From a virus, in the IMG/VR virus record IMGVR_UViG_3300034152_000478, positions 1 to 64,000 of that record: a stretch of DNA of 64,000 nt; one strand, given 5' to 3'. Position 1 is the stretch's first letter. Every line of letters starts with the position of its first letter. Below, in pieces: positions 1-64,000 of this stretch. A model generated the notes under the pieces. The model had not been told where the DNA came from. It searched no databases and saw only the letters and a program-made list of their open reading frames with translations. Made by a program: the position numbers and the translations under genes.

Positions 1-172
1 CTTGAAAGGGGGTCAGAACCGCAAGCTTGCCGCACTCAACTGATTAAGCGCAGCAGAGTTCTAATTCTTCAGTTGCTTTGTCGTTTGTTTTTTTCTGGGC
101 AAGGTTTAGCGTGTCTTACCTCCACGGCACGAGTTTGATACCTGCACCAACCTGTCGATGCCTGTCGCCCCC
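1..172 (-). ncRNA. ssrA: tmRNA (transfer-messenger RNA), 5' part; 3' part beyond window edge
   Basis: Read on the minus strand the RNA starts GGGGGCG at 172 and has the tmRNA D-loop signature GGCATCGACAGG, a GTGCCG...GGTAAGACACGC segment like pseudoknot 1, an A-rich stretch, then a short open frame at 88-44 reading about TNDKATEELELCCA and stop. The TAA lies in the loop of an 8-bp helix (GCTGCGCT/AGTGCGGC), as in helix P5 of known tmRNAs. tmRNA rescues stalled ribosomes and adds a proteolysis tag. No T-arm or CCA is seen before position 1. A 12-bp inverted repeat (1-12 with 168-179) spans the visible part. The tag ends CCA rather than the common AA. The call rests on motifs; the exact resume codon is uncertain. 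Confidence 0.85.
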
Positions 173-174
173 TT

Positions 175-603
175 TCAAGCTATTCTGATATACCTACCTT
201 CTTCCCACCAGTTTTTGCCAGAATCATGCAGGTAGATCCGGCGTTCTCCAGTGGCCTCACAAAACTCAATGATTTTACGCTTCCAACACCAGCGTCCGCG
301 CTGATAGTTCGGATACCACTCTTTTTTAGTTTCCCTGGTTTGCCATTTTGGATTTAGATGTCCACGAAACTTGGACTTTCTGGTCTTCTTCCGTGACTTC
401 TCTTTCCACTGAGTCTTCCTGTGGCGCTTCCAGCAGCGCTGAGACTTGATCCATATGTCAGACCATGCCGTGGGCACCCAGCGTCGTCTGGATCGAGCAG
501 GAGGCGTCTCAGGGTCTTCTCGGTGTTCTGCCCTGGCTCCATGCCACTGGCGCAGCTCCTGGGCGCTCCGAGGATTCCTTAAAGCCCTGCACTTGTAACT
601 CAT
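175..603 (-). CDS. Hypothetical basic, Trp/Arg/Lys-rich protein
   Basis: 142 residues, strongly basic, with several WKRKR-like clusters and many tryptophans; no family recognised. AAGGAGA precedes the ATG. The start codon lies inside a hairpin stem (601-642). The gene ends three bases before the tmRNA 5' end on the same strand, so the two are probably cotranscribed. Nucleic-acid binding is only suggested by charge. Confidence 0.6.
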   Translation of the reverse strand: MSYKCRALRNPRSAQELRQWHGARAEHREDPETPPARSRRRWVPTAWSDIWIKSQRCWKRHRKTQWKEKSRKKTRKSKFRGHLNPKWQTRETKKEWYPNYQRGRWCWKRKIIEFCEATGERRIYLHDSGKNWWEEGRYIRIA

Positions 604-642
604 AATGCGTCTCCTTGTATTAAGTCAAGTTAGAGCATTATG
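601..642 (-). promoter_or_regulatory. Hairpin occluding the start codon of the 175-603 gene
   Basis: CATAATGC at 601-608 is the exact inverted repeat of GCATTATG at 635-642. On the minus strand the 3' arm contains the ATG of the downstream gene and the AAGGAG ribosome binding site is in the loop. This geometry would allow translation to be tuned by RNA folding; function is inferred. Confidence 0.45.
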
Positions 643-655
643 AACTTCCTTTCAA

Positions 656-1192
656 TCAGTCCGACCAATACTGAGCCCACTTACCAACAGTTTTCATGAC
701 AAAATCGATAGCCCGTTGGGTTTGGGCTTCTGCGCGCTGGATGCCTTCCCAGTGTTCTTTTGCTTCTTGCTCTTTTTCCTCTTCTGTGATTGCCTTTGGG
801 CGAGTAAATCGTAGATAAGGGCCTTCGAAATGCCAGTCAAGCTCACCCCATTTGGCTTCATGTTTTTTGTCAAACTCGTTCCTGTAATATCCATGAATAA
901 TACGGTCAAGCAGGATAATACAGATACGAATCCGCCTCCTGTCTCTTTCGGCATGGATGTGGTGAATGATTTCAGGTTCGAGCCGTTCGAGCTTCTTTTT
1001 AATGAGTTCAAAAATTCCTGGCTCACAATTGAAATCCCAGTCGTGCCAAATCGCAGGGATGTAATCAATAATACGCCAGAAACGATCCCAGCAAATACGA
1101 ATATCTGCTGGTATTTCTTCCCCAAGAACTCCGAAGCGCCTGTCTACCCAGCGGGCAAACCCGTCAATCGCATCGAGAATCTTACCGAACAT
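656..1192 (-). CDS. Hypothetical phage protein
   Basis: 178 residues beginning MFGKILDAIDGF. I chose this start because AAAGGAGG sits seven bases upstream; a longer frame to 1243 would overlap the preceding gene. The protein is rich in Trp, Ile, Arg and His with helices around an HHIHAERDRRR segment and resembles the small uncharacterised proteins common in early regions of large phages. No catalytic motif is seen. Confidence 0.65.
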   Translation of the reverse strand: MFGKILDAIDGFARWVDRRFGVLGEEIPADIRICWDRFWRIIDYIPAIWHDWDFNCEPGIFELIKKKLERLEPEIIHHIHAERDRRRIRICIILLDRIIHGYYRNEFDKKHEAKWGELDWHFEGPYLRFTRPKAITEEEKEQEAKEHWEGIQRAEAQTQRAIDFVMKTVGKWAQYWSD

Positions 1193-1215
1193 GTTGTACC
1201 TCCTTTTGTTAAGGT

Positions 1216-1470
1216 CTACAACATGGGTGCCTCCTTTCGCCATGGTTCTTCAGCGAGTTTTTGACTTTCTTCAAACATGCGTTTCCAGTTTTCCAACTCT
1301 TCGTCGCTCATAGGCTCCGAGTCAAATAGATCGTTTTCCTCAAAGAGCTTCCTGAGTCGAGGAAGGTTTTTAGGCGGAGCCTCAAGTGCTCGTAGAAATG
1401 CTTCAAAATCTTCCTTACTTAGTTTGATTACTGGATTTACGTCAAGCTGTTCAAGTTCTTGTTCGTCCAT
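1216..1470 (-). CDS. Small acidic protein with antitoxin-like motif (DUF1778/TacA-type C-terminus)
   Basis: 84 residues, acidic. The segment LSKEDFEAFLRALEAPPK (about 17-34) resembles the toxin-neutralising C-terminal motif of DUF1778/TacA antitoxins, in which a 'D-x-E-x-F-L-x-x-L-x-x-P-P' pattern contacts the GNAT toxin. The ribbon-helix-helix DNA-binding half of that family is absent. No GNAT acetyltransferase lies nearby, so it could be an orphan decoy antitoxin or chance similarity. It overlaps the end of the upstream gene by 20 bases. Confidence 0.6.
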   Translation of the reverse strand: MDEQELEQLDVNPVIKLSKEDFEAFLRALEAPPKNLPRLRKLFEENDLFDSEPMSDEELENWKRMFEESQKLAEEPWRKEAPML

Positions 1471-1792
1471 TGTTAAGTCTCTTTTGCGCCAGAAATTCTT
1501 TAAATTTTGCTACTCCTAAGTTCCATAGTCCTGTTATGTAAGATTGTTTCAGCGCTATATCTGAAGTTGTGAAATCGTCACACGAGCATGGCGTTACCAG
1601 GCCCACACCGCACATTTGATATGTGTCAGGTAGGTAATACATTGATAGCTCACCCAAGCCTTCCAGTTGTGTAGCCACTATTTTGTAGTCTTCGTCGTTT
1701 AATTTTGGATGTTCAGGAAGTGACAATAGAACCCACCATTGTCTATCTTTTCGCTTGTAAAACTTGAAATCTATCCTGTTTGTTGTTTTCAT
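1451..1792 (-). CDS. Hypothetical protein
   Basis: 113 residues with a run of aromatic residues (RQWWVLLSLP) and a Cys cluster (CGVGLVTPCSCDD) that might bind metal. ATAGGATG lies just upstream of the ATG. First gene of a three-gene overlapping minus-strand unit reaching 656. No family recognised. Confidence 0.6.
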   Translation of the reverse strand: MKTTNRIDFKFYKRKDRQWWVLLSLPEHPKLNDEDYKIVATQLEGLGELSMYYLPDTYQMCGVGLVTPCSCDDFTTSDIALKQSYITGLWNLGVAKFKEFLAQKRLNNGRTRT

Positions 1793-1806
1793 ATCATCCT
1801 ATCAAA

Positions 1807-1883
1807 ATGGTGGAGACCACAGGAATCGAACCTGCCGCACGGAGCTTGCAAAGCTCTGTCGCCCCCTTGGTACATGCGCCCCC
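1807..1883 (-). tRNA. tRNA-Ala (TGC)
   Basis: Acceptor GGGGGCG pairs with GGTCTCC (two G-T wobbles, one mismatch), discriminator A and encoded CCA. Anticodon loop TTTGCAA gives TGC. T-arm GCAGG-TTCGATT-CCTGT is canonical. The D-stem and the outer anticodon pair are imperfect. Confidence 0.88.
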
Positions 1884-1887
1884 ATAA

Positions 1888-2136
1888 TCAGTTAACAGGC
1901 CATAGTATTACGGCGTTGTCGGCTTCGTATTCACATTCGCCGCTTCCATGCTGGCGCTCATCCTCGGCATCTTCTTCCGTCAGGATATAGCCAGACCAGG
2001 TGCTTTCTGGGAAATACTCCGCCAGTGACATACTTGCGAATGGCGAGTAGTTGTTTCCTTCGGAGTCTTTCGACATAACAACCTGAAAATCCTGTGGCAT
2101 TTCCTGCAGTTTTTCGATAAGTTCTTTGACTGTCAT
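1888..2136 (-). CDS. Hypothetical phage protein (MTVKELIEKLQ family)
   Basis: 82 residues. The start MTVKELIEKLQEMPQDFQVVMS, an acidic middle and the ending VILWPVN match a widespread small phage protein of unknown function whose N-terminus is typically TVKELI-x-L-x-x-x-P-x-D. AGGAG precedes the ATG. It stops four bases before tRNA-Ala on the same strand. Confidence 0.7.
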   Translation of the reverse strand: MTVKELIEKLQEMPQDFQVVMSKDSEGNNYSPFASMSLAEYFPESTWSGYILTEEDAEDERQHGSGECEYEADNAVILWPVN

Positions 2137-2209
2137 ATCTTATGCTCCTGTATGCTCTGGAGGAAGGTAGAGGTAATGCTCCCCGTGCCTTTTACAACAC
2201 CCCAGATGT

Positions 2210-2740
2210 TCAAAACCTGTTTGTAGCTTCTACGGTACCTTCCTTATATGTTTTGTCTTTTATTATATTCCAAATTGCTCTTGGTGATACGCTGTACTTT
2301 TTAGCCAAGTATTTGTAACTGGCTCCAAGTGTTTTTTCTGCACGGATTGTTTCAGCTTGTTGCTGTGTCAGTTTGCGTCTGTTGGCATTCATTTTGCGTC
2401 CAACAGCTTGACGTTGTTCAACGGGTCTATCCATCATATTATCGCTACGGGTGCCAATCTCGATATTGTTCCAAGTGTTGTCAACCTTATTACCATTTAA
2501 ATGTCTGACTTCAACACCAGTAGCCAGCGCTGCTTCTCCATACTTACTATAAGCCATCATTTTATGAACAAAAATGGTCGAGTGTTTACCATCGATGCGA
2601 ATGGTGAATTTTCTATAACCGTCTTTGTTTGCTGTAGTCTTCAAGATATTGCCTTGTGGAGATTGAACATCTCCTCGACAATTAATCCAGTAGCCACGTT
2701 TTGTGGCACATATGATAGTCAATGCATGTTGAGACAACAT
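2210..2740 (-). CDS. HNH homing-type endonuclease
   Basis: 176 residues. The central part has the HNH_3 pattern: VHKMMAYSKYG, then VRHLNGNKVDN followed by NNIEIGTRSDNM, with H, N and N/H positions expected for the beta-beta-alpha metal site. The C-terminus (about 125-165) is a helix-turn-helix that probably binds target DNA (QAETIRAEKTLGASYKYLAKKYSVS). The start two codons into the open frame has an AGGA at proper spacing. Related in sequence to the endonuclease at 8016-8519. It sits between tRNA genes, a common site for free-standing homing endonucleases. Confidence 0.9.
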   Translation of the reverse strand: MLSQHALTIICATKRGYWINCRGDVQSPQGNILKTTANKDGYRKFTIRIDGKHSTIFVHKMMAYSKYGEAALATGVEVRHLNGNKVDNTWNNIEIGTRSDNMMDRPVEQRQAVGRKMNANRRKLTQQQAETIRAEKTLGASYKYLAKKYSVSPRAIWNIIKDKTYKEGTVEATNRF

Positions 2741-2760
2741 AAACATCCTGTAGTTGTTAA

Positions 2761-2836
2761 TGGTAGCGGGGGGGAGAATTGAACTCCCACTGACCCGGCG
2801 TATGAGACCGGCGACCTACCATTAGACTACCCCGCT
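2761..2836 (-). tRNA. tRNA with CAT anticodon (Met or lysidine-type Ile2)
   Basis: Acceptor AGCGGGG/CCCCGCT is perfect, discriminator A, encoded CCA; anticodon loop CTCATAC; T-arm GGGAG-TTCAATT-CTCCC. Whether it is elongator Met or Ile(CAU) cannot be settled without identity-element scoring. Confidence 0.9.
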
Positions 2837-2843
2837 ATAGTAA

Positions 2844-2935
2844 AAGCCACACTGGTCAGCCACTCGCTACCCACCAGGCTCTATACCGACCAATTAAGGT
2901 CCGCCTGCCTAAGCCTTGTCCGCTGTGTGTGGCTT
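2844..2935. ncRNA. Structured element between two tRNAs, possible ncRNA or decayed tRNA
   Basis: Three nested inverted repeats: AAGCCACAC/GTGTGGCTT (2844-2852, 2927-2935), AGGCT/AGCCT (2876-2880, 2912-2916) and GACC-AATTAA-GGTC (2888-2901). It occupies a tRNA-sized gap between two minus-strand tRNAs, but no T-loop is present in either direction. The plus strand contains CCTTGTCCG, like the 3' box of the Y-like RNAs at 14275-15445, without the 5' box. Strand and identity are open. Confidence 0.5.
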
Positions 2936-2940
2936 GTTTT

Positions 2941-3016
2941 TGGTCGGGCGACCTGGACTTGAACCAGGAACCTCACGGCCCCAAACCGCGAATTCTGCCA
3001 ATTGAAATACCGCCCG
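2941..3016 (-). tRNA. tRNA-Pro (TGG)
   Basis: Acceptor CGGGCGG/TCGCCCG with discriminator A and encoded CCA; anticodon loop TTTGGGG gives TGG; T-arm CCTGG-TTCAAGT-CCAGG. Confidence 0.92.
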
Positions 3017-3031
3017 TATTAGTATATACGT

Positions 3032-3199
3032 CTACTTTTTATCTAATTCTGCTGCTGCTCCAAAAATGTACCAAAGATAGTGACAAAATCGTATCGGATT
3101 CACCTTCAACATAACCTGCATGCGCCCTATGAATTCTGTACAGGTAGGACACATTCCAGTCTCTTCTTCGGCCTTTTCCTCACAAAAGCGGCATTCCAT
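3032..3199 (-). CDS. Mini zinc-ribbon protein
   Basis: 55 residues beginning MECRFCEEKAEEETGMCPTC, so two CxxC pairs (Cys3/6 and Cys17/20) form a likely zinc knuckle; the rest is hydrophobic/aromatic. AGGAG lies five bases before the ATG. It is the first minus-strand gene after the divergent region at 3200-3306. Confidence 0.75.
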   Translation of the reverse strand: MECRFCEEKAEEETGMCPTCTEFIGRMQVMLKVNPIRFCHYLWYIFGAAAELDKK

Positions 3200-3306
3200 G
3201 ATAACTCCTATTTTCGAAACCGTCTATTATAATATCGGGCGCGTCACAGAAAAACTTCATGAAAAAACACCACTTTGTCGTATTTTAATCTTAGGAGGAC
3301 ATCAAT
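3200..3306. promoter_or_regulatory. Divergent intergenic region with candidate promoters
   Basis: The only place where transcription diverges. It holds a near-palindromic TATTATAATA at 3226-3233 that offers a TATAAT box on both strands, and CGTATTTTAATC at 3279-3290 just before the AGGAGG of the plus-strand gene. The latter belongs to a motif that recurs before head and tail genes. No clear -35 box was found. Confidence 0.5.
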
Positions 3307-3648
3307 ATGGGTAGAAGACGTATCTATAATGACAGGCTTGAGCGTGAACGTGCTTGGAGGAAGACGCCCAGCGGTAGGGCGTATTACATGTACCAGAAGC
3401 TGCGGGAGCGCTGTAAGAGAGATGGTATTACCTTACTCATCTCCAGCAAGGTTTTCCGAGGGATCTATCTCAAGGCAGAACGGTGTGGAATATGTGGTGA
3501 GCCATTTGGTGAAACTTTCAGGCTGCATAAATCTGTCTATGCCGATGGAAATCCATGTGTGCCGGATACATTAACGATTTGTCATGTTTCCTGCCACAAG
3601 AAAAAATTGCGAAAAAGATTGAAGAAACCTGGAAAATCAGCCCGATAG
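3307..3648 (+). CDS. Small HNH-like/zinc-binding protein
   Basis: 113 residues, very basic. The order CGICG (about 60-64), an N-P-C segment, then CHVSCHKKK resembles an HNH nuclease of the C-x2-C...N...C-H-x2-C-H type, as in phage HNH proteins. RBS AGGAGG at 3294. Nuclease activity is inferred from the spacing of Cys, His and Asn only. Confidence 0.65.
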   Translation: MGRRRIYNDRLERERAWRKTPSGRAYYMYQKLRERCKRDGITLLISSKVFRGIYLKAERCGICGEPFGETFRLHKSVYADGNPCVPDTLTICHVSCHKKKLRKRLKKPGKSAR

Positions 3649-3661
3649 TATTATAGGCAAA

Positions 3662-3832
3662 ATGAGCAAACAAACAAAACAAATCCAGCACAAAGTGCTT
3701 CAATTGATCAAGGAATCACCGGGTCTGGATGTCGATGACCTGGCTGAAGAATTGAACGTTCCCGTAAGAGCAGTCTCTAAGGCTGTAAACAAACTCTTAA
3801 GGGCAGGTAAGATTAGTTCGCAAGAGGACTAA
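3662..3832 (+). CDS. Small winged helix-turn-helix DNA-binding protein
   Basis: 56 residues. A helix-turn-helix of MarR/DeoR type is clear: VLQLIKESPGLDVDDLAEELNVPVRAVSKAV followed by NKLLRAGKI, with the 'L..L...G.I' end of a wing. No effector domain. Likely a transcription regulator of the neighbouring accessory genes; target unknown. Confidence 0.75.
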   Translation: MSKQTKQIQHKVLQLIKESPGLDVDDLAEELNVPVRAVSKAVNKLLRAGKISSQED

Positions 3833-3856
3833 ACACGTCCATGTGAGGAGGGCGTC

Positions 3857-4588
3857 ATGTTGGTCTACAAGGCGACCAACTTACTTAACAACAAATCCTA
3901 TATAGGCAAGACTGTTAAGACACTGAGAGTTAGGCGTCTTGAGCATGAAAATGCGGCATTACGAAGATGCGATAATTGTATTTTGCATAAGGCCCTTAGG
4001 AAATATGGTGCAGATAATTTTCAATGGGAAATTATTGCTGTTGCTGAATCACAAATTCGATTAAGTGCATTGGAAGCTCAATACATAGAACATTTTGATA
4101 CATTTCGTAATGGTTATAACAGCACGATCGGTGGTGAAGGGACTTGTGGATTCAGATTTTCTGATATGCAAAAGGAACAGCTATCGCAGATACATCGTGG
4201 CAAACACTTATCAAGAAAACATCGTGATAGTATTAGTCGGGCTGTTGCAAGACGATGGATAAACAAAGATAGCAGAAGCAAATTGATTGCAGGCAGAACA
4301 CGAGTTGGACGTTTTCTATCTGATGAAGCTATACTAAAACGCAATCAAACATCTAAGAGCCGCAATATTGATTATGGTGTTCATAGAAGAGGTACTGAGC
4401 TTGATGAAGAGCATCGCCAGCATATTGCACAAGGGCATCAAAAGAAGTCTAAATTGTCATGGGAGGATGTTGCTGTCATCAGAAGTGAAAGAGCTAAAGG
4501 AACTGCTCTGAAGACTTTGGCTGCTAAATTTCATGTTACTGCAGCTACCATTTCAGATATAGCGAACTATAAAACTTGGAAAACATAG
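3857..4588 (+). CDS. GIY-YIG homing endonuclease
   Basis: 243 residues. The N-terminus has the GIY-YIG signature as VYKATNLLNNKSYIGKT (3-19), followed by an arginine helix and the conserved E of LSALEAQYIEHF. The middle holds NUMOD3-like DNA-binding segments (HRGKHLSRKHRDSIS; LDEEHRQHIAQGHQ) and the C-terminus a helix-turn-helix (ALKTLAAKFHVTAATISDI). RBS GAGGAGGG. Free-standing, so not an intron ORF as far as seen. Confidence 0.93.
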   Translation: MLVYKATNLLNNKSYIGKTVKTLRVRRLEHENAALRRCDNCILHKALRKYGADNFQWEIIAVAESQIRLSALEAQYIEHFDTFRNGYNSTIGGEGTCGFRFSDMQKEQLSQIHRGKHLSRKHRDSISRAVARRWINKDSRSKLIAGRTRVGRFLSDEAILKRNQTSKSRNIDYGVHRRGTELDEEHRQHIAQGHQKKSKLSWEDVAVIRSERAKGTALKTLAAKFHVTAATISDIANYKTWKT

Positions 4589-4594
4589 AGGTGT

Positions 4595-5560
4595 ATGATG
4601 ACCTTCAAAAAATACCCAAGCATCGAAAACAGCTATAGAGACAAATTCGTACAGTATATGCTGGACCAGTATCCGGAGCTGTGCGACGCGGTTTACATCG
4701 TCACTGAAAAAATCGACGGTTCCAACATCCAATTGATCTTTGAACCTTCTAAGCCAGTACAGGTTGCTTCGCGTAATCGGGTATTAACACCTGGCGAAGA
4801 CTTTTTCGGTGTTTGGGATGTGCTACAGGATGTCGAATTGGCCGCGCTGATTAACACTCTGACGCTGTTTGTCGACAAAACCCATCAGACAATCAATCTG
4901 TATGGTGAACTTTTTGGACCTGGAATTCAGAGACGTATTGACTACGGAGACAAGCGTCGTCTGTTGTTTTTCGATGCAGCGATCAATGAAGAGCTGATTC
5001 CACAGGGCGAATTTGTGCAGTTTATGAGCTTGCATGGTTTTCCGAATCTGATGGTTCCTATTGTAACTGTCATCAATACGCTGCAGGCTGCTCTTGACTG
5101 GAGCGTCGAAGATTCTGTTACCAGAGTCAATCCTGATGGTCATAGCGTCCAAGAGAAACGATGTATGGAAGGTGTGGTTATTAAGCCACGCGATAAGGTG
5201 TATCGATCTCATACTGGCAGTACTTTTTACCTCAAGAAGAAAGGTGAGAAGTTCGGCGAAAAAGAGCAGAAGGTCAAAGTGCCGCGTGAGCAGAAGGAAT
5301 ACCGCGAAGAAGTAATCCAGATGTATGAAACGTTTTTTGGCTTGATCAATGAGAATAGGATCAAGAGCGTGTTTTCTAAACATGGTGAAATCGAAGAGCC
5401 TCGTCAAATCGGTGACTACATCAAGCTCGTAATGGCTGATGCCAAAGAGGAGTTTCTCAAAGATTACGAAGATGAGTTGGCACCGTTCAACAAAGATGAG
5501 CTAAAATACGTTTTTAATGTGGGCAACATGATAGTTGGATTGTTAAAGGAGTATCTATGA
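4595..5560 (+). CDS. RNA ligase, T4 Rnl2-like family
   Basis: 321 residues. Nucleotidyltransferase motifs in order: motif I EKIDGSN with adenylated lysine K39, Arg of ASRNR, motif III LYGELFGPG, motif IV EGVVIKP, motif V YLKKKGEKF. The family seals nicks with 3'-OH/5'-phosphate ends in double-stranded RNA using ATP. The C-terminal helical part is typical of Rnl2. In this tRNA-rich region a role in repairing cleaved tRNA is plausible but inferred. The gene after it overlaps by four bases (ATGA). Confidence 0.9.
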   Translation: MMTFKKYPSIENSYRDKFVQYMLDQYPELCDAVYIVTEKIDGSNIQLIFEPSKPVQVASRNRVLTPGEDFFGVWDVLQDVELAALINTLTLFVDKTHQTINLYGELFGPGIQRRIDYGDKRRLLFFDAAINEELIPQGEFVQFMSLHGFPNLMVPIVTVINTLQAALDWSVEDSVTRVNPDGHSVQEKRCMEGVVIKPRDKVYRSHTGSTFYLKKKGEKFGEKEQKVKVPREQKEYREEVIQMYETFFGLINENRIKSVFSKHGEIEEPRQIGDYIKLVMADAKEEFLKDYEDELAPFNKDELKYVFNVGNMIVGLLKEYL

Positions 5561-5808
5561 GCGAGCAGCAAAAGCAGCCGCCTAAACTGATTCAAATCCA
5601 GGTCACAGTGACCGACCAGCGACTTACCGGAACAGAAAAGGCACAACAGACTCAGAGCGTGACTATTCCGGCTGAATATGTTGATACAGGTCAGGCAGCA
5701 CAGATTGCAAACGCGATTGCTTTTGTCAGTCTTGGCCTCAGTGAGATGTTTAACCAGAAGCTCATTGCGGCACATGATGCGCTACCGCCTCCGCCGCAGC
5801 AGCAATAA
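5557..5808 (+). CDS. Hypothetical protein
   Basis: 83 residues; beta-rich N-terminal half (IQIQVTVTDQ), a helical end and a Pro/Gln tail (PPPPQQQ). Translationally coupled to the RNA ligase by ATGA overlap. Its stop codon abuts the first base of tRNA-Ile. No family recognised. Confidence 0.65.
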   Translation: MSEQQKQPPKLIQIQVTVTDQRLTGTEKAQQTQSVTIPAEYVDTGQAAQIANAIAFVSLGLSEMFNQKLIAAHDALPPPPQQQ

Positions 5809-5883
5809 TCGGGCGTGGTGTAAAGGTTCGCACGCGACCCTGATAAGGTTGAAGACGGGGTTCAATTCCCTGCGCCCGGACCA
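5809..5883 (+). tRNA. tRNA-Ile (GAT)
   Basis: Acceptor TCGGGCG/CGCCCGG with a T-G first pair, discriminator A, encoded CCA; anticodon loop CTGATAA; T-arm CGGGG-TTCAATT-CCCTG. Starts directly after the upstream stop codon. Confidence 0.92.
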
Positions 5884-5885
5884 GT

Positions 5886-5962
5886 CGGCGCGTAGTTCAA
5901 TTGGCCAGAGCACCTGCCTTACAAGCAGGAAGTTGGAGGTTCGAGTCCTCCCGTGCCGACCA
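5886..5962 (+). tRNA. tRNA-Val (TAC)
   Basis: Acceptor CGGCGCG/CGTGCCG, discriminator A, encoded CCA; anticodon loop CTTACAA; T-arm GGAGG-TTCGAGT-CCTCC. Two bases separate it from tRNA-Ile. Confidence 0.93.
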
Positions 5963-5982
5963 TTTTTCTTTCAGGAGTACTT

Positions 5983-6858
5983 ATGAGTGTTTTCACAGTT
6001 ACTTGCGGAGACATTAAGTGTAATGCCAATTGCCCATTTTGCATTTCGAAGATGACTGAAGCTTATCGGCGTGGGGCATGTGGTGATCGCTTTGACTGGC
6101 GACGCTTTAGAAAGGCTATGCGCTTAGCGCGGACACACAAGGTCGATACTGCCCTTATTACTGGCTTTGGCGAACCCACTCTGTGTGATGATCTGCCTGG
6201 CTTGATTGTGGAATTGGACGATTTTTTTCCTCACATTGAGTTGCAAACAAATGGCATCACAGTTTTGCATGATGATTACAAGCATGCTTGGCCAACATGG
6301 AAAAACATGGGTCTTGACACAGTGGCTGTGAGCTGCGCAAGCCTTGACAAGGTAGTTAACAACGATGCAATGCGCATTGTTGATTCTCGTTTTTCTGTTC
6401 GTGGTGCGATTTCCAGACTGGCAGTATTAGGCTTTACGGTTCGTGTCAGTGTGCAGTTAACCAATTTTTTGCCATATCCAAATGGCAAACTTTTTACCAA
6501 CAGCCTTTTTATCGACACCATTCGTGACGCCAAAAAGCTTGGGGCAGAACAGATCACTTTTCGGCTGCTTGGAACTGCCGCAAACTCGAAAGATACTGTT
6601 GCAACAGATTGGGTCAAGAAGCACGCCCCGGACCAGAAAACTGCTTCACACATGATGCTTAAAACCATGGAGAACATCGGAGCCAACCAGTGGGGCAAAT
6701 ATCACTGGGGTGGTCGACTGTATGATTTTGAGGGCATGTCGGTTTGTGTGGCAGACTGTTTGACTGAGATGCCGAATGACGAGATACCTCGAAGCTATAT
6801 TTTTGATGGGCGACGCCTGCGACATAGCTGGCAATATGAAGGATTTGTGATTTTCTAA
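5983..6858 (+). CDS. Radical SAM enzyme
   Basis: 291 residues starting MSVFTVTC; AGGAG is at the right distance from this ATG. The [4Fe-4S] motif is CNANCPFC (Cys13, 17, 20: CxxxCxxC), followed by ITGFGEPTL in the place of the SAM-binding GGE motif and by ELQTNG, a typical later strand. Such enzymes cleave SAM to start radical chemistry; the substrate is unknown. The length fits a bare partial TIM barrel with no extra cluster domain. A base- or RNA-modification role is possible from context only. Confidence 0.85.
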   Translation: MSVFTVTCGDIKCNANCPFCISKMTEAYRRGACGDRFDWRRFRKAMRLARTHKVDTALITGFGEPTLCDDLPGLIVELDDFFPHIELQTNGITVLHDDYKHAWPTWKNMGLDTVAVSCASLDKVVNNDAMRIVDSRFSVRGAISRLAVLGFTVRVSVQLTNFLPYPNGKLFTNSLFIDTIRDAKKLGAEQITFRLLGTAANSKDTVATDWVKKHAPDQKTASHMMLKTMENIGANQWGKYHWGGRLYDFEGMSVCVADCLTEMPNDEIPRSYIFDGRRLRHSWQYEGFVIF

Positions 6859-7076
6859 TGCATAAAGAAAAAGATTTCCTATATAACGTCATTTTGCCCA
6901 AAATAGACAAATGTCCTGTATGTGGCAAGGATGACTTTGAGGAGATTGCATATATTGGACGTGAAGAAGCCGGGCTTCTCTGCTTGTGGTGTCTTCATGT
7001 CACATGGCCGAAAGATGCAAGGGAAACCGTTTGCGAAATGAGAAGTGTTAATAGATTTGACATATTGGGGGCGTAG
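6858..7076 (+). CDS. Zinc-ribbon-like small protein
   Basis: 72 residues with CPVC (19-22) and CLWC (42-45), a likely zinc ribbon. Starts at the TAATG overlap with the radical SAM gene. Its TAG stop is formed by T8-A9-G10 of the downstream tRNA-Arg, a 10-base CDS/tRNA overlap. Possible partner of the radical SAM enzyme by coupling; function unknown. Confidence 0.7.
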   Translation: MHKEKDFLYNVILPKIDKCPVCGKDDFEEIAYIGREEAGLLCLWCLHVTWPKDARETVCEMRSVNRFDILGA

Positions 7077-7144
7077 CATAATTGGACGAATGCAGGGGAC
7101 TTCTAATCCCCAGACTGGGAGTTCGAGTCTTCCCGCCCCTGCCA
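7067..7144 (+). tRNA. tRNA-Arg (TCT)
   Basis: Acceptor GGGGGCG/CGCCCCT, discriminator G, encoded CCA; anticodon stem GGGGA/TCCCC with loop CTTCTAA; T-arm GGGAG-TTCGAGT-CTTCC. Confidence 0.93.
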
Positions 7145-7154
7145 GATAGATAAT

Positions 7155-7213
7155 AAGTCTGATAGCTCACTAAGCGCGGTATATATGCCCCGCTTATTGT
7201 GAGCTACAGACTT
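7155..7213 (+). promoter_or_regulatory. Long imperfect RNA hairpin downstream of tRNA-Arg
   Basis: Three stem segments line up: AAGTCT/AGACTT, AGCTCAC/GTGAGCT and TAAGCG/CGCTTA, with small bulges, around a TATATATG apical part. There is no U-tract, so an intrinsic terminator is unlikely. An RNase III-type processing site, mRNA stabiliser or small ncRNA is possible. Confidence 0.65.
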
Positions 7214-7230
7214 AGAATGAGAGCAATAAG

Positions 7231-7476
7231 ATGAGCTTTTACGATCAGCTTGACAGAGAAAGGCGCTGTTGGTTTTGCTATGAGGTTATGGAGCAGAGCT
7301 TCAGCCCGCTAACTGGTGCCGGTTTGAAATGTAAGAACAAGGCGTGTCACGAATGTGGCGTGCATGTTTGCCCTACGATCACTGTCGATGCGAATAGGGC
7401 TAATGTTGTCATGGGAAGAGTGATAAAAGGGCAGGTGAAACCTAACGAGCCATTTGAAGCACGAGGTGGCAAATGA
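7231..7476 (+). CDS. Cysteine-rich (zinc-binding) small protein
   Basis: 81 residues with CWFC (13-16) and a second Cys cluster CKNKACHECGVHVC. The spacing suggests one or two treble-clef or zinc-ribbon sites. ATGA overlap with the next cysteine-rich gene. No specific family recognised. Confidence 0.65.
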   Translation: MSFYDQLDRERRCWFCYEVMEQSFSPLTGAGLKCKNKACHECGVHVCPTITVDANRANVVMGRVIKGQVKPNEPFEARGGK

Positions 7477-7637
7477 TGACAGAACATACTATTAAATGTC
7501 GTATTTGTGGTCGTCCCTATAAGTTCTATGCTCATAAGTGTGGCGATCAATCTGCTTGTCCAGCTTGTATAAGGGCAGCAGAAAAAGAGATACAGCAAGA
7601 TTGGGTGAAAAATCCCAATAGACTTTACAAAACCTAA
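7473..7637 (+). CDS. Mini zinc-ribbon protein
   Basis: 54 residues with CRIC (9-12) and CPAC (29-32) pairs plus Cys23. The start overlaps the previous stop (ATGATGA), indicating coupled translation. Its stop codon abuts the first base of tRNA-Leu(TAA). Confidence 0.7.
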   Translation: MMTEHTIKCRICGRPYKFYAHKCGDQSACPACIRAAEKEIQQDWVKNPNRLYKT

Positions 7638-7714
7638 GGCGATGTGGGCTAATTGGTATAGCTGCGACACTTAAAATGTCGTGTTTCCCGGTTCGAGTCC
7701 GGGCATCGCTACCA
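7638..7714 (+). tRNA. tRNA with TAA anticodon (Leu), short variable loop
   Basis: Acceptor GGCGATG/CATCGCT, discriminator A, encoded CCA; anticodon stem CGACA/TGTCG with loop CTTAAAA; T-arm CCCGG-TTCGAGT-CCGGG. The variable region is only TGTTT, so this is a class I body, whereas bacterial Leu tRNAs are class II. The D-arm is not Leu-like either, so its charging specificity is uncertain. Confidence 0.88.
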
Positions 7715-7730
7715 ACAAAAGGAGGCTGAC

Positions 7731-8015
7731 ATGGAATACACTTACTGGGATGTCCACTTTAAGAGAACAAAGCAAAATACGCTGAGGTTTATCAATGCAC
7801 TTTTTCAGGTTAATGGAAAGATAAGCGACTCTGATACTTTTGGTGTTGATTGTGGCAAATTGGAGCACCAGCGAAACTTACACCACTGTTATGTTTTAGT
7901 ACGAGTTGCTATTCCTAAGGGCAAAGAATTGGATTTTGAGTGTCAAAGTTTCGGCAAAGGAACGCTACAAGAGCCGCCTAAAGTAGGTGTGCAAGCTGTT
8001 GGTGGTGTACAATAA
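7731..8015 (+). CDS. Hypothetical protein
   Basis: 94 residues, start with AAAGGAGG at ideal spacing. Mixed beta pattern (TYWDVHF; HCYVLVRVAIP) and scattered Cys/His; no recognised family. The next gene starts with GTG right after its TAA. Confidence 0.6.
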   Translation: MEYTYWDVHFKRTKQNTLRFINALFQVNGKISDSDTFGVDCGKLEHQRNLHHCYVLVRVAIPKGKELDFECQSFGKGTLQEPPKVGVQAVGGVQ

Positions 8016-8519
8016 GTGAAGCTGTCTCAGCGAAGTCAGGCTCTTGTTGCTGTCAAAACAGCAGGTTATTACGCAAGAAATGATGGCTCTGTTGTGTCTC
8101 CGAATGGTCGCGTGCTGTCTTTGTGTAGCACTCCGAAAGGCTATCTGTATTTTACATATCGTCTCAATGGGACAACTGTACAAATTATGGTGCATCGTTT
8201 AATTGCTTTTCAGAAATTTGGATATCAAATGTTTGTTCGTGGTGTTCAAGTCAGACATCTCGACAATTGCAAGACTAATAATCGTGCTACCAATATTGCA
8301 ATCGGCAGTGATTCTGATAATAAATATGATAAGCCAGAACAGGAGCGTCAAAAACATGCAATTAAGGCGGCTATGTCATCCAGGCTGTTCACAAACGAGC
8401 AAGCTGAGGAAATTCGTGCATTGAATGCTGATGGAGTTCCTTATAGTGAGCTTTGTGTGATGTTTGGATGTGCGAAAAGCACCATATCATATATAATCAA
8501 TGGGAAGACGTACAAATAG
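8016..8519 (+). CDS. HNH homing-type endonuclease
   Basis: 167 residues from a GTG start following the upstream TAA. Shares the layout of the endonuclease at 2210-2740: an N-terminal beta region, VHRLIAFQKFG then VRHLDNCKTNN and IAIGSDSDN (HNH_3), and a C-terminal helix-turn-helix (YSELCVMFGCAKSTISYI). The paralogues differ enough to suggest separate targets. It lies between tRNA-Leu(TAA) and tRNA-Leu(CAA). Confidence 0.9.
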   Translation: MKLSQRSQALVAVKTAGYYARNDGSVVSPNGRVLSLCSTPKGYLYFTYRLNGTTVQIMVHRLIAFQKFGYQMFVRGVQVRHLDNCKTNNRATNIAIGSDSDNKYDKPEQERQKHAIKAAMSSRLFTNEQAEEIRALNADGVPYSELCVMFGCAKSTISYIINGKTYK

Positions 8520-8523
8520 AAAT

Positions 8524-8600
8524 CCCCACATGGCGCAATTGGCAGACGCGTGCGGTTCAAGCCCGCAATGTTGAAGGTTCAACTCCTTCTGTGGGGACCA
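8524..8600 (+). tRNA. tRNA-Leu (CAA), short variable loop
   Basis: Acceptor CCCCACA/TGTGGGG, discriminator A, encoded CCA; anticodon stem TGCGG/CCGCA with loop TTCAAGC; T-arm GAAGG-TTCAACT-CCTTC. The D-arm GCG...GGCAGACGC is that of a bacterial Leu tRNA, yet the variable region is only ATGTT instead of a long arm. Confidence 0.9.
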
Positions 8601-8616
8601 TAATAAGGAGTAGGTC

Positions 8617-8850
8617 ATGAGTCATTTTGCTGCAGGCGGACATGCCCCGGCGCTGTTGGGACAGTTATCGGCCAAGAGTTTCAACACCAGGCTTTCCATC
8701 GACTTCGAGGATGAAAGCACTGTACGCTTCAATTGCGCATTTGCTGTTTATGAAGGCCAGGGCAAGTACTTGGTCGTTTACACTGAGCATAATGGCTATC
8801 ATGTATTCATGGCTCGTTGTGTAACTCGCACACATTGCGAGGCGTATTAA
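8617..8850 (+). CDS. Hypothetical protein
   Basis: 77 residues; AAGGAG precedes the ATG. Beta-rich centre with aromatic strands (YLVVYTEHNGYHVFMA). The stop overlaps the next start (TAATG). No family recognised. Confidence 0.6.
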   Translation: MSHFAAGGHAPALLGQLSAKSFNTRLSIDFEDESTVRFNCAFAVYEGQGKYLVVYTEHNGYHVFMARCVTRTHCEAY

Positions 8851-9110
8851 TGATCCTCAATGCGACGATCACGAAAGATTCATGTAGCGATTGGTGGCTG
8901 ATTGAAATAATCGCCTTAGATGCTGTTACTCAGGGTGAAGATTTCTATAAGGCTGTAGACATGGGTATCGATCTTATCCGCTGCATAGCTAATGACGACA
9001 AGTTGCCAGTCGGCGTGACGATTCGGAGTCATGTGCATGCTGGCATTAACAAGGGGTTTGTTGAGTTTACTGTAGAGCCCAACAAGGAATTACTTAAGCG
9101 AATGCAATAA
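8850..9110 (+). CDS. HicB-like small protein
   Basis: 86 residues. SDWWLIEIIALDAVTQGEDFYKAV followed by a helix (DMGIDLIRCI) resembles the partial RNase-H fold of HicB antitoxins (strand-strand-helix with G/V-TQG-E). No DNA-binding tail and no HicA toxin is adjacent, so it is an orphan HicB-like domain. The start at the TAATG overlap is preferred to one 11 codons upstream inside the previous gene. Confidence 0.6.
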   Translation: MILNATITKDSCSDWWLIEIIALDAVTQGEDFYKAVDMGIDLIRCIANDDKLPVGVTIRSHVHAGINKGFVEFTVEPNKELLKRMQ

Positions 9111-9112
9111 GT

Positions 9113-9191
9113 GGGGATGTGGCGCAATTTTGGCAGACGCGCCAGGTTTAGGCCCTGGTTGTTGAGAGTTCGAGTCTCTCCGTCCCCACCA
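9113..9191 (+). tRNA. tRNA-Leu (TAG), short variable loop
   Basis: Acceptor GGGGATG/CGTCCCC, discriminator A, encoded CCA; anticodon stem CCAGG/CCTGG with loop TTTAGGC; T-arm GAGAG-TTCGAGT-CTCTC; Leu-type D-arm GCG...GGCAGACGC. The variable region is TTGTT only. Confidence 0.92.
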
Positions 9192-9212
9192 TTTTCTTTA
9201 GGAGCACTGATA

Positions 9213-9536
9213 ATGGCGCGTGCAACTCGTCAGACAACAAAAGTGACAGCCTTCGTCGAGCGACTTGATGCGATGGATACTCGCACCATTATACGCACAA
9301 GGGCGGCCATAGTAGTGGCATGGAGTACCGTTATTCTGCTGCTGGTCCTTGCGCTGAATGCTTTTATTGGTTATTTGACTGACTGGTCATTCTTTGTTCC
9401 ATCTGGCGAAGGGCCTATTGTTGAGTCTAAGATACATGTGGGAATTATACTTGTGTATGTGTACAGCTTTCTATATCTGATCGCTTGGTGTATTGTTTTC
9501 CCTATTCATGTTGGTAAGATGATTACTGGAGTTTAG
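9213..9536 (+). CDS. Small membrane protein, two transmembrane segments
   Basis: 107 residues; start chosen by TTAGGAG eight bases upstream. A basic N-terminus, then hydrophobic segments at about 32-52 (IVVAWSTVILLLVLALNAFI) and 76-97 (GIILVYVYSFLYLIAWCIVF). Inner-membrane location is likely; a holin or superinfection role cannot be told from sequence. Confidence 0.7.
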   Translation: MARATRQTTKVTAFVERLDAMDTRTIIRTRAAIVVAWSTVILLLVLALNAFIGYLTDWSFFVPSGEGPIVESKIHVGIILVYVYSFLYLIAWCIVFPIHVGKMITGV

Positions 9537-9538
9537 GC

Positions 9539-9766
9539 ATGAAAGCACCGTTTACCAAGGAACAGGTGGCGAATATTACCACGTGGCAGAGATGCGCTTT
9601 TGTGCATCCTTTCACGCGTGGAAGCCCAATGTGTGAGGCTACTTTGGAAGCAACAACTGAAGGGCTTGTGTGTCCAGTCTGTCATTATACACAGGATTGG
9701 GTGCATGATTATATTGCCAATGGGACTGAATGGATGAATGGTATCTCGAAAGTAGATGGAGTATAG
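9539..9766 (+). CDS. Cysteine/histidine-rich small protein
   Basis: 75 residues. Cys19, Cys32 and CPVCH (45-49) form a possible zinc site. The TAG stop at 9764-9766 is T8-A9-G10 of tRNA-Ile(TAT), giving a 10-base overlap like that at 7067-7076. Confidence 0.65.
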   Translation: MKAPFTKEQVANITTWQRCAFVHPFTRGSPMCEATLEATTEGLVCPVCHYTQDWVHDYIANGTEWMNGISKVDGV

Positions 9767-9832
9767 CTCAGGGGTTAGAGCAGCACCCTTATAAGGTGAA
9801 GGCCGGTGGTTCAAATCCACCTACTCCAACCA
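9757..9832 (+). tRNA. tRNA-Ile (TAT)
   Basis: Acceptor TGGAGTA/TACTCCA, discriminator A, encoded CCA; anticodon loop CTTATAA (outer stem pair mismatched); T-arm GGTGG-TTCAAAT-CCACC. TAT decodes the rare ATA codon. Confidence 0.92.
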
Positions 9833-9833
9833 T

Positions 9834-9908
9834 GGGTCCGAAGCTTTAAAAGTGAAGCACGAGGCTTTTAACCTCGGGAACAAGGGGCAGTACCTTGCGG
9901 ACCTACCA
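9834..9908 (+). tRNA. tRNA-Lys (TTT) with aberrant D and T loops
   Basis: All four helices are sound: GGGTCCG/CGGACCT, GCTT/AAGC, CGAGG/CCTCG (loop CTTTTAA), CAAGG/CCTTG; discriminator A and encoded CCA. But the T-loop is GGCAGTA instead of TTCRANY, and the D-loop TAAAAGTG lacks the G18-G19 pair. The usual elbow contacts are therefore missing. Either a non-canonical functional tRNA, a decoy, or one on the way to decay. Confidence 0.8.
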
Positions 9909-9927
9909 TAGAAAACAGGAGACTGCT

Positions 9928-10224
9928 ATGCACTATAGCGATCTGTCTTTAACATTTAAGGGCGAACTGCTACAGCTTACACGACGTGGCAAAGAGAAGC
10001 AAATTGAAGATGCGATAGAAAGTTTTGATGCTGAAAAAATTAAGGATATTTTGCGTCAGGCTGCTCGCAAACATCAATTTAAACAACATTTTGATTGCAA
10101 ACATCGTGACCCATGTTGTGTAGATGCTTGGAAAGATCAATTTATACGATTTTGTAAGCAGTATAATCTGCGTTATTCTCCAGATGACTCGTATGCTTAT
10201 AGGGTGTGGGTATCGTGGGATTAA
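9928..10224 (+). CDS. Hypothetical protein
   Basis: 98 residues; the start MHYSDLS has AGGAG upstream and lies just after tRNA-Lys. Helical N-terminal half, then H-F-D-C-K-H-R-D-P-C-C, a His/Cys cluster that may bind metal. No family recognised. Confidence 0.6.
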   Translation: MHYSDLSLTFKGELLQLTRRGKEKQIEDAIESFDAEKIKDILRQAARKHQFKQHFDCKHRDPCCVDAWKDQFIRFCKQYNLRYSPDDSYAYRVWVSWD

Positions 10225-10376
10225 TCAGTATTAAAGTTGACCGAGAAAAACTCAGAGCGCATATCAAACGGATCTGTAAAGGCAACATACGCAAGAAATG
10301 TAAGATATGCCAAGAGGGAAATTGTCCTTTTCTGCACGTGGTTCGTGCCGAAATTGAAACGATGGGAAAGGAGTAG
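10215..10376 (+). CDS. Small cysteine-cluster protein
   Basis: 53 residues from a GTG start with AGGG upstream, overlapping the previous gene by 10 bases. Contains RKKCKICQEGNCPF, with four Cys suitable for a zinc site, in a basic background. The frame is preferred to a competing one over the same bases because that one runs into the downstream gene without its own RBS. Confidence 0.55.
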   Translation: MGLISIKVDREKLRAHIKRICKGNIRKKCKICQEGNCPFLHVVRAEIETMGKE

Positions 10377-10377
10377 T

Positions 10378-10677
10378 ATGATGTGGTTGAAGAATAGGCT
10401 GTTGTGGCCTTTGAGGCTTGTCAGTCGACTGCTTGACAGTTGGCGTGCTCGGCGCGAGAAGCGCAAGTTTGATGCAATAGTGGCCAAATTCAAAGAGCTT
10501 CCGATTGTTGACCGTATGCGAAAGCCTCTAAATAACGAAGAAACTCTTGCGGTCATGGAGCGTCTTGATCAGCTTGAAGAGGGTATTCTGCATGCGGGTT
10601 ATCCCTCCAATCTCAAGCGAGAAATAAATGAACTGCGTAAAGGGACGCGAAAAGACTTTGACGATCTGAATGCTTAA
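10378..10677 (+). CDS. Hypothetical protein, tandem paralogue 1
   Basis: 99 residues; start MMWLKNRLLWPLR chosen from the GAAAGGAG just upstream. An amphipathic Trp/Arg-rich N-terminus (about 1-35) may sit on membrane or RNA, followed by helices. The pattern LLxxWRxRRxxRKFxxIVxKFKxLPxVxRM recurs in the next gene, so the pair arose by duplication. Confidence 0.65.
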   Translation: MMWLKNRLLWPLRLVSRLLDSWRARREKRKFDAIVAKFKELPIVDRMRKPLNNEETLAVMERLDQLEEGILHAGYPSNLKREINELRKGTRKDFDDLNA

Positions 10678-10686
10678 CGGTATAAC

Positions 10687-10932
10687 ATGCACAAGCTGTT
10701 TGAGAGATTGAAAAATTGGCTGTTTCGTTTGCTTGAAGAATGGCGCTTCCGTCGAATCGTTAGGAAAATGAAGACTGTGCCGCACATCAGGCGTCTATAC
10801 GAGAATCCTTCGACAATTGATATGCCGGATGGTGTCTTGGAAGCTAATAGGCGACTTCAACGAGAAGATCCAGAGTCATTCAGAAAGCTAAAAAACTGTA
10901 TTGAAGATGAGCCGCCACAGATTGATGTGTGA
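10687..10932 (+). CDS. Hypothetical protein, tandem paralogue 2
   Basis: 81 residues, beginning MHKLFERLKNWLFRLLEEWR. Aligns by eye with the preceding protein over the W-R-x-R-R...V-P-H-I-x-R-L segment. Same amphipathic basic N-terminus. Lies nine bases downstream of its paralogue and just before tRNA-His. Confidence 0.65.
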   Translation: MHKLFERLKNWLFRLLEEWRFRRIVRKMKTVPHIRRLYENPSTIDMPDGVLEANRRLQREDPESFRKLKNCIEDEPPQIDV

Positions 10933-10936
10933 GGGT

Positions 10937-11010
10937 GCGGCCGTAGCTCAAATGGTCAAGAGCGGCAGGTTGTGGCCCTGCAGATCCGGATTCAATTTCC
11001 GGCGGTCGCC
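10937..11010 (+). tRNA. tRNA-His (GTG)
   Basis: Acceptor GCGGCCG/CGGTCGC; anticodon stem GCAGG/CCTGC with loop TTGTGGC; T-arm CCGGA-TTCAATT-TCCGG; discriminator C as expected for His. The base before position 1 is T, so G-1 is not encoded. The downstream CCCCA has one extra C before CCA. Confidence 0.88.
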
Positions 11011-11025
11011 CCCACGCACATCTGC

Positions 11026-11098
11026 AGCCGTGTAGCTCAGCCGGTAGAGCGCAGCGCTTTGAACGCTGAGGTCCCAGGTTCGATCCCTGGCGCGGCTG
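11026..11098 (+). tRNA. tRNA-Gln (TTG)
   Basis: Acceptor AGCCGTG/CGCGGCT extended by two further flanking pairs, discriminator G, CCA not encoded; anticodon stem CAGCG/CGCTG with loop CTTTGAA; T-arm CCAGG-TTCGATC-CCTGG. Confidence 0.92.
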
Positions 11099-11120
11099 CT
11101 ATTTTTGAAGGAGAGCCAAC

Positions 11121-12251
11121 ATGAAGTATCTTGTCTACGGAGCTGGCAAAGTTGGTTTGGCTGTTGTTTATGATCTGCTACAGCACTGCAATGCGACTCT
11201 GGTCACAGTGGTAGAGCCAAGTCAAGAAGTTGGAGTGCGTGCTGATTCGCGTCTTTATGAGCTACTTGGCACAAACATAGAAGGTCGCTGCGCATTTGTT
11301 TATGCTGCTCCCGAAAAATATCTTAATACTTATGATGTAGTTATTAGCTGTGCTCCATATGCAGCCAATGAGGAAATAACACGGACGGCTCTCTACAACA
11401 ATGTGCCAATGGTGGATCTTGGTGGCAACCCGGAAATGGTGGCTAAACAAGAAAACCTTGCCAAAGATAGTAAAACACTTATTGTTCCTGAATGTGGTAT
11501 ATCGCCTGGAATCAGCAATCAGCTTGCTACTCAACTCGCTCAAGAAGGTATGACCAATATTCAGGTGCGATGTGGTGGTATAATCGACAGTCTTGGTCAT
11601 ATGCCACTATCAGGCTTTGCTCACAAGATGCTTTTTAGCGTCGATGGTTTGCTGAGTGAGTATTATGGACGAGCACCAGTTATCAGACGTGGCTGTTTCG
11701 AGTTTGTTGATGCGCGTAAGGAGTACGAGTTTTTCTACAAGGATGGTTTGCGACTGCTTGGTTCAATTACCACCAACAACTCTGTCCAAGCTGTGCAATC
11801 TCTGTATGAATGTGGTGTCAAAAATTACGACTATATGACTCTACGGTATCAAGATCATTGGAGCGCATTTGGAGTGCTTGAAAAGAAGTGCGGAGGAGAC
11901 CGAGAAGAGCTTCGTCGCCTTTTGATGGACACAGAGTATGTCTACAGCCGTGACACAGATAGAGATCGCTTGATATTGCGTGTGACTGGTAGCAATGGCA
12001 AATCGTTGCTGCGCAGGCAGGAAATCGAATTAGATATCAAGGCTGATCCACACACCAAGTTTTCCGCCATGGAAATGACCACTGCCTGGGGTGCTACTAT
12101 TGTGGCTAATCACATTGCTCTTTGTCGACGTGACGGTCCAAGCAGCGCCCTGCCTTCAGGCTTCAATACACCGGAGAAAGTGGTCAAATTTGACTCACTT
12201 TGGATGGGTTTGAGGCGCAGAATTGACCGCTTGGAGGCTGGCAGCTATTAA
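11121..12251 (+). CDS. Saccharopine dehydrogenase-like NAD(P)-binding oxidoreductase
   Basis: 376 residues. Rossmann motif VYGAGKVGLA (4-13), then VVISCAPYAAN and VDLGGNPEMV, and the PECGISPGISN segment, all as in the saccharopine dehydrogenase/carboxynorspermidine synthase superfamily. The C-terminal half is the family's mixed domain. The reaction is a reductive condensation or its reverse on an amino acid; the substrate cannot be assigned. RBS AAGGAG. It is the first larger metabolic gene after the tRNA cluster. Confidence 0.8.
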   Translation: MKYLVYGAGKVGLAVVYDLLQHCNATLVTVVEPSQEVGVRADSRLYELLGTNIEGRCAFVYAAPEKYLNTYDVVISCAPYAANEEITRTALYNNVPMVDLGGNPEMVAKQENLAKDSKTLIVPECGISPGISNQLATQLAQEGMTNIQVRCGGIIDSLGHMPLSGFAHKMLFSVDGLLSEYYGRAPVIRRGCFEFVDARKEYEFFYKDGLRLLGSITTNNSVQAVQSLYECGVKNYDYMTLRYQDHWSAFGVLEKKCGGDREELRRLLMDTEYVYSRDTDRDRLILRVTGSNGKSLLRRQEIELDIKADPHTKFSAMEMTTAWGATIVANHIALCRRDGPSSALPSGFNTPEKVVKFDSLWMGLRRRIDRLEAGSY

Positions 12252-12277
12252 GAAAATCGGGAAAAATCCAAAAAAGT

Positions 12278-12318
12278 TTGCACAAATCCTGCAAATCGGA
12301 CCGATATATATATAGAGG
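12278..12318 (+). promoter_or_regulatory. Candidate promoter of the Ro60 operon
   Basis: The 94-base gap before the next gene is A/T-rich and holds TTGCAC at 12278 and CGATATATATATAGAGG ending near 12318. The second box resembles the CGTAT-type motif before head and tail genes but is less exact. No hairpin is seen. Confidence 0.4.
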
Positions 12319-12345
12319 AACTAACGAGAGAACCCAGGAGGAAGC

Positions 12346-12672
12346 ATGGACGTACAAAGCCTTGGCATGCTTCATCGACGAGTTTATAGGACGCTTCGCA
12401 GAGGTCGTAATAAGGCCAAAAGTGCCGATCAAATTTGTCGTGAGGCGAAGGTCCCTGAGGAGCGAAGAACGCAGAGACCTACGCGGGATGTTATCCGCGA
12501 GCTAATCCGTCAAGGATTTACCATTTTGTCGTGCTCTCGGGGGTTTTATCTACCCAGAGACAAAGCGGACGTTGACGAATACGTTGGTAGTTTGATCAGC
12601 AGGCAGGGAGCTATCCAGGAGCGTGTAGATAGCATTTTGGCTGCAGCAAAGGCAGAGGGACTGACTGATTAG
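12346..12672 (+). CDS. Putative helix-turn-helix regulator upstream of Ro60
   Basis: 108 residues. The middle (KSADQICREAKVPEERRTQRPTRDVIRELIRQGF, then ILSCSRGFYL) has the look of a winged helix: recognition helix followed by a wing ending in G-F-Y-L. Similar layouts occur in small phage DNA-binding proteins. CAGGAGG precedes the ATG and the Ro60 gene starts nine bases after its stop, so the two form an operon and it may control Ro60 or the RNA array. Confidence 0.65.
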   Translation: MDVQSLGMLHRRVYRTLRRGRNKAKSADQICREAKVPEERRTQRPTRDVIRELIRQGFTILSCSRGFYLPRDKADVDEYVGSLISRQGAIQERVDSILAAAKAEGLTD

Positions 12673-12681
12673 GAGGTCACA

Positions 12682-14265
12682 ATGAACACGAGACTCTTTA
12701 AGAATCAAAGAGGTGCGTTGGCCCCTAAGGCTGACACTGTGAACGACGCTGGTGGAGTCGCCTACAAGCGTACCGACAAGGAAGCCCTGGCGCAGTACGC
12801 GCTGACTGGCACCTTTGGCAATGCGTTTTACGTTACTGCCGAAGTCCAGCTTGATAGGGCTCTGGATCTGGCTGACAAGGTGGATGACGCTTTCGTCGCC
12901 GGTCTGGCTGTCTATGCTCGCCAGTTTGGCTACATGAAGGACATGCCTGCCTTTTTGCTGGCTGTCCTGTGTGCTCGTCAGAGCAAGTATGTCGAGTTCG
13001 TTTTCGAGCGGGTAATCGATAATGCTCGTATGCTGCGTACTTTCGTTCAGATTCTGCGTAGCGGTCTGACTGGAAGAAAGTCTTTCGGTCGGCGTATTAA
13101 GCGACTAATTCGCAACTGGCTTGCTAATAAGTCTGACGACGCGCTTTTCCGTGCGACCGTTGGTCAGAATCCGTCTATGTCTGATATCATCAAGATGGTT
13201 CACCCTAAGGCTGAGGGTCGTTCACGCAATGCTCTCTATGGGTACCTGCTTGACAAGAAGTACGACGGACGCTCTCTACCTAAGTTGGTAAAGGCGTTTG
13301 AGCGCTTCAAGGATACTCCTGGCACGGTTGAGATCCCTGATCTGCCGTTTCGCATGCTGACTCACCTGCCGCTTAAGACTGAGCAGTGGGTGCAGATTGC
13401 AAAGAATATGCCTTGGACTGCCCTTCGTATGAACCTGAATACACTTGCGCGTCATGGTGTTTTCAACGTGGATGGCATGACTGAGTTGATTGCTGGCAAG
13501 TTGCGCGATCCGCAGCTTATCAGACGTGCCAAGGTGTTCCCTTACCAGCTTTTGGCTGCGTATCTGTTTACGCTTGATACTCGGGAGGTTCCGAACGAGA
13601 TTATCGAAGCACTTCAGGATGCGATGGAAATCGCAATTGAGAATGTGCCAGAAATGGATATTCGCGTTGCTGTGTGTCCGGATGTCTCCGGATCGATGGA
13701 CTGGTGCAGCGTGACTGGTAATCGCGGCTCTGCTTCAAGCAAGATCAAGTGTACTCATGTTGCTGGTCTGATTTCGGCTATCTTCATGCGACGTGCGCGT
13801 GACACCATCTTGCTTCCATTCGAGTTTGGCGTCGTGAACATGCGCCTTAACAAGCGTGATAGTGTAATGACTAACGCTCGCAAGATTGCAGATATTGGCG
13901 GAGGCGGAACTAATGTATCTGCTCCTCTCCAGTTGCTGAACAAGCGTAAGGAGAAGGTGGATGCTGTGATTATCGTCTCTGATAACGAGTCTTGGGTTGA
14001 TACTCATGGCTGGTCTGCTCGGCGCGGTACTCGTACCATGTCTGAGTGGGGCACGCTGCGCCAGCGTTGTCCTGAGGCACGCCTGGTGCTTATGGATCTT
14101 GTTGTTGGCGACAATACCCAGGCGCGAAACAAGGCTCAGGAAGTCTACAACGTTGCTGGGTTCTCTGACACGGCGTTGGGTCTTGTGGCCGACTTTGTCG
14201 TAAATGGACCCAACACTCAGCTCGTGGAGGTAATCGAGCAGCATATCCCTGAGCTTGAAGGCTAA
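12682..14265 (+). CDS. rsr: Ro60/Rsr homologue (TROVE domain plus von Willebrand A domain)
   Basis: 527 residues, the usual bacterial Rsr length. The N-terminal two-thirds is the helical-repeat TROVE ring that binds Y RNA and misfolded RNA ends. The C-terminal vWA domain has a full MIDAS: DVSGSM at about 334-339, GGGGTN at about 406 and VSDNES at about 433. In bacteria Rsr with a Y RNA can tether polynucleotide phosphorylase or act in RNA quality control. The nine Y-like RNAs start ten bases after its stop codon, which strongly supports the call. RBS TAGGAGG. No Rtc genes lie beside it, unlike many bacterial loci. Confidence 0.95.
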   Translation: MNTRLFKNQRGALAPKADTVNDAGGVAYKRTDKEALAQYALTGTFGNAFYVTAEVQLDRALDLADKVDDAFVAGLAVYARQFGYMKDMPAFLLAVLCARQSKYVEFVFERVIDNARMLRTFVQILRSGLTGRKSFGRRIKRLIRNWLANKSDDALFRATVGQNPSMSDIIKMVHPKAEGRSRNALYGYLLDKKYDGRSLPKLVKAFERFKDTPGTVEIPDLPFRMLTHLPLKTEQWVQIAKNMPWTALRMNLNTLARHGVFNVDGMTELIAGKLRDPQLIRRAKVFPYQLLAAYLFTLDTREVPNEIIEALQDAMEIAIENVPEMDIRVAVCPDVSGSMDWCSVTGNRGSASSKIKCTHVAGLISAIFMRRARDTILLPFEFGVVNMRLNKRDSVMTNARKIADIGGGGTNVSAPLQLLNKRKEKVDAVIIVSDNESWVDTHGWSARRGTRTMSEWGTLRQRCPEARLVLMDLVVGDNTQARNKAQEVYNVAGFSDTALGLVADFVVNGPNTQLVEVIEQHIPELEG

Positions 14266-14274
14266 ACAAAATAT

Positions 14275-14355
14275 ACCGAGATGCTGGATTGTGTTTACAT
14301 GCATAAGATTAAGGATTTTATCAGCAAAAAACGACACAACCACCCCTTGCTCGGT
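14275..14355 (+). ncRNA. Y RNA-like unit 1
   Basis: Basal stem ACCGAG/CTCGGT, 5' box ATGCTGGATTGTGTTTACATG, 3' box CCTTG, second stem TTGTGT/ACACAA and a short AU-rich head. Followed by a TTTT stretch. No tRNA-like module. Begins ten bases after the Ro60 stop codon. Confidence 0.8.
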
Positions 14356-14373
14356 GTTTTAACTTGACGAACG

Positions 14374-14484
14374 TGCAGGAATGCCGACAAGTGATTACAT
14401 GGATAAAGCATTTTTATGTGAGTTGGTTCAAGCCCGACACGCTGCGGTAGCAGTGAAAAAGTCACTGTCATTTTTTGTCCTGCA
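14374..14484 (+). ncRNA. Y RNA-like unit 2, with T-arm-like hairpin
   Basis: Basal stem TGCAGG/CCTGCA; 5' box ATGCCGACAAGTGATTACATG; the 3' box is TTTTTGTCC, a variant. The head holds a perfect tRNA T-arm mimic GTTGG-TTCAAGC-CCGAC, a D-loop-like GCT-GCGGT-AGC and a hairpin CAGTGA/TCACTG. T before D is the permuted order seen in units 7 and 8, but no acceptor helix is left. Confidence 0.72.
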
Positions 14485-14522
14485 TACTTTATAGGCTGGG
14501 CATCCTTATCTGCCTGCCAGAA

Positions 14523-14584
14523 GTTGGAATGCGCTTGTGTTTACATGTGACATACAAAAGAAACACGAGCACACCTTGTCCAAC
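14523..14584 (+). ncRNA. Y RNA-like unit 3 (minimal, 62 nt)
   Basis: Basal stem GTTGGA/TCCAAC, 5' box ATGCGCTTGTGTTTACATG, 3' box CCTTG, second stem GCT-GTGTTT/AAACAC-AGC with one internal wobble or mismatch. The shortest unit: just the Ro60-binding type stem with a small loop. Preceded at 14494-14518 by a small GGC-T-GG/CC-T-GCC hairpin. Confidence 0.8.
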
Positions 14585-14599
14585 CGACTTTGAAAACAA

Positions 14600-14666
14600 T
14601 CCGGAATGCTGATTGTGAGTACATGACTTGTAATCATTGACCGCTCTCAATCAATCCTTGTCCGGT
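14600..14666 (+). ncRNA. Y RNA-like unit 4
   Basis: Basal stem CCGGA/TCCGG, 5' box ATGCTGATTGTGAGTACATG, 3' box CCTTG, second stem GATTG-GAG/CTC-CAATC interrupted by one T-T mismatch. No tRNA-like module. The box sequences match unit 3 while the stems have changed on both sides. Confidence 0.82.
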
Positions 14667-14683
14667 ACTAATACGATAACGAT

Positions 14684-14752
14684 CCGGGATGCTGGCTGTG
14701 TGTACATGCTATGAAAAAGCTCCTTTATTCCACACTGCTAAAACTTGCCCGG
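14684..14752 (+). ncRNA. Y RNA-like unit 5
   Basis: Basal stem CCGGG/CCCGG, 5' box ATGCTGGCTGTGTGTACATG, 3' box ACTTG, second stem GC-GTGTG/CACAC-GC around a T-T mismatch. No tRNA-like module. The ACTTG-CCCGG end is close to the CACUUGACUAG end of animal Y RNAs. Confidence 0.82.
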
Positions 14753-14769
14753 CTCTAAAATAACAACTC

Positions 14770-14893
14770 ACTGGGATGCTGTTGTGTATACATTCAGAGG
14801 TAGCTTAACAGGTAGAGCAGCGGCGAAAGCCGAAGACGAAGGTTCGAGTCCTTCCCATTGAGCCAAAAACTACTCAACAATTACTTGCCCAGT
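14770..14893 (+). ncRNA. Y RNA-like unit 6 carrying a tRNA mimic without anticodon
   Basis: Basal stem ACTGGG/CCCAGT, 5' box ATGCTGTTGTGTATACAT, 3' box ACTTG, second stem TGTTG-GTA/TAC-CAACA. Inside lies a tRNA-shaped module at 14794-14865: acceptor TCAGAGG/CCATTGA, D-arm GCTT-AACAGGTA-GAGC, T-arm GAAGG-TTCGAGT-CCTTC, G and CCA. The anticodon arm is shortened to CGGC-GAAA-GCCG, a GNRA tetraloop, so it cannot decode. The module is attached through its acceptor end. Confidence 0.88.
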
Positions 14894-14905
14894 TCTTTAA
14901 TGATA

Positions 14906-15042
14906 GGTTTGGAATGCCTGTTGTGATTACATGCTTGTAACGCCGGTAATGTTGGTTCGAATCCAGCCGTCCCCGATTTATGGGGGCGTCGTCTAATGGC
15001 AGGACACCGTTAAAATAGTCACAGCGATCCCTCGTCCGAGCC
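14906..15042 (+). ncRNA. Y RNA-like unit 7 with circularly permuted tRNA module
   Basis: Basal stem GGTTTGGA/TCCGAGCC (8 bp), 5' box ATGCCTGTTGTGATTACATG, 3' box CCTCG, second stem TGTGATTA/TAGTCACA. The tRNA module is permuted: T-arm GTTGG-TTCGAAT-CCAGC and 3' acceptor CGTCCCC come first, a GATTTAT loop closes the acceptor end, then 5' acceptor GGGGGCG and D-arm GTCT-AATGGCA-GGAC follow. The anticodon stem halves (14939-14943 and 15007-15011, 4 of 5 paired) lead into the Y stem. Confidence 0.9.
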
Positions 15043-15060
15043 TTCACCAAAGAATAACAT

Positions 15061-15196
15061 GACGGGATGCTGTTAGGTTTACATGATCAGGAACTGAATG
15101 TCATAGGTTCGAATCCTATCTCCTCGACCACTAACGAGGAGTAGCTCAGTTGGATAGAGCGTCAGTAAAATGCGACTTGACGAACCCTTGCCCGTC
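15061..15196 (+). ncRNA. Y RNA-like unit 8 with circularly permuted tRNA module retaining CCA
   Basis: Basal stem GACGGG/CCCGTC followed by TTTTT, 5' box ATGCTGTTAGGTTTACATG, 3' box CCTTG. Permuted tRNA: anticodon-stem half ACTGA (15093), T-arm ATAGG-TTCGAAT-CCTAT, acceptor CTCCTCG, A, CCA, spacer CTAA, acceptor CGAGGAG (15135), TA, D-arm GCTC-AGTTGGATA-GAGC and anticodon-stem half TCAGT (15162). All helices pair fully and the retained ACCA shows descent from a real tRNA. Confidence 0.92.
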
Positions 15197-15207
15197 TTTT
15201 TAAATTT

Positions 15208-15336
15208 GAGGTATGCAGGCGTGGGTCCACATGGGACCCTGTGCAGTGGACATCTGGCCCGGCATTTTGATTCGCAAGCGCGGAGGGAGCCCAGCCGGGG
15301 AATAACTGCTCCCCAGGGGTCCCGCCTACATATCTC
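15208..15336 (+). ncRNA. Unclassified GC-rich structured RNA inside the array
   Basis: Closed by GAGGTATG/CATATCTC (8 bp) plus AGGC/GCCT and GGG/CCC. Inside: hairpin GGGTCC-acat-GGACCC, CCCGGC/GCCGGG enclosing a CGC-AA-GCG hairpin, and GGGG/CCCC. The 5' strand ATGCAGGCGTGGGTCCACATG loosely resembles the Y 5' box, but the CTTG box is missing. It is clearly more GC-rich than its flanks. It could be a diverged Y RNA or a different ncRNA; no known family recognised. Confidence 0.7.
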
Positions 15337-15351
15337 ATAATAAAAAACTAT

Positions 15352-15445
15352 GCTGGAATGCTGTTTCGGGTTTACATGTGACCATCATAACATCTATGCT
15401 CGGGAGACCGGGCACTGACAACGACTCGGGCATACCTTGTCCAGC
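15352..15445 (+). ncRNA. Y RNA-like unit 9, ending in a terminator-like U-run
   Basis: Basal stem GCTGGA/TCCAGC, 5' box ATGCTGTTTCGGGTTTACATG, 3' box CCTTG. The head has GCTCGG-GAGA-CCGGGC, a GNRA-capped hairpin. Seven T follow directly (15446-15452), so the Y stem of the last unit may double as an intrinsic terminator for the array. Stem plus U-run also mirrors the 3' end of animal Y RNAs. Confidence 0.82.
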
Positions 15446-15526
15446 TTTTTTTGATAGCCGGTAGAGAGGAATAAGTCATATTGCTCTGGAGCCAGAAATG
15501 GCTCCAACGCAATAAGGAGGTGGCTT

Positions 15527-15763
15527 ATGCCCGATCGACCTCGGAGAATATTGATTAAGGGAATCCTTTGGGAATTAACTGGCATACTCTGCCTCACAAT
15601 TCTTGCACTGCTATACACTGATTTTACGCTGCCAAAAGCGGGGTTTATTGCGCTTCTATACCACGGAATTCGTATCACCATGTACTTTGCGTATGAGGAA
15701 TTGTGGATGCAAATACGTTGGGGAAAGATAAAGCGCAAACACTATGGTAGAGATTCACACTGA
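15527..15763 (+). CDS. DUF2061-like small membrane protein
   Basis: 78 residues with two hydrophobic segments (about 13-29 and 36-54) and the family's ending E-E-L-W-x-x-I-R-W-G-K. N-terminal R-I-L-I-K-G-I-L-W also fits DUF2061. Function unknown; membrane location inferred. RBS AAGGAGG. It overlaps the RNase H start by 20 bases. Confidence 0.75.
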   Translation: MPDRPRRILIKGILWELTGILCLTILALLYTDFTLPKAGFIALLYHGIRITMYFAYEELWMQIRWGKIKRKHYGRDSH

Positions 15764-16196
15764 CGGATCTGTTCTAAAGAATCCTGGTGGCATTGGTGGC
15801 TGGTGTGCAGTAGTACAAATCGACAATCGCACCATCAACTTGATGGATGCCCTTCCTTCAACGACCAATAATCGCGCTGAACTTACGGCGGTTATTGAGG
15901 CTCTCAAATTCGTAGCCCACCTCGGGAAAACTTCCAATATCACAATCTATAGCGACAGCGAATACGTAGTCAAAGGTTGCAATGAGTGGCTGGCTCGCTG
16001 GGTCCAGATCGATTGGAAGCAGAATACAGTCAAAAATAGAGACCTATGGGAGGAAATTCTCATTCTGAAGGCCCAATTGAGCTTTACGCTTGTCTGGGTC
16101 GAATCGCACGGAGATGATGATCTAAACAATAAAGCCGATTCTCTTGCAAGGGAGTGTGCTCGTGAGTACGCAAGAACTGCCAGATTTCGCAAGTGA
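15744..16196 (+). CDS. rnhA: Ribonuclease HI
   Basis: 150 residues, full length for RNase HI. Catalytic acids are visible: D7 in HTDGS, E46 in NNRAEL, D71 in YSDSEYV and D131 in NNKADSLA, with H121 in ESHGD. It cleaves the RNA strand of RNA-DNA hybrids, for example primers during phage replication. The end overlaps the methyltransferase start. Confidence 0.95.
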   Translation: MVEIHTDGSVLKNPGGIGGWCAVVQIDNRTINLMDALPSTTNNRAELTAVIEALKFVAHLGKTSNITIYSDSEYVVKGCNEWLARWVQIDWKQNTVKNRDLWEEILILKAQLSFTLVWVESHGDDDLNNKADSLARECAREYARTARFRK

Positions 16197-16887
16197 GTAT
16201 CCGATCTATCTTGGTGATGCCTTCGATATCGTGGCTGACTGGCCAGACAAATCATTCGACCTATTGCTGACCGATATCCCATACAAGATTAGCAGACCTA
16301 ACCAGTTTAATACGATGGGCAGAACCGGATTTCAGTTTGAGTTTGAGCAGCAGCAATTTCCACTACAGGAATTGGCGTGGTTTGCTCGACTTTTGAAACC
16401 AGGTGGTAGTGTTTTGATTTTCCATTCGTTCCAGCAGACATCATTGGTTGAAGGAGCGTTCGCCGCATTGCAGGTTAAGGACAAGATAATCTGGGAAAAG
16501 AAGAATCCAATGCCGCGCAACACCAATCGGCGCTATGTTTCTGCGGCAGAGATAATCTCATGGTTTGTGAAGCCTGGGGCTCCATGGACATTCAACAAAA
16601 ACGACAACATACCGTATATACGCAATGTTCAGAAGGCATCAGTGGCTACGCATTTGTCGAAGTTTCATCCAACTTGTAAACCGTTTGAATTATTAGAGTC
16701 ATTAATAAGGCGGCATAGTAATGTTGGCGACATTATACTCGACCCATTTGCTGGTAGTTTTTCTACAATGGTAGCAGCATCTAACGCTGGCCGCATAGCT
16801 CACTGCATAGAAATTGATAGCAGGCACTATGAAAATGGCAAGAAAATGTTAGATAAATACGGGATTCAATATAAAGAAAAAATATAA
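16162..16887 (+). CDS. DNA methyltransferase (beta-class, N6-adenine/N4-cytosine type)
   Basis: 241 residues from a GTG with AAGGGAG upstream. Motif IV appears as TDIPYKI (DxPY), followed by LKPGGSVLIF, and motif I as DPFAGSFST near the C-terminus with CIEID after it; this permuted order marks a beta-class enzyme of the ParB/Dam-like N6_N4_Mtase family. No cognate restriction gene, so probably protects phage DNA or marks it. The Pro in DIPY is compatible with N6-A or N4-C; the specificity is not deducible. Confidence 0.9.
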   Translation: MSTQELPDFASEYPIYLGDAFDIVADWPDKSFDLLLTDIPYKISRPNQFNTMGRTGFQFEFEQQQFPLQELAWFARLLKPGGSVLIFHSFQQTSLVEGAFAALQVKDKIIWEKKNPMPRNTNRRYVSAAEIISWFVKPGAPWTFNKNDNIPYIRNVQKASVATHLSKFHPTCKPFELLESLIRRHSNVGDIILDPFAGSFSTMVAASNAGRIAHCIEIDSRHYENGKKMLDKYGIQYKEKI

Positions 16888-16890
16888 GCT

Positions 16891-17019
16891 ATGGCAAAAA
16901 GACACGTAACCAAAAAAGGATATTTACGTTTTAACGACAAAGGCACTTGTTGCATTAGGCGTTCTGTTGCTAACAAAAAACGCAGACGTGGAAAGACAGA
17001 AAAAGGGGTTTGTAAATGA
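16891..17019 (+). CDS. Small basic protein, possibly HNH remnant
   Basis: 42 residues, MAKRHVTKKGYLRFNDKG then a Lys/Arg-rich tail. The start resembles the strand region before the HNH core in phage endonucleases (GYLRFND...KLVHR), but the catalytic part is missing, so it may be a truncated remnant. ATGA overlap with the dehydratase gene argues that it is translated. Confidence 0.5.
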   Translation: MAKRHVTKKGYLRFNDKGTCCIRRSVANKKRRRGKTEKGVCK

Positions 17020-17990
17020 GAACAGCGCTTGTTACAGGCTGCACAGGCCAAGATGGAGCATGGCTTAGCCAGCTTCTACTAAACAAAGGGTATTCAGTCC
17101 TCGGTCTCTATCGTCGAGTGGCGAATGATACATTTGGTAGACTGCGCGAGCTGGATCTATTAGATAATGCCAACTTTCAGCTTGTGCCTGGAGATGTTAC
17201 TGACCCAACAGGTATTAACCGCCTGTTTTCTGATTATGAGATAGATGAGGTTTACAACCTTGCGGCTCAGTCATTTGTGAAAGAGTCCTTCAATACGCCC
17301 ATCACCACATCTATTATCAATGGTATGGGTCCTGCCTACATTCTTGAGGCTATACGTCTTTTCAGTCCTCAAACAAGATTCTATCAAGCTGGCACCAGTG
17401 AAGAATTCGGTCATGCCGACTATCGTGAACCCATGAATGAGGAAACTATTCTACATCCTCGCTCTCCTTACGGTGCTGCAAAAGTCTATGCACATCACAT
17501 AACGAGAATCTATCGTGAGGCTTATGGGCTTTTTGCTTGCGTTGGTCTGTTGTTCAATCATGAATCGATCTTCCGTGGCGAAGAGTTTGTCACCACTAAA
17601 GTGTGCAAAGGCGCTGCCGAAATAGCTCACGGCAAACGATCAGCATTGCAGCTCGGCAACTTAGACGCACGAAGAGACTGGGGATGCGCTAAAGACTATG
17701 TGAGAGCTATGCATCTCATGTTGCAACGTCCAGAGCCCGATGATTTCGTAATAGCTACTGGTGAATCTTATTCAATTCGTGATCTCTGTCAAGTAGCGTT
17801 TGAATATTTCAACCTTGTTTGGCAAGATCATGTTGAGTCTGACACTGCTCACACCAGGCCATCTGACGTTAACTGTTTGATCGGAGATGCGAGCAAGGCG
17901 GCTATGCTGCTTGGTTGGAGGCCGAATATTGCATTTAAAGACATGATACAAGAAATGTGCGAATATTGGGATAGGAGAATGAAACAATGA
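17016..17990 (+). CDS. gmd: GDP-mannose 4,6-dehydratase
   Basis: 324 residues, SDR fold. NAD(P)-binding TGCTGQDGAW near the start, YNLAAQSFVKESF, QAGTSEEFG with catalytic T/E, and SPYGAAKVYAH with the Tyr-x3-Lys pair; NHESIFRGEEFVT is a GMD hallmark. It makes GDP-4-keto-6-deoxymannose, precursor of fucose, rhamnose or perosamine. In a phage this suggests altering host surface sugars or making a modified glycan; no partner reductase lies in the window. Confidence 0.93.
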   Translation: MRTALVTGCTGQDGAWLSQLLLNKGYSVLGLYRRVANDTFGRLRELDLLDNANFQLVPGDVTDPTGINRLFSDYEIDEVYNLAAQSFVKESFNTPITTSIINGMGPAYILEAIRLFSPQTRFYQAGTSEEFGHADYREPMNEETILHPRSPYGAAKVYAHHITRIYREAYGLFACVGLLFNHESIFRGEEFVTTKVCKGAAEIAHGKRSALQLGNLDARRDWGCAKDYVRAMHLMLQRPEPDDFVIATGESYSIRDLCQVAFEYFNLVWQDHVESDTAHTRPSDVNCLIGDASKAAMLLGWRPNIAFKDMIQEMCEYWDRRMKQ

Positions 17991-18445
17991 GTGGTCTTTT
18001 GTCGCATCGCGCCATAGTGAGTGGAGTCATCGTTGAGCCTGTACGTCACTATGAAGACAGCAAAGTAATTCCAGGATTCGATGCTTATGAGGATGACCTT
18101 CTGATTATTGACCCTGGAACAAAAACTATCACTGTGAAGAAACTCGATGTCAACCCAAACGATGTGTATTCAAGAATCCAGGATGCTTTCGATGATCCTG
18201 CCACTTTGGATTTAGATATTCCAATGATGGCTGTTGATCGTTGGCATTACAGGATGATTAATGGCTGGCGGATTGCCAATTTGCATGAACTGTCTTTTCC
18301 TCCGGTTGAAGTGTCGTATCAGATTGAGCAAGATGGAGTTTGGCAGGAGGGCGTTAAGCGAATAGCATCCCAGGAGGAAGAGGTATTCCAGGAGGAAGAT
18401 GATGTTGGTATGCCGCCAAAGCGAGCTGGAACCAACTGGATTTGA
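17987..18445 (+). CDS. Hypothetical protein
   Basis: 152 residues, acidic, starting at an ATGA overlap with gmd. Beta-rich, with DLLIIDPGTKTITVKKLDV and a D-R-W-H-Y segment; ends in a Glu-rich stretch. The coupling to gmd suggests the same operon. No family recognised. Confidence 0.65.
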   Translation: MSGLLSHRAIVSGVIVEPVRHYEDSKVIPGFDAYEDDLLIIDPGTKTITVKKLDVNPNDVYSRIQDAFDDPATLDLDIPMMAVDRWHYRMINGWRIANLHELSFPPVEVSYQIEQDGVWQEGVKRIASQEEEVFQEEDDVGMPPKRAGTNWI

Positions 18446-18501
18446 ATTCGGTATTGGTGTTGGTCCTTTTAATATCGTATTATGCAGGGGGCTAATGCCA
18501 G

Positions 18502-18651
18502 GTGGTAGACAGGGGTGGTTTGTTTCCTTCAGTGTCGTATTTAAGAGAAACGTATACTGGTTTGGATATTACTCATATCTTCAATACTGTGAGCAGAAAT
18601 TTCGCAGATGCTTTGGGAGTTATGCGTCCGGAGATTCGACCTCCACACTGA
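18502..18651 (+). CDS. Possible small protein in the gap before nrdJ
   Basis: 49 residues from a GTG; the sequence includes GLDITHIFNTVSRNFADALG and ends RPEIRPPH, which has protein-like composition, unlike the longer competing frame over the same bases. The RBS is weak (GGGGG far upstream). CGTAT motifs occur at 18476 and 18536. The rest of the gap up to 18744 shows no gene or hairpin that I can support. Confidence 0.4.
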   Translation: MVDRGGLFPSVSYLRETYTGLDITHIFNTVSRNFADALGVMRPEIRPPH

Positions 18652-18744
18652 AGGGTTGTAGATTTGGCAATTTTAGCATGACTCGATTGCGGTGCGGCGG
18701 GACATTAGATAAACACGACACCTTATTTCAAAGGCTGGCTGAAC

Positions 18745-21357
18745 ATGACAGACAATCGTCCGACACTGACGGAGAACGCAAGGAAGCTCGTTGAGTCGAG
18801 ATATCTATTAAGGAATAATGATAGGGAGATTATTGAAACGCCACGGCAGATGATGGAGAGGGTTGCAGGGTGCTTGGCCTTTGTCGAGAAAGACCAGGAG
18901 CACTACTACAGCCTATTCTTAGAGCATTTGCTGGATCTATCTATTGTACCTGCATCTCCATACTTCTTTAACGCTCGCCATCCTGAGAAAGAAAAGGTCG
19001 GCGGGCTTTTTTCATGTTTCGTAATACCCATAGGTGACTCCATTGATGAGATTTACGAGTGCATGGCCCAGGCCGCTAAGATATACCAGCGAGCTGGTGG
19101 TGTGGGTATTGACTTCTCGCCACTGAGAGAGAATGGTGCTCTGGTTGTAACATCAAAGGGTATTGCGACTGGCCCATTATCCTTCATGAAGGTGTTCAAT
19201 TTCTCCTCCGAAGCTGTCGTACAAGGCGGTAGAAGAAGAGGCGCTTCGCTTGCAGCATTAGACGCATCACATCCGGACATTGAGCCATTTATCACCGCAA
19301 AATCCACTAACTTACCTGAAATCAATCGCCTACTCAAGATTGTTAATAGCTCTACAGATCAGGTAGCTCGCAACTTCGCACAGCTTGAGCTGAAACGCCT
19401 GCAAGAGTTTACTCAATTCAACCTGTCTATTAAGGCCACCGATGAGTTCATGCAGGCCGTTAAAGACAATATCGACTGGTATCTGATCTCGCCGCGTGAT
19501 GGTCGCATTACCAAAACAGTAAAAGCCAGAAAACTATTTCAAATGATATGTGATGGCGCTTGGCGTTCAGGTTGCCCAGGCATGATCTACATTGACACTG
19601 TGAATACGGCTAATAAACTGCCGGGGCTTGGCAGAATCGAATGCTGCAATCCTTGTGGCGAGATATATGTCCATGCTCATCATGCTTGTAACCTAATAGC
19701 GATAAATCTTAATAAATGCCTAAAAGATGGACAGGTGTGTTTCAAAACCATACACAGCCTGGCTGGGATAGCCATGAGAATGGCCGATAATGCTATCGAT
19801 GTTTCCGACTATCCACTGGATGTAATCAGACGCCACGTACAAGCCACCAGGGGCGTCGGTGTTGGCCTCATGGGATTTGCTGATATCCTGATCGAGCTTG
19901 GGATACCATACGATTCTGAGGCGGCTCAGGAGCTTCTACGCAAAATCTGTCAGTATCTCAATGTCGGCTGCTACGATGCCTCGATGTCTCTTGGTACAGA
20001 GCGCGGAAACTTCATGAACTATAAAAACTCCATATGGGCTGAGGGTGGCGTACCTATGCGCAATGCTTGGCACACCTCGCTGCAGCCAACCGGATCTATC
20101 TCTATGATTGCCGGGGCTTCTCAGTCTATTGAGCCCTTGTACAATGTCTTTTATCGCAGAAAGACTCACGATGGGCAGATTTATGTTGAGCTTCATGACA
20201 AATTCAGAGAGGCTATTGAAAATGCCGGGCTCAACCTGGAGGAAGTATTGGTCAAGCTGGTTAAGACTGGCTCTATTCAGGCATTGGATTTACCAGATGA
20301 GATCAAGTCGGTATTTCGCTGTGCACAAGACATTGCCCCGAAGGATCATGTGTTAATGCAGGCTGCCGCCCAAGAGCACATTCATCAGGGCATCTCCAAG
20401 ACCATCAATATGCCAGAAAGGACTACGCCTGAACAAATCGGCGAAGTCTATATGCTTGCGCATGAGCTGGGCGTGAAAGGAGTAACAGTCTTTCGAGAGG
20501 GTTCAAAGCCGGGTGTGCTGGAGACATCTAATTCTGCTGACATGTATGATGAGAAACTCAAGGATTTCTTGGTACAGAAGTTTGTCCACGAAGACTGGAA
20601 GGCTAAGGAGATCGCTGAGTTTCTTGGTGTGACTGAGCAAAGCATATTCTCGAAGCTTAAGAAGTACGGCATCAAAAAGAAAGAAAGTGCGAACCTGGAA
20701 TACGAACGCGACATGCCAATCGGTGATATCTTGAAAGAGATAATACTGGCCAACTTCATTGGCAGCCCTTCCAGAGCACAGATAGCAGATCACCAGGCGA
20801 GCTATCGTCAGGTCTCGGATCACTTGAATTATGTCCGCAATGTGCGTAAGCTTTTTACTGATAGAGGCATTTCTTGTACCCAGATCGAGTCAGTTTTGAC
20901 AGATCGAGTGTACTACTATTTCGATACCGCTTTCATGAAGGCGATCTATGAGCTTCCTTTTGAAATCGGGAAAGATAATAAGCCAATAGTTAATATCGAC
21001 AAAAGAAGTGTGAATGTGCTAATAACTCCGCACTTCATACGACACTTGTTTCTGATGGCTGGAGTGGTAACTGGTCATGGCGGTATATCGTTTAATACCA
21101 CTGGCGAAAATGGAGATTTGATGCGCAGACTTCTTGTCAGACTTGGTAATATGCTGGAGATTAACATAAAAGTTCATGACGACAGTGTTTACGTTCCAAA
21201 GAATGCTACCGACATCTTTTATAGCTACATAGAAGGCGGAGAAGATATAGAAGTCACTTGTGAAAATTCTCTTTGTCCTGAATGTGGTAATAAGCTAATA
21301 GTCAGTGAGCACTGCCGGTCTTGCAATGCTTGCGGCTGGTCTGCTTGTTTAGTTTAG
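18745..21357 (+). CDS. nrdJ: Class II (adenosylcobalamin-dependent) ribonucleotide reductase with inserted domain
   Basis: 870 residues. Core: active-site Cys in GGLFSC (about 88-93), NPCGEI (about 302-307), the PTGSISMIAG loop (about 448) and the C-terminal zinc-ribbon CPECG...CRSCNACGWSAC, whose Cys pair re-reduces the active site. It converts ribonucleotides to deoxyribonucleotides without oxygen or a second subunit. Between the core end (VTVFREGSKPG) and the C-terminal ribbon lie about 245 extra residues: a helix-turn-helix (AKEIAEFLGVTEQSIFSKLKK) and a LAGLIDADG-like fold (RVYYYFDTAFMKAIYELPFE; FLMAGVVTGHGGISF), whose acidic catalytic positions are replaced. No intein splice residues are seen. 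Confidence 0.94.
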   Translation: MTDNRPTLTENARKLVESRYLLRNNDREIIETPRQMMERVAGCLAFVEKDQEHYYSLFLEHLLDLSIVPASPYFFNARHPEKEKVGGLFSCFVIPIGDSIDEIYECMAQAAKIYQRAGGVGIDFSPLRENGALVVTSKGIATGPLSFMKVFNFSSEAVVQGGRRRGASLAALDASHPDIEPFITAKSTNLPEINRLLKIVNSSTDQVARNFAQLELKRLQEFTQFNLSIKATDEFMQAVKDNIDWYLISPRDGRITKTVKARKLFQMICDGAWRSGCPGMIYIDTVNTANKLPGLGRIECCNPCGEIYVHAHHACNLIAINLNKCLKDGQVCFKTIHSLAGIAMRMADNAIDVSDYPLDVIRRHVQATRGVGVGLMGFADILIELGIPYDSEAAQELLRKICQYLNVGCYDASMSLGTERGNFMNYKNSIWAEGGVPMRNAWHTSLQPTGSISMIAGASQSIEPLYNVFYRRKTHDGQIYVELHDKFREAIENAGLNLEEVLVKLVKTGSIQALDLPDEIKSVFRCAQDIAPKDHVLMQAAAQEHIHQGISKTINMPERTTPEQIGEVYMLAHELGVKGVTVFREGSKPGVLETSNSADMYDEKLKDFLVQKFVHEDWKAKEIAEFLGVTEQSIFSKLKKYGIKKKESANLEYERDMPIGDILKEIILANFIGSPSRAQIADHQASYRQVSDHLNYVRNVRKLFTDRGISCTQIESVLTDRVYYYFDTAFMKAIYELPFEIGKDNKPIVNIDKRSVNVLITPHFIRHLFLMAGVVTGHGGISFNTTGENGDLMRRLLVRLGNMLEINIKVHDDSVYVPKNATDIFYSYIEGGEDIEVTCENSLCPECGNKLIVSEHCRSCNACGWSACLV

Positions 21358-21358
21358 C

Positions 21359-21372
21359 CGTATCTATTATGT
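21359..21372 (+). promoter_or_regulatory. CGTAT-type promoter candidate
   Basis: CGTATCTATTATG begins two bases after the nrdJ stop and lies just before the AGGAGG of the next gene. Same motif as at 3279, 26292, 31908 and 43425. The short distance to the start codon is compatible with a -10 element only if the leader is very short. Confidence 0.4.
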
Positions 21373-21384
21373 ATAGGAGGAATT

Positions 21385-21921
21385 ATGTCTGATGGTATGG
21401 AACTTATCTCGGCGGAACTGGTCGGTAGATATGGTGTACTACCCTTGCTTCCGTTCGATGAAGTTCTGATTGATGAGCTAAGTGGCAAGCGACTATTTTG
21501 CATCCGCGTCAGTGATGGCTCAAGCAATCCGGAGAACTACAAGATTGAGGTCAAGAAGCCTCGCCAAAGTTGCAAGCACTGTTATGGATTAGGGTACGAG
21601 AATATCTTTTTCTCGAACGAAGAACGATTCCAGGGACATCCTTTACTGAACATGTGTCGTTGCCTAAAGAAAGACCCAGAAGCACAAGCAGTATACGACG
21701 CTGCCCATAAAGAGATTGTCAAAGAGGAGGCCGTCATGCCTTGTGAGGTTTGTCAACAAAAGGAATGTATATGCAACGTCCTGAAGGCACAGGCAGCACC
21801 ACCGAAACTGAAAGCCAGTGAGAACTTCCGAGAAGTTGTTCCCAGTGGAGAAGGATTGGCTAAAGCAAGTATCAACGACGTAATTAGAGAGAACACCATA
21901 GGCGAAGCTGAAGATGTCTAA
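21385..21921 (+). CDS. Hypothetical zinc-finger protein
   Basis: 178 residues. CKHCYGLGYENI...CRCLKK is a DnaJ-like or treble-clef zinc knuckle (about 63-92), and a second Cys set CEVCQQKECIC lies at about 120-131; Pro/Ala-rich linker and polar tail. RBS AGGAGG. Its end overlaps the sigma-like gene by 8 bases, so the product may work with it. Confidence 0.65.
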   Translation: MSDGMELISAELVGRYGVLPLLPFDEVLIDELSGKRLFCIRVSDGSSNPENYKIEVKKPRQSCKHCYGLGYENIFFSNEERFQGHPLLNMCRCLKKDPEAQAVYDAAHKEIVKEEAVMPCEVCQQKECICNVLKAQAAPPKLKASENFREVVPSGEGLAKASINDVIRENTIGEAEDV

Positions 21922-22564
21922 AACTCCAGAAAGGTTGGCGTCTCACGAGGCGCACATTGCCGATCTGGCGCGAAAAGGCATGCTTACTTATGAAGCTATT
22001 GCTCCAATAGTCGAAACCATTATACGGGGCAAGGTTGCCAAGCTTGGTACGATAGGGGCTTATGACTTTGAAGATATCGCCCAAGAGATACGAGCAAAGT
22101 GTGCCCGCATTATGGGACGTTTTGATCCAGAGAAGAGTACTGCGTACAATTTCTTTGGATATTGCGCAGATAACTTCATTAAAGACCTCATGCGCAAACA
22201 CACCTTGCGTGATGGGGCTATATGTAGTTCGTGCGTCTATAGTGGAGATAAATCCTGCAAGCTATATCCAGAAGCCAATCAATGTGACAGATATAAGAGC
22301 TATCTGGAGCAAAAACGCAGAAAAGAACGTGTCTGTCTCATGCGGAGCAATCCAAACTTTTCATGGGAGACGTTCAACAAGGGAGTGTGGGCAAGAGATA
22401 CCGAAGAGTACTATCTAAGTAGCATTAGGATTATCAGAACGCATCTACCAAGCATTATGCGATATTACTTTGACTTGCTACTGGCAGCATCCGGTATTCC
22501 TCATGCTATGTACGAAGAGTTGTACGAGGAGGTTGAGTATGTTATTCGTGAATTTATCGATTGA
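21914..22564 (+). CDS. Sigma factor-like protein (probable late sigma)
   Basis: 216 residues. YDFEDIAQEIRAKCARIMGRFDPEKSTAYNFFGYCADNFIKDLMRK (about 50-96) matches sigma-70 region 2: the DL-x-Q-E core-binding helix, F-D-P-x-x-x-x-F/Y-x-x-x, and a basic D-L-x-R end. A Cys cluster (CSSCVYSGDKSC) follows, unusual for sigma factors. Region 4 is not obvious. By analogy with T4 gp55 it may direct host RNA polymerase to late promoters. It lies directly upstream of the packaging and head genes. Confidence 0.75.
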   Translation: MSKTPERLASHEAHIADLARKGMLTYEAIAPIVETIIRGKVAKLGTIGAYDFEDIAQEIRAKCARIMGRFDPEKSTAYNFFGYCADNFIKDLMRKHTLRDGAICSSCVYSGDKSCKLYPEANQCDRYKSYLEQKRRKERVCLMRSNPNFSWETFNKGVWARDTEEYYLSSIRIIRTHLPSIMRYYFDLLLAASGIPHAMYEELYEEVEYVIREFID

Positions 22565-23093
22565 TGCATTGGTGTGCCTTGAATGTGGTGAGATAGTGCA
22601 GCCCAATGAATTAGTCGTGAAGAAAGTAGCTGAATTGGACATTCCGGATGCTATGAAAGCAAAAGGAGCCCTGTTCAGCACTGTCGCGTGTCCTCATTGC
22701 GAGCAAGGATTTGTATTTGGATTCTTGGCCGTGCCGAAGAAAGAACGCAAGGGCGAGCTGATACGCGGAGATAACAGCGTAGTATGCACCGGAGAAGTTC
22801 GCGATGCTATTCCTATAAGTGACGAAGAGGCTGCTGCTGTTGAGCAGGAAGCCATAGAAGAGCAAAAGCAGGTACAAGAAGACCGCAGAAAGAAGCGCAA
22901 GACTGGCCTTGTTAAGTCAGAAGATGGTACAATCGATCTGGATGCTCCAGTTGAAAGGGTACCTGAAACTCTGAAGAAGATTCAATGCTTTGAGTGCAAG
23001 AAAGAGATCGAGGTTCCCAGTACCGCAAGTTCAGAATTCAATATGAGATGTTCGAGCTGTCTTAAGGCGTTGGTTCGCAAGCATAGAGGATAA
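22539..23093 (+). CDS. Hypothetical protein with two zinc ribbons
   Basis: 184 residues; start chosen by GAGGAGG upstream, 26 bases inside the sigma-like gene. N-terminal CLEC...CPHC (about 13-58) and C-terminal CFEC...CSSC (about 153-176) flank a charged linker with Glu/Lys runs. Zinc-ribbon proteins of this kind occur beside phage late-transcription genes; a transcription role is inferred. Confidence 0.65.
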   Translation: MLFVNLSIDALVCLECGEIVQPNELVVKKVAELDIPDAMKAKGALFSTVACPHCEQGFVFGFLAVPKKERKGELIRGDNSVVCTGEVRDAIPISDEEAAAVEQEAIEEQKQVQEDRRKKRKTGLVKSEDGTIDLDAPVERVPETLKKIQCFECKKEIEVPSTASSEFNMRCSSCLKALVRKHRG

Positions 23094-23095
23094 AT

Positions 23096-23983
23096 ATGGC
23101 TCGCAAGTACATTCTCACTCCAGAAATTCAGAAATATATTGCTGTTAACTATACGGTGATGACTGATAAGACTATGGGTAAACATCTGGATATTCCGGAG
23201 GAGACAATTCGGTATTGGCGTCGCAAATTGAAGCTGAAGAAAAAGAGCGTGGCACACGCCCCCGTAGAGCCGAGCATGGATGTAATCAAAGCCCTTGACG
23301 GTCAGAGCGAACATGTTCGCAGGATGAGCGCCAAAGAGAGGCGACAGTACTATCTTGAACAGCTACGATCACGTCCGCGTTATAAAATGGTTCAAACTAT
23401 CCTGGACGCAGATGAATTAGCTTTCTACGAAGACAAGTATATTGAGTACTTTTCTAATCCGGACATTGAGACATTGACCGTAACTGAGGAGGATGACATA
23501 CATGAGCTGACTATGACGCAGATAGAAAAGTTACGACTACAAAGATCGGTACTGCGCGATCAAAGCAATGCTGACTTGTTGGCACAGCACAGTCGCGCAA
23601 TTAAAGACAAAGACGAAACCATACTAAAAATCAAAAAGAGTCTCAGTCTGGAGCGTTCTCAGCGCTTGGAGAGACAGGCTGACACATCTACTAATTTCAC
23701 CAACCTGATCCGAGAACTGAACAATCGTGGCATTAGAGTATTGGCGGGTGCTGAAGTAGCAATGTTTAAGTTTAGGATGGAAGAAAGCATCAACCGCCTG
23801 GTAGAAGATGGGCATATGCGCGGCTTCGAGCAGTTTAATCTCGGTGACAATTTCAAATCCGGCGACTTACCGGAGGATTACGAACCGCCGCCAGAAGTGG
23901 AAGATTTTCACAGGGTTTCTGACGATGGCGACGAGCAAAAAGACGACAAAGAAAAAAGCCAAGAAGAAAAAGAAGACAACTAA
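23096..23983 (+). CDS. Probable terminase small subunit
   Basis: 295 residues. The N-terminus is a helix-turn-helix (IQKYIAVNYTVMTDKTMGKHLDIPEETIRYWRRKL) of the kind that binds the packaging site; a long helical middle and an acidic tail (EQKDDKEKSQEEKEDN) follow. Its place one gene before the large terminase supports the role. The family is not recognised beyond the fold, so another DNA-binding function is possible. Confidence 0.6.
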   Translation: MARKYILTPEIQKYIAVNYTVMTDKTMGKHLDIPEETIRYWRRKLKLKKKSVAHAPVEPSMDVIKALDGQSEHVRRMSAKERRQYYLEQLRSRPRYKMVQTILDADELAFYEDKYIEYFSNPDIETLTVTEEDDIHELTMTQIEKLRLQRSVLRDQSNADLLAQHSRAIKDKDETILKIKKSLSLERSQRLERQADTSTNFTNLIRELNNRGIRVLAGAEVAMFKFRMEESINRLVEDGHMRGFEQFNLGDNFKSGDLPEDYEPPPEVEDFHRVSDDGDEQKDDKEKSQEEKEDN

Positions 23984-24473
23984 GAAAAAAGCTGCTCCTA
24001 CTGCACAATTCACTATAATACGTGACTCCAGGGAGCATGAGGGTAACGGTTATATCTTCAAGACGACTGCTGCCTGTGCTGGCACTGTTACCCGTAAACT
24101 TGATTATGGCGATTACAGCATAGAAGGACTGGAGAACTTCGTCATAATTGAGCGCAAGAAATCGGTAGACGAGCTTGCACACTGCCTTGGTGCTGACCGC
24201 GATCGATTCTATCGAGAACTTGACGCTATGAGTCATGTACCCCACCGCTACATTATTGTTGAAGACTACTGGTCGATGGTCGGCTGGAAAAAAGTCGGTC
24301 GCTTCAGCCAGATGCATCCCAACTCTTTCATGTCTACAATCTTTAGCCTCATGATGCGTAATGGCTTTCATGTCATGTTCGCTGGAACCCCTAAAAATGC
24401 TAAGCGTCTTACTTATTGGATATTGAGCAAGGCACATAAGTACTACATGGAGGAGCAATGTCGCAGTCATTAA
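23925..24473 (+). CDS. ERCC4-type nuclease with lysine-rich tail
   Basis: 182 residues from the ATG after CAGGG. The first 24 residues are almost only Lys, Thr and Ala (KKTTKKKAKKKKKTTKKK). Then an XPF/Mus81-like domain: IIRDSREHEG, LDYGDYSIEG, IIERKKSVDEL, giving the family's D...GDY...ERK core. It should cut branched or flap DNA. It overlaps the small terminase by 59 bases and the large terminase by 16, so it is expressed with packaging genes and may resolve branches before packaging. Confidence 0.85.
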   Translation: MATSKKTTKKKAKKKKKTTKKKAAPTAQFTIIRDSREHEGNGYIFKTTAACAGTVTRKLDYGDYSIEGLENFVIIERKKSVDELAHCLGADRDRFYRELDAMSHVPHRYIIVEDYWSMVGWKKVGRFSQMHPNSFMSTIFSLMMRNGFHVMFAGTPKNAKRLTYWILSKAHKYYMEEQCRSH

Positions 24474-26290
24474 TGCCAACTGCCATTATTCAGCCGGATT
24501 ACTGGTACGCAAACAGAGTAGATGAAAACCTTCTCAGGAATCCTTTAACTGATGCTGATTGCATGGTTACGGAAGTCGACAATCCACTGTCAGAAATTTG
24601 TGCTCTATCATTCTATTCTTTGCCGTGGGCATGTAAATACATTTTAGGTACTGAAATTGCGCCCTATCAGGCAGCATTTCTATATACATTGTGGACAAGG
24701 AAGTATCCGCTACTTCTTGCCTCTCGTGGTGCCAGTAAGACGTTTACGCTTGGTATGTACGCGCTTCTGCGAGCGCTTTATCAGCAAGGCAGTAAGATTA
24801 TCATTGTATCATCTTCATTCCGTCAGGCAAAAAGACCGTTTGAGGAGATGGAGCGCATTTTCAATCGGGCTCCACTTCTTAGGTCAGCCATTAACACAAC
24901 CCCAAAACATAGTAATGACTGTTGGTATTTCAATGTAGGAGAAAGCGTTATCAAGGCACTACCTCTTGGTGATGGTGGCAAAATCCGTGGTGAGCGTGCT
25001 TCTGTGGTTATCATTGATGAGGTTGATGAAGTTGATCCAGAAGTATTCCACGTGGTTGTGCGTGGTTTTGCTGCCACCCAGCTTGATCCTATGGACAAAG
25101 TGAGGGAGGCTGCACGCAGGCGTCGCGACGGACTCGAACCGGCAAAGCGCAAACCTGGTGAGGGCAACCAAATCATAATTGCTGGTACTGCTGGATTTAC
25201 CGAGGGCAATTTCCACAAAATGTTCACGCAGTACAATAAAATCATTGACTACCAAATTCAAGGATATGGATATGAACCTGAGATTGTCGAAGCATTAGGT
25301 TCTGATTTTGGTGATATCTATATCGACAAGAAAGATTATGGAGTCATAGAGCTGCCTTGGCGTTATGTGCCAGAAGGCATTTTGGATCGTGAAATGGTAT
25401 CGCAGGCTCGGCTTACTATGTCAGACATGCTGTTTGACATGGAGTACAATTGCAAGTTTGGCGATACATCGCATGGCTTCTTTTCTCATAAAGCCATTGA
25501 GGCAGCGACAGCAAAAGGTCCAGAAGCATTTGGCATCGAAGTAGCTGGAGCACCAGATAGAGCATATGCGCTTGGACTGGACCCTGCGAGAACCGGCGAT
25601 GCCTTTGGTTTCGTGATAGTTGAAATCGGACACCCACATAAGATTGTGTATGTCCACACCAACATTAACGTTGCATTCTCTGATAATGTGCAGAAAGTAC
25701 GCGAACTACTACGGCGTTTCAACATTGTTAGAATTGGCATAGATGCTGGTGGTGGTGGTCTTACCATTAGGGATATGCTTGTATTAGAAGAGCTGATGCG
25801 AGAGGGAGACAGAGCAATCTATGAGATAGAGGCCGATGATCAAACAAGGCCCGGCGACTATATTCTGCAGATGATCAATTTTGCTCCTAAGTGGATTGAG
25901 GAAGCCAACTTTCTGTTGCAGAAAAACATCGAAGATAAACGCATCATGTTTCCATCGAGAGTGATTAGTCAGAAACATTACAACACTGAAGGTGCCATTG
26001 ATGAAACAGAGGCTGATCAAGTTTTCGAGGAAATCATTAACTGTAAGAAAGAGCTATATCAGATATCGGTTTCACAGACAGCACATGGCTTTAAGCACTT
26101 TGATATCAATCCTTCACTGGAAGCCAAGAAAAGAAAGATGCGTGCTCGCAAGGACCGCTATTCGGCGTTGTTAATAGCGAACTATGTTGCTAATGACTAT
26201 CTGGACTTAATAGAGGGTCGAAAAGACAATCAGGCATTCGTCAGAAGGCAGTGGGAAAATGCCATCGGCGGCTGGGCCGAAGAATTTTAG
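24458..26290 (+). CDS. terL: Terminase large subunit
   Basis: 610 residues. Walker A ASRGASKTF (about 88-96), Walker B VVIIDEVDE (about 183-191), the C-motif region QIIIAGTAG, then the RNase H-like nuclease with LGLDPARTGDAFG (about 372) and RIGIDAGGGG (about 426). This motor pumps DNA into the prohead and cuts concatemers. Position before portal fits. Confidence 0.95.
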   Translation: MSQSLMPTAIIQPDYWYANRVDENLLRNPLTDADCMVTEVDNPLSEICALSFYSLPWACKYILGTEIAPYQAAFLYTLWTRKYPLLLASRGASKTFTLGMYALLRALYQQGSKIIIVSSSFRQAKRPFEEMERIFNRAPLLRSAINTTPKHSNDCWYFNVGESVIKALPLGDGGKIRGERASVVIIDEVDEVDPEVFHVVVRGFAATQLDPMDKVREAARRRRDGLEPAKRKPGEGNQIIIAGTAGFTEGNFHKMFTQYNKIIDYQIQGYGYEPEIVEALGSDFGDIYIDKKDYGVIELPWRYVPEGILDREMVSQARLTMSDMLFDMEYNCKFGDTSHGFFSHKAIEAATAKGPEAFGIEVAGAPDRAYALGLDPARTGDAFGFVIVEIGHPHKIVYVHTNINVAFSDNVQKVRELLRRFNIVRIGIDAGGGGLTIRDMLVLEELMREGDRAIYEIEADDQTRPGDYILQMINFAPKWIEEANFLLQKNIEDKRIMFPSRVISQKHYNTEGAIDETEADQVFEEIINCKKELYQISVSQTAHGFKHFDINPSLEAKKRKMRARKDRYSALLIANYVANDYLDLIEGRKDNQAFVRRQWENAIGGWAEEF

Positions 26291-26291
26291 C

Positions 26292-26304
26292 CGTATTTAT
26301 TGAT
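26292..26304 (+). promoter_or_regulatory. CGTAT-type promoter candidate before portal
   Basis: CGTATTTATTGATG begins two bases after the terL stop, 42 bases before the portal start codon. Matches the recurrent motif at 21359, 31908 and 43425. Confidence 0.5.
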
Positions 26305-26333
26305 GGAACATCTATGCAAAAGGCGGAGATATT

Positions 26334-28415
26334 ATGGGTAAAAAGCACGATGATTTGCGTAAGCTGTTGAAAATTCACGGCTCTCAACAGCCATCGAGTG
26401 ATTTCGATAGAGAGAAAGTGGTGGCGAAGTGGAACGCTCTCGCTGAAGACGACACTGGTAGAGAAGACAAAGATATCCGAGTGCAGCATCTGATAGCTCG
26501 CAAGGTTGGCGAGGTAGATATCTCGGAGAGTAACATCTTCAGACGCCAGAATAATAGCGCCAGACAGAAGATTCTGGATGCACGTAGCGCCTATGAGAAT
26601 ATCGGCCTAATCGGCAACATTCTGGATATCATGACTGATTTTGCTCTGGAGGGTTTGACTATAACTCATGAGAGTGAATCGGCCGAACGCTTTTTCCAAC
26701 GCTGGGCTTTGAGAACCAACCTGAATCAAATACTGGAAGAAGTGCTACGGGGAATATTCAGAGATGGGAATGTTCCTATTATGACCTATAAGGCCCGTAT
26801 TCTACCTTCAGAAATCACTATTCTGAAGAGAATTATGGCCGCCAGAGCTACCGGCCAGGGATTATTTACACCAGAAAGACCGAGAACGTCGGACACTCGA
26901 ATACCCTATAAGTTTACCATCCTTGATGTTACCAAGCTACATCTGGAAGAATCTGGCCTGTTTGGGAAACGCACTTACACATATCAGTTTGACAAGAAGG
27001 AAGTTAAAGAGGCTTTGGCAGCTACCGATCGAGAGACCAAAGAACTTCTGCGTGCAATGCGCGAAGGGCTGACAGACAAACAATGGAATACGTTCAAAAA
27101 GACAGGCCGCTATCCACTTAATAGTGATAAGCTTACTATGTTATTCTATAAGAAGGATAGCTATAAGGACTGGGCCAATCCAATGTTAACACGTGTTATG
27201 GACGACTTGAAATTCAAACGGGTTCTTCGCAACATGGATATCTCTATCGCCGAATCAATCCAGAATTCAGTCCAGATAATCAAGCTTGGTGATACTGTAA
27301 AAGGATTTCCTACTTCTCGATCGCGTCTTGATAAAATGGCCAATATGCTGGTTAATCCCAGCAAATCCAAGACTATTGTGTGGGATGACCTTATTGAGAT
27401 AGAAAGCGACTATCCAGATACTGGCACTATTTTGGGCTCGGACAAGTACCAGGCAGTTGAATCCGATATTCTGGCTGGATTGGGTGTTTCCGAGGTTCTT
27501 GTTGGTGGAACGGGTGGCAACTACTCCAACTCATTTCTCAGTGTGCGCACTCTTATGGAGCGTCTTGAAACTGGACGTGGAATTGTTCACTTGAATCTGC
27601 TAATTCCAATACTGGTAGATATTTCCAGAGCTATTGGGCTTCGTAAGCCGCCATTCGTGCGCTTCAAGCATATGTCTCTACGAGACGAAAATGCCGAAAA
27701 GAAACTGCTCATGGAGCTTGTGGATAGAAACGTCATCTCTTACCGGACTCTGCTTGAGTACTTCGGTCATGATCTTGATGTTGAAATTAAGCGCATGAAG
27801 CGGGAGGATAAGATCCGCGAGCGCCTGGATGACACTCACCAGCACACCTTGAAGAAGGTTGGCAAGTTTGGTCCTCACGCTACTGATGCAGATAGTCAGG
27901 CACAGTACATGAAGGACTACCAAGATCCCGATAGTCAGCCTACTGCTCAAGAGCAGCAAGGTGAAATGGGTGGACGCCCAGAGCAGGTCAACGAAGAGCC
28001 AGAGCAGCAAGATACAGAAAGAGATACGAAACCTAAAGGTATTGCCAAAGAAGTTATTAGGGATGTTCAGAAAGCATACACACTTATAAAGAAACGTGAG
28101 ATGCAGCGCATTGCTGTGGCCAATGGTATTACTGTGCGTGAGCTAAAGAAGCCACAACGTGAGATGGCTGAAGAGGTTGCGTTCGATATCTTGACACGCT
28201 TTGATGATATTAGCGCGGTTAATGAGGAAGCTATTGACAATGCCGTATATTATAAGACGAAGGCCCCTGCTATTTTAGACCGTTGTGTCAAGCAGGTTTA
28301 CCAAAGCCTTCTCAGGAGATTTAGGAAGCGATTCAATCGTGAACCTAAGGCCAAGGAGCGGGATAAGTTGCGCAGTTCTGCCTGGGCAATATGTAGAGAC
28401 AGGCTGGATATGTAG
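26334..28415 (+). CDS. Portal protein
   Basis: 693 residues. Follows terL and precedes protease and capsid. The body has the portal pattern: a wing region (ILDIMTDFALEGLTI, FRDGNVP), then the VSEVLVGGTGGNYSNS segment and a long helix, and a Gln/Glu-rich linker. The C-terminal 100 residues (from KEVIRDVQKAYTL) are a helical, basic extension ending RSSAWAICRDRLDM, of unknown role. The portal is the dodecameric DNA gate of the head. Confidence 0.88.
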   Translation: MGKKHDDLRKLLKIHGSQQPSSDFDREKVVAKWNALAEDDTGREDKDIRVQHLIARKVGEVDISESNIFRRQNNSARQKILDARSAYENIGLIGNILDIMTDFALEGLTITHESESAERFFQRWALRTNLNQILEEVLRGIFRDGNVPIMTYKARILPSEITILKRIMAARATGQGLFTPERPRTSDTRIPYKFTILDVTKLHLEESGLFGKRTYTYQFDKKEVKEALAATDRETKELLRAMREGLTDKQWNTFKKTGRYPLNSDKLTMLFYKKDSYKDWANPMLTRVMDDLKFKRVLRNMDISIAESIQNSVQIIKLGDTVKGFPTSRSRLDKMANMLVNPSKSKTIVWDDLIEIESDYPDTGTILGSDKYQAVESDILAGLGVSEVLVGGTGGNYSNSFLSVRTLMERLETGRGIVHLNLLIPILVDISRAIGLRKPPFVRFKHMSLRDENAEKKLLMELVDRNVISYRTLLEYFGHDLDVEIKRMKREDKIRERLDDTHQHTLKKVGKFGPHATDADSQAQYMKDYQDPDSQPTAQEQQGEMGGRPEQVNEEPEQQDTERDTKPKGIAKEVIRDVQKAYTLIKKREMQRIAVANGITVRELKKPQREMAEEVAFDILTRFDDISAVNEEAIDNAVYYKTKAPAILDRCVKQVYQSLLRRFRKRFNREPKAKERDKLRSSAWAICRDRLDM

Positions 28416-28424
28416 GAGAAGCGA

Positions 28425-28745
28425 ATGGAGCCTCTGGTAACGATATTGGAGCAGCATGGGCTCGGTGTAGCCATGGCTGTTGCCGTGTGTCTGGTGGCCT
28501 GGTTTCTTTTGCGACATATCATAAACGCCCAAAAAGAAGACAGGAAGATTTGGCATGAGACTTTGCAAAAGCAGCAATTACTCATCGAAAATCATCTTAC
28601 ACACCTAACTGCTTCCAGTGAGAGCACGTCACAAATGCTGCAGCATCATGATGAAAACTCTGGCAAAAACTCCGACAACATTGTCAGGGCTATTGATGCG
28701 CAGACGAATCTCATGAGGGCCTATTTTGAAAAGAAAGGTCTTTAA
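28425..28745 (+). CDS. Single-pass membrane protein with helical tail
   Basis: 106 residues: a transmembrane helix at about 14-31 (GVAMAVAVCLVAWFLLRHII), then a long amphipathic/coiled segment. ATGA overlap with the protease gene. A membrane protein inside a head operon is unusual; it may anchor prohead assembly to the membrane or belong to lysis. No family recognised. Confidence 0.6.
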   Translation: MEPLVTILEQHGLGVAMAVAVCLVAWFLLRHIINAQKEDRKIWHETLQKQQLLIENHLTHLTASSESTSQMLQHHDENSGKNSDNIVRAIDAQTNLMRAYFEKKGL

Positions 28746-30364
28746 TGAAGAATCTAACTAAAGTCATATTGCGAACTACTGCAAGTATTCTGACTCCGGT
28801 CGTCAATGAACCACTGACTACTGGGGCAGAGCCCCTTGCAGAAGATAATGCATATATTGTGACACAGGAGGATTTGTTAACCCTCGAATCTGTGTTGGTT
28901 TCGACAGGAATGAACGATAACGATGATTTGTTTCTCGCTCAGGAGCTTATCGGTGCTCGTGGCACCGGCCGTCATAAGCCAGTAAATATTGAGCACGACG
29001 ACTTACAGATTGTTGGTCACATGACCGAATCTTTTGTCGCGATGAAAACCGGGGAAAGAATCAACGAAGCCGTTCTTCTCGAAGAATCGGAGCGTCTACC
29101 TGCCAATTTCGACCTTGTAAGTAGAGCTGTAGTGTATGCGTACATCTTCCCAGAATTAGCACGCGAGATACGGGAGAGAGCTGCACACAATGAACTTTTT
29201 GTATCGGTAGAGGCATGGTTTCAGGATTACGACTACATAGTCGGAACCCGAATCGTTCGTAGAAATGCAGAAACTTCTGAAAAACTCGAACCGATTCTTC
29301 GGATTAACGGAGGCAGCGGCCAAATCAATGGTCAACGGCTTGGTCGTGTGCTGAGAGGTCTTATTATTGGTGGTAAGGGCTTAGTTGAAGCACCGGCCAA
29401 TAAAGATAGCGTTATTCGCTCGGTGTCGTGCGAAGTCGAAGCAAATTCTATTGTAGATTTACTTGACAAGAATACCATAGGGCACTTTGTGGATAATGCT
29501 TTCATACCACTTGAGGGAGAGACTGAGGCTACTGTTCATGTAGAGGAGGAAGACATGAAGAAAGCTGAGGCTGCTAAGAAAGCGGCCGAGGAAAAAGGCA
29601 AAAAGACTAAGCCTGAGGAAGAAGAGTCTGAGGCCACTCATCACAAAGACAAGAAAAAGAAAGAAGCCAAAGAAGGCGAGAAGTGCGACAAAGAGAAGAA
29701 AGCACGCAAGACTAAGGCTGACGACGAAGAGACTCAGGAAGAGTCTACCGACACCACTGCTGTGACCGAAGATGAATCCACCGAGGAGGATGAGGATAAG
29801 GCTCAGGATCAGGAGGCTGACGACACCCCTGCTGAGCAGGAGCAGACTGAGTCTGATACTGAATCTAAATCCGCCGATGAAGAGTGGGCTTCCAGGTTGC
29901 AGGAAATGAATGATCGACTTGCGAATATCGAAACTTCTTCTAAGGCAGACAAGGAAGAGATTGAGAAGCTTCGCGGTCTTCTGGACACTAAAGACAAGGA
30001 TATCAAAGAGCTTAACGAAAAGCTTGAGAAACTGGAGAAGCAGCCCGAAGAGTCCAAGACGGCAGATTCTGATGCTGGCTCTGAGCAATCAGGCGACGAT
30101 AAGCCCGAAGATAAACCTGAGGCGAAAGACACTAAGCCTGCTGATACAGGCAAAGAATCGGAGCCCGAGTCTGAGGTGGATGATTCTGCGATTGAAGATG
30201 CATTAGACAATGCACTGGATAATGCAGATAAGGAAGAAGATCCTGTTGACTTCTCAGGTGCCGAAGAGGAAGCTGACGAAGAATTGCAAGGTGAATTCAA
30301 AGATGTTCTTACACAGTTAGGCATGTTGCCTAACGAAGAAGGTAAAGACAAAGGAGGTAGCTAA
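28745..30364 (+). CDS. Prohead protease fused to scaffolding domain
   Basis: 539 residues. The first 250 are a prohead protease: VNIEHDDLQIVGHMTESF (His84), LFVSVEAWF (Ser154) and the ending GLVEAPANKDSVI typical of the S78/U35-type family. From about 265 to the end the protein is highly acidic with Lys/Glu runs and a coiled coil (EIEKLRGLLDTKDKDIKEL), as expected of a scaffold that is removed by the protease at maturation. ATGs before the acidic part could give an internal scaffold-only product. Its last bases overlap the next gene by one. Confidence 0.85.
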   Translation: MKNLTKVILRTTASILTPVVNEPLTTGAEPLAEDNAYIVTQEDLLTLESVLVSTGMNDNDDLFLAQELIGARGTGRHKPVNIEHDDLQIVGHMTESFVAMKTGERINEAVLLEESERLPANFDLVSRAVVYAYIFPELAREIRERAAHNELFVSVEAWFQDYDYIVGTRIVRRNAETSEKLEPILRINGGSGQINGQRLGRVLRGLIIGGKGLVEAPANKDSVIRSVSCEVEANSIVDLLDKNTIGHFVDNAFIPLEGETEATVHVEEEDMKKAEAAKKAAEEKGKKTKPEEEESEATHHKDKKKKEAKEGEKCDKEKKARKTKADDEETQEESTDTTAVTEDESTEEDEDKAQDQEADDTPAEQEQTESDTESKSADEEWASRLQEMNDRLANIETSSKADKEEIEKLRGLLDTKDKDIKELNEKLEKLEKQPEESKTADSDAGSEQSGDDKPEDKPEAKDTKPADTGKESEPESEVDDSAIEDALDNALDNADKEEDPVDFSGAEEEADEELQGEFKDVLTQLGMLPNEEGKDKGGS

Positions 30365-30819
30365 TGGCTCTCAAGGGTGACAGGCAGTTTGGATATGAGA
30401 CTGCCAGATATCGCCTGAACGAGGTTGTGGAGAAAGGCTACTTCGTTATGCTGGACAGCTCTAACGAAGGGTATGTCAAGGTCGTTGATACTGATGTGAC
30501 GGCTGAAGTTGATGTACTTGGCTGCCTGCTTCACAACATGGTTGCAGACGAAAGCACGGAGCGACCAGAGAACTTCCAGAAGGCGTTCAATGTTTGGCTG
30601 GGCGGGACAGTTCCTGTTCTCCAGGCAGGTCGTGTTCGTACAGACGTGATTCATGATGCTGGCTCACTTGCTGCTGCAGCACCAGCATACGTGAATCAGA
30701 GTGGTATCCTAACGGATTCCAGTGGCACCGATGGGTACGCCTATCGGAGAGTCGGCGTTTTCGAGAGCGCCATTGACTCTGATGGTTATGTAGAAGTCGA
30801 TTTCGACTGCCGCAAGTAA
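30364..30819 (+). CDS. Probable capsid decoration/head stabilisation protein
   Basis: 151 residues. Position directly before the major capsid protein, small size and beta-rich sequence fit a decoration protein of the DUF2190/lambda gpD-like type. The start AAGGAGGTAGCTAATG gives a strong RBS, as needed for a high-copy protein. No catalytic motif. Confidence 0.65.
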   Translation: MALKGDRQFGYETARYRLNEVVEKGYFVMLDSSNEGYVKVVDTDVTAEVDVLGCLLHNMVADESTERPENFQKAFNVWLGGTVPVLQAGRVRTDVIHDAGSLAAAAPAYVNQSGILTDSSGTDGYAYRRVGVFESAIDSDGYVEVDFDCRK

Positions 30820-30831
30820 GGAAGGAGGTTA

Positions 30832-31842
30832 ATGATGCAAAGAGTACTTGGTACAAACCTAACTGCTGAGCAGCGTGACCTTCTTCGCATGACTGCGAGC
30901 AAGGATATCAGGCTGCGTCGGAAGTACCGCAGAGCCCTTGCACAGGTGCTTGAAGGTGCTTTCCGAGCTGCTGTTCTTGAGGAAGACAGCATTGGTAGCA
31001 TCTACCAGACGATTAGTATCGCGGCTGGTGCTGATGTTAAGTTCCCGCTCCACTTCCTTCCGCCTGGCGCTGAAGAAGACCGGGTTGCCTGGGTGATGCC
31101 GAAAGAGGGAGCGATCCCACATCGGTTCATCGAAGGCGATGAGGTCTATGTGCCAACGTATGAGCTTGCCAATAGTATCGATTGGCCTCTGCGTTATGCA
31201 CGCGACGCTCGGTGGGACGTTGTTGCGGATGCCATGGACGTATTTCGCTATGGCTTTACACGCAAGAAAAACGATGACGGCTGGCACACACTGCTTGCAT
31301 CAGCCATCGGCAATGGTCGCATTGTTGATACTGCTGCTGCACAGGGCGCGTTCACCAAGAGACTGATCACCAATCTTATGACTGGTATTCGCAGACTCAC
31401 AGGTGGTCGTGCAAGTCGGGTCACAGATATCTATCTGTCACCTGAGGCGATGGCCGATATTCGTAACTGGACGGACACTGAGGTTGACGAGATTACTCGT
31501 CGAGAAATCTTTGTTGGTCCTAATCCAGGCGGTCTTCCTTCAATCTTCGGTATTGCGCTCCATGAGCTGCAGGAACTGGGCGATGGTCAGCGCTATCAGG
31601 ATTGGATGGAAGATTCTGACGGTGGAAACCAGAGTGGTTGGTTCACGACAGATGATGAGTTCTGCGTAGCTCTCGACCTGCGTGGCCGTGCCAATTACCC
31701 ATTCAAGATGCCTCTCAGAGAAGACCTTGGTGTCTTTGACGATGAGAGTCTGCACCGCAGCGCTCGTATGGGCGTTTACGGTTGGATGGAGCTTGGCTTT
31801 GTCGTATTGGACGCTCGTTACGCGCTCATCGGCACATTCTAA
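30832..31842 (+). CDS. Major capsid protein
   Basis: 336 residues, HK97-fold expected. Helical N-terminus (LTAEQRDLLRMTASKDIRLRRKYRRAL), then alternating beta and helix with the P-domain type VTDIYLSPEAMADIRNW and GLPSIFGIALHELQELG (E-loop/A-domain segments). Strong RBS AAGGAAGGAGG, and a terminator follows. No long N-terminal scaffold region, consistent with the separate scaffold in the protease gene. Confidence 0.88.
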   Translation: MMQRVLGTNLTAEQRDLLRMTASKDIRLRRKYRRALAQVLEGAFRAAVLEEDSIGSIYQTISIAAGADVKFPLHFLPPGAEEDRVAWVMPKEGAIPHRFIEGDEVYVPTYELANSIDWPLRYARDARWDVVADAMDVFRYGFTRKKNDDGWHTLLASAIGNGRIVDTAAAQGAFTKRLITNLMTGIRRLTGGRASRVTDIYLSPEAMADIRNWTDTEVDEITRREIFVGPNPGGLPSIFGIALHELQELGDGQRYQDWMEDSDGGNQSGWFTTDDEFCVALDLRGRANYPFKMPLREDLGVFDDESLHRSARMGVYGWMELGFVVLDARYALIGTF

Positions 31843-31861
31843 ACCACCCAAACCTGTTAAT

Positions 31862-31895
31862 AAAGCCGGGGCTTTTAGGAGCCTCGGCTTTTTTA
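31862..31895 (+). terminator. Intrinsic terminator after the major capsid gene
   Basis: Stem AAAGCCG-GGCT/AGCC-CGGCTTT with a small loop followed by TTTTTT. Ends the head operon; a new promoter motif begins 13 bases later. Confidence 0.9.
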
Positions 31896-31905
31896 TTACC
31901 CTCGT

Positions 31906-31924
31906 GTCGTATATTTAATTGAGG
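31906..31924 (+). promoter_or_regulatory. CGTAT-type promoter candidate before the fibre genes
   Basis: GTCGTATATTTAATTGAGG lies between the capsid terminator and the fibre gene start (31962). Because a terminator precedes it, a promoter is needed here, which makes this the best-supported copy of the motif. Confidence 0.65.
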
Positions 31925-31961
31925 TACTCTGTTTCTGAAACTCTTTTTTGAGGAAAAAGAA

Positions 31962-33758
31962 GTGGCTTATCATATCTTTGATTATGGACCTACCGGAAGA
32001 CATATACTGGTTGACGAATATGGGCGTCTAATAGTTACTCCTGACTTATCACAGAGTGGCTATGTTTACGCTTATGGTGATACTGGGTATCCTTTAGCAG
32101 TTGATGGTGCTGGTCGATTGCTTATTAACCCATCTGGCTTCGAGGCTGCTCTGTCTGGAAACTATTACGCTAAAGACGAGCATCTTGTGCCAGAGTCTGC
32201 TGACACATATAATCTTGGAGAGGCAGGCACGCGATTCAATACTCTGTTTGCTCAGTCTGGCAACTTTGCAGCGGGCATGTCAGTGGGCGGACAAGTCTTT
32301 GAACATCCCACCCCACACCCAATAGAAGCTGACGCAGCATTATTCAGAAACCTACGCATTCCTGATTACCAGTCTATGGCAAGCAAGACGAGCGCTGAAT
32401 ACAACGTAGCTCTTGGCTGGATGGCTCTACAAAAGATCACCAATCCACTGGAAAATGTTGGTGTTGGCTATAAAGCCTTGCAAGAAGTCACAGTCGGCAA
32501 CTACAATATCGGCGTTGGCTCAAATGCTGGCAACACTATCGTCAGTGGCGACTATAATACCTGCATAGGTTGGAATGCCGATGTAGATTACCATGACCGT
32601 CAAAAAGCTACCGCAATTGGCCATTATGCCACAGCTTCAGGTGATAACCAAATCCGTCTCGGTGATGAATTTTCTGAGGTTCATTGCGAGAATCTTATGG
32701 TCCAGCAAAACCTGGTTGTCGCTTCAGGCCGCTTTAGAAATGTTATTCAAGTCGGTCATGGAGCAATGCGCATCTATGACAACGGCAGCATCGGTATCGG
32801 TTATGACATTTTTAAGGAAGCAGATAACAACCAGAATGTCGCTATAGGCAATAATGCAATGATCAGAGCTTCTGGTCAATATTCTATAGCCATGGGTGTG
32901 TCGGCTTCGCAGAATTTGCCTGCTGGTTCTAACAACAATGTAGCTTTAGGCACTTTTGCGTTACGCAACGATAATCACCATACAATTAGTGAGTCCGTAG
33001 GTATCGGTCCAAGCACATTTCGTCAGATACAAAGCAATGTCTCTTGGGGTATCGCTATTGGAGAAAGTGCTGCTCTTTTTGCAGGAGGCAATAGAAATAT
33101 CGCTATTGGACAAAAGTCTGGCGGCGGTGCTTCTGCTGGCACTACTGGTGATAATTGTATATGTATTGGTACCAATGCAGGTGGCCAAAGCTTGGCAAAT
33201 GAAACTATAGCGATTGGTCGTGAGGCACTGTATTTCCCACCTGATCAATTTAGCGTAAGGAATATAGCGATAGGCTACTACGCGCTACGACAACTCAAAC
33301 ATATGTCTACAAACTGTATAGGCATAGGCTCACAAGTAGGGCGTCTTGCAGGTGGATCTGGAATAATTTTGATTGGCGATAGTGCTGGATTTTGGCAATT
33401 TGGCAATTACAATACTATTATAGGCAATAATGCTTTGCCTACACTTGTACTGACTGGATCAAACAATACTCTTATAGGTGCCGACACAGACTTAAACGAT
33501 GTTTCAATAGAGTATTCAACCGCAATTGGTGCTGGTGCCGTAGCAAGTGGCTCTAATCAGGTTCGTCTTGGCGGCCAAACGGAAGAAGTTCACTGTGAAA
33601 GACTTCAAGTAGAGCGCGACTTCAGGCTTGGTGTTTATACCAGTGGAACTCGACCTTCTGCTGGCGTACCTGGCCGGTTGATATTCAACACAGATGACGG
33701 CAAGATCAACGTCGATGATGGTACCAATTGGACTTGGGCAGACGGCACAGTGATATAA
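31962..33758 (+). CDS. Fibre/adhesin with YadA-head-like repeats
   Basis: 598 residues from a GTG with GAGG upstream. Residues 1-60 (MAYHIFDYGPTGRHILVD...) are shared with the next protein and are probably the virion attachment domain. The middle contains many copies of N-x-A-I-G-x-x-A/S (for example NVAIGNNA, IAIGESA, IAIGQKS, TIIGNNA), the pattern of the left-handed beta-roll of YadA-type trimeric adhesins. The end (PSAGVPGRLIFNTDDGKINVDDG) is a common phage-fibre C-terminus. Likely trimeric receptor-binding or side fibre. Confidence 0.82.
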   Translation: MAYHIFDYGPTGRHILVDEYGRLIVTPDLSQSGYVYAYGDTGYPLAVDGAGRLLINPSGFEAALSGNYYAKDEHLVPESADTYNLGEAGTRFNTLFAQSGNFAAGMSVGGQVFEHPTPHPIEADAALFRNLRIPDYQSMASKTSAEYNVALGWMALQKITNPLENVGVGYKALQEVTVGNYNIGVGSNAGNTIVSGDYNTCIGWNADVDYHDRQKATAIGHYATASGDNQIRLGDEFSEVHCENLMVQQNLVVASGRFRNVIQVGHGAMRIYDNGSIGIGYDIFKEADNNQNVAIGNNAMIRASGQYSIAMGVSASQNLPAGSNNNVALGTFALRNDNHHTISESVGIGPSTFRQIQSNVSWGIAIGESAALFAGGNRNIAIGQKSGGGASAGTTGDNCICIGTNAGGQSLANETIAIGREALYFPPDQFSVRNIAIGYYALRQLKHMSTNCIGIGSQVGRLAGGSGIILIGDSAGFWQFGNYNTIIGNNALPTLVLTGSNNTLIGADTDLNDVSIEYSTAIGAGAVASGSNQVRLGGQTEEVHCERLQVERDFRLGVYTSGTRPSAGVPGRLIFNTDDGKINVDDGTNWTWADGTVI

Positions 33759-33770
33759 GGGATGTGAATA

Positions 33771-35753
33771 ATGGCATACCATATTTTTGATTATGGCCCA
33801 ACCGGCAGACACATCTTAGTAGATGATGATGGAAGACTCATTGTCAACGGAGATGCTTCGGAAAGTGGGCATATTTATGCATATGGAGACACAGGCTTTC
33901 CGCTGCTTGTAGATGGTGCTGGAAGATTGTTGATCAATCCTTCTGGTCTTGTTGGTTCCGGTGGTGGTGGAGCTGGCGCTGATGCACGATTGGATGCTGT
34001 ACCATGGACCAGTGGCGGCAGACTGGTAGATGGAGATTACGCCAATCGTTGGGTGTGGTTCAAAGGCAGTATGTTTGCTCCTCGACACAACTGGCTTGGG
34101 GCTACTGATGACGGTCTGCTAAAAATCACGCCAAGTGGCAACACATTCGCAACTAAGAAGATTGCTGCTCCCTCTGGCGGTTATCCATGGGTCGTAAAGG
34201 TTGTTGGCGAGAGATTATTTGTTGGCCATGGTGAAGGCAGCGATGGTTATATTTCATACTCTGATGATGGAGAAACTTTGAATTACGCCATTGACATGCC
34301 TGGGACTGCACAAGTTACTGCTCTTGGTGAATATGATGGCCAGTTGATTATTGGTCACAACAAAAATACTGGCACGGAACATCCTATCTATAAACTAAAT
34401 ATTGCAGAAGGTGATCCGCCAACATTTAGCATAGAAGAAGCATTTGACATATATGCTTATGCTGGCAATTGGGGATGGGATTATGGATTAGATGTTTGCG
34501 CCAATAGGGTTTTCACCTTTACGAACATCGGTTCTATTCTCAATGTGTATGACGGCCTACACAATCTTGGAGAATTTTGGCCTGATCCATATGATGCCAC
34601 TGAAACCCGACCAACCGCCCTTGCGATAGAATACAACGGTGAAATCTTCCTGCTTGGTACTAATATCTACAAGTATCAGGAAATGCCAACCGATACTGTC
34701 AACAATCCGCTGGTGCTTGCCAAAGAGACATACGAAGATACCAATGGAACTGTCAATGCATGCGCCGCAGTTTACAACAACAAACTGTGGATCATAGATA
34801 CCGCGCATAATGTATATACATACGACGGACACAATTGGACAGTAGACACCTCAATGAGTGGTGTGGCCAATGGCACGCGTGGCGGCCTTATTCAGGTAGA
34901 TGACAAGCTATATTACTTTACAAGTGACAAAGTCTGGTGGTCTATGCGTGATGCTCTATATGAGCCCAACAACAACGCAGGAGCCAACTCGAAATTCAGG
35001 ACTGCAGGGGTTCGTCACGTCAAAGGCTTGATGGATTATTGTGGCGCGAGATTTCCAACTCAAACAGAAGTTAGGAATGACGTTGGGTCTGGAGTTTTGT
35101 CGCCAGAATACACCTCAGTTCGTTTTATCACGCAATCAACACCTCTCGCCTCTGGCTTAAGTGAGCTTGATGGTCAAGTGTATGGCGAAAAATATGATCT
35201 AATCCCAGACACAACTGACACATACAATATTGGCAGTCAGATTTATGCTTTCAAAGGTCTGCACGCAGCTTCTGGTTTCTTCACGCAAGGTATACGTGTA
35301 GAGGCTTCTGGCGATCAGGCTGCTATCGAGATTCATTCAGATACTGGCACACGAGCCATTGAGATCATCAATGATGGCGACGCGATCTTGCTGGACTTGC
35401 AACAGGCTTCTGGCGCTGCTAACCCAGTTATTAAGATAGAGAATCCGGGCAGTGGTTACGACATTCAGGCTGATAACTGGAATGTAGATTACGACGGCAA
35501 TGCTGATTTTAACAACATTCCCAAGGTGTACCGGACGACTGTTGGTGAAGGCGATTGGAACTTGCCTTCTGGCGGCTACTACTGGGCAGATATAATTCAT
35601 AATCTCGGTCAGCAGTATGTAATAGCTCAGTTCTACGACTTAGACACCAACCAAAGTTCTGGTGTGTCAATTGCGCATGAGCATCGTGACGGTTCCACGC
35701 TTCGTGTCTTCACGACAACTTCAGGAGATATCGGCGCTGTGATTATGGGGTAA
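33771..35753 (+). CDS. Fibre/spike protein with beta-propeller-like centre
   Basis: 660 residues. The first 60 residues are nearly the same as those of the previous protein. The centre has repeats of the form G-x-x-Y-D/N-G-x-x-Y/L (GEYDGQLIIGH, IEYNGEIFLLGT, AVYNNKLWIID, IQVDDKLYYF) spaced about 50-60 residues, suggesting a Kelch-like propeller. A stalk region (TTDTYNIGS, ASGFFTQGIRVEASGD) and a compact C-terminal domain follow. Receptor binding inferred. Confidence 0.8.
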   Translation: MAYHIFDYGPTGRHILVDDDGRLIVNGDASESGHIYAYGDTGFPLLVDGAGRLLINPSGLVGSGGGGAGADARLDAVPWTSGGRLVDGDYANRWVWFKGSMFAPRHNWLGATDDGLLKITPSGNTFATKKIAAPSGGYPWVVKVVGERLFVGHGEGSDGYISYSDDGETLNYAIDMPGTAQVTALGEYDGQLIIGHNKNTGTEHPIYKLNIAEGDPPTFSIEEAFDIYAYAGNWGWDYGLDVCANRVFTFTNIGSILNVYDGLHNLGEFWPDPYDATETRPTALAIEYNGEIFLLGTNIYKYQEMPTDTVNNPLVLAKETYEDTNGTVNACAAVYNNKLWIIDTAHNVYTYDGHNWTVDTSMSGVANGTRGGLIQVDDKLYYFTSDKVWWSMRDALYEPNNNAGANSKFRTAGVRHVKGLMDYCGARFPTQTEVRNDVGSGVLSPEYTSVRFITQSTPLASGLSELDGQVYGEKYDLIPDTTDTYNIGSQIYAFKGLHAASGFFTQGIRVEASGDQAAIEIHSDTGTRAIEIINDGDAILLDLQQASGAANPVIKIENPGSGYDIQADNWNVDYDGNADFNNIPKVYRTTVGEGDWNLPSGGYYWADIIHNLGQQYVIAQFYDLDTNQSSGVSIAHEHRDGSTLRVFTTTSGDIGAVIMG

Positions 35754-35757
35754 TGGA

Positions 35758-36114
35758 ATGGCTGTAGAATTTTGTGTACGTGCAATTGATGAAGGTGATC
35801 GTAGGCGTGGTGAATTCATTGAGGTACAGGAGCTTCCGCATAAAGGCTGGGGGGCTAACGTATGTCCTCCGCGTTTTCGTTTCATTCAGGTACTTGACAT
35901 GAGCATTGAAGAAGCTCGATCGTTATTAAAGAGACATCACAATGAAATGTCAGGGGAAACTATTTTATGGCGAGTCCGATCTGGCTTGAAAATCAACTTT
36001 ACTAAATTTCCTTCTGCAAAATTATCGTACTTCAACATGAATACGGCTATAAGGTTAACACGGGCGCAGGTTGTTGCTTGCGCCGAAGATGAAATAGCGA
36101 AACTACAGGCGTAA
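35758..36114 (+). CDS. Hypothetical structural-region protein
   Basis: 118 residues, between two fibre-type genes. Contains GWGANVCPPRFRFIQVLDM and a helix with basic residues. RBS weak (GGGGTAATGG). Could be a fibre chaperone or minor virion protein; no family recognised. Confidence 0.6.
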   Translation: MAVEFCVRAIDEGDRRRGEFIEVQELPHKGWGANVCPPRFRFIQVLDMSIEEARSLLKRHHNEMSGETILWRVRSGLKINFTKFPSAKLSYFNMNTAIRLTRAQVVACAEDEIAKLQA

Positions 36115-36116
36115 AC

Positions 36117-37163
36117 ATGGCGACACTGGTAAGACGCGTTGATCCAAATGTGGGACCAGGAACAAACTTCCGCACATTAAACCTCTACGAAGAGGCTTAC
36201 GGTGATGTTCCAGGCAACGGGGCGTGTGTAGCCAACACTACTATCGCAGTGGCAGAGCTTGTCAATACTGGCAGTGTGATTGATACCGATAAAGTGAGTT
36301 TTGCTGGCTGGACTTCGACCAATTCGAGCTATTATGTTCGCCTGGTGGTTCCATGGAAATATCGTCACTCTGGCGTTTGGCCAAGCGATAATAAGAAGTA
36401 TGTGTATCGTCTCGATACCAGCGAGCATACTGGTGTAGGTATCGATTGCTACGATCATAACATTCGCGCATTTGGTATGGCTGTCAAATCCAAGGGAGAT
36501 GCTTTTTACTGGAGTTGGCCTTTTGGTGCCACTGTTACCGACTCAATCGTATATGGTTGTGTATTATGGGCAACTGCTGGCCGCTGTGTTGATTTTGGAC
36601 AGCCCGCTAATTCAACCGTGTATGTTGTCAACAACATTATGCACAACTCTCTTTTCGGTATCTACTGCGGCACTGGCGGCTGCATGACATATGTTTTCTA
36701 CAACAACACAATGTATGAGTATTCTTCCTATGCTGTGTATGTTGCAACAACCACCTATACTTGTCATTTACACAACAATCTTGGCTGGAAAGCGGTGCCT
36801 GGCGTCAACGGCACTTTTAGATGTGCTTCTACAGATGCTTCACATAATGCCTATGTTTCTACTTGGGGCGAAGGCTCTAATAGTCTTGACATATCCAGTT
36901 ATTCTCCTGGTCAGATTTTTGCCAAGCCTAACCAATACAATTTCCACTTGGTTCATGATTCTCCTTGTTATGCCAAGGGCAAATCTCTTATAAACGATGA
37001 TGATGGGCTTTTCAATGTGTTAGAGGATATCGATGGAGATAGAAGGCGGTTCTTCTCTATCGGAGCTGACGAGGGGGCCTTTATTCCTCTGATCGGCACT
37101 CCAAATCCAATATTGATTAACAGTAAAAGTAATAGCTCAGTGATCAAGGTAAGGAGAAGGTAG
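36117..37163 (+). CDS. Parallel beta-helix fibre protein
   Basis: 348 residues. Many Asn, Ser and Tyr in short strands (VYVVNNIMHNS, VFYNNTMYEYSS, HLHNNLGWKAV), typical of right-handed beta-helix rungs, and a C-terminal EDIDGDRRRFFSIGADEG that matches the end motif of many secreted and phage beta-helix proteins (DxxG-R...IGA-E). Short C-terminal basic tail. Likely virion surface protein. Confidence 0.7.
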   Translation: MATLVRRVDPNVGPGTNFRTLNLYEEAYGDVPGNGACVANTTIAVAELVNTGSVIDTDKVSFAGWTSTNSSYYVRLVVPWKYRHSGVWPSDNKKYVYRLDTSEHTGVGIDCYDHNIRAFGMAVKSKGDAFYWSWPFGATVTDSIVYGCVLWATAGRCVDFGQPANSTVYVVNNIMHNSLFGIYCGTGGCMTYVFYNNTMYEYSSYAVYVATTTYTCHLHNNLGWKAVPGVNGTFRCASTDASHNAYVSTWGEGSNSLDISSYSPGQIFAKPNQYNFHLVHDSPCYAKGKSLINDDDGLFNVLEDIDGDRRRFFSIGADEGAFIPLIGTPNPILINSKSNSSVIKVRRR

Positions 37164-37285
37164 TGGGTTATTACTATCGCATTAATAAGGCTTTCTTGAA
37201 ACGTATAATTAATTGGGGGATCGCAAGATACTCACCCTACGGAAAAGAAATCAACTGGGCTCACCTTGACTGCAGTCATGAGTGA
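37163..37285 (+). CDS. Small protein (40 residues)
   Basis: Starts with GTG overlapping the previous stop (TAGTG) with AAGGAG six bases upstream. Sequence VGYYYRINKAFLKRIINWGI then an ending HLDCSHE. A CGTATAATTAATT copy at 37202 lies inside it, so either the frame or the motif may be incidental. Confidence 0.45.
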   Translation: MGYYYRINKAFLKRIINWGIARYSPYGKEINWAHLDCSHE

Positions 37286-37326
37286 AGACAATATATAACC
37301 ACGACCTAAAAGGAGGTTAAAAAACA

Positions 37327-39225
37327 ATGCCGTACATTTGGAATGATTTCGAGATAGACTACACTAACCGGAGGCTTACACACAAAGCTTCGGGTACAGC
37401 GGTCTATACCGGGAATCAGCTTTACTCATGGTTGCAGGACACCTTTGATGAGCTGGTTCAGATGGACGATGCTGTACCAATGTCTGCTCAGACGCCCACT
37501 GAATACACGTTGATTAATGGCTGGTATATGGACGATGAAAGCTTTAAGTTCATCGATAATGCTGCTATTTCAACTATTGGCTGGAATGCTGGTACGTATG
37601 ATGATGGCGTTCGTATTTTTGAGCTGACAAGCACAGATTACGTCAATGCTACTTCTGGTGACATTGGCAGAGTAGTACTCGGTGGAACAACTGGAGAATC
37701 CGGCGTCCTACTTGCCTATGACAACTCACTAAGAAAGTGGTGGCTACGAGCCAATCCGAGCGGCACCTTCCAGACTCTCGAAGACATCAACGTAGTTGGT
37801 GGCGATGGTTCTGGAACTATGAAGTATGTATCTAAGACTGGTGAAAACCTATGGTCTAACATCTACACCTTGGGTACGTTGGAAGCTGGAACCAATATCT
37901 ACGTGACCCAAAGTGGTGTAAAGCTGGGCTCTTGGTGGCCAGCAGGCCATATTGATGTTCTTGTCAAAGTAAAAGAAGCCGACAAGTTCATTGATTATGG
38001 TAACTTGACCATTTTCGCTCGCCAATACACGAAGACCTACGACCACTTCCCAATCAGCGTAAGAAATGGTGGCCGTAACGCTGTCCCGTTGGCTACTGCA
38101 GCCGACCTAAACAACACCACAGCATCTGGTACTGTCGCAGGATACAACGATATCATCATCGCCCAGGTAAATGGTGAATTGGATTATACCGGCGCAGGCG
38201 GCTGGTTGCGCTGGGAAACAATTACTGGTGCTACATCCAATGCGACAGCTATCGTTTTGGAAGATGAAACGACCGGCAATGTTCTGACACTTGGCAACGT
38301 AAGTGGCGTGTGGCAGAATGGTGAGGTTATCAACGGTGGTACTGGTACAGGCAGCACTGCGAGTACACTGGATGTTGCTGTCACTTATCTCCATATGGAC
38401 TTGAATAACGGTAATGGCGACCGACCATACGATACCCACTGCAAGCTGCAGACACGTCCGTTGACTGAATGGTATGAGTGGATTAAGTTTATCACCAGAC
38501 GAGCTTCTGCGGAACGCTTTTACCAGAATGATGGTTCAGGTCTGTACTGGACAGATGGTGAGCAGTATATTGCTGCTCAGGCAGACTATACTCCGGTCAA
38601 GGCCAGTCCTCTGGGCGGATTTGCCGGTGGCACCTACTTCGGAGCGCAGGGAGTTTGGATCGAGGATTACGATTCAGATGACGCCAAGAATTTCCAGCTC
38701 ATCGATAGCTCCGGTGTTACGCAGACACCACCGAATGTTGTGGTTGTCAAGGTCACCAGTGTTGTGGCAGGTGACAGAGTCGCTGTTTTCGTCCTAACTG
38801 GTGACGGTGGCGAAATTGACAAGAATCAGTATCTTGCTGCTGCTGGCAATAACAATGGTGATCCAGACTTTGTGGTTCAGGGCACAATCACATCTGATAC
38901 GCCACAAGCCGGTTACCTGCGTATTGCGAACAGCTATGGTAGTGATGACTTGTATGAATATTCTTCTTGGACTGGTTCAACCTTCACATTGGATTCAATG
39001 ACGCTAAGTAGAAACTACAGTGCGGGTGAATCCGTCTATATTCCGATTATTGACGTTCAGGCGACTGGAACTGAGGTCTCTAACACGCTGATTTACAGCA
39101 CTGACATTTCTGTGTTGGTGCGTGTGCGTAGATATGGCATTTTGCCGTTCGAAGTTGAGTCCGACATCACAAGTGTTGGTTTGACTGTTGCGGCTATTAG
39201 AACGACAGATACGATTGTATCGTAA
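37327..39225 (+). CDS. Large virion structural protein
   Basis: 632 residues with ideal RBS AAAGGAGG. Begins MPYIWNDFEIDYTNRRLTHK; the middle has Gly/Thr-rich beta repeats (SNATAIVLEDETTGNVLTLGNVSG; TASGTVAGYNDI). Comparable proteins occur in connector regions of large siphophages. The strong RBS suggests high copy. Exact role not recognised. Confidence 0.65.
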   Translation: MPYIWNDFEIDYTNRRLTHKASGTAVYTGNQLYSWLQDTFDELVQMDDAVPMSAQTPTEYTLINGWYMDDESFKFIDNAAISTIGWNAGTYDDGVRIFELTSTDYVNATSGDIGRVVLGGTTGESGVLLAYDNSLRKWWLRANPSGTFQTLEDINVVGGDGSGTMKYVSKTGENLWSNIYTLGTLEAGTNIYVTQSGVKLGSWWPAGHIDVLVKVKEADKFIDYGNLTIFARQYTKTYDHFPISVRNGGRNAVPLATAADLNNTTASGTVAGYNDIIIAQVNGELDYTGAGGWLRWETITGATSNATAIVLEDETTGNVLTLGNVSGVWQNGEVINGGTGTGSTASTLDVAVTYLHMDLNNGNGDRPYDTHCKLQTRPLTEWYEWIKFITRRASAERFYQNDGSGLYWTDGEQYIAAQADYTPVKASPLGGFAGGTYFGAQGVWIEDYDSDDAKNFQLIDSSGVTQTPPNVVVVKVTSVVAGDRVAVFVLTGDGGEIDKNQYLAAAGNNNGDPDFVVQGTITSDTPQAGYLRIANSYGSDDLYEYSSWTGSTFTLDSMTLSRNYSAGESVYIPIIDVQATGTEVSNTLIYSTDISVLVRVRRYGILPFEVESDITSVGLTVAAIRTTDTIVS

Positions 39226-39238
39226 CGCAGATAAGTGA

Positions 39239-39294
39239 AGTTAACGACCACTCAGGCGAGGTTTCAGGAGAGACTTCTCCTGGGTGGTCTAACT
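39239..39294 (+). promoter_or_regulatory. Stable intergenic hairpin
   Basis: Stem AGTTA-GACCAC-CAGG-GAG pairs with CTC-CCTG-GTGGTC-TAACT with small bulges. No U-tract. Lies in the 116-base gap between two structural genes; may slow or pause transcription or be an RNase III site. Confidence 0.6.
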
Positions 39295-39341
39295 CCGCTT
39301 GAAGTGTCAGCAAGAGGAGAGGCGTGGAAGAGGATCAGTAA

Positions 39342-40112
39342 ATGGCACTGGATGTTAATTTCGACGATTATCTAATATATGTGCCATACCCAAGAACAGA
39401 GGTTGTGGCCCAGGATCTGATCGATGATATCAGATGGGCTGAAACTACAACTTCAGGTATAGCACATCCTAAAATCGCCGATGCGTCTGGTAAAGAAGGT
39501 TTGGCATCAGGTGTCGCGGTGGGCATTACTGTTGAGCTATATGATCCTTGGCAACTTAAGTTTTGGAATGGTAATTATGTAGCGACTATTCGAGATGGCA
39601 ACTTGGTCGGTGGGCTTAGCGGCATACCAGTTGCATACAGTGCTGGCGTACAGGTGCTTATGATTCAGTCCGCTGCCGCAACTATTGTGTCGCCCGAAGG
39701 TTGCAGCGCTTCGAACATTGCTCAAGAAGTTGATAATGTACTTTCTGCGAATCATGGCTCTGGTATATGGGAGGGCGATGGCCTATCCGAAAGTGGCATA
39801 GCACAAGCAGTCGATACCCAGTTGACAGCTACTAAGGGTGGGGCACCATGGACGCAGACACTTACTGAAAGCGGAATTGCCCATCGAGTTTGGCAGGAAG
39901 ATATGTCGTTGCACATGGCCTCTGGAACGGCCGGGGCTTTTGTCAATTTCATTTACAGTATAGAAGGTGGTCGCTGGAAGATCGACCAGACCACCAACCA
40001 GATGGTATTCTACAAAGAAGACAATGTAACCGAAATAGCAAGATTCGACCTGTTCGGAGCAGGCGGCTCTCCAGCGAGCGACGATGTTTATGAACGAAAA
40101 CGTGATTCATGA
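39342..40112 (+). CDS. Structural protein, unknown role
   Basis: 256 residues. C-terminal part EGGRWKIDQTTNQMVFYKEDNVTEIARFDLF is a pattern I associate with small virion proteins of large siphophages. Earlier it repeats a helix motif: SNIAQEVDNVL, SGIAQAVDTQL, SGIAHRVWQED. Its end overlaps the next gene by 4 bases. Confidence 0.65.
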   Translation: MALDVNFDDYLIYVPYPRTEVVAQDLIDDIRWAETTTSGIAHPKIADASGKEGLASGVAVGITVELYDPWQLKFWNGNYVATIRDGNLVGGLSGIPVAYSAGVQVLMIQSAAATIVSPEGCSASNIAQEVDNVLSANHGSGIWEGDGLSESGIAQAVDTQLTATKGGAPWTQTLTESGIAHRVWQEDMSLHMASGTAGAFVNFIYSIEGGRWKIDQTTNQMVFYKEDNVTEIARFDLFGAGGSPASDDVYERKRDS

Positions 40113-40474
40113 ATATAACGACACGTGGTTATGGAAAGAATAGCAATATTGTTACCAGAGGATATGGTCGTGCAATCCTCGAAGCGATTTATCGTGAGGT
40201 TATCAGACTCACAACCAGTTTCGGTACGGTACTTAAGCAGAATACAAGCTTCTCTATGGCAATGCGGCTGGCGACCGGAGTCGGAAGCAGACTTCGACTC
40301 GTATCCGGTATCGGAGGCATCATGGCACGCGTTAGACTGACGACTTCTTTTAATCAACGTCTAAAAACTTCCAATGTAGTTCAGTTGGGACGTTTGCTAT
40401 TGGATAACATTTTCAAGGTGGCAAGCAGAATCAAATTGTTCTGTAGTTTTGACCTAAGGAGACGAGATGGCTAA
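40109..40474 (+). CDS. Small structural-region protein
   Basis: 121 residues, basic, starting with two copies of TRGYG (TRGYGKNSNIVTRGYG). Overlaps both neighbours by a few bases. Comparable TRGYG proteins occur next to connector genes in long-tailed phages; function unknown. Confidence 0.6.
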   Translation: MNITTRGYGKNSNIVTRGYGRAILEAIYREVIRLTTSFGTVLKQNTSFSMAMRLATGVGSRLRLVSGIGGIMARVRLTTSFNQRLKTSNVVQLGRLLLDNIFKVASRIKLFCSFDLRRRDG

Positions 40475-40754
40475 TAAACACTATGTCGGTGAAATTGGGA
40501 CTGAGATCCTGATTGAAGCTGATTCAGACATAAGTGCTGCCTCTGGTGTGTGGATGGAAGTAAAGAAACCAGATGGTATTACCATCGAGGAATGGTCTGC
40601 CACCATTGTTAGCGGCATCTACATACAACACATTGTGGAGGCTGGCGACTTTGATCAGGCAGGTGAATATTCAGTACAGCCATATATTGCGATGAGCGGC
40701 TGGGCTGGGTATGGCGAAACTGACACATTCAAAGTACATAAGAAGTTCTGCTAA
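40467..40754 (+). CDS. Hypothetical structural-region protein, beta-sandwich-like
   Basis: 95 residues: alternating beta pattern (ILIEADSDIS, WMEVKKPDG, GEYSVQPYIA, DTFKVHK) like a small Ig-like or decoration domain. RBS AAGGAG. Function unknown. Confidence 0.6.
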   Translation: MANKHYVGEIGTEILIEADSDISAASGVWMEVKKPDGITIEEWSATIVSGIYIQHIVEAGDFDQAGEYSVQPYIAMSGWAGYGETDTFKVHKKFC

Positions 40755-40765
40755 GGAGGCCCAAG

Positions 40766-41311
40766 ATGGCTGTTGTGACAGTAGCTGAACTGGTAAGTGA
40801 GATCGCCTTGGACATAGGCGAGACAGAGCTTACAGAAGAGAATCTGCGAGCTTTTGTGCATAAGGCTGTTAATCGCCTAAATCGGAGACTGGAGCTTGTG
40901 GGCTTAACTACAACGCTCTCTGTAGATTCTGATTGTAATATCAATTTCCCTGACAACGCCTTGCGCGATTTGATTGTCTTACAGGCCGAGTGTCTGATTG
41001 CCAAACGCACCCAAATGGAAGCGGTCAACAAAGGTATCCGCATCCGAAGCGGCACAGACGAGGTGGACACTACTGCTGGATTTGGCGGCCTTGAAAGTGT
41101 TACACAGTCTGTTTGCGAAGAATTAGAAGCAGCCTTTAAGGACTATGCTGAGAATGCTGCCAGCGATGCAGTTGTCGAAGGCGGTAAGCTTATTTGGTAC
41201 GGCACACAAAAGACTCATGTTGATCTTGAGCATGATGGCGACTCATACGAACGACGCCGATATAAGAGTCCTATGGATTCTGATTTCGACGGCGGAGAGG
41301 TATTATCATAA
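40766..41311 (+). CDS. Probable head-tail connector (adaptor) protein
   Basis: 181 residues, RBS AAGGAGG. N-terminal helical bundle (VAELVSEIALDIGETELTEENLRAFVHKAVNRLNRRL, then ALRDLIVLQAECLIAKRTQ) resembles gp6/gp15-type adaptors that sit under the portal. A polar C-terminal tail follows. Position supports the role. Confidence 0.6.
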   Translation: MAVVTVAELVSEIALDIGETELTEENLRAFVHKAVNRLNRRLELVGLTTTLSVDSDCNINFPDNALRDLIVLQAECLIAKRTQMEAVNKGIRIRSGTDEVDTTAGFGGLESVTQSVCEELEAAFKDYAENAASDAVVEGGKLIWYGTQKTHVDLEHDGDSYERRRYKSPMDSDFDGGEVLS

Positions 41312-41850
41312 TGGCTACTGAAAGTCTACCAACTCCAGGAAGATATCTAACGCCTAAACTGAAAGAGCAATACCAGACTGCCATTTCTCAGATTATAGCT
41401 GATCTTGGCAGACCAGTCACGTTGCATCTCGAACCGACAACCAGCGGCTGCCCTAATTGTGAGTATCTGTCGGTTGGGGATCGCAGCGCAGCCACATATG
41501 ATTCAGCAAACCCCTTTGGAGGGCAGCCGTTTAATAGACCGTTCCCTCAGGATACTACCTGCCCTGTTTGTCGTGGGACCCATGAAATCAAAGTCCCACG
41601 TTCATCTATTTGGCATGCCACTATCTTAAAACAGCCTAAAGATTATGACTACTCGACTATGGGTGTTTCTCCAGAAAATGTGGTATTAACCAAAATGGTA
41701 ATAGAAGCGTGGGAGGATGTTAAGACGTGTCTTGGGGCCATAATTGATGGCCTTAAATATGAGCGATTGTCTGAACCTACTAAGATTGGTATGGGAAATG
41801 AACCAGAGGACTTGAAGTTTGTCAACTGCTTCTGGAAAAGAGTAGAATAG
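41311..41850 (+). CDS. Head-closure/connector protein with zinc site
   Basis: 179 residues. CPNC (46-49) and CPVC (about 87-90) flank a Phe/Pro-rich loop, suggesting a zinc ribbon; beta strands follow. Starts one base before the previous stop. Similar zinc-containing proteins lie among neck genes in large siphophages; a stopper role is inferred from order. Confidence 0.55.
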   Translation: MATESLPTPGRYLTPKLKEQYQTAISQIIADLGRPVTLHLEPTTSGCPNCEYLSVGDRSAATYDSANPFGGQPFNRPFPQDTTCPVCRGTHEIKVPRSSIWHATILKQPKDYDYSTMGVSPENVVLTKMVIEAWEDVKTCLGAIIDGLKYERLSEPTKIGMGNEPEDLKFVNCFWKRVE

Positions 41851-41851
41851 T

Positions 41852-42550
41852 ATGCCTGAAGCGATATTCCCTCCTGGATTTAATAAGGCGCTTGTGGCAG
41901 CACTCAATGAGAGCGTCCCTAAGCTCGCTGAGCGCTTCCTAAAGCGACGCGCACGGGAGATCAGGGTGTCTCAGGGAAGGCTGCGAGCAGCCGCCTCACG
42001 CTTCCTGGCGAGATATCGTGACCTACTGCTGCAGAACTACATGATACAGAACATGCAGGAGGCTTGGGAAGACATACTTTGGATGCCTTATGCTCAGGGG
42101 CCTGGATCGGATGTGGCAGATGTTCCTCTGGCTGGCATGCTGGGTCTTCCACGCAAAACGCAGCGATCTGTTAATAGGGCAATCGGCGAGATTAAGCCAG
42201 CTTCGCCATTTGTGACGCTGATTTTTACAGAGACACGCAAAGGCATACGTGGCGAGCTGAGATTTGATTTCAGTGCCTTTTCTGAGACGCCAAGGGCAAT
42301 GTTTTCCTGGAGAGGGCCAGTTAGCTGGATAAGGCTACTGGAATATGGGGTGTCGGTTGGCAGACACCAGTTTTTGGGCTTTTTAGCAGGATCGCCATAT
42401 AGTAGGTCTGGAGGCGGCATTATGGGTCGCAGTAGAAGGTCCACTTTTGTTTTCCCTCCAACCTATGTTTTCAGGGACACGTTCGATGAAGCAAGAACGG
42501 CCTTGACCCCAGAAGAGGCTAAGCTGTTGCGTGTTAGGTTTGTGAGGTAA
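41852..42550 (+). CDS. Neck/tail-completion protein
   Basis: 232 residues. Begins with basic helices (FLKRRAREIRVSQGRLRAAASRFLARYR), then a beta-rich half (RGELRFDFSAFSETPRAMFSWRGPVSWIRLLEYG). WIRLLEYG followed by a Ser/Gly-rich stretch recalls HK97 gp10-type proteins. Assignment by position between connector and tail genes. Confidence 0.6.
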   Translation: MPEAIFPPGFNKALVAALNESVPKLAERFLKRRAREIRVSQGRLRAAASRFLARYRDLLLQNYMIQNMQEAWEDILWMPYAQGPGSDVADVPLAGMLGLPRKTQRSVNRAIGEIKPASPFVTLIFTETRKGIRGELRFDFSAFSETPRAMFSWRGPVSWIRLLEYGVSVGRHQFLGFLAGSPYSRSGGGIMGRSRRSTFVFPPTYVFRDTFDEARTALTPEEAKLLRVRFVR

Positions 42551-42553
42551 ATC

Positions 42554-43420
42554 ATGCTTGGGATAGGGTTTACAAGTAATATCCGCTACAATTTGAAACA
42601 GTATCTTGAGAAGCTATTCTTGGATAATGCTTTCTATACCAACACCAAACGCGGATACACTTTCTATGACGGCAGCAATCCTGCTCAGCTAACACGTGTT
42701 GGTGGTCGCTACTATGAATCTATGGCAAATGAATGGGCTTATGAAACTGACATAACAGTACCATCAGGAAGCAAAGGGATTATTGCTGTGAGTGGTGCCT
42801 GGGTGAATGGCGCATTCCATGCCAATGGCAGCGCCACATACAATCCAGCACCAGATTATCTGCGAGGAAGAATTGTCTTTGGTACAGCACCTCCAGCGAA
42901 TGCGACCGTTGAGGCAGAATTCAGTGCCAAAGATGTTAAGGTGGATTTCCAAGATTCCAAAATCAACAATATCCTGATGACTAAATACCTACACAATCCT
43001 GATTTTTGGTCATCTACAGCAGTCACCCCTTCTGGCGTCGAACGCCTATTGCCAGCGGTCATTATTGAACCACTGACTCGCGGACATCGGCCAAGACAGA
43101 TAGGTGGTGGTAAAATCCTTCGTGATCGAGTGTCTGTGTTTGTGTATGCGGCTCGTGATTATGAGCGCGATGTAATAGCTGATGCTGTGTTCTCGATAGC
43201 TCGCAATGTCATCAGTGCAGTCGATTATGGTGATGCTGGTCAGATATTAGACTACAATGGCGACTATGCAGCTACCTATCAGAATTTCACACAATTACAG
43301 GCAAGTGCTCCATGGACAAGGATTTACATAGACGAAGCGGAAGTTGCTGAGAGAAATTTGTTCGTTAATATCTATCAGGCAAGAGTTGACCTATTACTGA
43401 GGATATATCTCAACAGCTAA
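42554..43420 (+). CDS. Probable tail terminator/neck protein
   Basis: 288 residues. RBS GTGAGGT. Contains RDRVSVFVYAARDYERDVIADAVFSIAR and a beta-helix-beta ending typical of tail-completion proteins (gpU/gp17-like), with an N-terminal jelly-roll-like extension (VTVPSGSKGIIAVSGAW). Directly upstream of the tube gene. Confidence 0.55.
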   Translation: MLGIGFTSNIRYNLKQYLEKLFLDNAFYTNTKRGYTFYDGSNPAQLTRVGGRYYESMANEWAYETDITVPSGSKGIIAVSGAWVNGAFHANGSATYNPAPDYLRGRIVFGTAPPANATVEAEFSAKDVKVDFQDSKINNILMTKYLHNPDFWSSTAVTPSGVERLLPAVIIEPLTRGHRPRQIGGGKILRDRVSVFVYAARDYERDVIADAVFSIARNVISAVDYGDAGQILDYNGDYAATYQNFTQLQASAPWTRIYIDEAEVAERNLFVNIYQARVDLLLRIYLNS

Positions 43421-43424
43421 AGGA

Positions 43425-43439
43425 CGTATATATAATTAG
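43425..43439 (+). promoter_or_regulatory. CGTAT-type promoter candidate before the tail tube gene
   Basis: CGTATATATAATTAG lies five bases after the previous stop and 42 bases before the tube start, with a 60-base gap otherwise empty. One of the best matches to the shared motif. Confidence 0.6.
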
Positions 43440-43480
43440 AGACATCTCTATCTCGCGTGCAAATGTAAGGAGGTTAGACA

Positions 43481-44701
43481 GTGGCGAATAACAGAATCAC
43501 GTATGCAACAGCGCAGGTGTCCATCAAGGACAATCGGCGTCGTGCTACGAATGCCATTGATAAATGGTATCCGGAGCTTACGTTGGCCTCTGGTATTAGC
43601 GCCTCCGACACCGTAATTCAATTCAACGAAACTGTTAGCGGCGTTTGGCCTAATGTACCGCTACAGTTCCGGCTTGTTTCAGGCGGGGCCACTGAGTATG
43701 TTTATGCATCTCAGTTCCTCGCAGATGACACCGTTGCTGTTGTCCGTGGTGATGGCGAGACAACTGCGCGGTCACATTCAAGCGGGAACCAGGCAAACCT
43801 GAATGGCTGGGAAGTTCCACTTGGCATGCAAACTGCCAGTGTAAGTACTGCGTTTAACACGGAAGATGTGTTTCACATCGGCCAGTTGGACGCTTACGAA
43901 AACGTGGAAACGCTTCCCGAAATTGAGGTTACTCTTGAGCGCGTACTGGATGGGACTAAGCCATTGTGGTTGATGGTCACTGACCCAGACCAGACGACGC
44001 TCAAAGGCCGAACTGCCGACTACCAAGTTGATGTTGCTATTAGTGTATACCCTGACGTACAGGATTCGGCTACTGGAACGCCTGATTCTGTCATGACTGG
44101 CTCTGGCATGTATGTAAGTGCCATTAGCTACAACTTTGTGGCTGAGGGCAACTGGACAGAAAGTGTTACCTTGATTGGTAACGACAAAACATGGACTCAG
44201 TCTGAGGGTGTACCTTCTGGCTATTTCCCAACCAGCGACGCATTCGATGCAACTGTCGTTGGTTCAGGTGTCCAGCGCTCGGAGGACTTCGATCGTGCTG
44301 GCTCAACACTTCCAACCGACATTAGTGCAGATGACCGGATTCAGTCTATCACTGTCAGTGCGGACATTGGCAGAGAAGAAATCTACGAACTTGGTCAGAA
44401 ACGTCCATTCTTTAGGGCAGTTACCTTCCCACTCACTGTCACAACTACCTTTGAGACGATTACCTCAGAGGGTGACAAGGTGGAAGCGCTGTCTACAGTG
44501 GATAATCTGACTAACCAACAGATTACTCTGGTAACTGATGCTGGTCTCACTATCAACCTCGGAGCGAAGAATAAGCTGGCTTCAGTAGAGTTTGCCGGGT
44601 TTGATGCTGGTGGTGGCAACGGAACAGCGACGTTCGAGTATACTAACAGTAACTCGTTAACGATTACGCACCCAGCCACAGACCAGGCTAAAAATCCGTA
44701 A
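43481..44701 (+). CDS. Major tail tube protein
   Basis: 406 residues from a GTG with AAGGAGG upstream. Beta-rich throughout, own promoter candidate before it and own terminator after it, directly upstream of the chaperone and tape-measure genes: the signature of a tube protein. Longer than the simple 150-250-residue tubes, perhaps with an added Ig-like domain. No sheath gene is nearby. Confidence 0.75.
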   Translation: MANNRITYATAQVSIKDNRRRATNAIDKWYPELTLASGISASDTVIQFNETVSGVWPNVPLQFRLVSGGATEYVYASQFLADDTVAVVRGDGETTARSHSSGNQANLNGWEVPLGMQTASVSTAFNTEDVFHIGQLDAYENVETLPEIEVTLERVLDGTKPLWLMVTDPDQTTLKGRTADYQVDVAISVYPDVQDSATGTPDSVMTGSGMYVSAISYNFVAEGNWTESVTLIGNDKTWTQSEGVPSGYFPTSDAFDATVVGSGVQRSEDFDRAGSTLPTDISADDRIQSITVSADIGREEIYELGQKRPFFRAVTFPLTVTTTFETITSEGDKVEALSTVDNLTNQQITLVTDAGLTINLGAKNKLASVEFAGFDAGGGNGTATFEYTNSNSLTITHPATDQAKNP

Positions 44702-44721
44702 TTGACGGCTGAACAAACAAC

Positions 44722-44755
44722 GCCCCGTCTGGCCCTTAGCTGGGCGGGGCTTTTT
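44722..44755 (+). terminator. Intrinsic terminator after the tail tube gene
   Basis: GCCCCG/CGGGGC stem with inner GG/CC pairs, followed by TTTTT. Separates the highly expressed tube gene from the chaperone/tape-measure unit. Confidence 0.92.
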
Positions 44756-44793
44756 CTCCATCAGGCAAGGTTAGGAATCTAAAAGGCAGGGCG

Positions 44794-45867
44794 ATGAACG
44801 GAGAACAGATGGAGATCATCATTCAGGAGATACTCTGGGGCAAGGCGTTCGCCGAAATCCAAGACGCTCAGGGTAATACTCATTCTGTCATTGTAAGATC
44901 CCTCAACGGTAAAGAAAACAACATCATTAACCACATCTATGCCGCCGCATTGCGCGAGGGACACAGTGCTGGCTTGTGCTCTGAAGAAGAATTGCGTCAG
45001 CAGTATGCAGATCGTGGCGTATGGACCAATGCAGATGAAGAGGAAATAGAAAAGCTCACAATTGGCATTAGGCGTTTGAAGTGTATTTTGCCCACATTCC
45101 AATATGCCAAGGCTAAAGCTGATGCCACAAAAGCACGCTTGCGAAGAGCAGAACGCGATCTCAATAAGCTACAAACTCTCAAGGCAGAGCTATTTGTATC
45201 TTCCTTAGAACACCGTGCGGCAGTTGTGCGGTCGCGTAAGATTGCTCTTTTCACACTTGAAAACATTACCGAAGAGCCATACTGGACAGATGCAGAATTT
45301 GAGTACTTTGTTGACATGACTTTTATTAACAGTGTGGTAGCAGCATATTATGAGCATTTCCTACTACCTACTCCTCAAATTAGAGAAATAGCACGGTCCT
45401 CAATGTGGCGCTATCGCTGGATTGCAACCAAGAATGCGGCAGACCTTTTCGGTTGTCCGGCGTCAGACTGGTCAGAAGCTCAAAATTCTCTTGTATTCTG
45501 GTCTGGTTATTATGACAGAGTATTTGAGCATCCTGACTGTCCTCATGAGCTTATAAACAATGATGAAGCTCTTGATGCTTGGCTGGAAAGAGATAATAGA
45601 AATCGTCGCATGGACAAAAAAGACGTATCTAAAGGTAGAGCAAATATCATTCGTCGTAAACAAAAGAATCGTGTAGGAGGCATGCAGGAGACCTTTATTA
45701 TGGTTGATGGAGAAGATCCGGACGCTGTTGCTGAAATTCAATCCATGAATGATCCGGCAACGCGGGCACGGCTACGTCAGGAAAGAAAGATTATTAAGGA
45801 AAAAGGCCAGGTAACGGAATGGGGTCTGAGAAAAAATCAGATAATACGCGAAAGCTTGCGCAAATAG
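44794..45867 (+). CDS. Tail assembly chaperone, upstream frame (G-like)
   Basis: 357 residues. Helical, with a coiled segment (AKADATKARLRRAERDLNKLQTLK) and an aromatic-rich domain. Its 3' end carries a slippery heptamer in the right phase for -1 frameshifting into the overlapping frame at 45819. It shares the motif x-x-R-G-V/I-W-x-x-x-x-E-x-E-I-x-x-L with the protein at 46147, so they are paralogues. An alternative start at the ATG 15 bases downstream has a slightly better RBS. Confidence 0.75.
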   Translation: MNGEQMEIIIQEILWGKAFAEIQDAQGNTHSVIVRSLNGKENNIINHIYAAALREGHSAGLCSEEELRQQYADRGVWTNADEEEIEKLTIGIRRLKCILPTFQYAKAKADATKARLRRAERDLNKLQTLKAELFVSSLEHRAAVVRSRKIALFTLENITEEPYWTDAEFEYFVDMTFINSVVAAYYEHFLLPTPQIREIARSSMWRYRWIATKNAADLFGCPASDWSEAQNSLVFWSGYYDRVFEHPDCPHELINNDEALDAWLERDNRNRRMDKKDVSKGRANIIRRKQKNRVGGMQETFIMVDGEDPDAVAEIQSMNDPATRARLRQERKIIKEKGQVTEWGLRKNQIIRESLRK

Positions 45868-46169
45868 CCGAAAAGACCGACAGCTACTCTGTTAGATCAC
45901 GTGAGTTCTTACGATCTTTGGTCTACAAGAGTCTCAAGGGTGTTTTCACTGGCGCACTGCGTGCTGTAGAAACTCGCCTCGGTAAAGAATTTCCACAATA
46001 CTCTGAGTTGAGGTCTGAGATTCTTCGCATCGGCAATGACGCCATTCGAGAGATGAACAAGTGTGTACATCATTTCAACATTGAGATGATACCAGATACG
46101 TTAGAGATACAGGTGGAACAAGGATCAGGGCAAGGAGTTGAGAAGGATGGAAAGAAAAGTACTGGCTAA
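45819..46169 (+). CDS. Tail assembly chaperone, -1 frame extension (GT-like)
   Basis: Open frame of 116 residues overlapping the upstream gene by 49 bases in the -1 frame. It may be made as a fusion through the heptamer at 45831 (about 346 + 112 residues) and perhaps also from its own ATG, whose RBS is weak. Basic helix (SREFLRSLVYKSLKGVFTGALRAVETRLG) and polar tail. Overlaps the next gene by 23 bases. Confidence 0.7.
   Translation: MGSEKKSDNTRKLAQIAEKTDSYSVRSREFLRSLVYKSLKGVFTGALRAVETRLGKEFPQYSELRSEILRIGNDAIREMNKCVHHFNIEMIPDTLEIQVEQGSGQGVEKDGKKSTG
45831..45837 (+). promoter_or_regulatory. Slippery site AAAAAAT for programmed -1 frameshift
   Basis: In the 44794 frame the bases read AG-A AAA AAT, so the heptamer has the X-XXY-YYZ phase. 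A -1 shift moves ribosomes from frame LRKNQ into frame KKSDN of the 45819 reading frame. Located 31 bases before the zero-frame stop. No strong stem was traced downstream. Confidence 0.65.
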
Positions 46170-46887
46170 TTTTGAGCACGAAGGCACAAAGTATCATATC
46201 GTGCATCCTACCCAGGATGAGTTGATGAGTATTGACTTGGAGCAACGTAGGGCGTTTGCACAGGCTATCCGCAGTGGATTGCTGGCAGAGTTTGAAGCCA
46301 AGAAGGTTCTTGCTGAGCGCGGCATTTGGGGAGAGGAACAGGAGACTGAAATACGAGACCTGCAGCTTCGAGTTGCGACCCTTGAAACTCAACTTGAAAG
46401 AGAAGAAGATGAAAAAGCTGGTAAAAAACTTGCTTTTAATCTGATAGAATGCCGTGGCAAGCTTCTTACTCTGATTAATGAGAAGAATAAGCTGTCTACG
46501 CAAACTGCAGAGGGATATGCCTCTGAGGCAAAGAACGTTTTATTCGCTGCCCTTTGTACTCTAAATGAGGATGGCAGTAAGGTTTTCAAGGATATTGAAG
46601 CTTTTATGCAGCATCCAGACCATCAGTTTACTGCTGTGTGTTTCGGCCATACCATGCTTGCGGATGTCGGCCTTACCGAGGAGGATGCCAAAGTCGAATT
46701 TACCGAAAACAAATGGCTTGAGTCACATGGCTATATGGAGAAAGACATGCCTGAATTTACTAAGAAATACTACGCTGAAGTTATTGAGGAGACGACTGGA
46801 ATTGATGTAAATCCGCCTCCTCCCGAAAAGCAGAAGCCCAAAGGAAGGAAGCGAGGTCGACCAAAGACGAAGACTAAGAAAGAGTAG
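46147..46887 (+). CDS. Tail assembly chaperone-like protein with AT-hook-like tail
   Basis: 246 residues; start MERKV chosen by AAGGAG upstream. Coiled coil at about 66-106 and the shared R-G-I-W-x-x-x-x-E-T-E-I motif with the first chaperone. The C-terminus ends KPKGRKRGRPKTKTKKE, with RGRP as in AT-hooks, unusual for a tail chaperone. Directly before the tape-measure gene, five bases apart. Confidence 0.65.
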   Translation: MERKVLANFEHEGTKYHIVHPTQDELMSIDLEQRRAFAQAIRSGLLAEFEAKKVLAERGIWGEEQETEIRDLQLRVATLETQLEREEDEKAGKKLAFNLIECRGKLLTLINEKNKLSTQTAEGYASEAKNVLFAALCTLNEDGSKVFKDIEAFMQHPDHQFTAVCFGHTMLADVGLTEEDAKVEFTENKWLESHGYMEKDMPEFTKKYYAEVIEETTGIDVNPPPPEKQKPKGRKRGRPKTKTKKE

Positions 46888-46891
46888 ATAA

Positions 46892-49800
46892 ATGGCTAAC
46901 GAGCTACCTCTTGGGATTCGATTCAGCGAACGAGATGTAGATACGCGTGGTATTATTACCGGCGTACAAAAGGCTATCACCAGGGCAATCGCCAAGGTGG
47001 ATGTTGAAGGTCTTAAGAAGCGTCTTGCCGCTGTAGAGCTGAAAGTAACCACCCTCCTACCAAAGAAGGTTACTGATTCTGTCGCTACGCGAATTAATCA
47101 GGCTCTCAATAGATTCATCCTGAAATTCGATGATCGCAAAATAAGGACTGGCCCATTAGTGGCGCGAGTAAAGAAAGCCATTGATGCTGGCGTTAGGCAG
47201 GCCACCCTTGCTCCTTTGATTGCGAAATTCAAGGTGGCTCAAGCCAACATCACAGGGATTCTTCAGCGCAGCATAGAGAATATCGCTGCTACTCCTGTGT
47301 ACGTCAATCTGCGTGTTGATACTGCACAGCTTAGAGCCGAAATCCACGCCTTAGCTCAGCGGCGTGATTTTGTGGTGACCGTGAGGGCAAAGATTGTCCC
47401 AGATCAAGCCTCTCTGGCTGAATTGAGAAAGCAGCTCGGCATTGTTGCAGCAGCAAAACCAGTAGCAGGAACAGAAGTACAATCAAAAGGCTTTGAGAAC
47501 TTATCTAAGGCTGCTAAGGAAGCCGGTCTGACTGTTGAGCAGGTACAGCAAAGAATTGGTGCTGCGGCAGAGGGAACCACACAAAGATTAAGCGGTATGG
47601 CTGGAGGTCTTGGCAGGGCCGCGAAAAGAGTCCAAGAACTTCAAACCAAAACTGAAACATTAACTCGCAAACAAGAGGAGTTAAAAACACTCTTCAAAGA
47701 TGCTGGTGTTGGCGCTACTGAGTTTGGTGCCAAGCTGGCTCAGATTGGTAAGCGCTTTACTGCGTTCTTTGCCTACACAATTGGTGTCTTCAAGATGATT
47801 GAGGCCACCAGAATGTTGGTGGAGGAAGTTAGACGGCTGGATGATACGGTTATTAGTTTGGCTAAGGTGTTGCCTCAGGTAAACACTGAGCAGCTTACCG
47901 AGCGATTGGTAACGTTGGCTCGTGAAACTGGCCGTACATTTGCCGAAGCATCTGAAGCTGCCATTGGTTTTGCTCGTGCTGGCCTGAAAGAGGTAGACGA
48001 CATTGCCAAGGCTACCGAGGCTTCTCTGCGCCTACTGAACATCTCTACGGTTGATACTGCGACATCCTTCAAGTTGATGATTACCATCGCGAATGCGTTT
48101 GGTATTGGCTTCGAGGATGCTGCACAGAAAGTTGCTATCTTCTCTGAATTTGCCGATAATGCGGCCGTTACTGTTGAAGATTTAGCTCAGGGCTTCATTC
48201 GTGGTGGTGCTGCTGCTCAGGCTGCTGGGCTCAGTGTTGAAGAATTCGGTGCTATTGTTGCCACAGTTACTGGTACAACTCAGATTTCAGCTACCAGAAT
48301 TGGTACTGCATTTAAGACTATGTTGTCAAGAATCTTGCGTAACCGCGATGCAATTCTTGATACTGTCAGAGTTACACTGCAGATGGACAAAACCACTCTG
48401 CAGCTATCTCGTGAGTTGGATACTACTCAGAAGATTATCCTCGCCATGGGGGAAGCATGGCAGGTTATGAATGCTCAGCAAAAGGCTAACTTTGCGCAGA
48501 TTGCTGTGGGTAGCCGTCGTTTAACTGAGCTGTCTGCTATTTTGAGCCAGACAAATAAGTTCACCGAACAGCTTTCACGAGTAAGTGGTGCTGCAGCTAC
48601 TGCGCAGCGCAAGGAAGCGCTTGAAGCAACCAGCGTGGCCGCTGCAAATCGTCAAGTGATCAGAGCTGTTACTGAATTGGCAGCCATTATACGCGAAACC
48701 GGCATTGTGGAACTCTATAAGGGTGCTGCTACAGTCCTTGGGCAAACTCTTGGTCTTGTGGGCCGTTTGATTGAACAAACGAATAGCTGGGCTAAAGCAC
48801 TTAAGGGAGTAAGCGGTGAAGATGTCGGCGGTCCTATCGCTGTATTTAGCGCCGGTCTCGGCGAAGTTATTGATGGCGTCGGTTTACTCCGCAGGACTTT
48901 CTTGGTCCTATTTGCTCAAGTTGTTCTGCCAAGCATTAAAAGAGCTATTGTTGGTTTCAATACGTTTATTCGCGGCAGCGATGCTGGCATTAACAAGCTC
49001 ATTGCTGAACAAGGCAACTTGAACGCGGTCGCCTTTGAGTTAGTGGATGCTCAGGGACGTTCTATTGCCAAACAAAAAGAGCTTACGCAGGCGGTCAAAG
49101 AAACTACTACGGCACTGGAGCAACAGCAAAAATCCAGAATACCGACGATACGTGCAGCAGCAGCCGGTGCCGTAGATGTTGCTGGCGTGGCTGGACGCGG
49201 TGCTGGAGCAATCGGTCGAGGAGCAATTGGCGCACTCGGACGCCCGCTGGAAACCTTAAGAACTGGTATTAGAGGAGTGCAAACAGGTTTTAAGGCTCTT
49301 GGTACTGGAGCCAAAAAAGCCTTCGAATTTCTAAGTCGACCTGTCGATGGTTTTGCTGGTCAGATGATCAGGACTACTGCAGTTATGACTGCACTTGATG
49401 CTGCTTCATCTGCTGCCGCAAAAGCTGCCGAAGAATTTGCCAAAAGCGGGAATGAAACTCTTGCGACAATTTCAAAGCTTGGTAGTTCTGCTACTGGTGC
49501 TGCAGCCAGCCTAATTCCGTTTGGCACAAGAGCTGCTTTGGCTGGCGCTGCTATAGCCACAATCCCGCAATCAGTCTCTACTGTTGTTAATGCATTCCAG
49601 ACTGCTGCTGCAGCCGCTAAGGACTTTGCTGAAGCTGCTGCTGAGCAAGTTACTGTTATTGAGGCAATTCAACTTGCGCAGCGACCTGGTGGCGGCGCGA
49701 TTGGTCGTGCTCTTGTTGAACGAGGCTTAGCTGAAGAGGTTGAGATAGAAGGTAGACTTGTATTAAGAGTGCCTCGTGGTGTTAGCCCCAGGGAAATTGT

Positions 49801-52800
49801 GAACATTACGGCACTAAGACAGCAAGTTTTCAATCCAATTGAACGCGAGCTTTTTGAACTTCAAAGAGAAGCAGTCAAAGTCGGCGATGCTCTTGCCGAA
49901 AGCATCGAAAAAGCTATAGATCGTAGTAGCGTTGTTGAGAAATTCCGGGCTACAGTGCTGGAGATAGAGAAACAAAAAATAGCTCTTGAATTCGAGTTCG
50001 AGTCTGAGAATCTTATTGGCCTATCCAATGAATTTAATGAGTTGCTATTGACAGCTAAATCTTTTGAGGAAAGTCCTATACGCCTTAATGTGCCGGACAC
50101 GGACTTAGTACAGGGATTGTCGCAGGAGCTTTTCCGAGCAAAAGCGGCAATGGATGCTATTGGTGACAATGATGCTGCTGCTATGGTTGTAGACCTTATA
50201 GCAGATAGGGCCGAAGTAACCTCAGAGCAGATTAACTTCGTGCGTGCTGCTTTTCAGGGAGCCAGCGATGAGGCTGATGTTGTATCCGACAGAATCTTAA
50301 AAATTGGCGATAGACTGGAAGAAGCCAAGAAGGAAAGCGAAGCTTTTAGGCGAACAGTGCAACAAACGGTTGAAAATGCTGGAGCTATTGTAGAAGCAGA
50401 AGGGAAACGCCCCAAACTTGCTGAACAGACACTCAAGGCTGTTGAGCAAATCAACTTGGCAGAAGATGCCCGCGTTGAATTGGCCAAAGCAGAAGAGAAG
50501 ATACAACAGCAGGCACAGCAACGCAGAGCAGAAGAAACTGCAGAATTAATTAAACAGCTTGAGCTGACTAAGGCCCGTGCTGCTATTTCGGCACGTCAGC
50601 TTAGTATCAATCTTGAACAACTGGATGATTTCATTAAGATCAACCGTATCCAAACAGAAAATGCTGCTCTTGCCGCCCAGTCTTCTGATCCGTATCTTCG
50701 CACACTGTCTGTTTTGCAGACAATTACTGCTGAGAATGAAGTACAACAGCGTCAACTTGAAAGACTGCAGGCTCTACAAGCTCAGAGAATTCAGCAAACC
50801 AGAGATCAATTGCGCTTTGTAGAAAGTGCAGATGTTGAACAGATTGTTGCGGGCATTGAAGCTGAATTCAAGATCAAAGAAGCGGAAATCAACAAGAACA
50901 TTATCGCCAATATCTTCAAGGGTATTCAGGCACAAATAGAACTTGAAGGTGCTGCTGAGAAGGAACGCATTGACACGGTTCTTAAAGGCATTACTCAAAT
51001 CAAGGAAGAAGAGCTTGAAAGACTGGACATACTAAAGGGTTTATCAGATGTTGTGGTCCAGGAAGATTTTGGTAGGTTTATTCAGGGCTTCCAGGCGTTG
51101 CAAAATGTAGATACCGGCGTATTCGTGCAACGATCCGAAGAGCTTAAGGGCGCATTGCGAGGTCTTGAAGAAAACCTTAGCTCTGCGAGTCAGGCACTAT
51201 TTGGTGGTGGGTTTGTTGAGCGACAGCTTACTGCCGTTGGTGCTGATATTGCCAATGCATTCGGCAAACAGCAGCAGATCCAGCTTGCATTTGCTCTTGA
51301 GCGTATTGATGTGGAGCGTGACGCAGAGAGTGAAAGACTAAAAATACAGCTTGAAAGAGCCCAAACATCAGTACAGCAAGCTAAAATCGAACGCGACTTG
51401 CGCAACAATGAACAGCAAAGACAGAAAGAAAAATCTATAGCTCTTGCCAAAGAGGCTGCAGATGGCGTACAGGAAGCTTTTGGTCGTATGACTGACGCCA
51501 TGAATGAAGTAGTATCTATTGCGGCAGATATTGACAAAGTAGATCAAGAGATCAAAAAGCTGCGAGCATCTTTGGAGTTCGTAGCGCCAGAAGAATTAAC
51601 GAGACGTGCTGGGCGCGTAGATGTTCTACGTCAGCGACGTGAGGCAACTGCGGCTCGCCTTGAAGAAATTCAAGCATTCCAGGATCAGATCCGTGCTGGC
51701 TATGAAATGGCGAATGCCTTATCGTCCGCCTCTGTCCAGGGTGCTAAATTTGTACAGTCTGTGCGTTTCCAGGTAGGGGCATACAATGATCTATCTGACC
51801 AGCTCGGCGGCTTGACTGCCGCATACAACAGCTTTGGAAGTAATCTTGCAACTTCTGAGCAGCATCTGTTTGAGTTAAGAGCGCAGCTCGCACGCGATGC
51901 CGTGAACGTTCTTAAATCACAGTTTGATGCCATAAAGGGCTTTGGTCAACGTCTATTCACAGCAAGCTTTGGGCAGCTTAATGAGCTTGCCAGAGCTGCT
52001 GAATTCCTGGGACGGGATGCTGCAGAAGTACCGCTTGCCCTTAGGGATTCATTCTCTGAGTTATTGAAGCTGACAAGGGGTGGTCCTGCTGCTGAACTTG
52101 AAATTGCCATAGCTGGCCTTGAAAGAGTTGGCTTGGATTCGACTGAGCTGGAGCGCCTACAGGGTCAGGTTATACGGCAGGCGGAAGAGGCTGCCAGAAA
52201 TGACATGCTGGCTCTTGAGGCGCAACAGAGAGCCGCTGATAACTCGGCAAGCACAGTTGCAGTATTGCAGCGTCAGCTCAACATTATGGACAAAGACATC
52301 CAGGCTGCTGAAGATGCCAGAGATAGAATTGCTGAGTTGAAAGAAGAGTTTCTGCGCAGTGATGATAGGGTGACAAAAACCGATCAGCAGAAGCTACAAG
52401 AGGCACGTGAACGCAAGAAGTATCTACTGTCTCAGCTCTCACTACATGGCAGAGAGTATCAGTTGAATGCTCAGCGATATTCACAGCTTATATCACTTAC
52501 TCGTGAAACAGCGGGCTCAGCAGCGACACAGAATACTAACTTTGGGCAACTCGTGCAAGGCAACAGCGCCATCCAGGAAAGCGTCGCTCGCTTTACTCAG
52601 ATAGCAGAAGAATCGCGGGTCACGCAGGAGGCCATGAAACAAGAGATTACTACATTACAAGAAGCTTTGACGACAACAGCGACTGCCATTCAGGAGAATT
52701 TTACACCTGAGCAACTTGAAAGTGCCATGACAACCGCCTTAAAGGCTGATTCAACACGGTCTAATTTTGGTGGAGCAATACAGGACGAAGATGTCGTGAC

Positions 52801-53554
52801 GAATGCTACGTTGAATGCTGGAATTTCCACGCTACAAACAGCCAATCAGAACTTGCAGAACGTGATTACTACTGGCGATAGCAACACTCAACAGGCGATT
52901 AACGCTACAACTACTGCTGTTAATACCAGCGCCAACACAATTTCAACTGAAATTAACGAGATGCAAGCAGCGATCGTTCGGGCTGTCAACAGCATTCAGA
53001 TTCGCGTACAGAAGATTGTACAGGCTCCAACAGCGGCTACTGGCCTTACAACGCCGGAAATACACAGTGTTGTGGCAGCAGCGCGACGCGAAAAAGCCAA
53101 CATGCCAACCAATTCTAATATTGTAGTTGCCAACTCTTCAGAGCTGATTATGACGCAAGGCCAGGCTCGCAAAGTGTTTGGTCAGGTGCAGGCTCCTGAG
53201 GGTGTCCGTGAAGTAGCACGTGCGCCGATAATGCATGCTGGCCGTGTAGCAGAAGAGAAGTCGGCTTCTCAGCCATCAGAGAATGTGAACAAGCTGGTTC
53301 GTAAACTCGAAGAGTTGATTGATAAAGCTGAGAACAAGAATCTGTTCAAACAAACTCAGGAAGTACAAATACACGTAGATGGCAAGAAGGACGTTAATGT
53401 GCGCGGTCTTGAAGGTGTCGGAAAGCGTGTGCGAGAAGCATTCAAGGAAGAAATGAGCAGAGTTGCTTCCAAGGCTGAAACCAATATGATTAGCGCCAGA
53501 TTGGACGATATTGTTCGTCGTCTGAAAATGGCTGGCTTAGACGGAGTAGTATAA
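46892..53554 (+). CDS. Tape-measure protein
   Basis: 2220 residues, the largest gene of the window and placed right after the chaperones. Long helical and coiled-coil stretches rich in Ala, Glu, Gln; Ala/Gly-rich hydrophobic stretch at about 760-910, which may cross the host membrane; a Thr/Asn-rich helical part near the end. At about 0.15 nm per residue it predicts a tail near 330 nm. It fixes tail length and helps DNA entry. Its last base overlaps the next start. Confidence 0.95.
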   Translation: MANELPLGIRFSERDVDTRGIITGVQKAITRAIAKVDVEGLKKRLAAVELKVTTLLPKKVTDSVATRINQALNRFILKFDDRKIRTGPLVARVKKAIDAGVRQATLAPLIAKFKVAQANITGILQRSIENIAATPVYVNLRVDTAQLRAEIHALAQRRDFVVTVRAKIVPDQASLAELRKQLGIVAAAKPVAGTEVQSKGFENLSKAAKEAGLTVEQVQQRIGAAAEGTTQRLSGMAGGLGRAAKRVQELQTKTETLTRKQEELKTLFKDAGVGATEFGAKLAQIGKRFTAFFAYTIGVFKMIEATRMLVEEVRRLDDTVISLAKVLPQVNTEQLTERLVTLARETGRTFAEASEAAIGFARAGLKEVDDIAKATEASLRLLNISTVDTATSFKLMITIANAFGIGFEDAAQKVAIFSEFADNAAVTVEDLAQGFIRGGAAAQAAGLSVEEFGAIVATVTGTTQISATRIGTAFKTMLSRILRNRDAILDTVRVTLQMDKTTLQLSRELDTTQKIILAMGEAWQVMNAQQKANFAQIAVGSRRLTELSAILSQTNKFTEQLSRVSGAAATAQRKEALEATSVAAANRQVIRAVTELAAIIRETGIVELYKGAATVLGQTLGLVGRLIEQTNSWAKALKGVSGEDVGGPIAVFSAGLGEVIDGVGLLRRTFLVLFAQVVLPSIKRAIVGFNTFIRGSDAGINKLIAEQGNLNAVAFELVDAQGRSIAKQKELTQAVKETTTALEQQQKSRIPTIRAAAAGAVDVAGVAGRGAGAIGRGAIGALGRPLETLRTGIRGVQTGFKALGTGAKKAFEFLSRPVDGFAGQMIRTTAVMTALDAASSAAAKAAEEFAKSGNETLATISKLGSSATGAAASLIPFGTRAALAGAAIATIPQSVSTVVNAFQTAAAAAKDFAEAAAEQVTVIEAIQLAQRPGGGAIGRALVERGLAEEVEIEGRLVLRVPRGVSPREIVNITALRQQVFNPIERELFELQREAVKVGDALAESIEKAIDRSSVVEKFRATVLEIEKQKIALEFEFESENLIGLSNEFNELLLTAKSFEESPIRLNVPDTDLVQGLSQELFRAKAAMDAIGDNDAAAMVVDLIADRAEVTSEQINFVRAAFQGASDEADVVSDRILKIGDRLEEAKKESEAFRRTVQQTVENAGAIVEAEGKRPKLAEQTLKAVEQINLAEDARVELAKAEEKIQQQAQQRRAEETAELIKQLELTKARAAISARQLSINLEQLDDFIKINRIQTENAALAAQSSDPYLRTLSVLQTITAENEVQQRQLERLQALQAQRIQQTRDQLRFVESADVEQIVAGIEAEFKIKEAEINKNIIANIFKGIQAQIELEGAAEKERIDTVLKGITQIKEEELERLDILKGLSDVVVQEDFGRFIQGFQALQNVDTGVFVQRSEELKGALRGLEENLSSASQALFGGGFVERQLTAVGADIANAFGKQQQIQLAFALERIDVERDAESERLKIQLERAQTSVQQAKIERDLRNNEQQRQKEKSIALAKEAADGVQEAFGRMTDAMNEVVSIAADIDKVDQEIKKLRASLEFVAPEELTRRAGRVDVLRQRREATAARLEEIQAFQDQIRAGYEMANALSSASVQGAKFVQSVRFQVGAYNDLSDQLGGLTAAYNSFGSNLATSEQHLFELRAQLARDAVNVLKSQFDAIKGFGQRLFTASFGQLNELARAAEFLGRDAAEVPLALRDSFSELLKLTRGGPAAELEIAIAGLERVGLDSTELERLQGQVIRQAEEAARNDMLALEAQQRAADNSASTVAVLQRQLNIMDKDIQAAEDARDRIAELKEEFLRSDDRVTKTDQQKLQEARERKKYLLSQLSLHGREYQLNAQRYSQLISLTRETAGSAATQNTNFGQLVQGNSAIQESVARFTQIAEESRVTQEAMKQEITTLQEALTTTATAIQENFTPEQLESAMTTALKADSTRSNFGGAIQDEDVVTNATLNAGISTLQTANQNLQNVITTGDSNTQQAINATTTAVNTSANTISTEINEMQAAIVRAVNSIQIRVQKIVQAPTAATGLTTPEIHSVVAAARREKANMPTNSNIVVANSSELIMTQGQARKVFGQVQAPEGVREVARAPIMHAGRVAEEKSASQPSENVNKLVRKLEELIDKAENKNLFKQTQEVQIHVDGKKDVNVRGLEGVGKRVREAFKEEMSRVASKAETNMISARLDDIVRRLKMAGLDGVV

Positions 53555-54867
53555 TGCCACGTAGCAAAATGAAATATGGCAGCTATGAGTTTCTGCCTGC
53601 TCCATTAATGGTTTATGCTGTTGAGCATGTCAACGATGAGCAGGAGCAACTGCTTTACAGAAACATCACATATACGCTGAATGGTACGCTACTATTCCCA
53701 AGTGGTGACTTTGGGGAGATGATGCAATTGCGAGAAGAGCTGGAGACTGCTCTGGCTTCTGGCAATCAGCAATTCTTGATCAAGTATGATGATGTACCAA
53801 TTCTATCTGGATATCCGGCCACACAAGCTCTGACATTTGAAGAGGGCGTCTGGGTCGACAGGATCAACTATACGGCAGAATTGCTATTGAAAGATACCTC
53901 TGCTGCCAGTGGCAATATCGAATCATACTCTGAAACTTGGACCTTTAATGAGGATGACAATCGCAAGACAATCACCGTCGAACACAGTATCGGTGCTAAG
54001 GGAATTAACACTGCTGGAGCAGGATCAAACAATGCTCTGGAAAACGCCAAGGATTATGTAATACCTCGACTTGGCTATAGCAATGTACCGTCGTTTTTGC
54101 CAGCATTCTGTGTTGGCTCTGGTACTCTGCAAGCTTACGAATCTCTGCGTAGCGAAAATGCTGACACGCAAGAAGGATCGTATGAGGCTAATGAGTTATT
54201 CATCCTGTCCTCTGGTCTTTATATCCATCGACAAAACATCACATTCAATAAAGATGAGTCCAATGTTGTCACTGTAGAGCTGGACGGTGAAATCCATGGG
54301 CTTGGTCGTAGTTTGCTTGGCTATCAGCGGGCCTATACTGGCTGGACGATAGTTGAACCTGGGCTGTTTACGATAGCTTCTGGAATTTATGCGAAATATG
54401 GTGGAGCAAACAATCTCAGTCCAACGGAAATCGCTCAATCTATTGGTGAAGACAGGGATGGCGGAATTGTTACCTATTCCATCAGCTACCAAGATTCTGA
54501 GCTGATTCTACCGTCAGGCATTAGCGCATTTGAAATGACAAGGGACACTGCGGAACCAGTTACGTTGTATGCTACACACGTGGTGGTTGACAAGCTTGAT
54601 GGCCCTGTTGTTCAGGACTTGGGCACATCCACCGAAGGCTCAGTAACGCTGGCTGGCACTTGTACAAAAGAATCCAACTATCCATTGTCAGATATGAAGA
54701 ATTTCGTCAATCAGAAGATAGCAGATGCGGCACCGAGCAGTCCAACTATTGTGTACCGCGTGACTGAGAACACATACAGACTGGATGAAACTGGCAATAT
54801 CTTAGAGTTTAGCGTAACATGGTCATTCGCTGCAGCAGCGCAAGATGACTATCTGACATATCTGTAA
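53554..54867 (+). CDS. Distal tail/tail-tip hub protein
   Basis: 437 residues starting at the TAATG overlap with the tape-measure gene, the usual place of the distal tail protein. Beta-rich with NITYTLNGTLLFPSGDFGEMM and LTFEEGVWVDRINYTAELLL, typical of tube-like hub domains. Probably caps the tube and holds the following tip proteins. Confidence 0.7.
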   Translation: MPRSKMKYGSYEFLPAPLMVYAVEHVNDEQEQLLYRNITYTLNGTLLFPSGDFGEMMQLREELETALASGNQQFLIKYDDVPILSGYPATQALTFEEGVWVDRINYTAELLLKDTSAASGNIESYSETWTFNEDDNRKTITVEHSIGAKGINTAGAGSNNALENAKDYVIPRLGYSNVPSFLPAFCVGSGTLQAYESLRSENADTQEGSYEANELFILSSGLYIHRQNITFNKDESNVVTVELDGEIHGLGRSLLGYQRAYTGWTIVEPGLFTIASGIYAKYGGANNLSPTEIAQSIGEDRDGGIVTYSISYQDSELILPSGISAFEMTRDTAEPVTLYATHVVVDKLDGPVVQDLGTSTEGSVTLAGTCTKESNYPLSDMKNFVNQKIADAAPSSPTIVYRVTENTYRLDETGNILEFSVTWSFAAAAQDDYLTYL

Positions 54868-54877
54868 GGAGTAGGCA

Positions 54878-55438
54878 ATGAATCCTCCGGTTACACATTT
54901 TTCTCAATTCAGTATTACTGGACCAGATCCAAGTGGTGCCAGACATAATGCGTCTGCTTCTGGCTACCACAAAGAGCTGAATACCTCAACGGGCGGCGAG
55001 CTGTCGTTTGGTGTGCTGGATAATAGCAGCGGCGTCAATGTTACAACGCCCACTAAATGTGTGGTATGGGTTGTTGACCACCTGCAGGATGCCACTACAA
55101 AAGTCTTCGACATGAAGTTTTGGTTAAGTTCAACTACCGATTTCGTTGGCGAAGGGGCAACCTATAATGTTTATTTCAATCAGCATATGTCCAAAAAGTG
55201 GCTTGGAGAGATTCAGTTAACAGATACAAGTGGTACATATACTCCAGAGTCATTACCGGCTGGACAGAATCTATATCGCTACGATGGTGCGGCGGAAATC
55301 ACGGCTTCCGGAACAGATGACGCTGTTTCACAATACATCTATCTTGGTATTACTATTGATCCAGATACACCAGTAGGGGTTTATGGCGGTGCCGGTGCTA
55401 ATGCATTCCGTTACCGTGTGACGTATAAATACTTGTAG
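54878..55438 (+). CDS. Tail-tip protein, paralogue family A1
   Basis: 186 residues. RBS AAGGAG. Ends with YRYDG...ITASGTDDAVSQYIYLGI...PVGVYGGAGANAFRYRVTY, a pattern repeated in the proteins at 59573 and 60273. A beta-sandwich domain is likely. Probably an adaptor or base of the tip complex. Confidence 0.65.
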   Translation: MNPPVTHFSQFSITGPDPSGARHNASASGYHKELNTSTGGELSFGVLDNSSGVNVTTPTKCVVWVVDHLQDATTKVFDMKFWLSSTTDFVGEGATYNVYFNQHMSKKWLGEIQLTDTSGTYTPESLPAGQNLYRYDGAAEITASGTDDAVSQYIYLGITIDPDTPVGVYGGAGANAFRYRVTYKYL

Positions 55439-55446
55439 AGGGAACC

Positions 55447-57720
55447 ATGGCAGACTACGCAGGAAGAATTCTAAGCGCAATCGGGGCAGGCGACCCAAAC
55501 TTCTCCAAAGCCGGTGGAGGCTGGACGCCTGGCAACCCGCTGCTGATGCTTATAGGTCCCAGCGGCAATATCGCCCGAGCACCCACGCCAAGCGGTTTAG
55601 AATTTCAATTCTATACTGGCTCTATCAATGTGGAAGCCGACCATCATCTCTACAACACTTGGTCAATGATGGCCAGTCCTATTATCTCATGGGGCGGTAA
55701 CGAGCTTGTGTTTGCGCTGCGAAAAGATCATGGTACTTCTGATTTCATTAACCTGATCGCATTCTGCCCATATGGTGCCACTCCACGCTTAGGGAACATA
55801 AAGGATCTTCCGGGCAATAAGGCCGGTGGGGATGGTCAAGAACAGTTTGAAATTGCCTCTTATACATTTGGTGACGCAGATTGCATTGTTCAGGATGGTA
55901 GATATTATCGGAGACTGAACAAGTTGTGGGTTGGCTCTTACCATGATACGGCTGGGTTGGCTCACATTGGTGACAAATGTCATTACTTTTTTGGCACAGT
56001 TTCCTGGGCATCACAGTCCACAATTAATTATTATGCAGCATATCCGTACAACAGACAGCACATATATAAGCCAGCATACTATGAACTTGGGAGTGTGGTC
56101 GGCTCTGGTTATGCCCCCTTGACTGTCGGCATAAGTCACACACGAGCAACTGCTGGCAGTACGCAAACTTCTTATTGGGGTGGTGGGCCATACGAGTTGA
56201 ACTTTGATCTTGCCAAACTGGACCCTGACAGCCTTGATCTCGTCACACATCCAGTGTATCACAACGGACTGATATACATTGTCAAGGAACATATTATTGC
56301 TGCCACTATTCCGAATGTGCAGACAGGATTTGGTGCGTTGCCGCTGATGCGTGAAGGCGTATCTGACATACAAAACCCAGCTTCAAGTAAATACTCCACA
56401 CTAACATATTGGAGTGAAAGTGACACAACACCTTACGGCGCAAAATACAAATACCCAATCAAATGGAAAGATGGACGCATACTCTTCTTGCAGAACGATG
56501 GGAAAATCTTTGAGGAGGTTAACGGACAAATAGTACAAGTAGTCGACATTACACAAGTCATGACTACAACTTATTCATCCGGAATCTTTGGCGGGAAGAT
56601 GAATATCGGTGTCCCTAATACTGCGACCGGAGATCCAGGAGTAGACTCGTACAAGTGCTTTGGTGCTAAAATGGGCAATCGGCTTCATGTTTTCTTGAAT
56701 TATAATATCACCAGTGATGGCGCTTCTCGAACTGGTCTATTTTGGGCCACAACAGAAGATTTGTTGTCATTTACTGATCGCACCAACACACTGCCCAATA
56801 GTGGAATTGTACCACCATCTGGTTTGACCAGCACTCAGTATCTTGGCAGAATCAGTCCGTTCCAATTCTCTGGCTATGAGAATTTCCATGCTGTCTGGCC
56901 AGACGGTAGACCTTCGGGTACGACTGATTGTCGTCCTTCTGGCTGGAATCAAAAGGTGGGATTGAATACTCAGTGGTCTGGTTCTGGCATCTTCCACGAG
57001 AACGATTACTCACAAACACCCGACAATTGGGATGTCCCTATGCAGTATAGTACGATCACACATTATCTGGCACCAACATATACAGTGGAGCCAAGTGGTT
57101 TTACGCAAGGGCTGGTTCCAACTGGAGTAGCATTCCAGGGGTATCGTTGGCAGGGTGTGAATGGCTGGCACGTACACGGTTGGACAGAGGAAGATGAAAG
57201 CAAAATACATCTCATATTTACTCCAGAATCATGGACTGCTGCCAATATGCGTTCTTCTGGTGTTTACAATCAGAATCTCTACTATGTGCTTCATTCAAGT
57301 CTGCAATGGGAATACAAAAACCAGTTTATGTCCAAACGTATTGCTTGGGTAGAGCCGACAGAAATGCACGAGCCATCTATCTTGCTGCCGTCAGGCAGTG
57401 TGAACAGAGCTTATCCATTTGAAGACCGTATCAAAAAGGTTGTCTTCCAGCCCTTCAGGATTTATGATTGGCCTCGCTTTAAGAATGTTGATATACAAGT
57501 ACAATACAGCACGGACCAGGGAACGAGCTGGCACAATGCCACAAGAAACGCCACACATTCTGACAGTCTGACAAATGTGGACACGGGTTCACTTGCGGCA
57601 GACCCTTCGGGCATCATGGGCAAAGAGTATATGTTTGCATGGGATTATCCAACTGACGTTGGCAACAATACCACCGTGCAATGGGTCCAGTTTAGATTCA
57701 GAGCCACGGGGGCGGATTAA
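55447..57720 (+). CDS. Large tail-tip protein, paralogue family B1
   Basis: 757 residues. Repeats of short beta segments (HNGLIYIVKEHII, KDGRILFLQNDGKIFEEV) suggest a propeller. The C-terminus VDIQVQYSTDQGTSWHNAT...FAWDYP matches the end of the next protein (VAIEYSTDDGETWAA...FYWDF), so the two are paralogues. Several Gly-Ser-Gly linkers. Receptor binding or cell-wall contact is possible. Confidence 0.65.
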   Translation: MADYAGRILSAIGAGDPNFSKAGGGWTPGNPLLMLIGPSGNIARAPTPSGLEFQFYTGSINVEADHHLYNTWSMMASPIISWGGNELVFALRKDHGTSDFINLIAFCPYGATPRLGNIKDLPGNKAGGDGQEQFEIASYTFGDADCIVQDGRYYRRLNKLWVGSYHDTAGLAHIGDKCHYFFGTVSWASQSTINYYAAYPYNRQHIYKPAYYELGSVVGSGYAPLTVGISHTRATAGSTQTSYWGGGPYELNFDLAKLDPDSLDLVTHPVYHNGLIYIVKEHIIAATIPNVQTGFGALPLMREGVSDIQNPASSKYSTLTYWSESDTTPYGAKYKYPIKWKDGRILFLQNDGKIFEEVNGQIVQVVDITQVMTTTYSSGIFGGKMNIGVPNTATGDPGVDSYKCFGAKMGNRLHVFLNYNITSDGASRTGLFWATTEDLLSFTDRTNTLPNSGIVPPSGLTSTQYLGRISPFQFSGYENFHAVWPDGRPSGTTDCRPSGWNQKVGLNTQWSGSGIFHENDYSQTPDNWDVPMQYSTITHYLAPTYTVEPSGFTQGLVPTGVAFQGYRWQGVNGWHVHGWTEEDESKIHLIFTPESWTAANMRSSGVYNQNLYYVLHSSLQWEYKNQFMSKRIAWVEPTEMHEPSILLPSGSVNRAYPFEDRIKKVVFQPFRIYDWPRFKNVDIQVQYSTDQGTSWHNATRNATHSDSLTNVDTGSLAADPSGIMGKEYMFAWDYPTDVGNNTTVQWVQFRFRATGAD

Positions 57721-59573
57721 TGATCAAGTTCGCATATAAAGGCAATGACAAAATCCTGATTCTGCAGGGTAAGGTGCTCCGTGCTCTTGATTGCTGGGTA
57801 AGAAAGTACTCTGAGAAACATACTCCGCCAAGCTTTCTTCAGGGGCAATGGTGGCATGGCGCTGGTGAGTATGGTGAAGCGCCAGAAGATTACAGATTTC
57901 TTGCCGGTTTGAATGGAGCCGGGCTGATGTCTTCGCCACCTGGCGCTTATTTGAATAGCAAATCTGCGTGTATTGTGCGAGATAAGCTTTACACAGTACA
58001 TACTGATAATCAGACTATTAGTCCTATTAGCCCCACAACACATTTGTGGCCAAATCATCCGAGGATACTCGAATGGGATGGGTTGTCTGATAATGTACAA
58101 AAAGCGCCCGATACCAGTGGCATCCAGTCTACACCAAGTGGTCAAGGTGCGAGGATCATTTTTGGATATACCAACAAAGGAGGCTGGGAGCAAGAGAAAA
58201 GCGTGGTTCGTCGTGGTGCTGATCCTGCGTTGCTGGAATATAATGGCAATGTACTGATTATTGGTCTTGGTCGTGGTGTTGATGTTAACGCTTTGAGCAC
58301 AGAGGGTGATGAAGCCATTTCAGTTATCGGACCTACACCTACTGCTTTTGGCGGCTATTATTATGTAATGCTTTTCAATCCTATGGAAAATGGCGGAAGC
58401 GGTCTGCTGCACTTTCAACCTTCTGGAATGAATGCAGAAGTACCAACATGGATTGATGATGCAGGTTTAGACAACACAAGAGCATTTAAGGATACTCCGT
58501 TTCTAAACTACAATATGACAGATGCTATCCAACATGAAGGAAGAGTGTATGTAGCAAACGCCTGCGATGTGATTTGCTGGTCTGGCAGTGGCATTCAGTA
58601 TGATTTGACAGAACCGCTGTTCGAAGTTTTTTATCGCACTGATCAAAATTTCAATCGGCCAACGCCGAAATGGTTCACGAAGTTCGAGGGCGATCTGTAC
58701 ATGTACGAAGCAAGCGGTGTGCTATCTCGTATTACACCACGCAGTGGAACTACAGCACCAACAAAACAGAACGTGGTGAACTTTTCGTATCTCGGCAGTA
58801 TGCATGGCGGAGGCATACACGCAAGAGAACACACAATAGAACGTGCCACCAAGGCAACACTGTTTCCGTATAAGGATAAGCTGCATGTTATTATGGGGGG
58901 AGGTTCTGGAACCTTCCATGTGCATTCAGAGGATGCCTCGGTATGGACCAATGCGAGTAGCGGTCTACCAACAATCATGCGAAATAGCCAAGGTAACGTT
59001 TATCACTATCATGATGAAGCTAACGATTACATTTATGTACTCTATGTCCAAATGTGTCAGGGGGGTGTGCTCGGTGTTACTACAATGGGAACGGATGTCG
59101 CTAATGTTGCTCACCTGTATAGATTTGATGGCGCTACATGGACCACTATTGGCTGGTATCCTATGCCGATGATGGGCGGAGCCGGTGGTTTCATTGGGTA
59201 TGATCCGACTGGGCCACAGATTCACTATCCTTCTGGTGCTGAATTCTACAATCAGGAAGGTGTGACCAACGCACCGGAAATCTGGAAGTGCAAAGACTAC
59301 GCAATTGTCGACTATTATCTGTTTGACAAAGAAAGCAGAAAGTACGATGTAGCAATTGAATATTCAACTGATGATGGAGAGACTTGGGCTGCTTGTAGTC
59401 AGAAAAAAGATTACGGGACCCAACAACTGCTTGGAGAAGGGAAAGTCGGACTGACATCTGCCCCATCTGGCCTCAAGCATAGCTTCTACTGGGATTTCGT
59501 GAACGCTTTAGGCTACAATGTAGAATATGAACACATGCGAATTAGGATAACACCTACTCTTGGAGTGCAATAA
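57720..59573 (+). CDS. Large tail-tip protein, paralogue family B2
   Basis: 617 residues, start at TAATG overlap. Propeller-like repeats (IQHEGRVYVANACDVICWSGSG; FEGDLYMYEASGVLSRI; PYKDKLHVIMGGGSGTF) and the shared C-terminal YSTDDGETW domain. Its gene overlaps both neighbours by one base, so the four tip genes 55447-60262 are translated as a unit. Confidence 0.65.
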   Translation: MIKFAYKGNDKILILQGKVLRALDCWVRKYSEKHTPPSFLQGQWWHGAGEYGEAPEDYRFLAGLNGAGLMSSPPGAYLNSKSACIVRDKLYTVHTDNQTISPISPTTHLWPNHPRILEWDGLSDNVQKAPDTSGIQSTPSGQGARIIFGYTNKGGWEQEKSVVRRGADPALLEYNGNVLIIGLGRGVDVNALSTEGDEAISVIGPTPTAFGGYYYVMLFNPMENGGSGLLHFQPSGMNAEVPTWIDDAGLDNTRAFKDTPFLNYNMTDAIQHEGRVYVANACDVICWSGSGIQYDLTEPLFEVFYRTDQNFNRPTPKWFTKFEGDLYMYEASGVLSRITPRSGTTAPTKQNVVNFSYLGSMHGGGIHAREHTIERATKATLFPYKDKLHVIMGGGSGTFHVHSEDASVWTNASSGLPTIMRNSQGNVYHYHDEANDYIYVLYVQMCQGGVLGVTTMGTDVANVAHLYRFDGATWTTIGWYPMPMMGGAGGFIGYDPTGPQIHYPSGAEFYNQEGVTNAPEIWKCKDYAIVDYYLFDKESRKYDVAIEYSTDDGETWAACSQKKDYGTQQLLGEGKVGLTSAPSGLKHSFYWDFVNALGYNVEYEHMRIRITPTLGVQ

Positions 59574-60262
59574 TGAGTAGAACAGGAATGTGGCGCTATA
59601 CGCTGCCAGCCACTTTGAAAGTCACAGGGAGCGCTCCGTTTGAGACGCGGACATTTGCGCTGCCTCGCGTTTATGTGACTCCAGAGCTTTACTGGTGGGA
59701 CTTAACCAAGGGTGATCCCTCTGGGTCGCGTCACGTGCAAACACATCCAGCCTTTAAGGGTGTCGTTGGCAGTGGTATGGGCGAGTTGTTCCCAGGTCTT
59801 ACTATCTTTGATTTCAACGATGTAGATATTAGTACTGGTAGTGGTGTAAGCGATACGCGCTGTATGACATTTCGCATAGCAGACCAGGAGTGTTGGCAGA
59901 CACGAGTCACTCACATGAAGGTTTGGGTCAGTGATGATAGCGATTTTCTTGTAAAAGATTATCGTGTGCTATATCATCATAGTCAAACTTGGCAGTCGGG
60001 ATATCAATTCCAATTTGGAGACATTTTTGATCCAAACAAAGTGTTGGCTACTGGCGTGCCAGAGTTGCAGAATCTGTATCGACAAGATGGGGGTTTGACA
60101 ATTCATGCGTCCGGCGATGCTGATGTTTCCGAGTATATGTATTTGGCTTTAGCCTGTAGCGGAACGGTGCTACCCGGACAATATGGTGGCCTACCAAGCC
60201 CCAGTGGATTCAGGCTGCGTGTGACTTTTTCTATGGATAATATATATCCGCTTTTCGATTAA
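59573..60262 (+). CDS. Tail-tip protein, paralogue family A2
   Basis: 229 residues. Contains NLYRQDGGLTIHASGDADVSEYMYLAL and LPGQYGGLPSPSGFRLRVTF, the family A ending. Beta-rich. Probably alternates with the B proteins in the tip. Confidence 0.65.
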   Translation: MSRTGMWRYTLPATLKVTGSAPFETRTFALPRVYVTPELYWWDLTKGDPSGSRHVQTHPAFKGVVGSGMGELFPGLTIFDFNDVDISTGSGVSDTRCMTFRIADQECWQTRVTHMKVWVSDDSDFLVKDYRVLYHHSQTWQSGYQFQFGDIFDPNKVLATGVPELQNLYRQDGGLTIHASGDADVSEYMYLALACSGTVLPGQYGGLPSPSGFRLRVTFSMDNIYPLFD

Positions 60263-60272
60263 GGAGTAAAGA

Positions 60273-60959
60273 ATGGCGGGCTCAGGACAGGTAGGCATCT
60301 ACAGCGATCAAGTAATCGGCCGATTAAGACCGAAGATAGTCTGTGTCCAATACAGACCAGACTTGCTTCATGGCCCCAGCGGCTGGAATCTGCTACTATG
60401 GGAGAACCACTATGACATAGAGCAGCTTGCTGGCACCTGTGAGGCCATTTCGATTGAGCCCTCTGGATATCTCAACTTTGGATCTGGCTCTACACCATTC
60501 ACGGCACCATGGACATCGCGTACTATCGCTTTCATTTTCATGCCGAAGAATGATTACGATCACCCTTCTGTTTCTGGTGGTTTTAATATCTTCAACATGA
60601 AGCTGTGGATAGAGAATGATAGCGCGTTCAACGGACTACCAGGGCAGCCGTATATTCAGATGTTGCCAAGTGGAGTCTGGGTAAGGAACCTGAATCTTGG
60701 AAGTGGACAATATGGAGCCTATGAAGTTCCACGGTCTGTGCCAGAAAACCCGAATGTCTTTAGAGCCGATGGTCAAGCGTGGATGAGCGGCGTCGGTCAG
60801 CAACAACGAACACAGATCATTTATGCCTCTATCGTTTTCCCATCTGGGGAATATCCGGTTGGACAATACGGTGGATTGGGATTGGGAACGTTTAGATGGA
60901 GGTTCACATACGACTGGACTGATCAGTATGCACGGTTGCAGTTGCCAGAGGACTATTAA
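60273..60959 (+). CDS. Tail-tip protein, paralogue family A3
   Basis: 228 residues. NVFRADGQAWMSG...QIIYASIVFPSGEYPVGQYGGLGLGTFRWRFTY is the most diverged copy of the family A ending. RBS AAGGAG. Third copy suggests the tip grew by tandem duplication. Confidence 0.65.
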   Translation: MAGSGQVGIYSDQVIGRLRPKIVCVQYRPDLLHGPSGWNLLLWENHYDIEQLAGTCEAISIEPSGYLNFGSGSTPFTAPWTSRTIAFIFMPKNDYDHPSVSGGFNIFNMKLWIENDSAFNGLPGQPYIQMLPSGVWVRNLNLGSGQYGAYEVPRSVPENPNVFRADGQAWMSGVGQQQRTQIIYASIVFPSGEYPVGQYGGLGLGTFRWRFTYDWTDQYARLQLPEDY

Positions 60960-60969
60960 GGAGGAATGT

Positions 60970-61419
60970 ATGCAACCCAAGCTAAAAAGGTGGATAGAAA
61001 ACCACGAAGGTAAACAATACCTGAAGCTGCGTGTTTTTTGCACCCTGGAGCAGAAAGAGTTAACTTTCGATATGCAGCTCCCAGAAGGCACAGAACCGTT
61101 CATGTGCTGGACTGCGACTACGGGTATGGTTGAAGCTATCGGCAACATGACGAGCCCTACAGAGGCCGTAGGATACGCGTTTAGCAATCCTCAGTATAAA
61201 TTCACGGTCAAGAATCCCAAAGGCTACAAAAAGGGCGATCGAGTTATTATCACTGAGCACTTGACGCTGGATCAGGAAGATGAATATCTTGTAACCCAGC
61301 ACAACATTGGGCATGGAGATATCAACTTTGTAAATCTTGGATACACCAGAAACGGCGAGCACATCATCAGATTGACGGTGGATTTGATAACTGGTGAACA
61401 TCAATGGCAAGCGGAATAA
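60970..61419 (+). CDS. Hypothetical tail-region protein
   Basis: 149 residues; start MQPKLKRWIENH chosen by AAGGAGG directly upstream. Beta-rich second half with FTVKNPKGYKKGDRVIITEHLT, recalling small oligosaccharide- or OB-like domains. Overlaps the next gene by 16 bases. Role unknown. Confidence 0.6.
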   Translation: MQPKLKRWIENHEGKQYLKLRVFCTLEQKELTFDMQLPEGTEPFMCWTATTGMVEAIGNMTSPTEAVGYAFSNPQYKFTVKNPKGYKKGDRVIITEHLTLDQEDEYLVTQHNIGHGDINFVNLGYTRNGEHIIRLTVDLITGEHQWQAE

Positions 61420-62330
61420 ACAGTGAATTTGGTGGCATTACAAGAAGCATAGGACGAGGGTCTGCCAGTGGCTTAGTGGGCGGCTATGCATTCGGTGCTA
61501 TTTGGACAAGTGGAGCTTTCGGCGGCTTTGCTATTGCCAGCTATAGCGATACCACATTCACGATTACTGAGGCGGGCGCTCGTGGATTAATCAAGGCGCA
61601 TAGTGATTCTGTGCATCGCCAAGCCTTCAAAACTGATGCTGAATTCTTCTTTTATGCCTATGGCACAACTGAGTTCGATGCGCAGCTTACCGTGGAAGAA
61701 AAATTCCGCAGTGAGTTTGATGCCATGCTCTCTACTACTAAAGTTCGCCGTAATCCCTATGTCACTTTTGTAAGCGCACCTACAACAAGCGGGCATATTC
61801 CACGCACTGTTACAGTAACAGCCTCTGGGTTCGCATACGATAAAGAAGGACAAGTAATAGATAGCGGCATCCATTATGTCGCCTTTGTGTGGGGAGATAA
61901 TGACTACACGGTAATTCCTACTCCAAGAGCAAGCGGATCTGTGTGGTCAGCCACACACACATACACAGCCAGCGGCTTATATCGTCCGATCGTGATTGTA
62001 CATGACAAATTTGGACGGACTGGCTCTGACTACACGAAAATTACTGCTATGTCAGGAGATATTGGTGTTCCATACATTTCACTAAGTGGAATTCCACGTT
62101 TTGGCACCACTCCTCCTCCTTTAGCGGTAGATTTTGGCGTTCAAGTATCTGGCGTTGACGGAGCATATACAATATTCTGGGATTATGGCAATGGAGTCAC
62201 CTACTACAATCAGGCACTAAATCAAAGCACACAATATGCGCTGCCAGGTGACTATATCCCCTACGTCAGAATACGTGACCAAAGACAGATCAACGTTTGC
62301 GATACATTGCGAGTAGGATTTAATAAGTAA
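61404..62330 (+). CDS. Tail protein with Gly-Phe-rich N-terminus and PKD-like domains
   Basis: 308 residues. The start has FGG/GGYAF/FGGFAIA units also seen near the end of the next protein. The middle and C-terminal parts are two PKD-like domains (YVAFVWGDNDYTVIPT, ATHTYTASGLYRPIVIVHD; then AYTIFWDYGNG, ALPGDYIPYVRI). Such domains often bind polysaccharide or protein. Start overlaps previous gene. Confidence 0.7.
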   Translation: MASGINSEFGGITRSIGRGSASGLVGGYAFGAIWTSGAFGGFAIASYSDTTFTITEAGARGLIKAHSDSVHRQAFKTDAEFFFYAYGTTEFDAQLTVEEKFRSEFDAMLSTTKVRRNPYVTFVSAPTTSGHIPRTVTVTASGFAYDKEGQVIDSGIHYVAFVWGDNDYTVIPTPRASGSVWSATHTYTASGLYRPIVIVHDKFGRTGSDYTKITAMSGDIGVPYISLSGIPRFGTTPPPLAVDFGVQVSGVDGAYTIFWDYGNGVTYYNQALNQSTQYALPGDYIPYVRIRDQRQINVCDTLRVGFNK

Positions 62331-64000
62331 TGAGTTGGTGGGACACAAGGTGGGCGGCCAGACACGCCATTCACACACGAACAGACGGTGACGCCTATAG
62401 CTCTGGTGTTCACTTTCTGCATGTAGATTGTGACTTGGATGGTCTTGTTTCAAACGGCCTGCTGCGTGCTGACTATAAAGACCTGCGTGTTGTCTATCAA
62501 AGTGGCACAACCGTTTCCATAAATTCTCCTTACTTTATAGCCTCTGGTCGCAGTCCGCATCGCATATTCTTTCCAGCCCACAATGAGATTCCAAGAGGGG
62601 TAGACATTGGTGGACATGGCTCAGGTTGGGGTTATTATCTGTATTTTGGATATGATGATGGCAACACATCTGGTCTACCTCCTGAGTATGTGAATCGTAA
62701 TTTCCCACAAGCTCCATATAGTGCAACTACCACCTGGTATAAGCCAACCGGAGCTACTTCTGGATATCGCGACAAATTCCTATACCGCCTCAATGATGAT
62801 CCATCTATAGGAAGTCCAAGTGGTTTTGAAGATGCTACAGGATTCACGAGCGGTCTGGCAGTTTACGACACTGGGAACACAAGCGGGGTGATTAAGGGGC
62901 AACCAGGGAGATTGGATCTTTCTACTGAAATTGAACGATCACAACGCTGCTCAATTCTTGCGATTGACGGCAATGATGGCACCACAGTGCCAAGTGGTGA
63001 TTGGTGTATTGATTTTTGGGTTTATCCATATGCCACTGCTGGTACCAGCTACTGGTTTGTTAAGAAGGATAATACAAATAGTACCACTACCTTTGCCTGG
63101 CCGATAAAAGCCCGAATGATTTATGATGCTACAGATGATGGATTCAATAGTTATTGCACCCAAAAAAGAACGGCATTTTCTGACACCTATAATCAATACG
63201 ACAAGACATCTACTGCTGGTATCGCTGAGAATGAATGGTCTCATTTGCGATTCTATCTTGGTAAGAAATACTACAATGCATGGTCTTGTTTGTTTTGCTA
63301 TCATAACGGCCAACGAAAAGGTATAACAGGCAATTGTGGACCGCCACCTGAACCTTATAAAACACAAATGGAAAGCGGCCATTGTTGTATTGGGGGGCCA
63401 GTTTATGGATTCTCTGCCGAAATTGATGGTAGACTTGAGCAATTCCGATATTCAACTTATCCATGGTTTGCACAAGAAAATTTCAATGAACAAAACAGCA
63501 ATAGCAGATTCTGTCCTCCAGATTGGGTCGACAACGAATATACCACCTACTTGAGTAACATCCAATTGTACGAGCCGACTGCTTCTGGTTCATTCGGTGG
63601 ATGTACATCGGCCACTACCGCATTCGTGACAGTCAGCGGCATCTTTGGCGGCTACATGTTTGGCGGAGTTCTGGGCTATGGAGAATTTGGTGGTTTTGCT
63701 TTTGCACGCCTTGCGATTACCTCTTACTTCGGAGGCTATACTCAGGTAGCCCGTGGAACTGTCAGAGCAGATTTTGGTGGCTTTGTTTTGGGTTTTGCTC
63801 CTGGTGGTGGCACTTGTGTTTTCGGTGCGGTGACCAGCGGAATAGGCACTTTTGTTGATTTTGGCTTGGGAGGATTCGCAAACGCACAAGAGCGCACATG
63901 GAAAAGTGATACTATGGGCTCTAACACTCTCTCATATGCTGGTGATACGCAAGAAGCATTCCGTGGATATGTGATAGGAACATGGACCAGCCCAGATACA
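62330..64000 (+). CDS. Tail protein, truncated by window edge (LamG-like plus Gly-Phe repeats)
   Basis: At least 557 codons open to the window end; starts at a TAATG overlap. The N-terminal 400 residues resemble concanavalin/LamG domains (GDWCIDFWVYPYATAG; ENEWSHLRFYLGKKYY; GGPVYGFSAEIDGRLEQFRYS). From about residue 420 a Gly-Phe-rich region repeats FGG-F/Y with about ten-residue spacing (GIFGGYMFGG, GEFGGFAFA, SYFGGYT, ADFGGFVLGF, LGGFANA). Sugar binding is likely, so this may be a receptor-binding protein. Confidence 0.75.
   Translation, partial: MSWWDTRWAARHAIHTRTDGDAYSSGVHFLHVDCDLDGLVSNGLLRADYKDLRVVYQSGTTVSINSPYFIASGRSPHRIFFPAHNEIPRGVDIGGHGSGWGYYLYFGYDDGNTSGLPPEYVNRNFPQAPYSATTTWYKPTGATSGYRDKFLYRLNDDPSIGSPSGFEDATGFTSGLAVYDTGNTSGVIKGQPGRLDLSTEIERSQRCSILAIDGNDGTTVPSGDWCIDFWVYPYATAGTSYWFVKKDNTNSTTTFAWPIKARMIYDATDDGFNSYCTQKRTAFSDTYNQYDKTSTAGIAENEWSHLRFYLGKKYYNAWSCLFCYHNGQRKGITGNCGPPPEPYKTQMESGHCCIGGPVYGFSAEIDGRLEQFRYSTYPWFAQENFNEQNSNSRFCPPDWVDNEYTTYLSNIQLYEPTASGSFGGCTSATTAFVTVSGIFGGYMFGGVLGYGEFGGFAFARLAITSYFGGYTQVARGTVRADFGGFVLGFAPGGGTCVFGAVTSGIGTFVDFGLGGFANAQERTWKSDTMGSNTLSYAGDTQEAFRGYVIGTWTSPDT

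What the first reader, a model, noticed from the sequence alone, without database searches (positions are those of the whole stretch)
14906..15196. Circularly permuted tRNA modules inside Y RNAs 7 and 8
In both units the order is anticodon-stem half, T-arm, 3' acceptor strand, loop, 5' acceptor strand, D-arm, other anticodon-stem half. Acceptor helices CGTCCCC/GGGGGCG and CTCCTCG/CGAGGAG are complete, T-loops are TTCGAAT and D-loops keep GG, so the elbow should form. Unit 8 even keeps ACCA in the joining loop, a fossil of a real tRNA 3' end. The opened anticodon end continues into the Ro60-type stem. tRNA mimicry is established for bacterial YrlA RNAs; two separately derived copies in one phage, with retained CCA, suggest repeated recruitment of tRNA sequences.
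Basis: partly seen in the sequence, partly recalled or inferred. Interest (0 to 1): 0.93.

Follow-up and report, generated by a model that had tools for sequence, protein, structure and literature searches.

The report
Phage Y RNAs carrying tRNA-shaped modules
Right after its Ro60 gene this phage makes nine small "Y RNAs", two of which carry a real tRNA body cut open at the anticodon and closed at the other end; that rearrangement is already known from bacterial YrlA RNAs, but a neighbouring unit carries an un-rearranged tRNA, which I found nowhere else.

Summary
Units 7 (14906-15042) and 8 (15061-15196) are Y RNAs downstream of a phage Ro60 gene. Each holds a tRNA body permuted at the anticodon loop, with complete 7-bp acceptor hairpins, TTCGAAT T-loops and D-loops with GG; ACCA stands at the tRNA 3'-end position in unit 8. 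It is not chance: a strict search finds this module 69 times on the Ro60 strand of 1.28 Mb, never on the other strand or in shuffles. The architecture is not new. Rfam's YrlA model has the same order, a covariance model built from 42 bacterial Y RNAs finds unit 8 (76 bits, E 3.5e-20) and unit 7 (58.8 bits, E 4.2e-15), and a paper states that the YrlA crystal structure superposes on tRNA with circular permutation. They are new phage members of the YrlA kind. The retained CCA is shared: NCCA stands there in 10 of 74 relatives (shuffle mean 1.5), which supports descent from real, probably tandem, tRNA genes. Repeated recruitment is partly supported: units 6, 7 and 8 resemble tRNA-Trp, tRNA-Gln and mixed tRNAs. 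Outside the given coordinates, unit 6 (14770-14893) carries an unpermuted, acceptor-open tRNA with GCCA and a GAAA-capped anticodon arm, unique here.

The parts
12682..14265 (+). Ro60 (Rsr) gene, 527 aa, TROVE domain plus von Willebrand A domain
   Evidence: Pfam vWA_Ro60 2.6e-16, TROVE 3.3e-08; phmmer to D. radiodurans Rsr 2NVO 4.5e-22
14273..14357 (+). Y RNA unit 1 (no tRNA module)
   Evidence: outer and inner stems, ATGC/CTTG internal loop, TTACAT
14373..14485 (+). Y RNA unit 2: T-arm-like hairpin and second hairpin only (reduced module)
   Evidence: R1 model 31.3 bits E 5.8e-07; fold z -3.6
14523..14584 (+). Y RNA unit 3 (no tRNA module)
   Evidence: motifs and fold
14601..14665 (+). Y RNA unit 4 (no tRNA module)
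   Evidence: motifs and fold
14684..14752 (+). Y RNA unit 5 (no tRNA module)
   Evidence: motifs and stems
14770..14893 (+). Y RNA unit 6: acceptor-open, NOT permuted tRNA module
   Evidence: Y stems; Rfam tRNA 46.5 bits inside it
14794..14865 (+). tRNA body of unit 6: acceptor TCAGAGG/CCATTGA (6 of 7 pairs), GCCA kept (14862-14865), anticodon arm CGGC-GAAA-GCCG
   Evidence: Rfam RF00005; nearest annotated relatives tRNA-Trp; ARAGORN does not call it a tRNA gene
14906..15042 (+). Y RNA unit 7: YrlA-type, anticodon-open permuted tRNA module
   Evidence: R1 58.8 bits E 4.2e-15; Rfam YrlA 22 bits
14951..14967 (+). unit 7 T-arm
   Evidence: sequence
14968..14988 (+). unit 7 closed acceptor hairpin, loop GATTTAT
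   Evidence: 7 of 7 pairs
14991..15005 (+). unit 7 D-arm GTCT/GGAC, tRNA-Gln-like
15061..15196 (+). Y RNA unit 8: YrlA-type, anticodon-open permuted tRNA module
   Evidence: R1 76.0 bits E 3.5e-20; Rfam YrlA 45.3 bits, E 1.4e-08, whole model
15103..15119 (+). unit 8 T-arm
15120..15141 (+). unit 8 closed acceptor hairpin, 7 bp
15127..15130 (+). ACCA at the tRNA 3'-end position inside the joining loop
   Evidence: sequence; positional enrichment in relatives
15144..15160 (+). unit 8 D-arm GCTC/GAGC with GG
15352..15445 (+). Y RNA unit 9 (no tRNA module), followed by a T-run
   Evidence: motifs and stems; terminator-like tail

Best explanation
Units 7 and 8 are phage members of the YrlA-type Y RNAs. 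The 5' and 3' ends pair into the Ro60-binding stem (AUGC / CUUG internal loop). That stem runs into the opened anticodon stem of a tRNA body whose acceptor end is closed by a short loop, so T-arm and D-arm can dock into the tRNA elbow. Shown by comparison: the order of parts, the pairings with compensatory changes in relatives, and the tie to a Ro60 gene. Inferred from published Rsr/Y RNA work: the phage Ro60 ring holds the stem, and the tRNA-shaped end is the handle for a host tRNA-binding protein (PNPase in Deinococcus; DusA and TruB modify YrlA), pointing Ro60-bound structured RNAs at host nuclease or repair. The held 150.9-kb record has no RNase PH-domain gene, so any PNPase would be the host's. 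Inferred origin: such a module arises when a Y RNA stem captures the junction of two tandem tRNA genes (3' half, CCA, spacer, 5' half), which explains both the permutation and the CCA in the joining loop. The confidence given is for the identity (YrlA-type Y RNA with a permuted tRNA module); for the tethering function it is about 0.5.
For: Ro60 identity. Nine Y units directly downstream. Rfam YrlA over the whole model for unit 8. A model from 42 bacterial Y RNAs, built without the window, finds units 7 and 8 at scores like other phage members and 267 matches in 80 bacterial Ro60 loci. In those 42, 24 of 31 pairs have changes on both sides; covariation 0.637 against 0.183 shuffled. Known enterobacterial rsr-yrlB-yrlA contigs show the same order. 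YrlA superposes on tRNA with circular permutation (PMC11472068). CCA position. Tandem tRNA junctions of the same phage (His/Gln 10986-11050, Ile/Val 5856-5912) match the module part of the model. Function of relatives: PMC8394870, PMC7790460.
Against: No expression, Ro60-binding or PNPase-binding data for this phage. Rfam's curated cut-off (69 bits) is not reached. Single-sequence folding slightly prefers other pairings. The effector protein is unknown, and the tandem-capture origin is inference.
Confidence: 0.85

Rival explanations
1. The tRNA bodies are decoys: tRNA shapes without an anticodon loop that occupy host anticodon nucleases or tRNA-modifying enzymes during infection, protecting phage and host tRNAs.
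For: PMC7790460 reports that YrlA is not cut by the RecA-dependent nuclease and suggests it may compete for it. The phage has many tRNA genes and a T4 Rnl2-like RNA ligase. Three units with different tRNA ancestry would widen the decoy range.
Against: Decoys would not need the Ro60 stem, which is the best kept part of all nine units; six units carry no full tRNA body.
Confidence: 0.25
2. Units 7 and 8 are permuted tRNA genes that are processed into working tRNAs, as in some algae and archaea.
For: Order of halves and the CCA in the joining loop resemble permuted tRNA genes (class described in PMC3978253, listed).
Against: No anticodon loop: the stem strands lead straight into the Ro60 stem. 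ARAGORN finds no tRNA here. The joining loops are only 7-8 nt. The Y stems are conserved across the array.
Confidence: 0.02
3. Two broken ordinary tRNA genes lying side by side by chance.
For: Tandem tRNA genes do give the same order of halves.
Against: Acceptor strands of the two halves pair 7 of 7 in both units; Y stems flank them; 0 such modules on the minus strand or in shuffles; a bacterial Y RNA model finds them at E 4.2e-15 and 3.5e-20.
Confidence: 0.01
4. The tRNA likeness is older shared descent within YrlA, kept by selection for the elbow, with no new recruitment of tRNA genes in this phage lineage.
For: Unit 8 has the common YrlA D-arm (TAGCTC, 96 of 107 modules). Another phage contig, L015, has the Gln-like D-arm of unit 7.
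Against: Units 7 and 8 are closer to real tRNAs than to other Y modules (26 vs 24.5; 29 vs 27), while only 7.5% of the surveyed modules are (median -9); unit 7 keeps tRNA-Gln variable-loop and anticodon-stem remnants; unit 6 is Trp-like and in another topology. The comparison is biased because the phage has no close relatives in the sample.
Confidence: 0.4

Closest known systems
YrlA (Rfam RF02553; Salmonella YrlA structure 6CU1)
   Same: Same order: Ro60 stem, anticodon-stem half, T-arm, closed acceptor hairpin, D-arm, anticodon-stem half, Ro60 stem; beside a Ro60/Rsr gene; unit 8 matches the full model
   Different: Score below Rfam's curated cut-off; 7-bp acceptor with 7-8-nt joining loop (ACCA in unit 8) instead of the short loop of enterobacterial YrlA; sits in a nine-unit phage array
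YrlB (Rfam RF02565) and other Y RNAs without a tRNA module
   Same: Ro60 stem with GAAUGC, UUACAU and CUUG-type motifs, like units 1, 3, 4, 5, 9
   Different: No tRNA body; these units have no Rfam match
Phage Ro60/Rsr loci (mycobacteriophages, Myxococcus phage Mx1, Listeria phage CKA15)
   Same: Ro60-like gene in a phage; Y RNAs reported for mycobacteriophages and proposed for CKA15 (PMC12282133)
   Different: No close relative of this phage was found; Ro60 is 45% identical to that of Mx1, the nearest whole match in the phage records
Circularly permuted tRNA genes of algae and archaea
   Same: 3' half before 5' half, joined through the acceptor end
   Different: Those are processed to working tRNAs; here there is no anticodon loop and the open end is the Ro60 stem

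Membership tests
YrlA-type Y RNA | Encoded next to a Ro60/Rsr gene | tested here: met
   Ro60 gene ends at 14265, array starts at 14273
YrlA-type Y RNA | Ro60-binding stem with AUGC / CUUG internal loop formed by the RNA ends | tested here: met
YrlA-type Y RNA | T-arm, closed acceptor hairpin, D-arm in that order | tested here: met
YrlA-type Y RNA | Score above Rfam RF02553 gathering cut-off (69 bits) | tested here: not met
   45.3 bits (unit 8) and 22.1 bits (unit 7). This is a database threshold, not a structural feature; a wider bacterial model gives 76.0 and 58.8 bits. So: members of the YrlA kind, not of the Rfam family as curated
YrlA-type Y RNA | Binds Ro60 and an effector such as PNPase; modified by TruB/DusA | not testable with these tools
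   Needs biochemistry; reported for relatives (PMC8394870)
Working or permuted tRNA gene | Anticodon loop of 7 nt that can be restored | tested here: not met
   No anticodon loop in units 6, 7, 8; ARAGORN negative
YrlA-type Y RNA (unit 6) | Permuted at the anticodon loop | tested here: not met
   Unit 6 is acceptor-open and in normal tRNA order
Y RNA in the wide sense (unit 6) | Ro60-type stem and internal loop | tested here: met
   Outer helix 6 bp, inner helix, ATGC and CTTG

The most novel reading that the evidence does not exclude
Y RNAs recurrently capture tRNA bodies, and the Ro60 stem can be grafted onto different points of the tRNA (anticodon loop, D-loop, or acceptor end as in unit 6), with the unused ends capped by tetraloops or short loops; phages do this with different tRNA isotypes side by side. 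What is selected would be the tRNA elbow, not the topology.
Probability: 0.4. Interest if true: 0.65.

Novelty: new member of a known kind. Interest (0 to 1): 0.42.

Why it matters
Permuted tRNA modules are the known hallmark of YrlA, so units 7 and 8 by themselves extend a known family to another phage. The use lies in the set: one phage array with tRNA bodies attached in two topologies, a family-wide trace of CCA at the old tRNA 3' end, and bacterial Y RNAs opened in the D-loop. That makes it testable whether any tRNA elbow on a Ro60 stem is enough, and where Y RNA modules come from.

Tried and rejected
Looking for parents among the phage's own tRNAs: no phage tRNA is a clear parent (crude gap-permitting alignment). 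Ro60 single-sequence search of viral contigs found nothing; the alignment search did. Short hits OR845705/OR851267 filed as phages carry rsr-yrlB-yrlA next to rtcB-like sequence and look like enterobacterial host DNA; used only as YrlA references. An apparent acceptor-open unit in L096 and tRNA-like hits in L071, L084, L086 and L116 are D-loop-open Y RNAs on inspection. Looked for RtcB, RNase PH-domain proteins and tmRNA in the phage record: no RtcB or RNase PH, tmRNA below cut-off. Thermodynamic z-scores were weak and are not used as support. Exact-pattern searches for near copies of units 7 and 8 in viral contigs gave one tRNA gene (tRNA-Tyr by ARAGORN) and nothing. Chen 2014, Wang 2018 and Sim and Wolin 2018 are not in the library, so I could not check whether D-loop-open or acceptor-open Y RNAs were described there. 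No structure prediction was run; the tool folds proteins, not RNA.

Full report
What was checked. The window is part of a 150,882-base virus record. A 527-aa Ro60 protein (12682-14265) has TROVE and Ro60 vWA domains and matches the solved D. radiodurans Rsr. Just after its stop codon begins an array of nine units, each with a 5' ATGC...TACAT-type motif, a 3' CTTG-type motif, an outer and an inner helix (the automatic finder merged units 3 and 4, which I separated by eye).

The observation. A strict search for T-arm + fully paired 7-bp acceptor hairpin + 2 nt + D-arm with GG gave 69 hits on the Ro60 strand in 1.28 Mb, none on the opposite strand and none in ten shuffled copies; in the bacterial loci every hit lay in the Y RNA neighbourhood of Ro60, and in the window only units 7 and 8 matched. 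Single-sequence folding is neutral: the tRNA-like fold is 2.3 (unit 7) and 4.6 kcal/mol (unit 8) above the MFE, and z-scores are about -1.5. The case for the fold is therefore comparative.

What it is. Rfam's YrlA model, itself in the permuted order, matches unit 8 over its full length (45.3 bits, E 1.4e-08) and unit 7 weakly (22.1 bits), both under the 69-bit cut-off. I collected 39 viral and 80 bacterial Ro60 loci, aligned 42 bacterial Y RNAs of this shape and built a model without the window. It finds unit 8 at 76.0 bits (E 3.5e-20) and unit 7 at 58.8 bits (E 4.2e-15); other phage members with a full module score about 54-93; bacterial loci gave 267 matches. The alignment shows strong covariation, including all seven acceptor pairs and four of five T-stem pairs. 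Its members were picked for having a 4-bp D-stem and a well-paired acceptor, so the degree of pairing, though not the compensatory changes, is in part built in. Enterobacterial yrlA copies show the same order with a short joining loop. That YrlA aligns to tRNA by circular permutation is published (PMC11472068). So the permutation is the family's normal state.

The CCA. Among 74 joining loops of the surveyed permuted modules, ten have CCA at the exact place of a tRNA 3' end, against a mean of 1.5 and a maximum of 7 in 5000 shuffles. The sequences are partly related, so this is strong but not independent evidence. Tandem tRNA genes in this phage (His/Gln, Ile/Val) match the module part of the model, as expected if such modules began as captured tRNA-tRNA junctions. 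This origin is inference.

Parental tRNAs. Put back into tRNA order for search only, unit 7 matches tRNA-Gln genes among annotated phage records and its top three among 277 local tRNAs are all tRNA-Gln. Unit 8 matches several isotypes. Unit 6 matches tRNA-Trp. Both permuted units are slightly closer to real tRNAs than to other Y modules, unlike 92.5% of modules surveyed; lack of close relatives of this phage biases that comparison. D-arms other than TAGCTC are commoner in the phage modules I could read than in bacterial ones; this was seen after looking at the data and not tested on a fresh set.

Unit 6 and other topologies. Unit 6 (14770-14893) holds a tRNA body in normal order, opened at the acceptor end, with GCCA kept and the anticodon arm cut to CGGC-GAAA-GCCG. 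Of 446 tRNA-like places scanned in all loci, it is the only true one inside a Y stem (the other Y-stem hits are D-loop-open forms or spurious). Its tRNA-like fold is 3.9 kcal/mol above the MFE, so here too the evidence is sequence, not energy. A further form exists in bacteria: fifteen Y RNAs with a closed anticodon arm, closed acceptor and a D-stem that joins GAGC just after TACA-GGTA to GCTC near the 3' end, with covariation overall, though the D-stem itself has only one compensatory row. I could not check whether these forms are in the papers on bacterial Y RNAs that the library lacks.

How it most likely works. In relatives Rsr holds the Y RNA stem, and the tRNA-like end meets PNPase; DusA and TruB modify it (PMC8394870). 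The same division of labour is the best guess here, with host PNPase or another tRNA-binding protein as partner, since the record has no RNase PH-domain gene. A decoy role against anticodon nucleases, proposed for YrlA in PMC7790460, is the main functional rival.

Verdict. Observation confirmed; interpretation partly supported; new member of a known kind (YrlA), with unit 6 as a variant next door.

Noticed in passing
window 15218-15331: A structured RNA between Y units 8 and 9 that is not a Y RNA and has no Rfam match. Its core (GTGGGTCnnC...CCCTGTGCAGnnGACATCTG...GCGCGGAG...GGAATAAC...CAGGGG) recurs in about a dozen other phage contigs (L132, L133, L139, L149-L153, L155-L158, L160) with visible covariation in GTCnnC/GnnGAC and nnnCCCTG/CAGGGGnnn; several copies carry a CTGATGAG...CGAAAC hammerhead-like arm that Rfam does not score, and some contigs hold it near tRNA genes. 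Possibly an undescribed phage RNA family.
   Followed up: partly
L055:5642-5776, L057:5725-5851, L074:3818-3943, L084:5930-6055, L087:5982-6110, L093:5815-5944, L108:5671-5801: Bacterial Y RNAs whose tRNA module is opened in the D-loop instead of the anticodon loop, with anticodon arm and acceptor closed; some (L064:5817-5947, L101:5944-6086, L119:6155-6295, L121:6066-6207) look tRNA-Leu-like with a long variable arm.
   Followed up: partly
window 4595-5560: T4 Rnl2-like RNA ligase in the tRNA-rich region of the same phage.
   Followed up: no
window 9834-9908: A tRNA that ARAGORN misses and Rfam scores at 38.7 bits; its T-loop is not of the TTCRA type and its D-loop lacks GG, so it may not form a normal elbow.
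   Followed up: no
L077:5904-5977 and L077:6138-6214: tRNA genes lying between Y RNA units in a bacterial array, a setting in which Y stems could capture tRNA sequence.
   Followed up: no
OR845705.1 and OR851267.1 (L003, L004): Short records filed as Escherichia and Salmonella phages that carry rsr-yrlB-yrlA and then rtcB-like sequence, apparently host DNA.
   Followed up: partly
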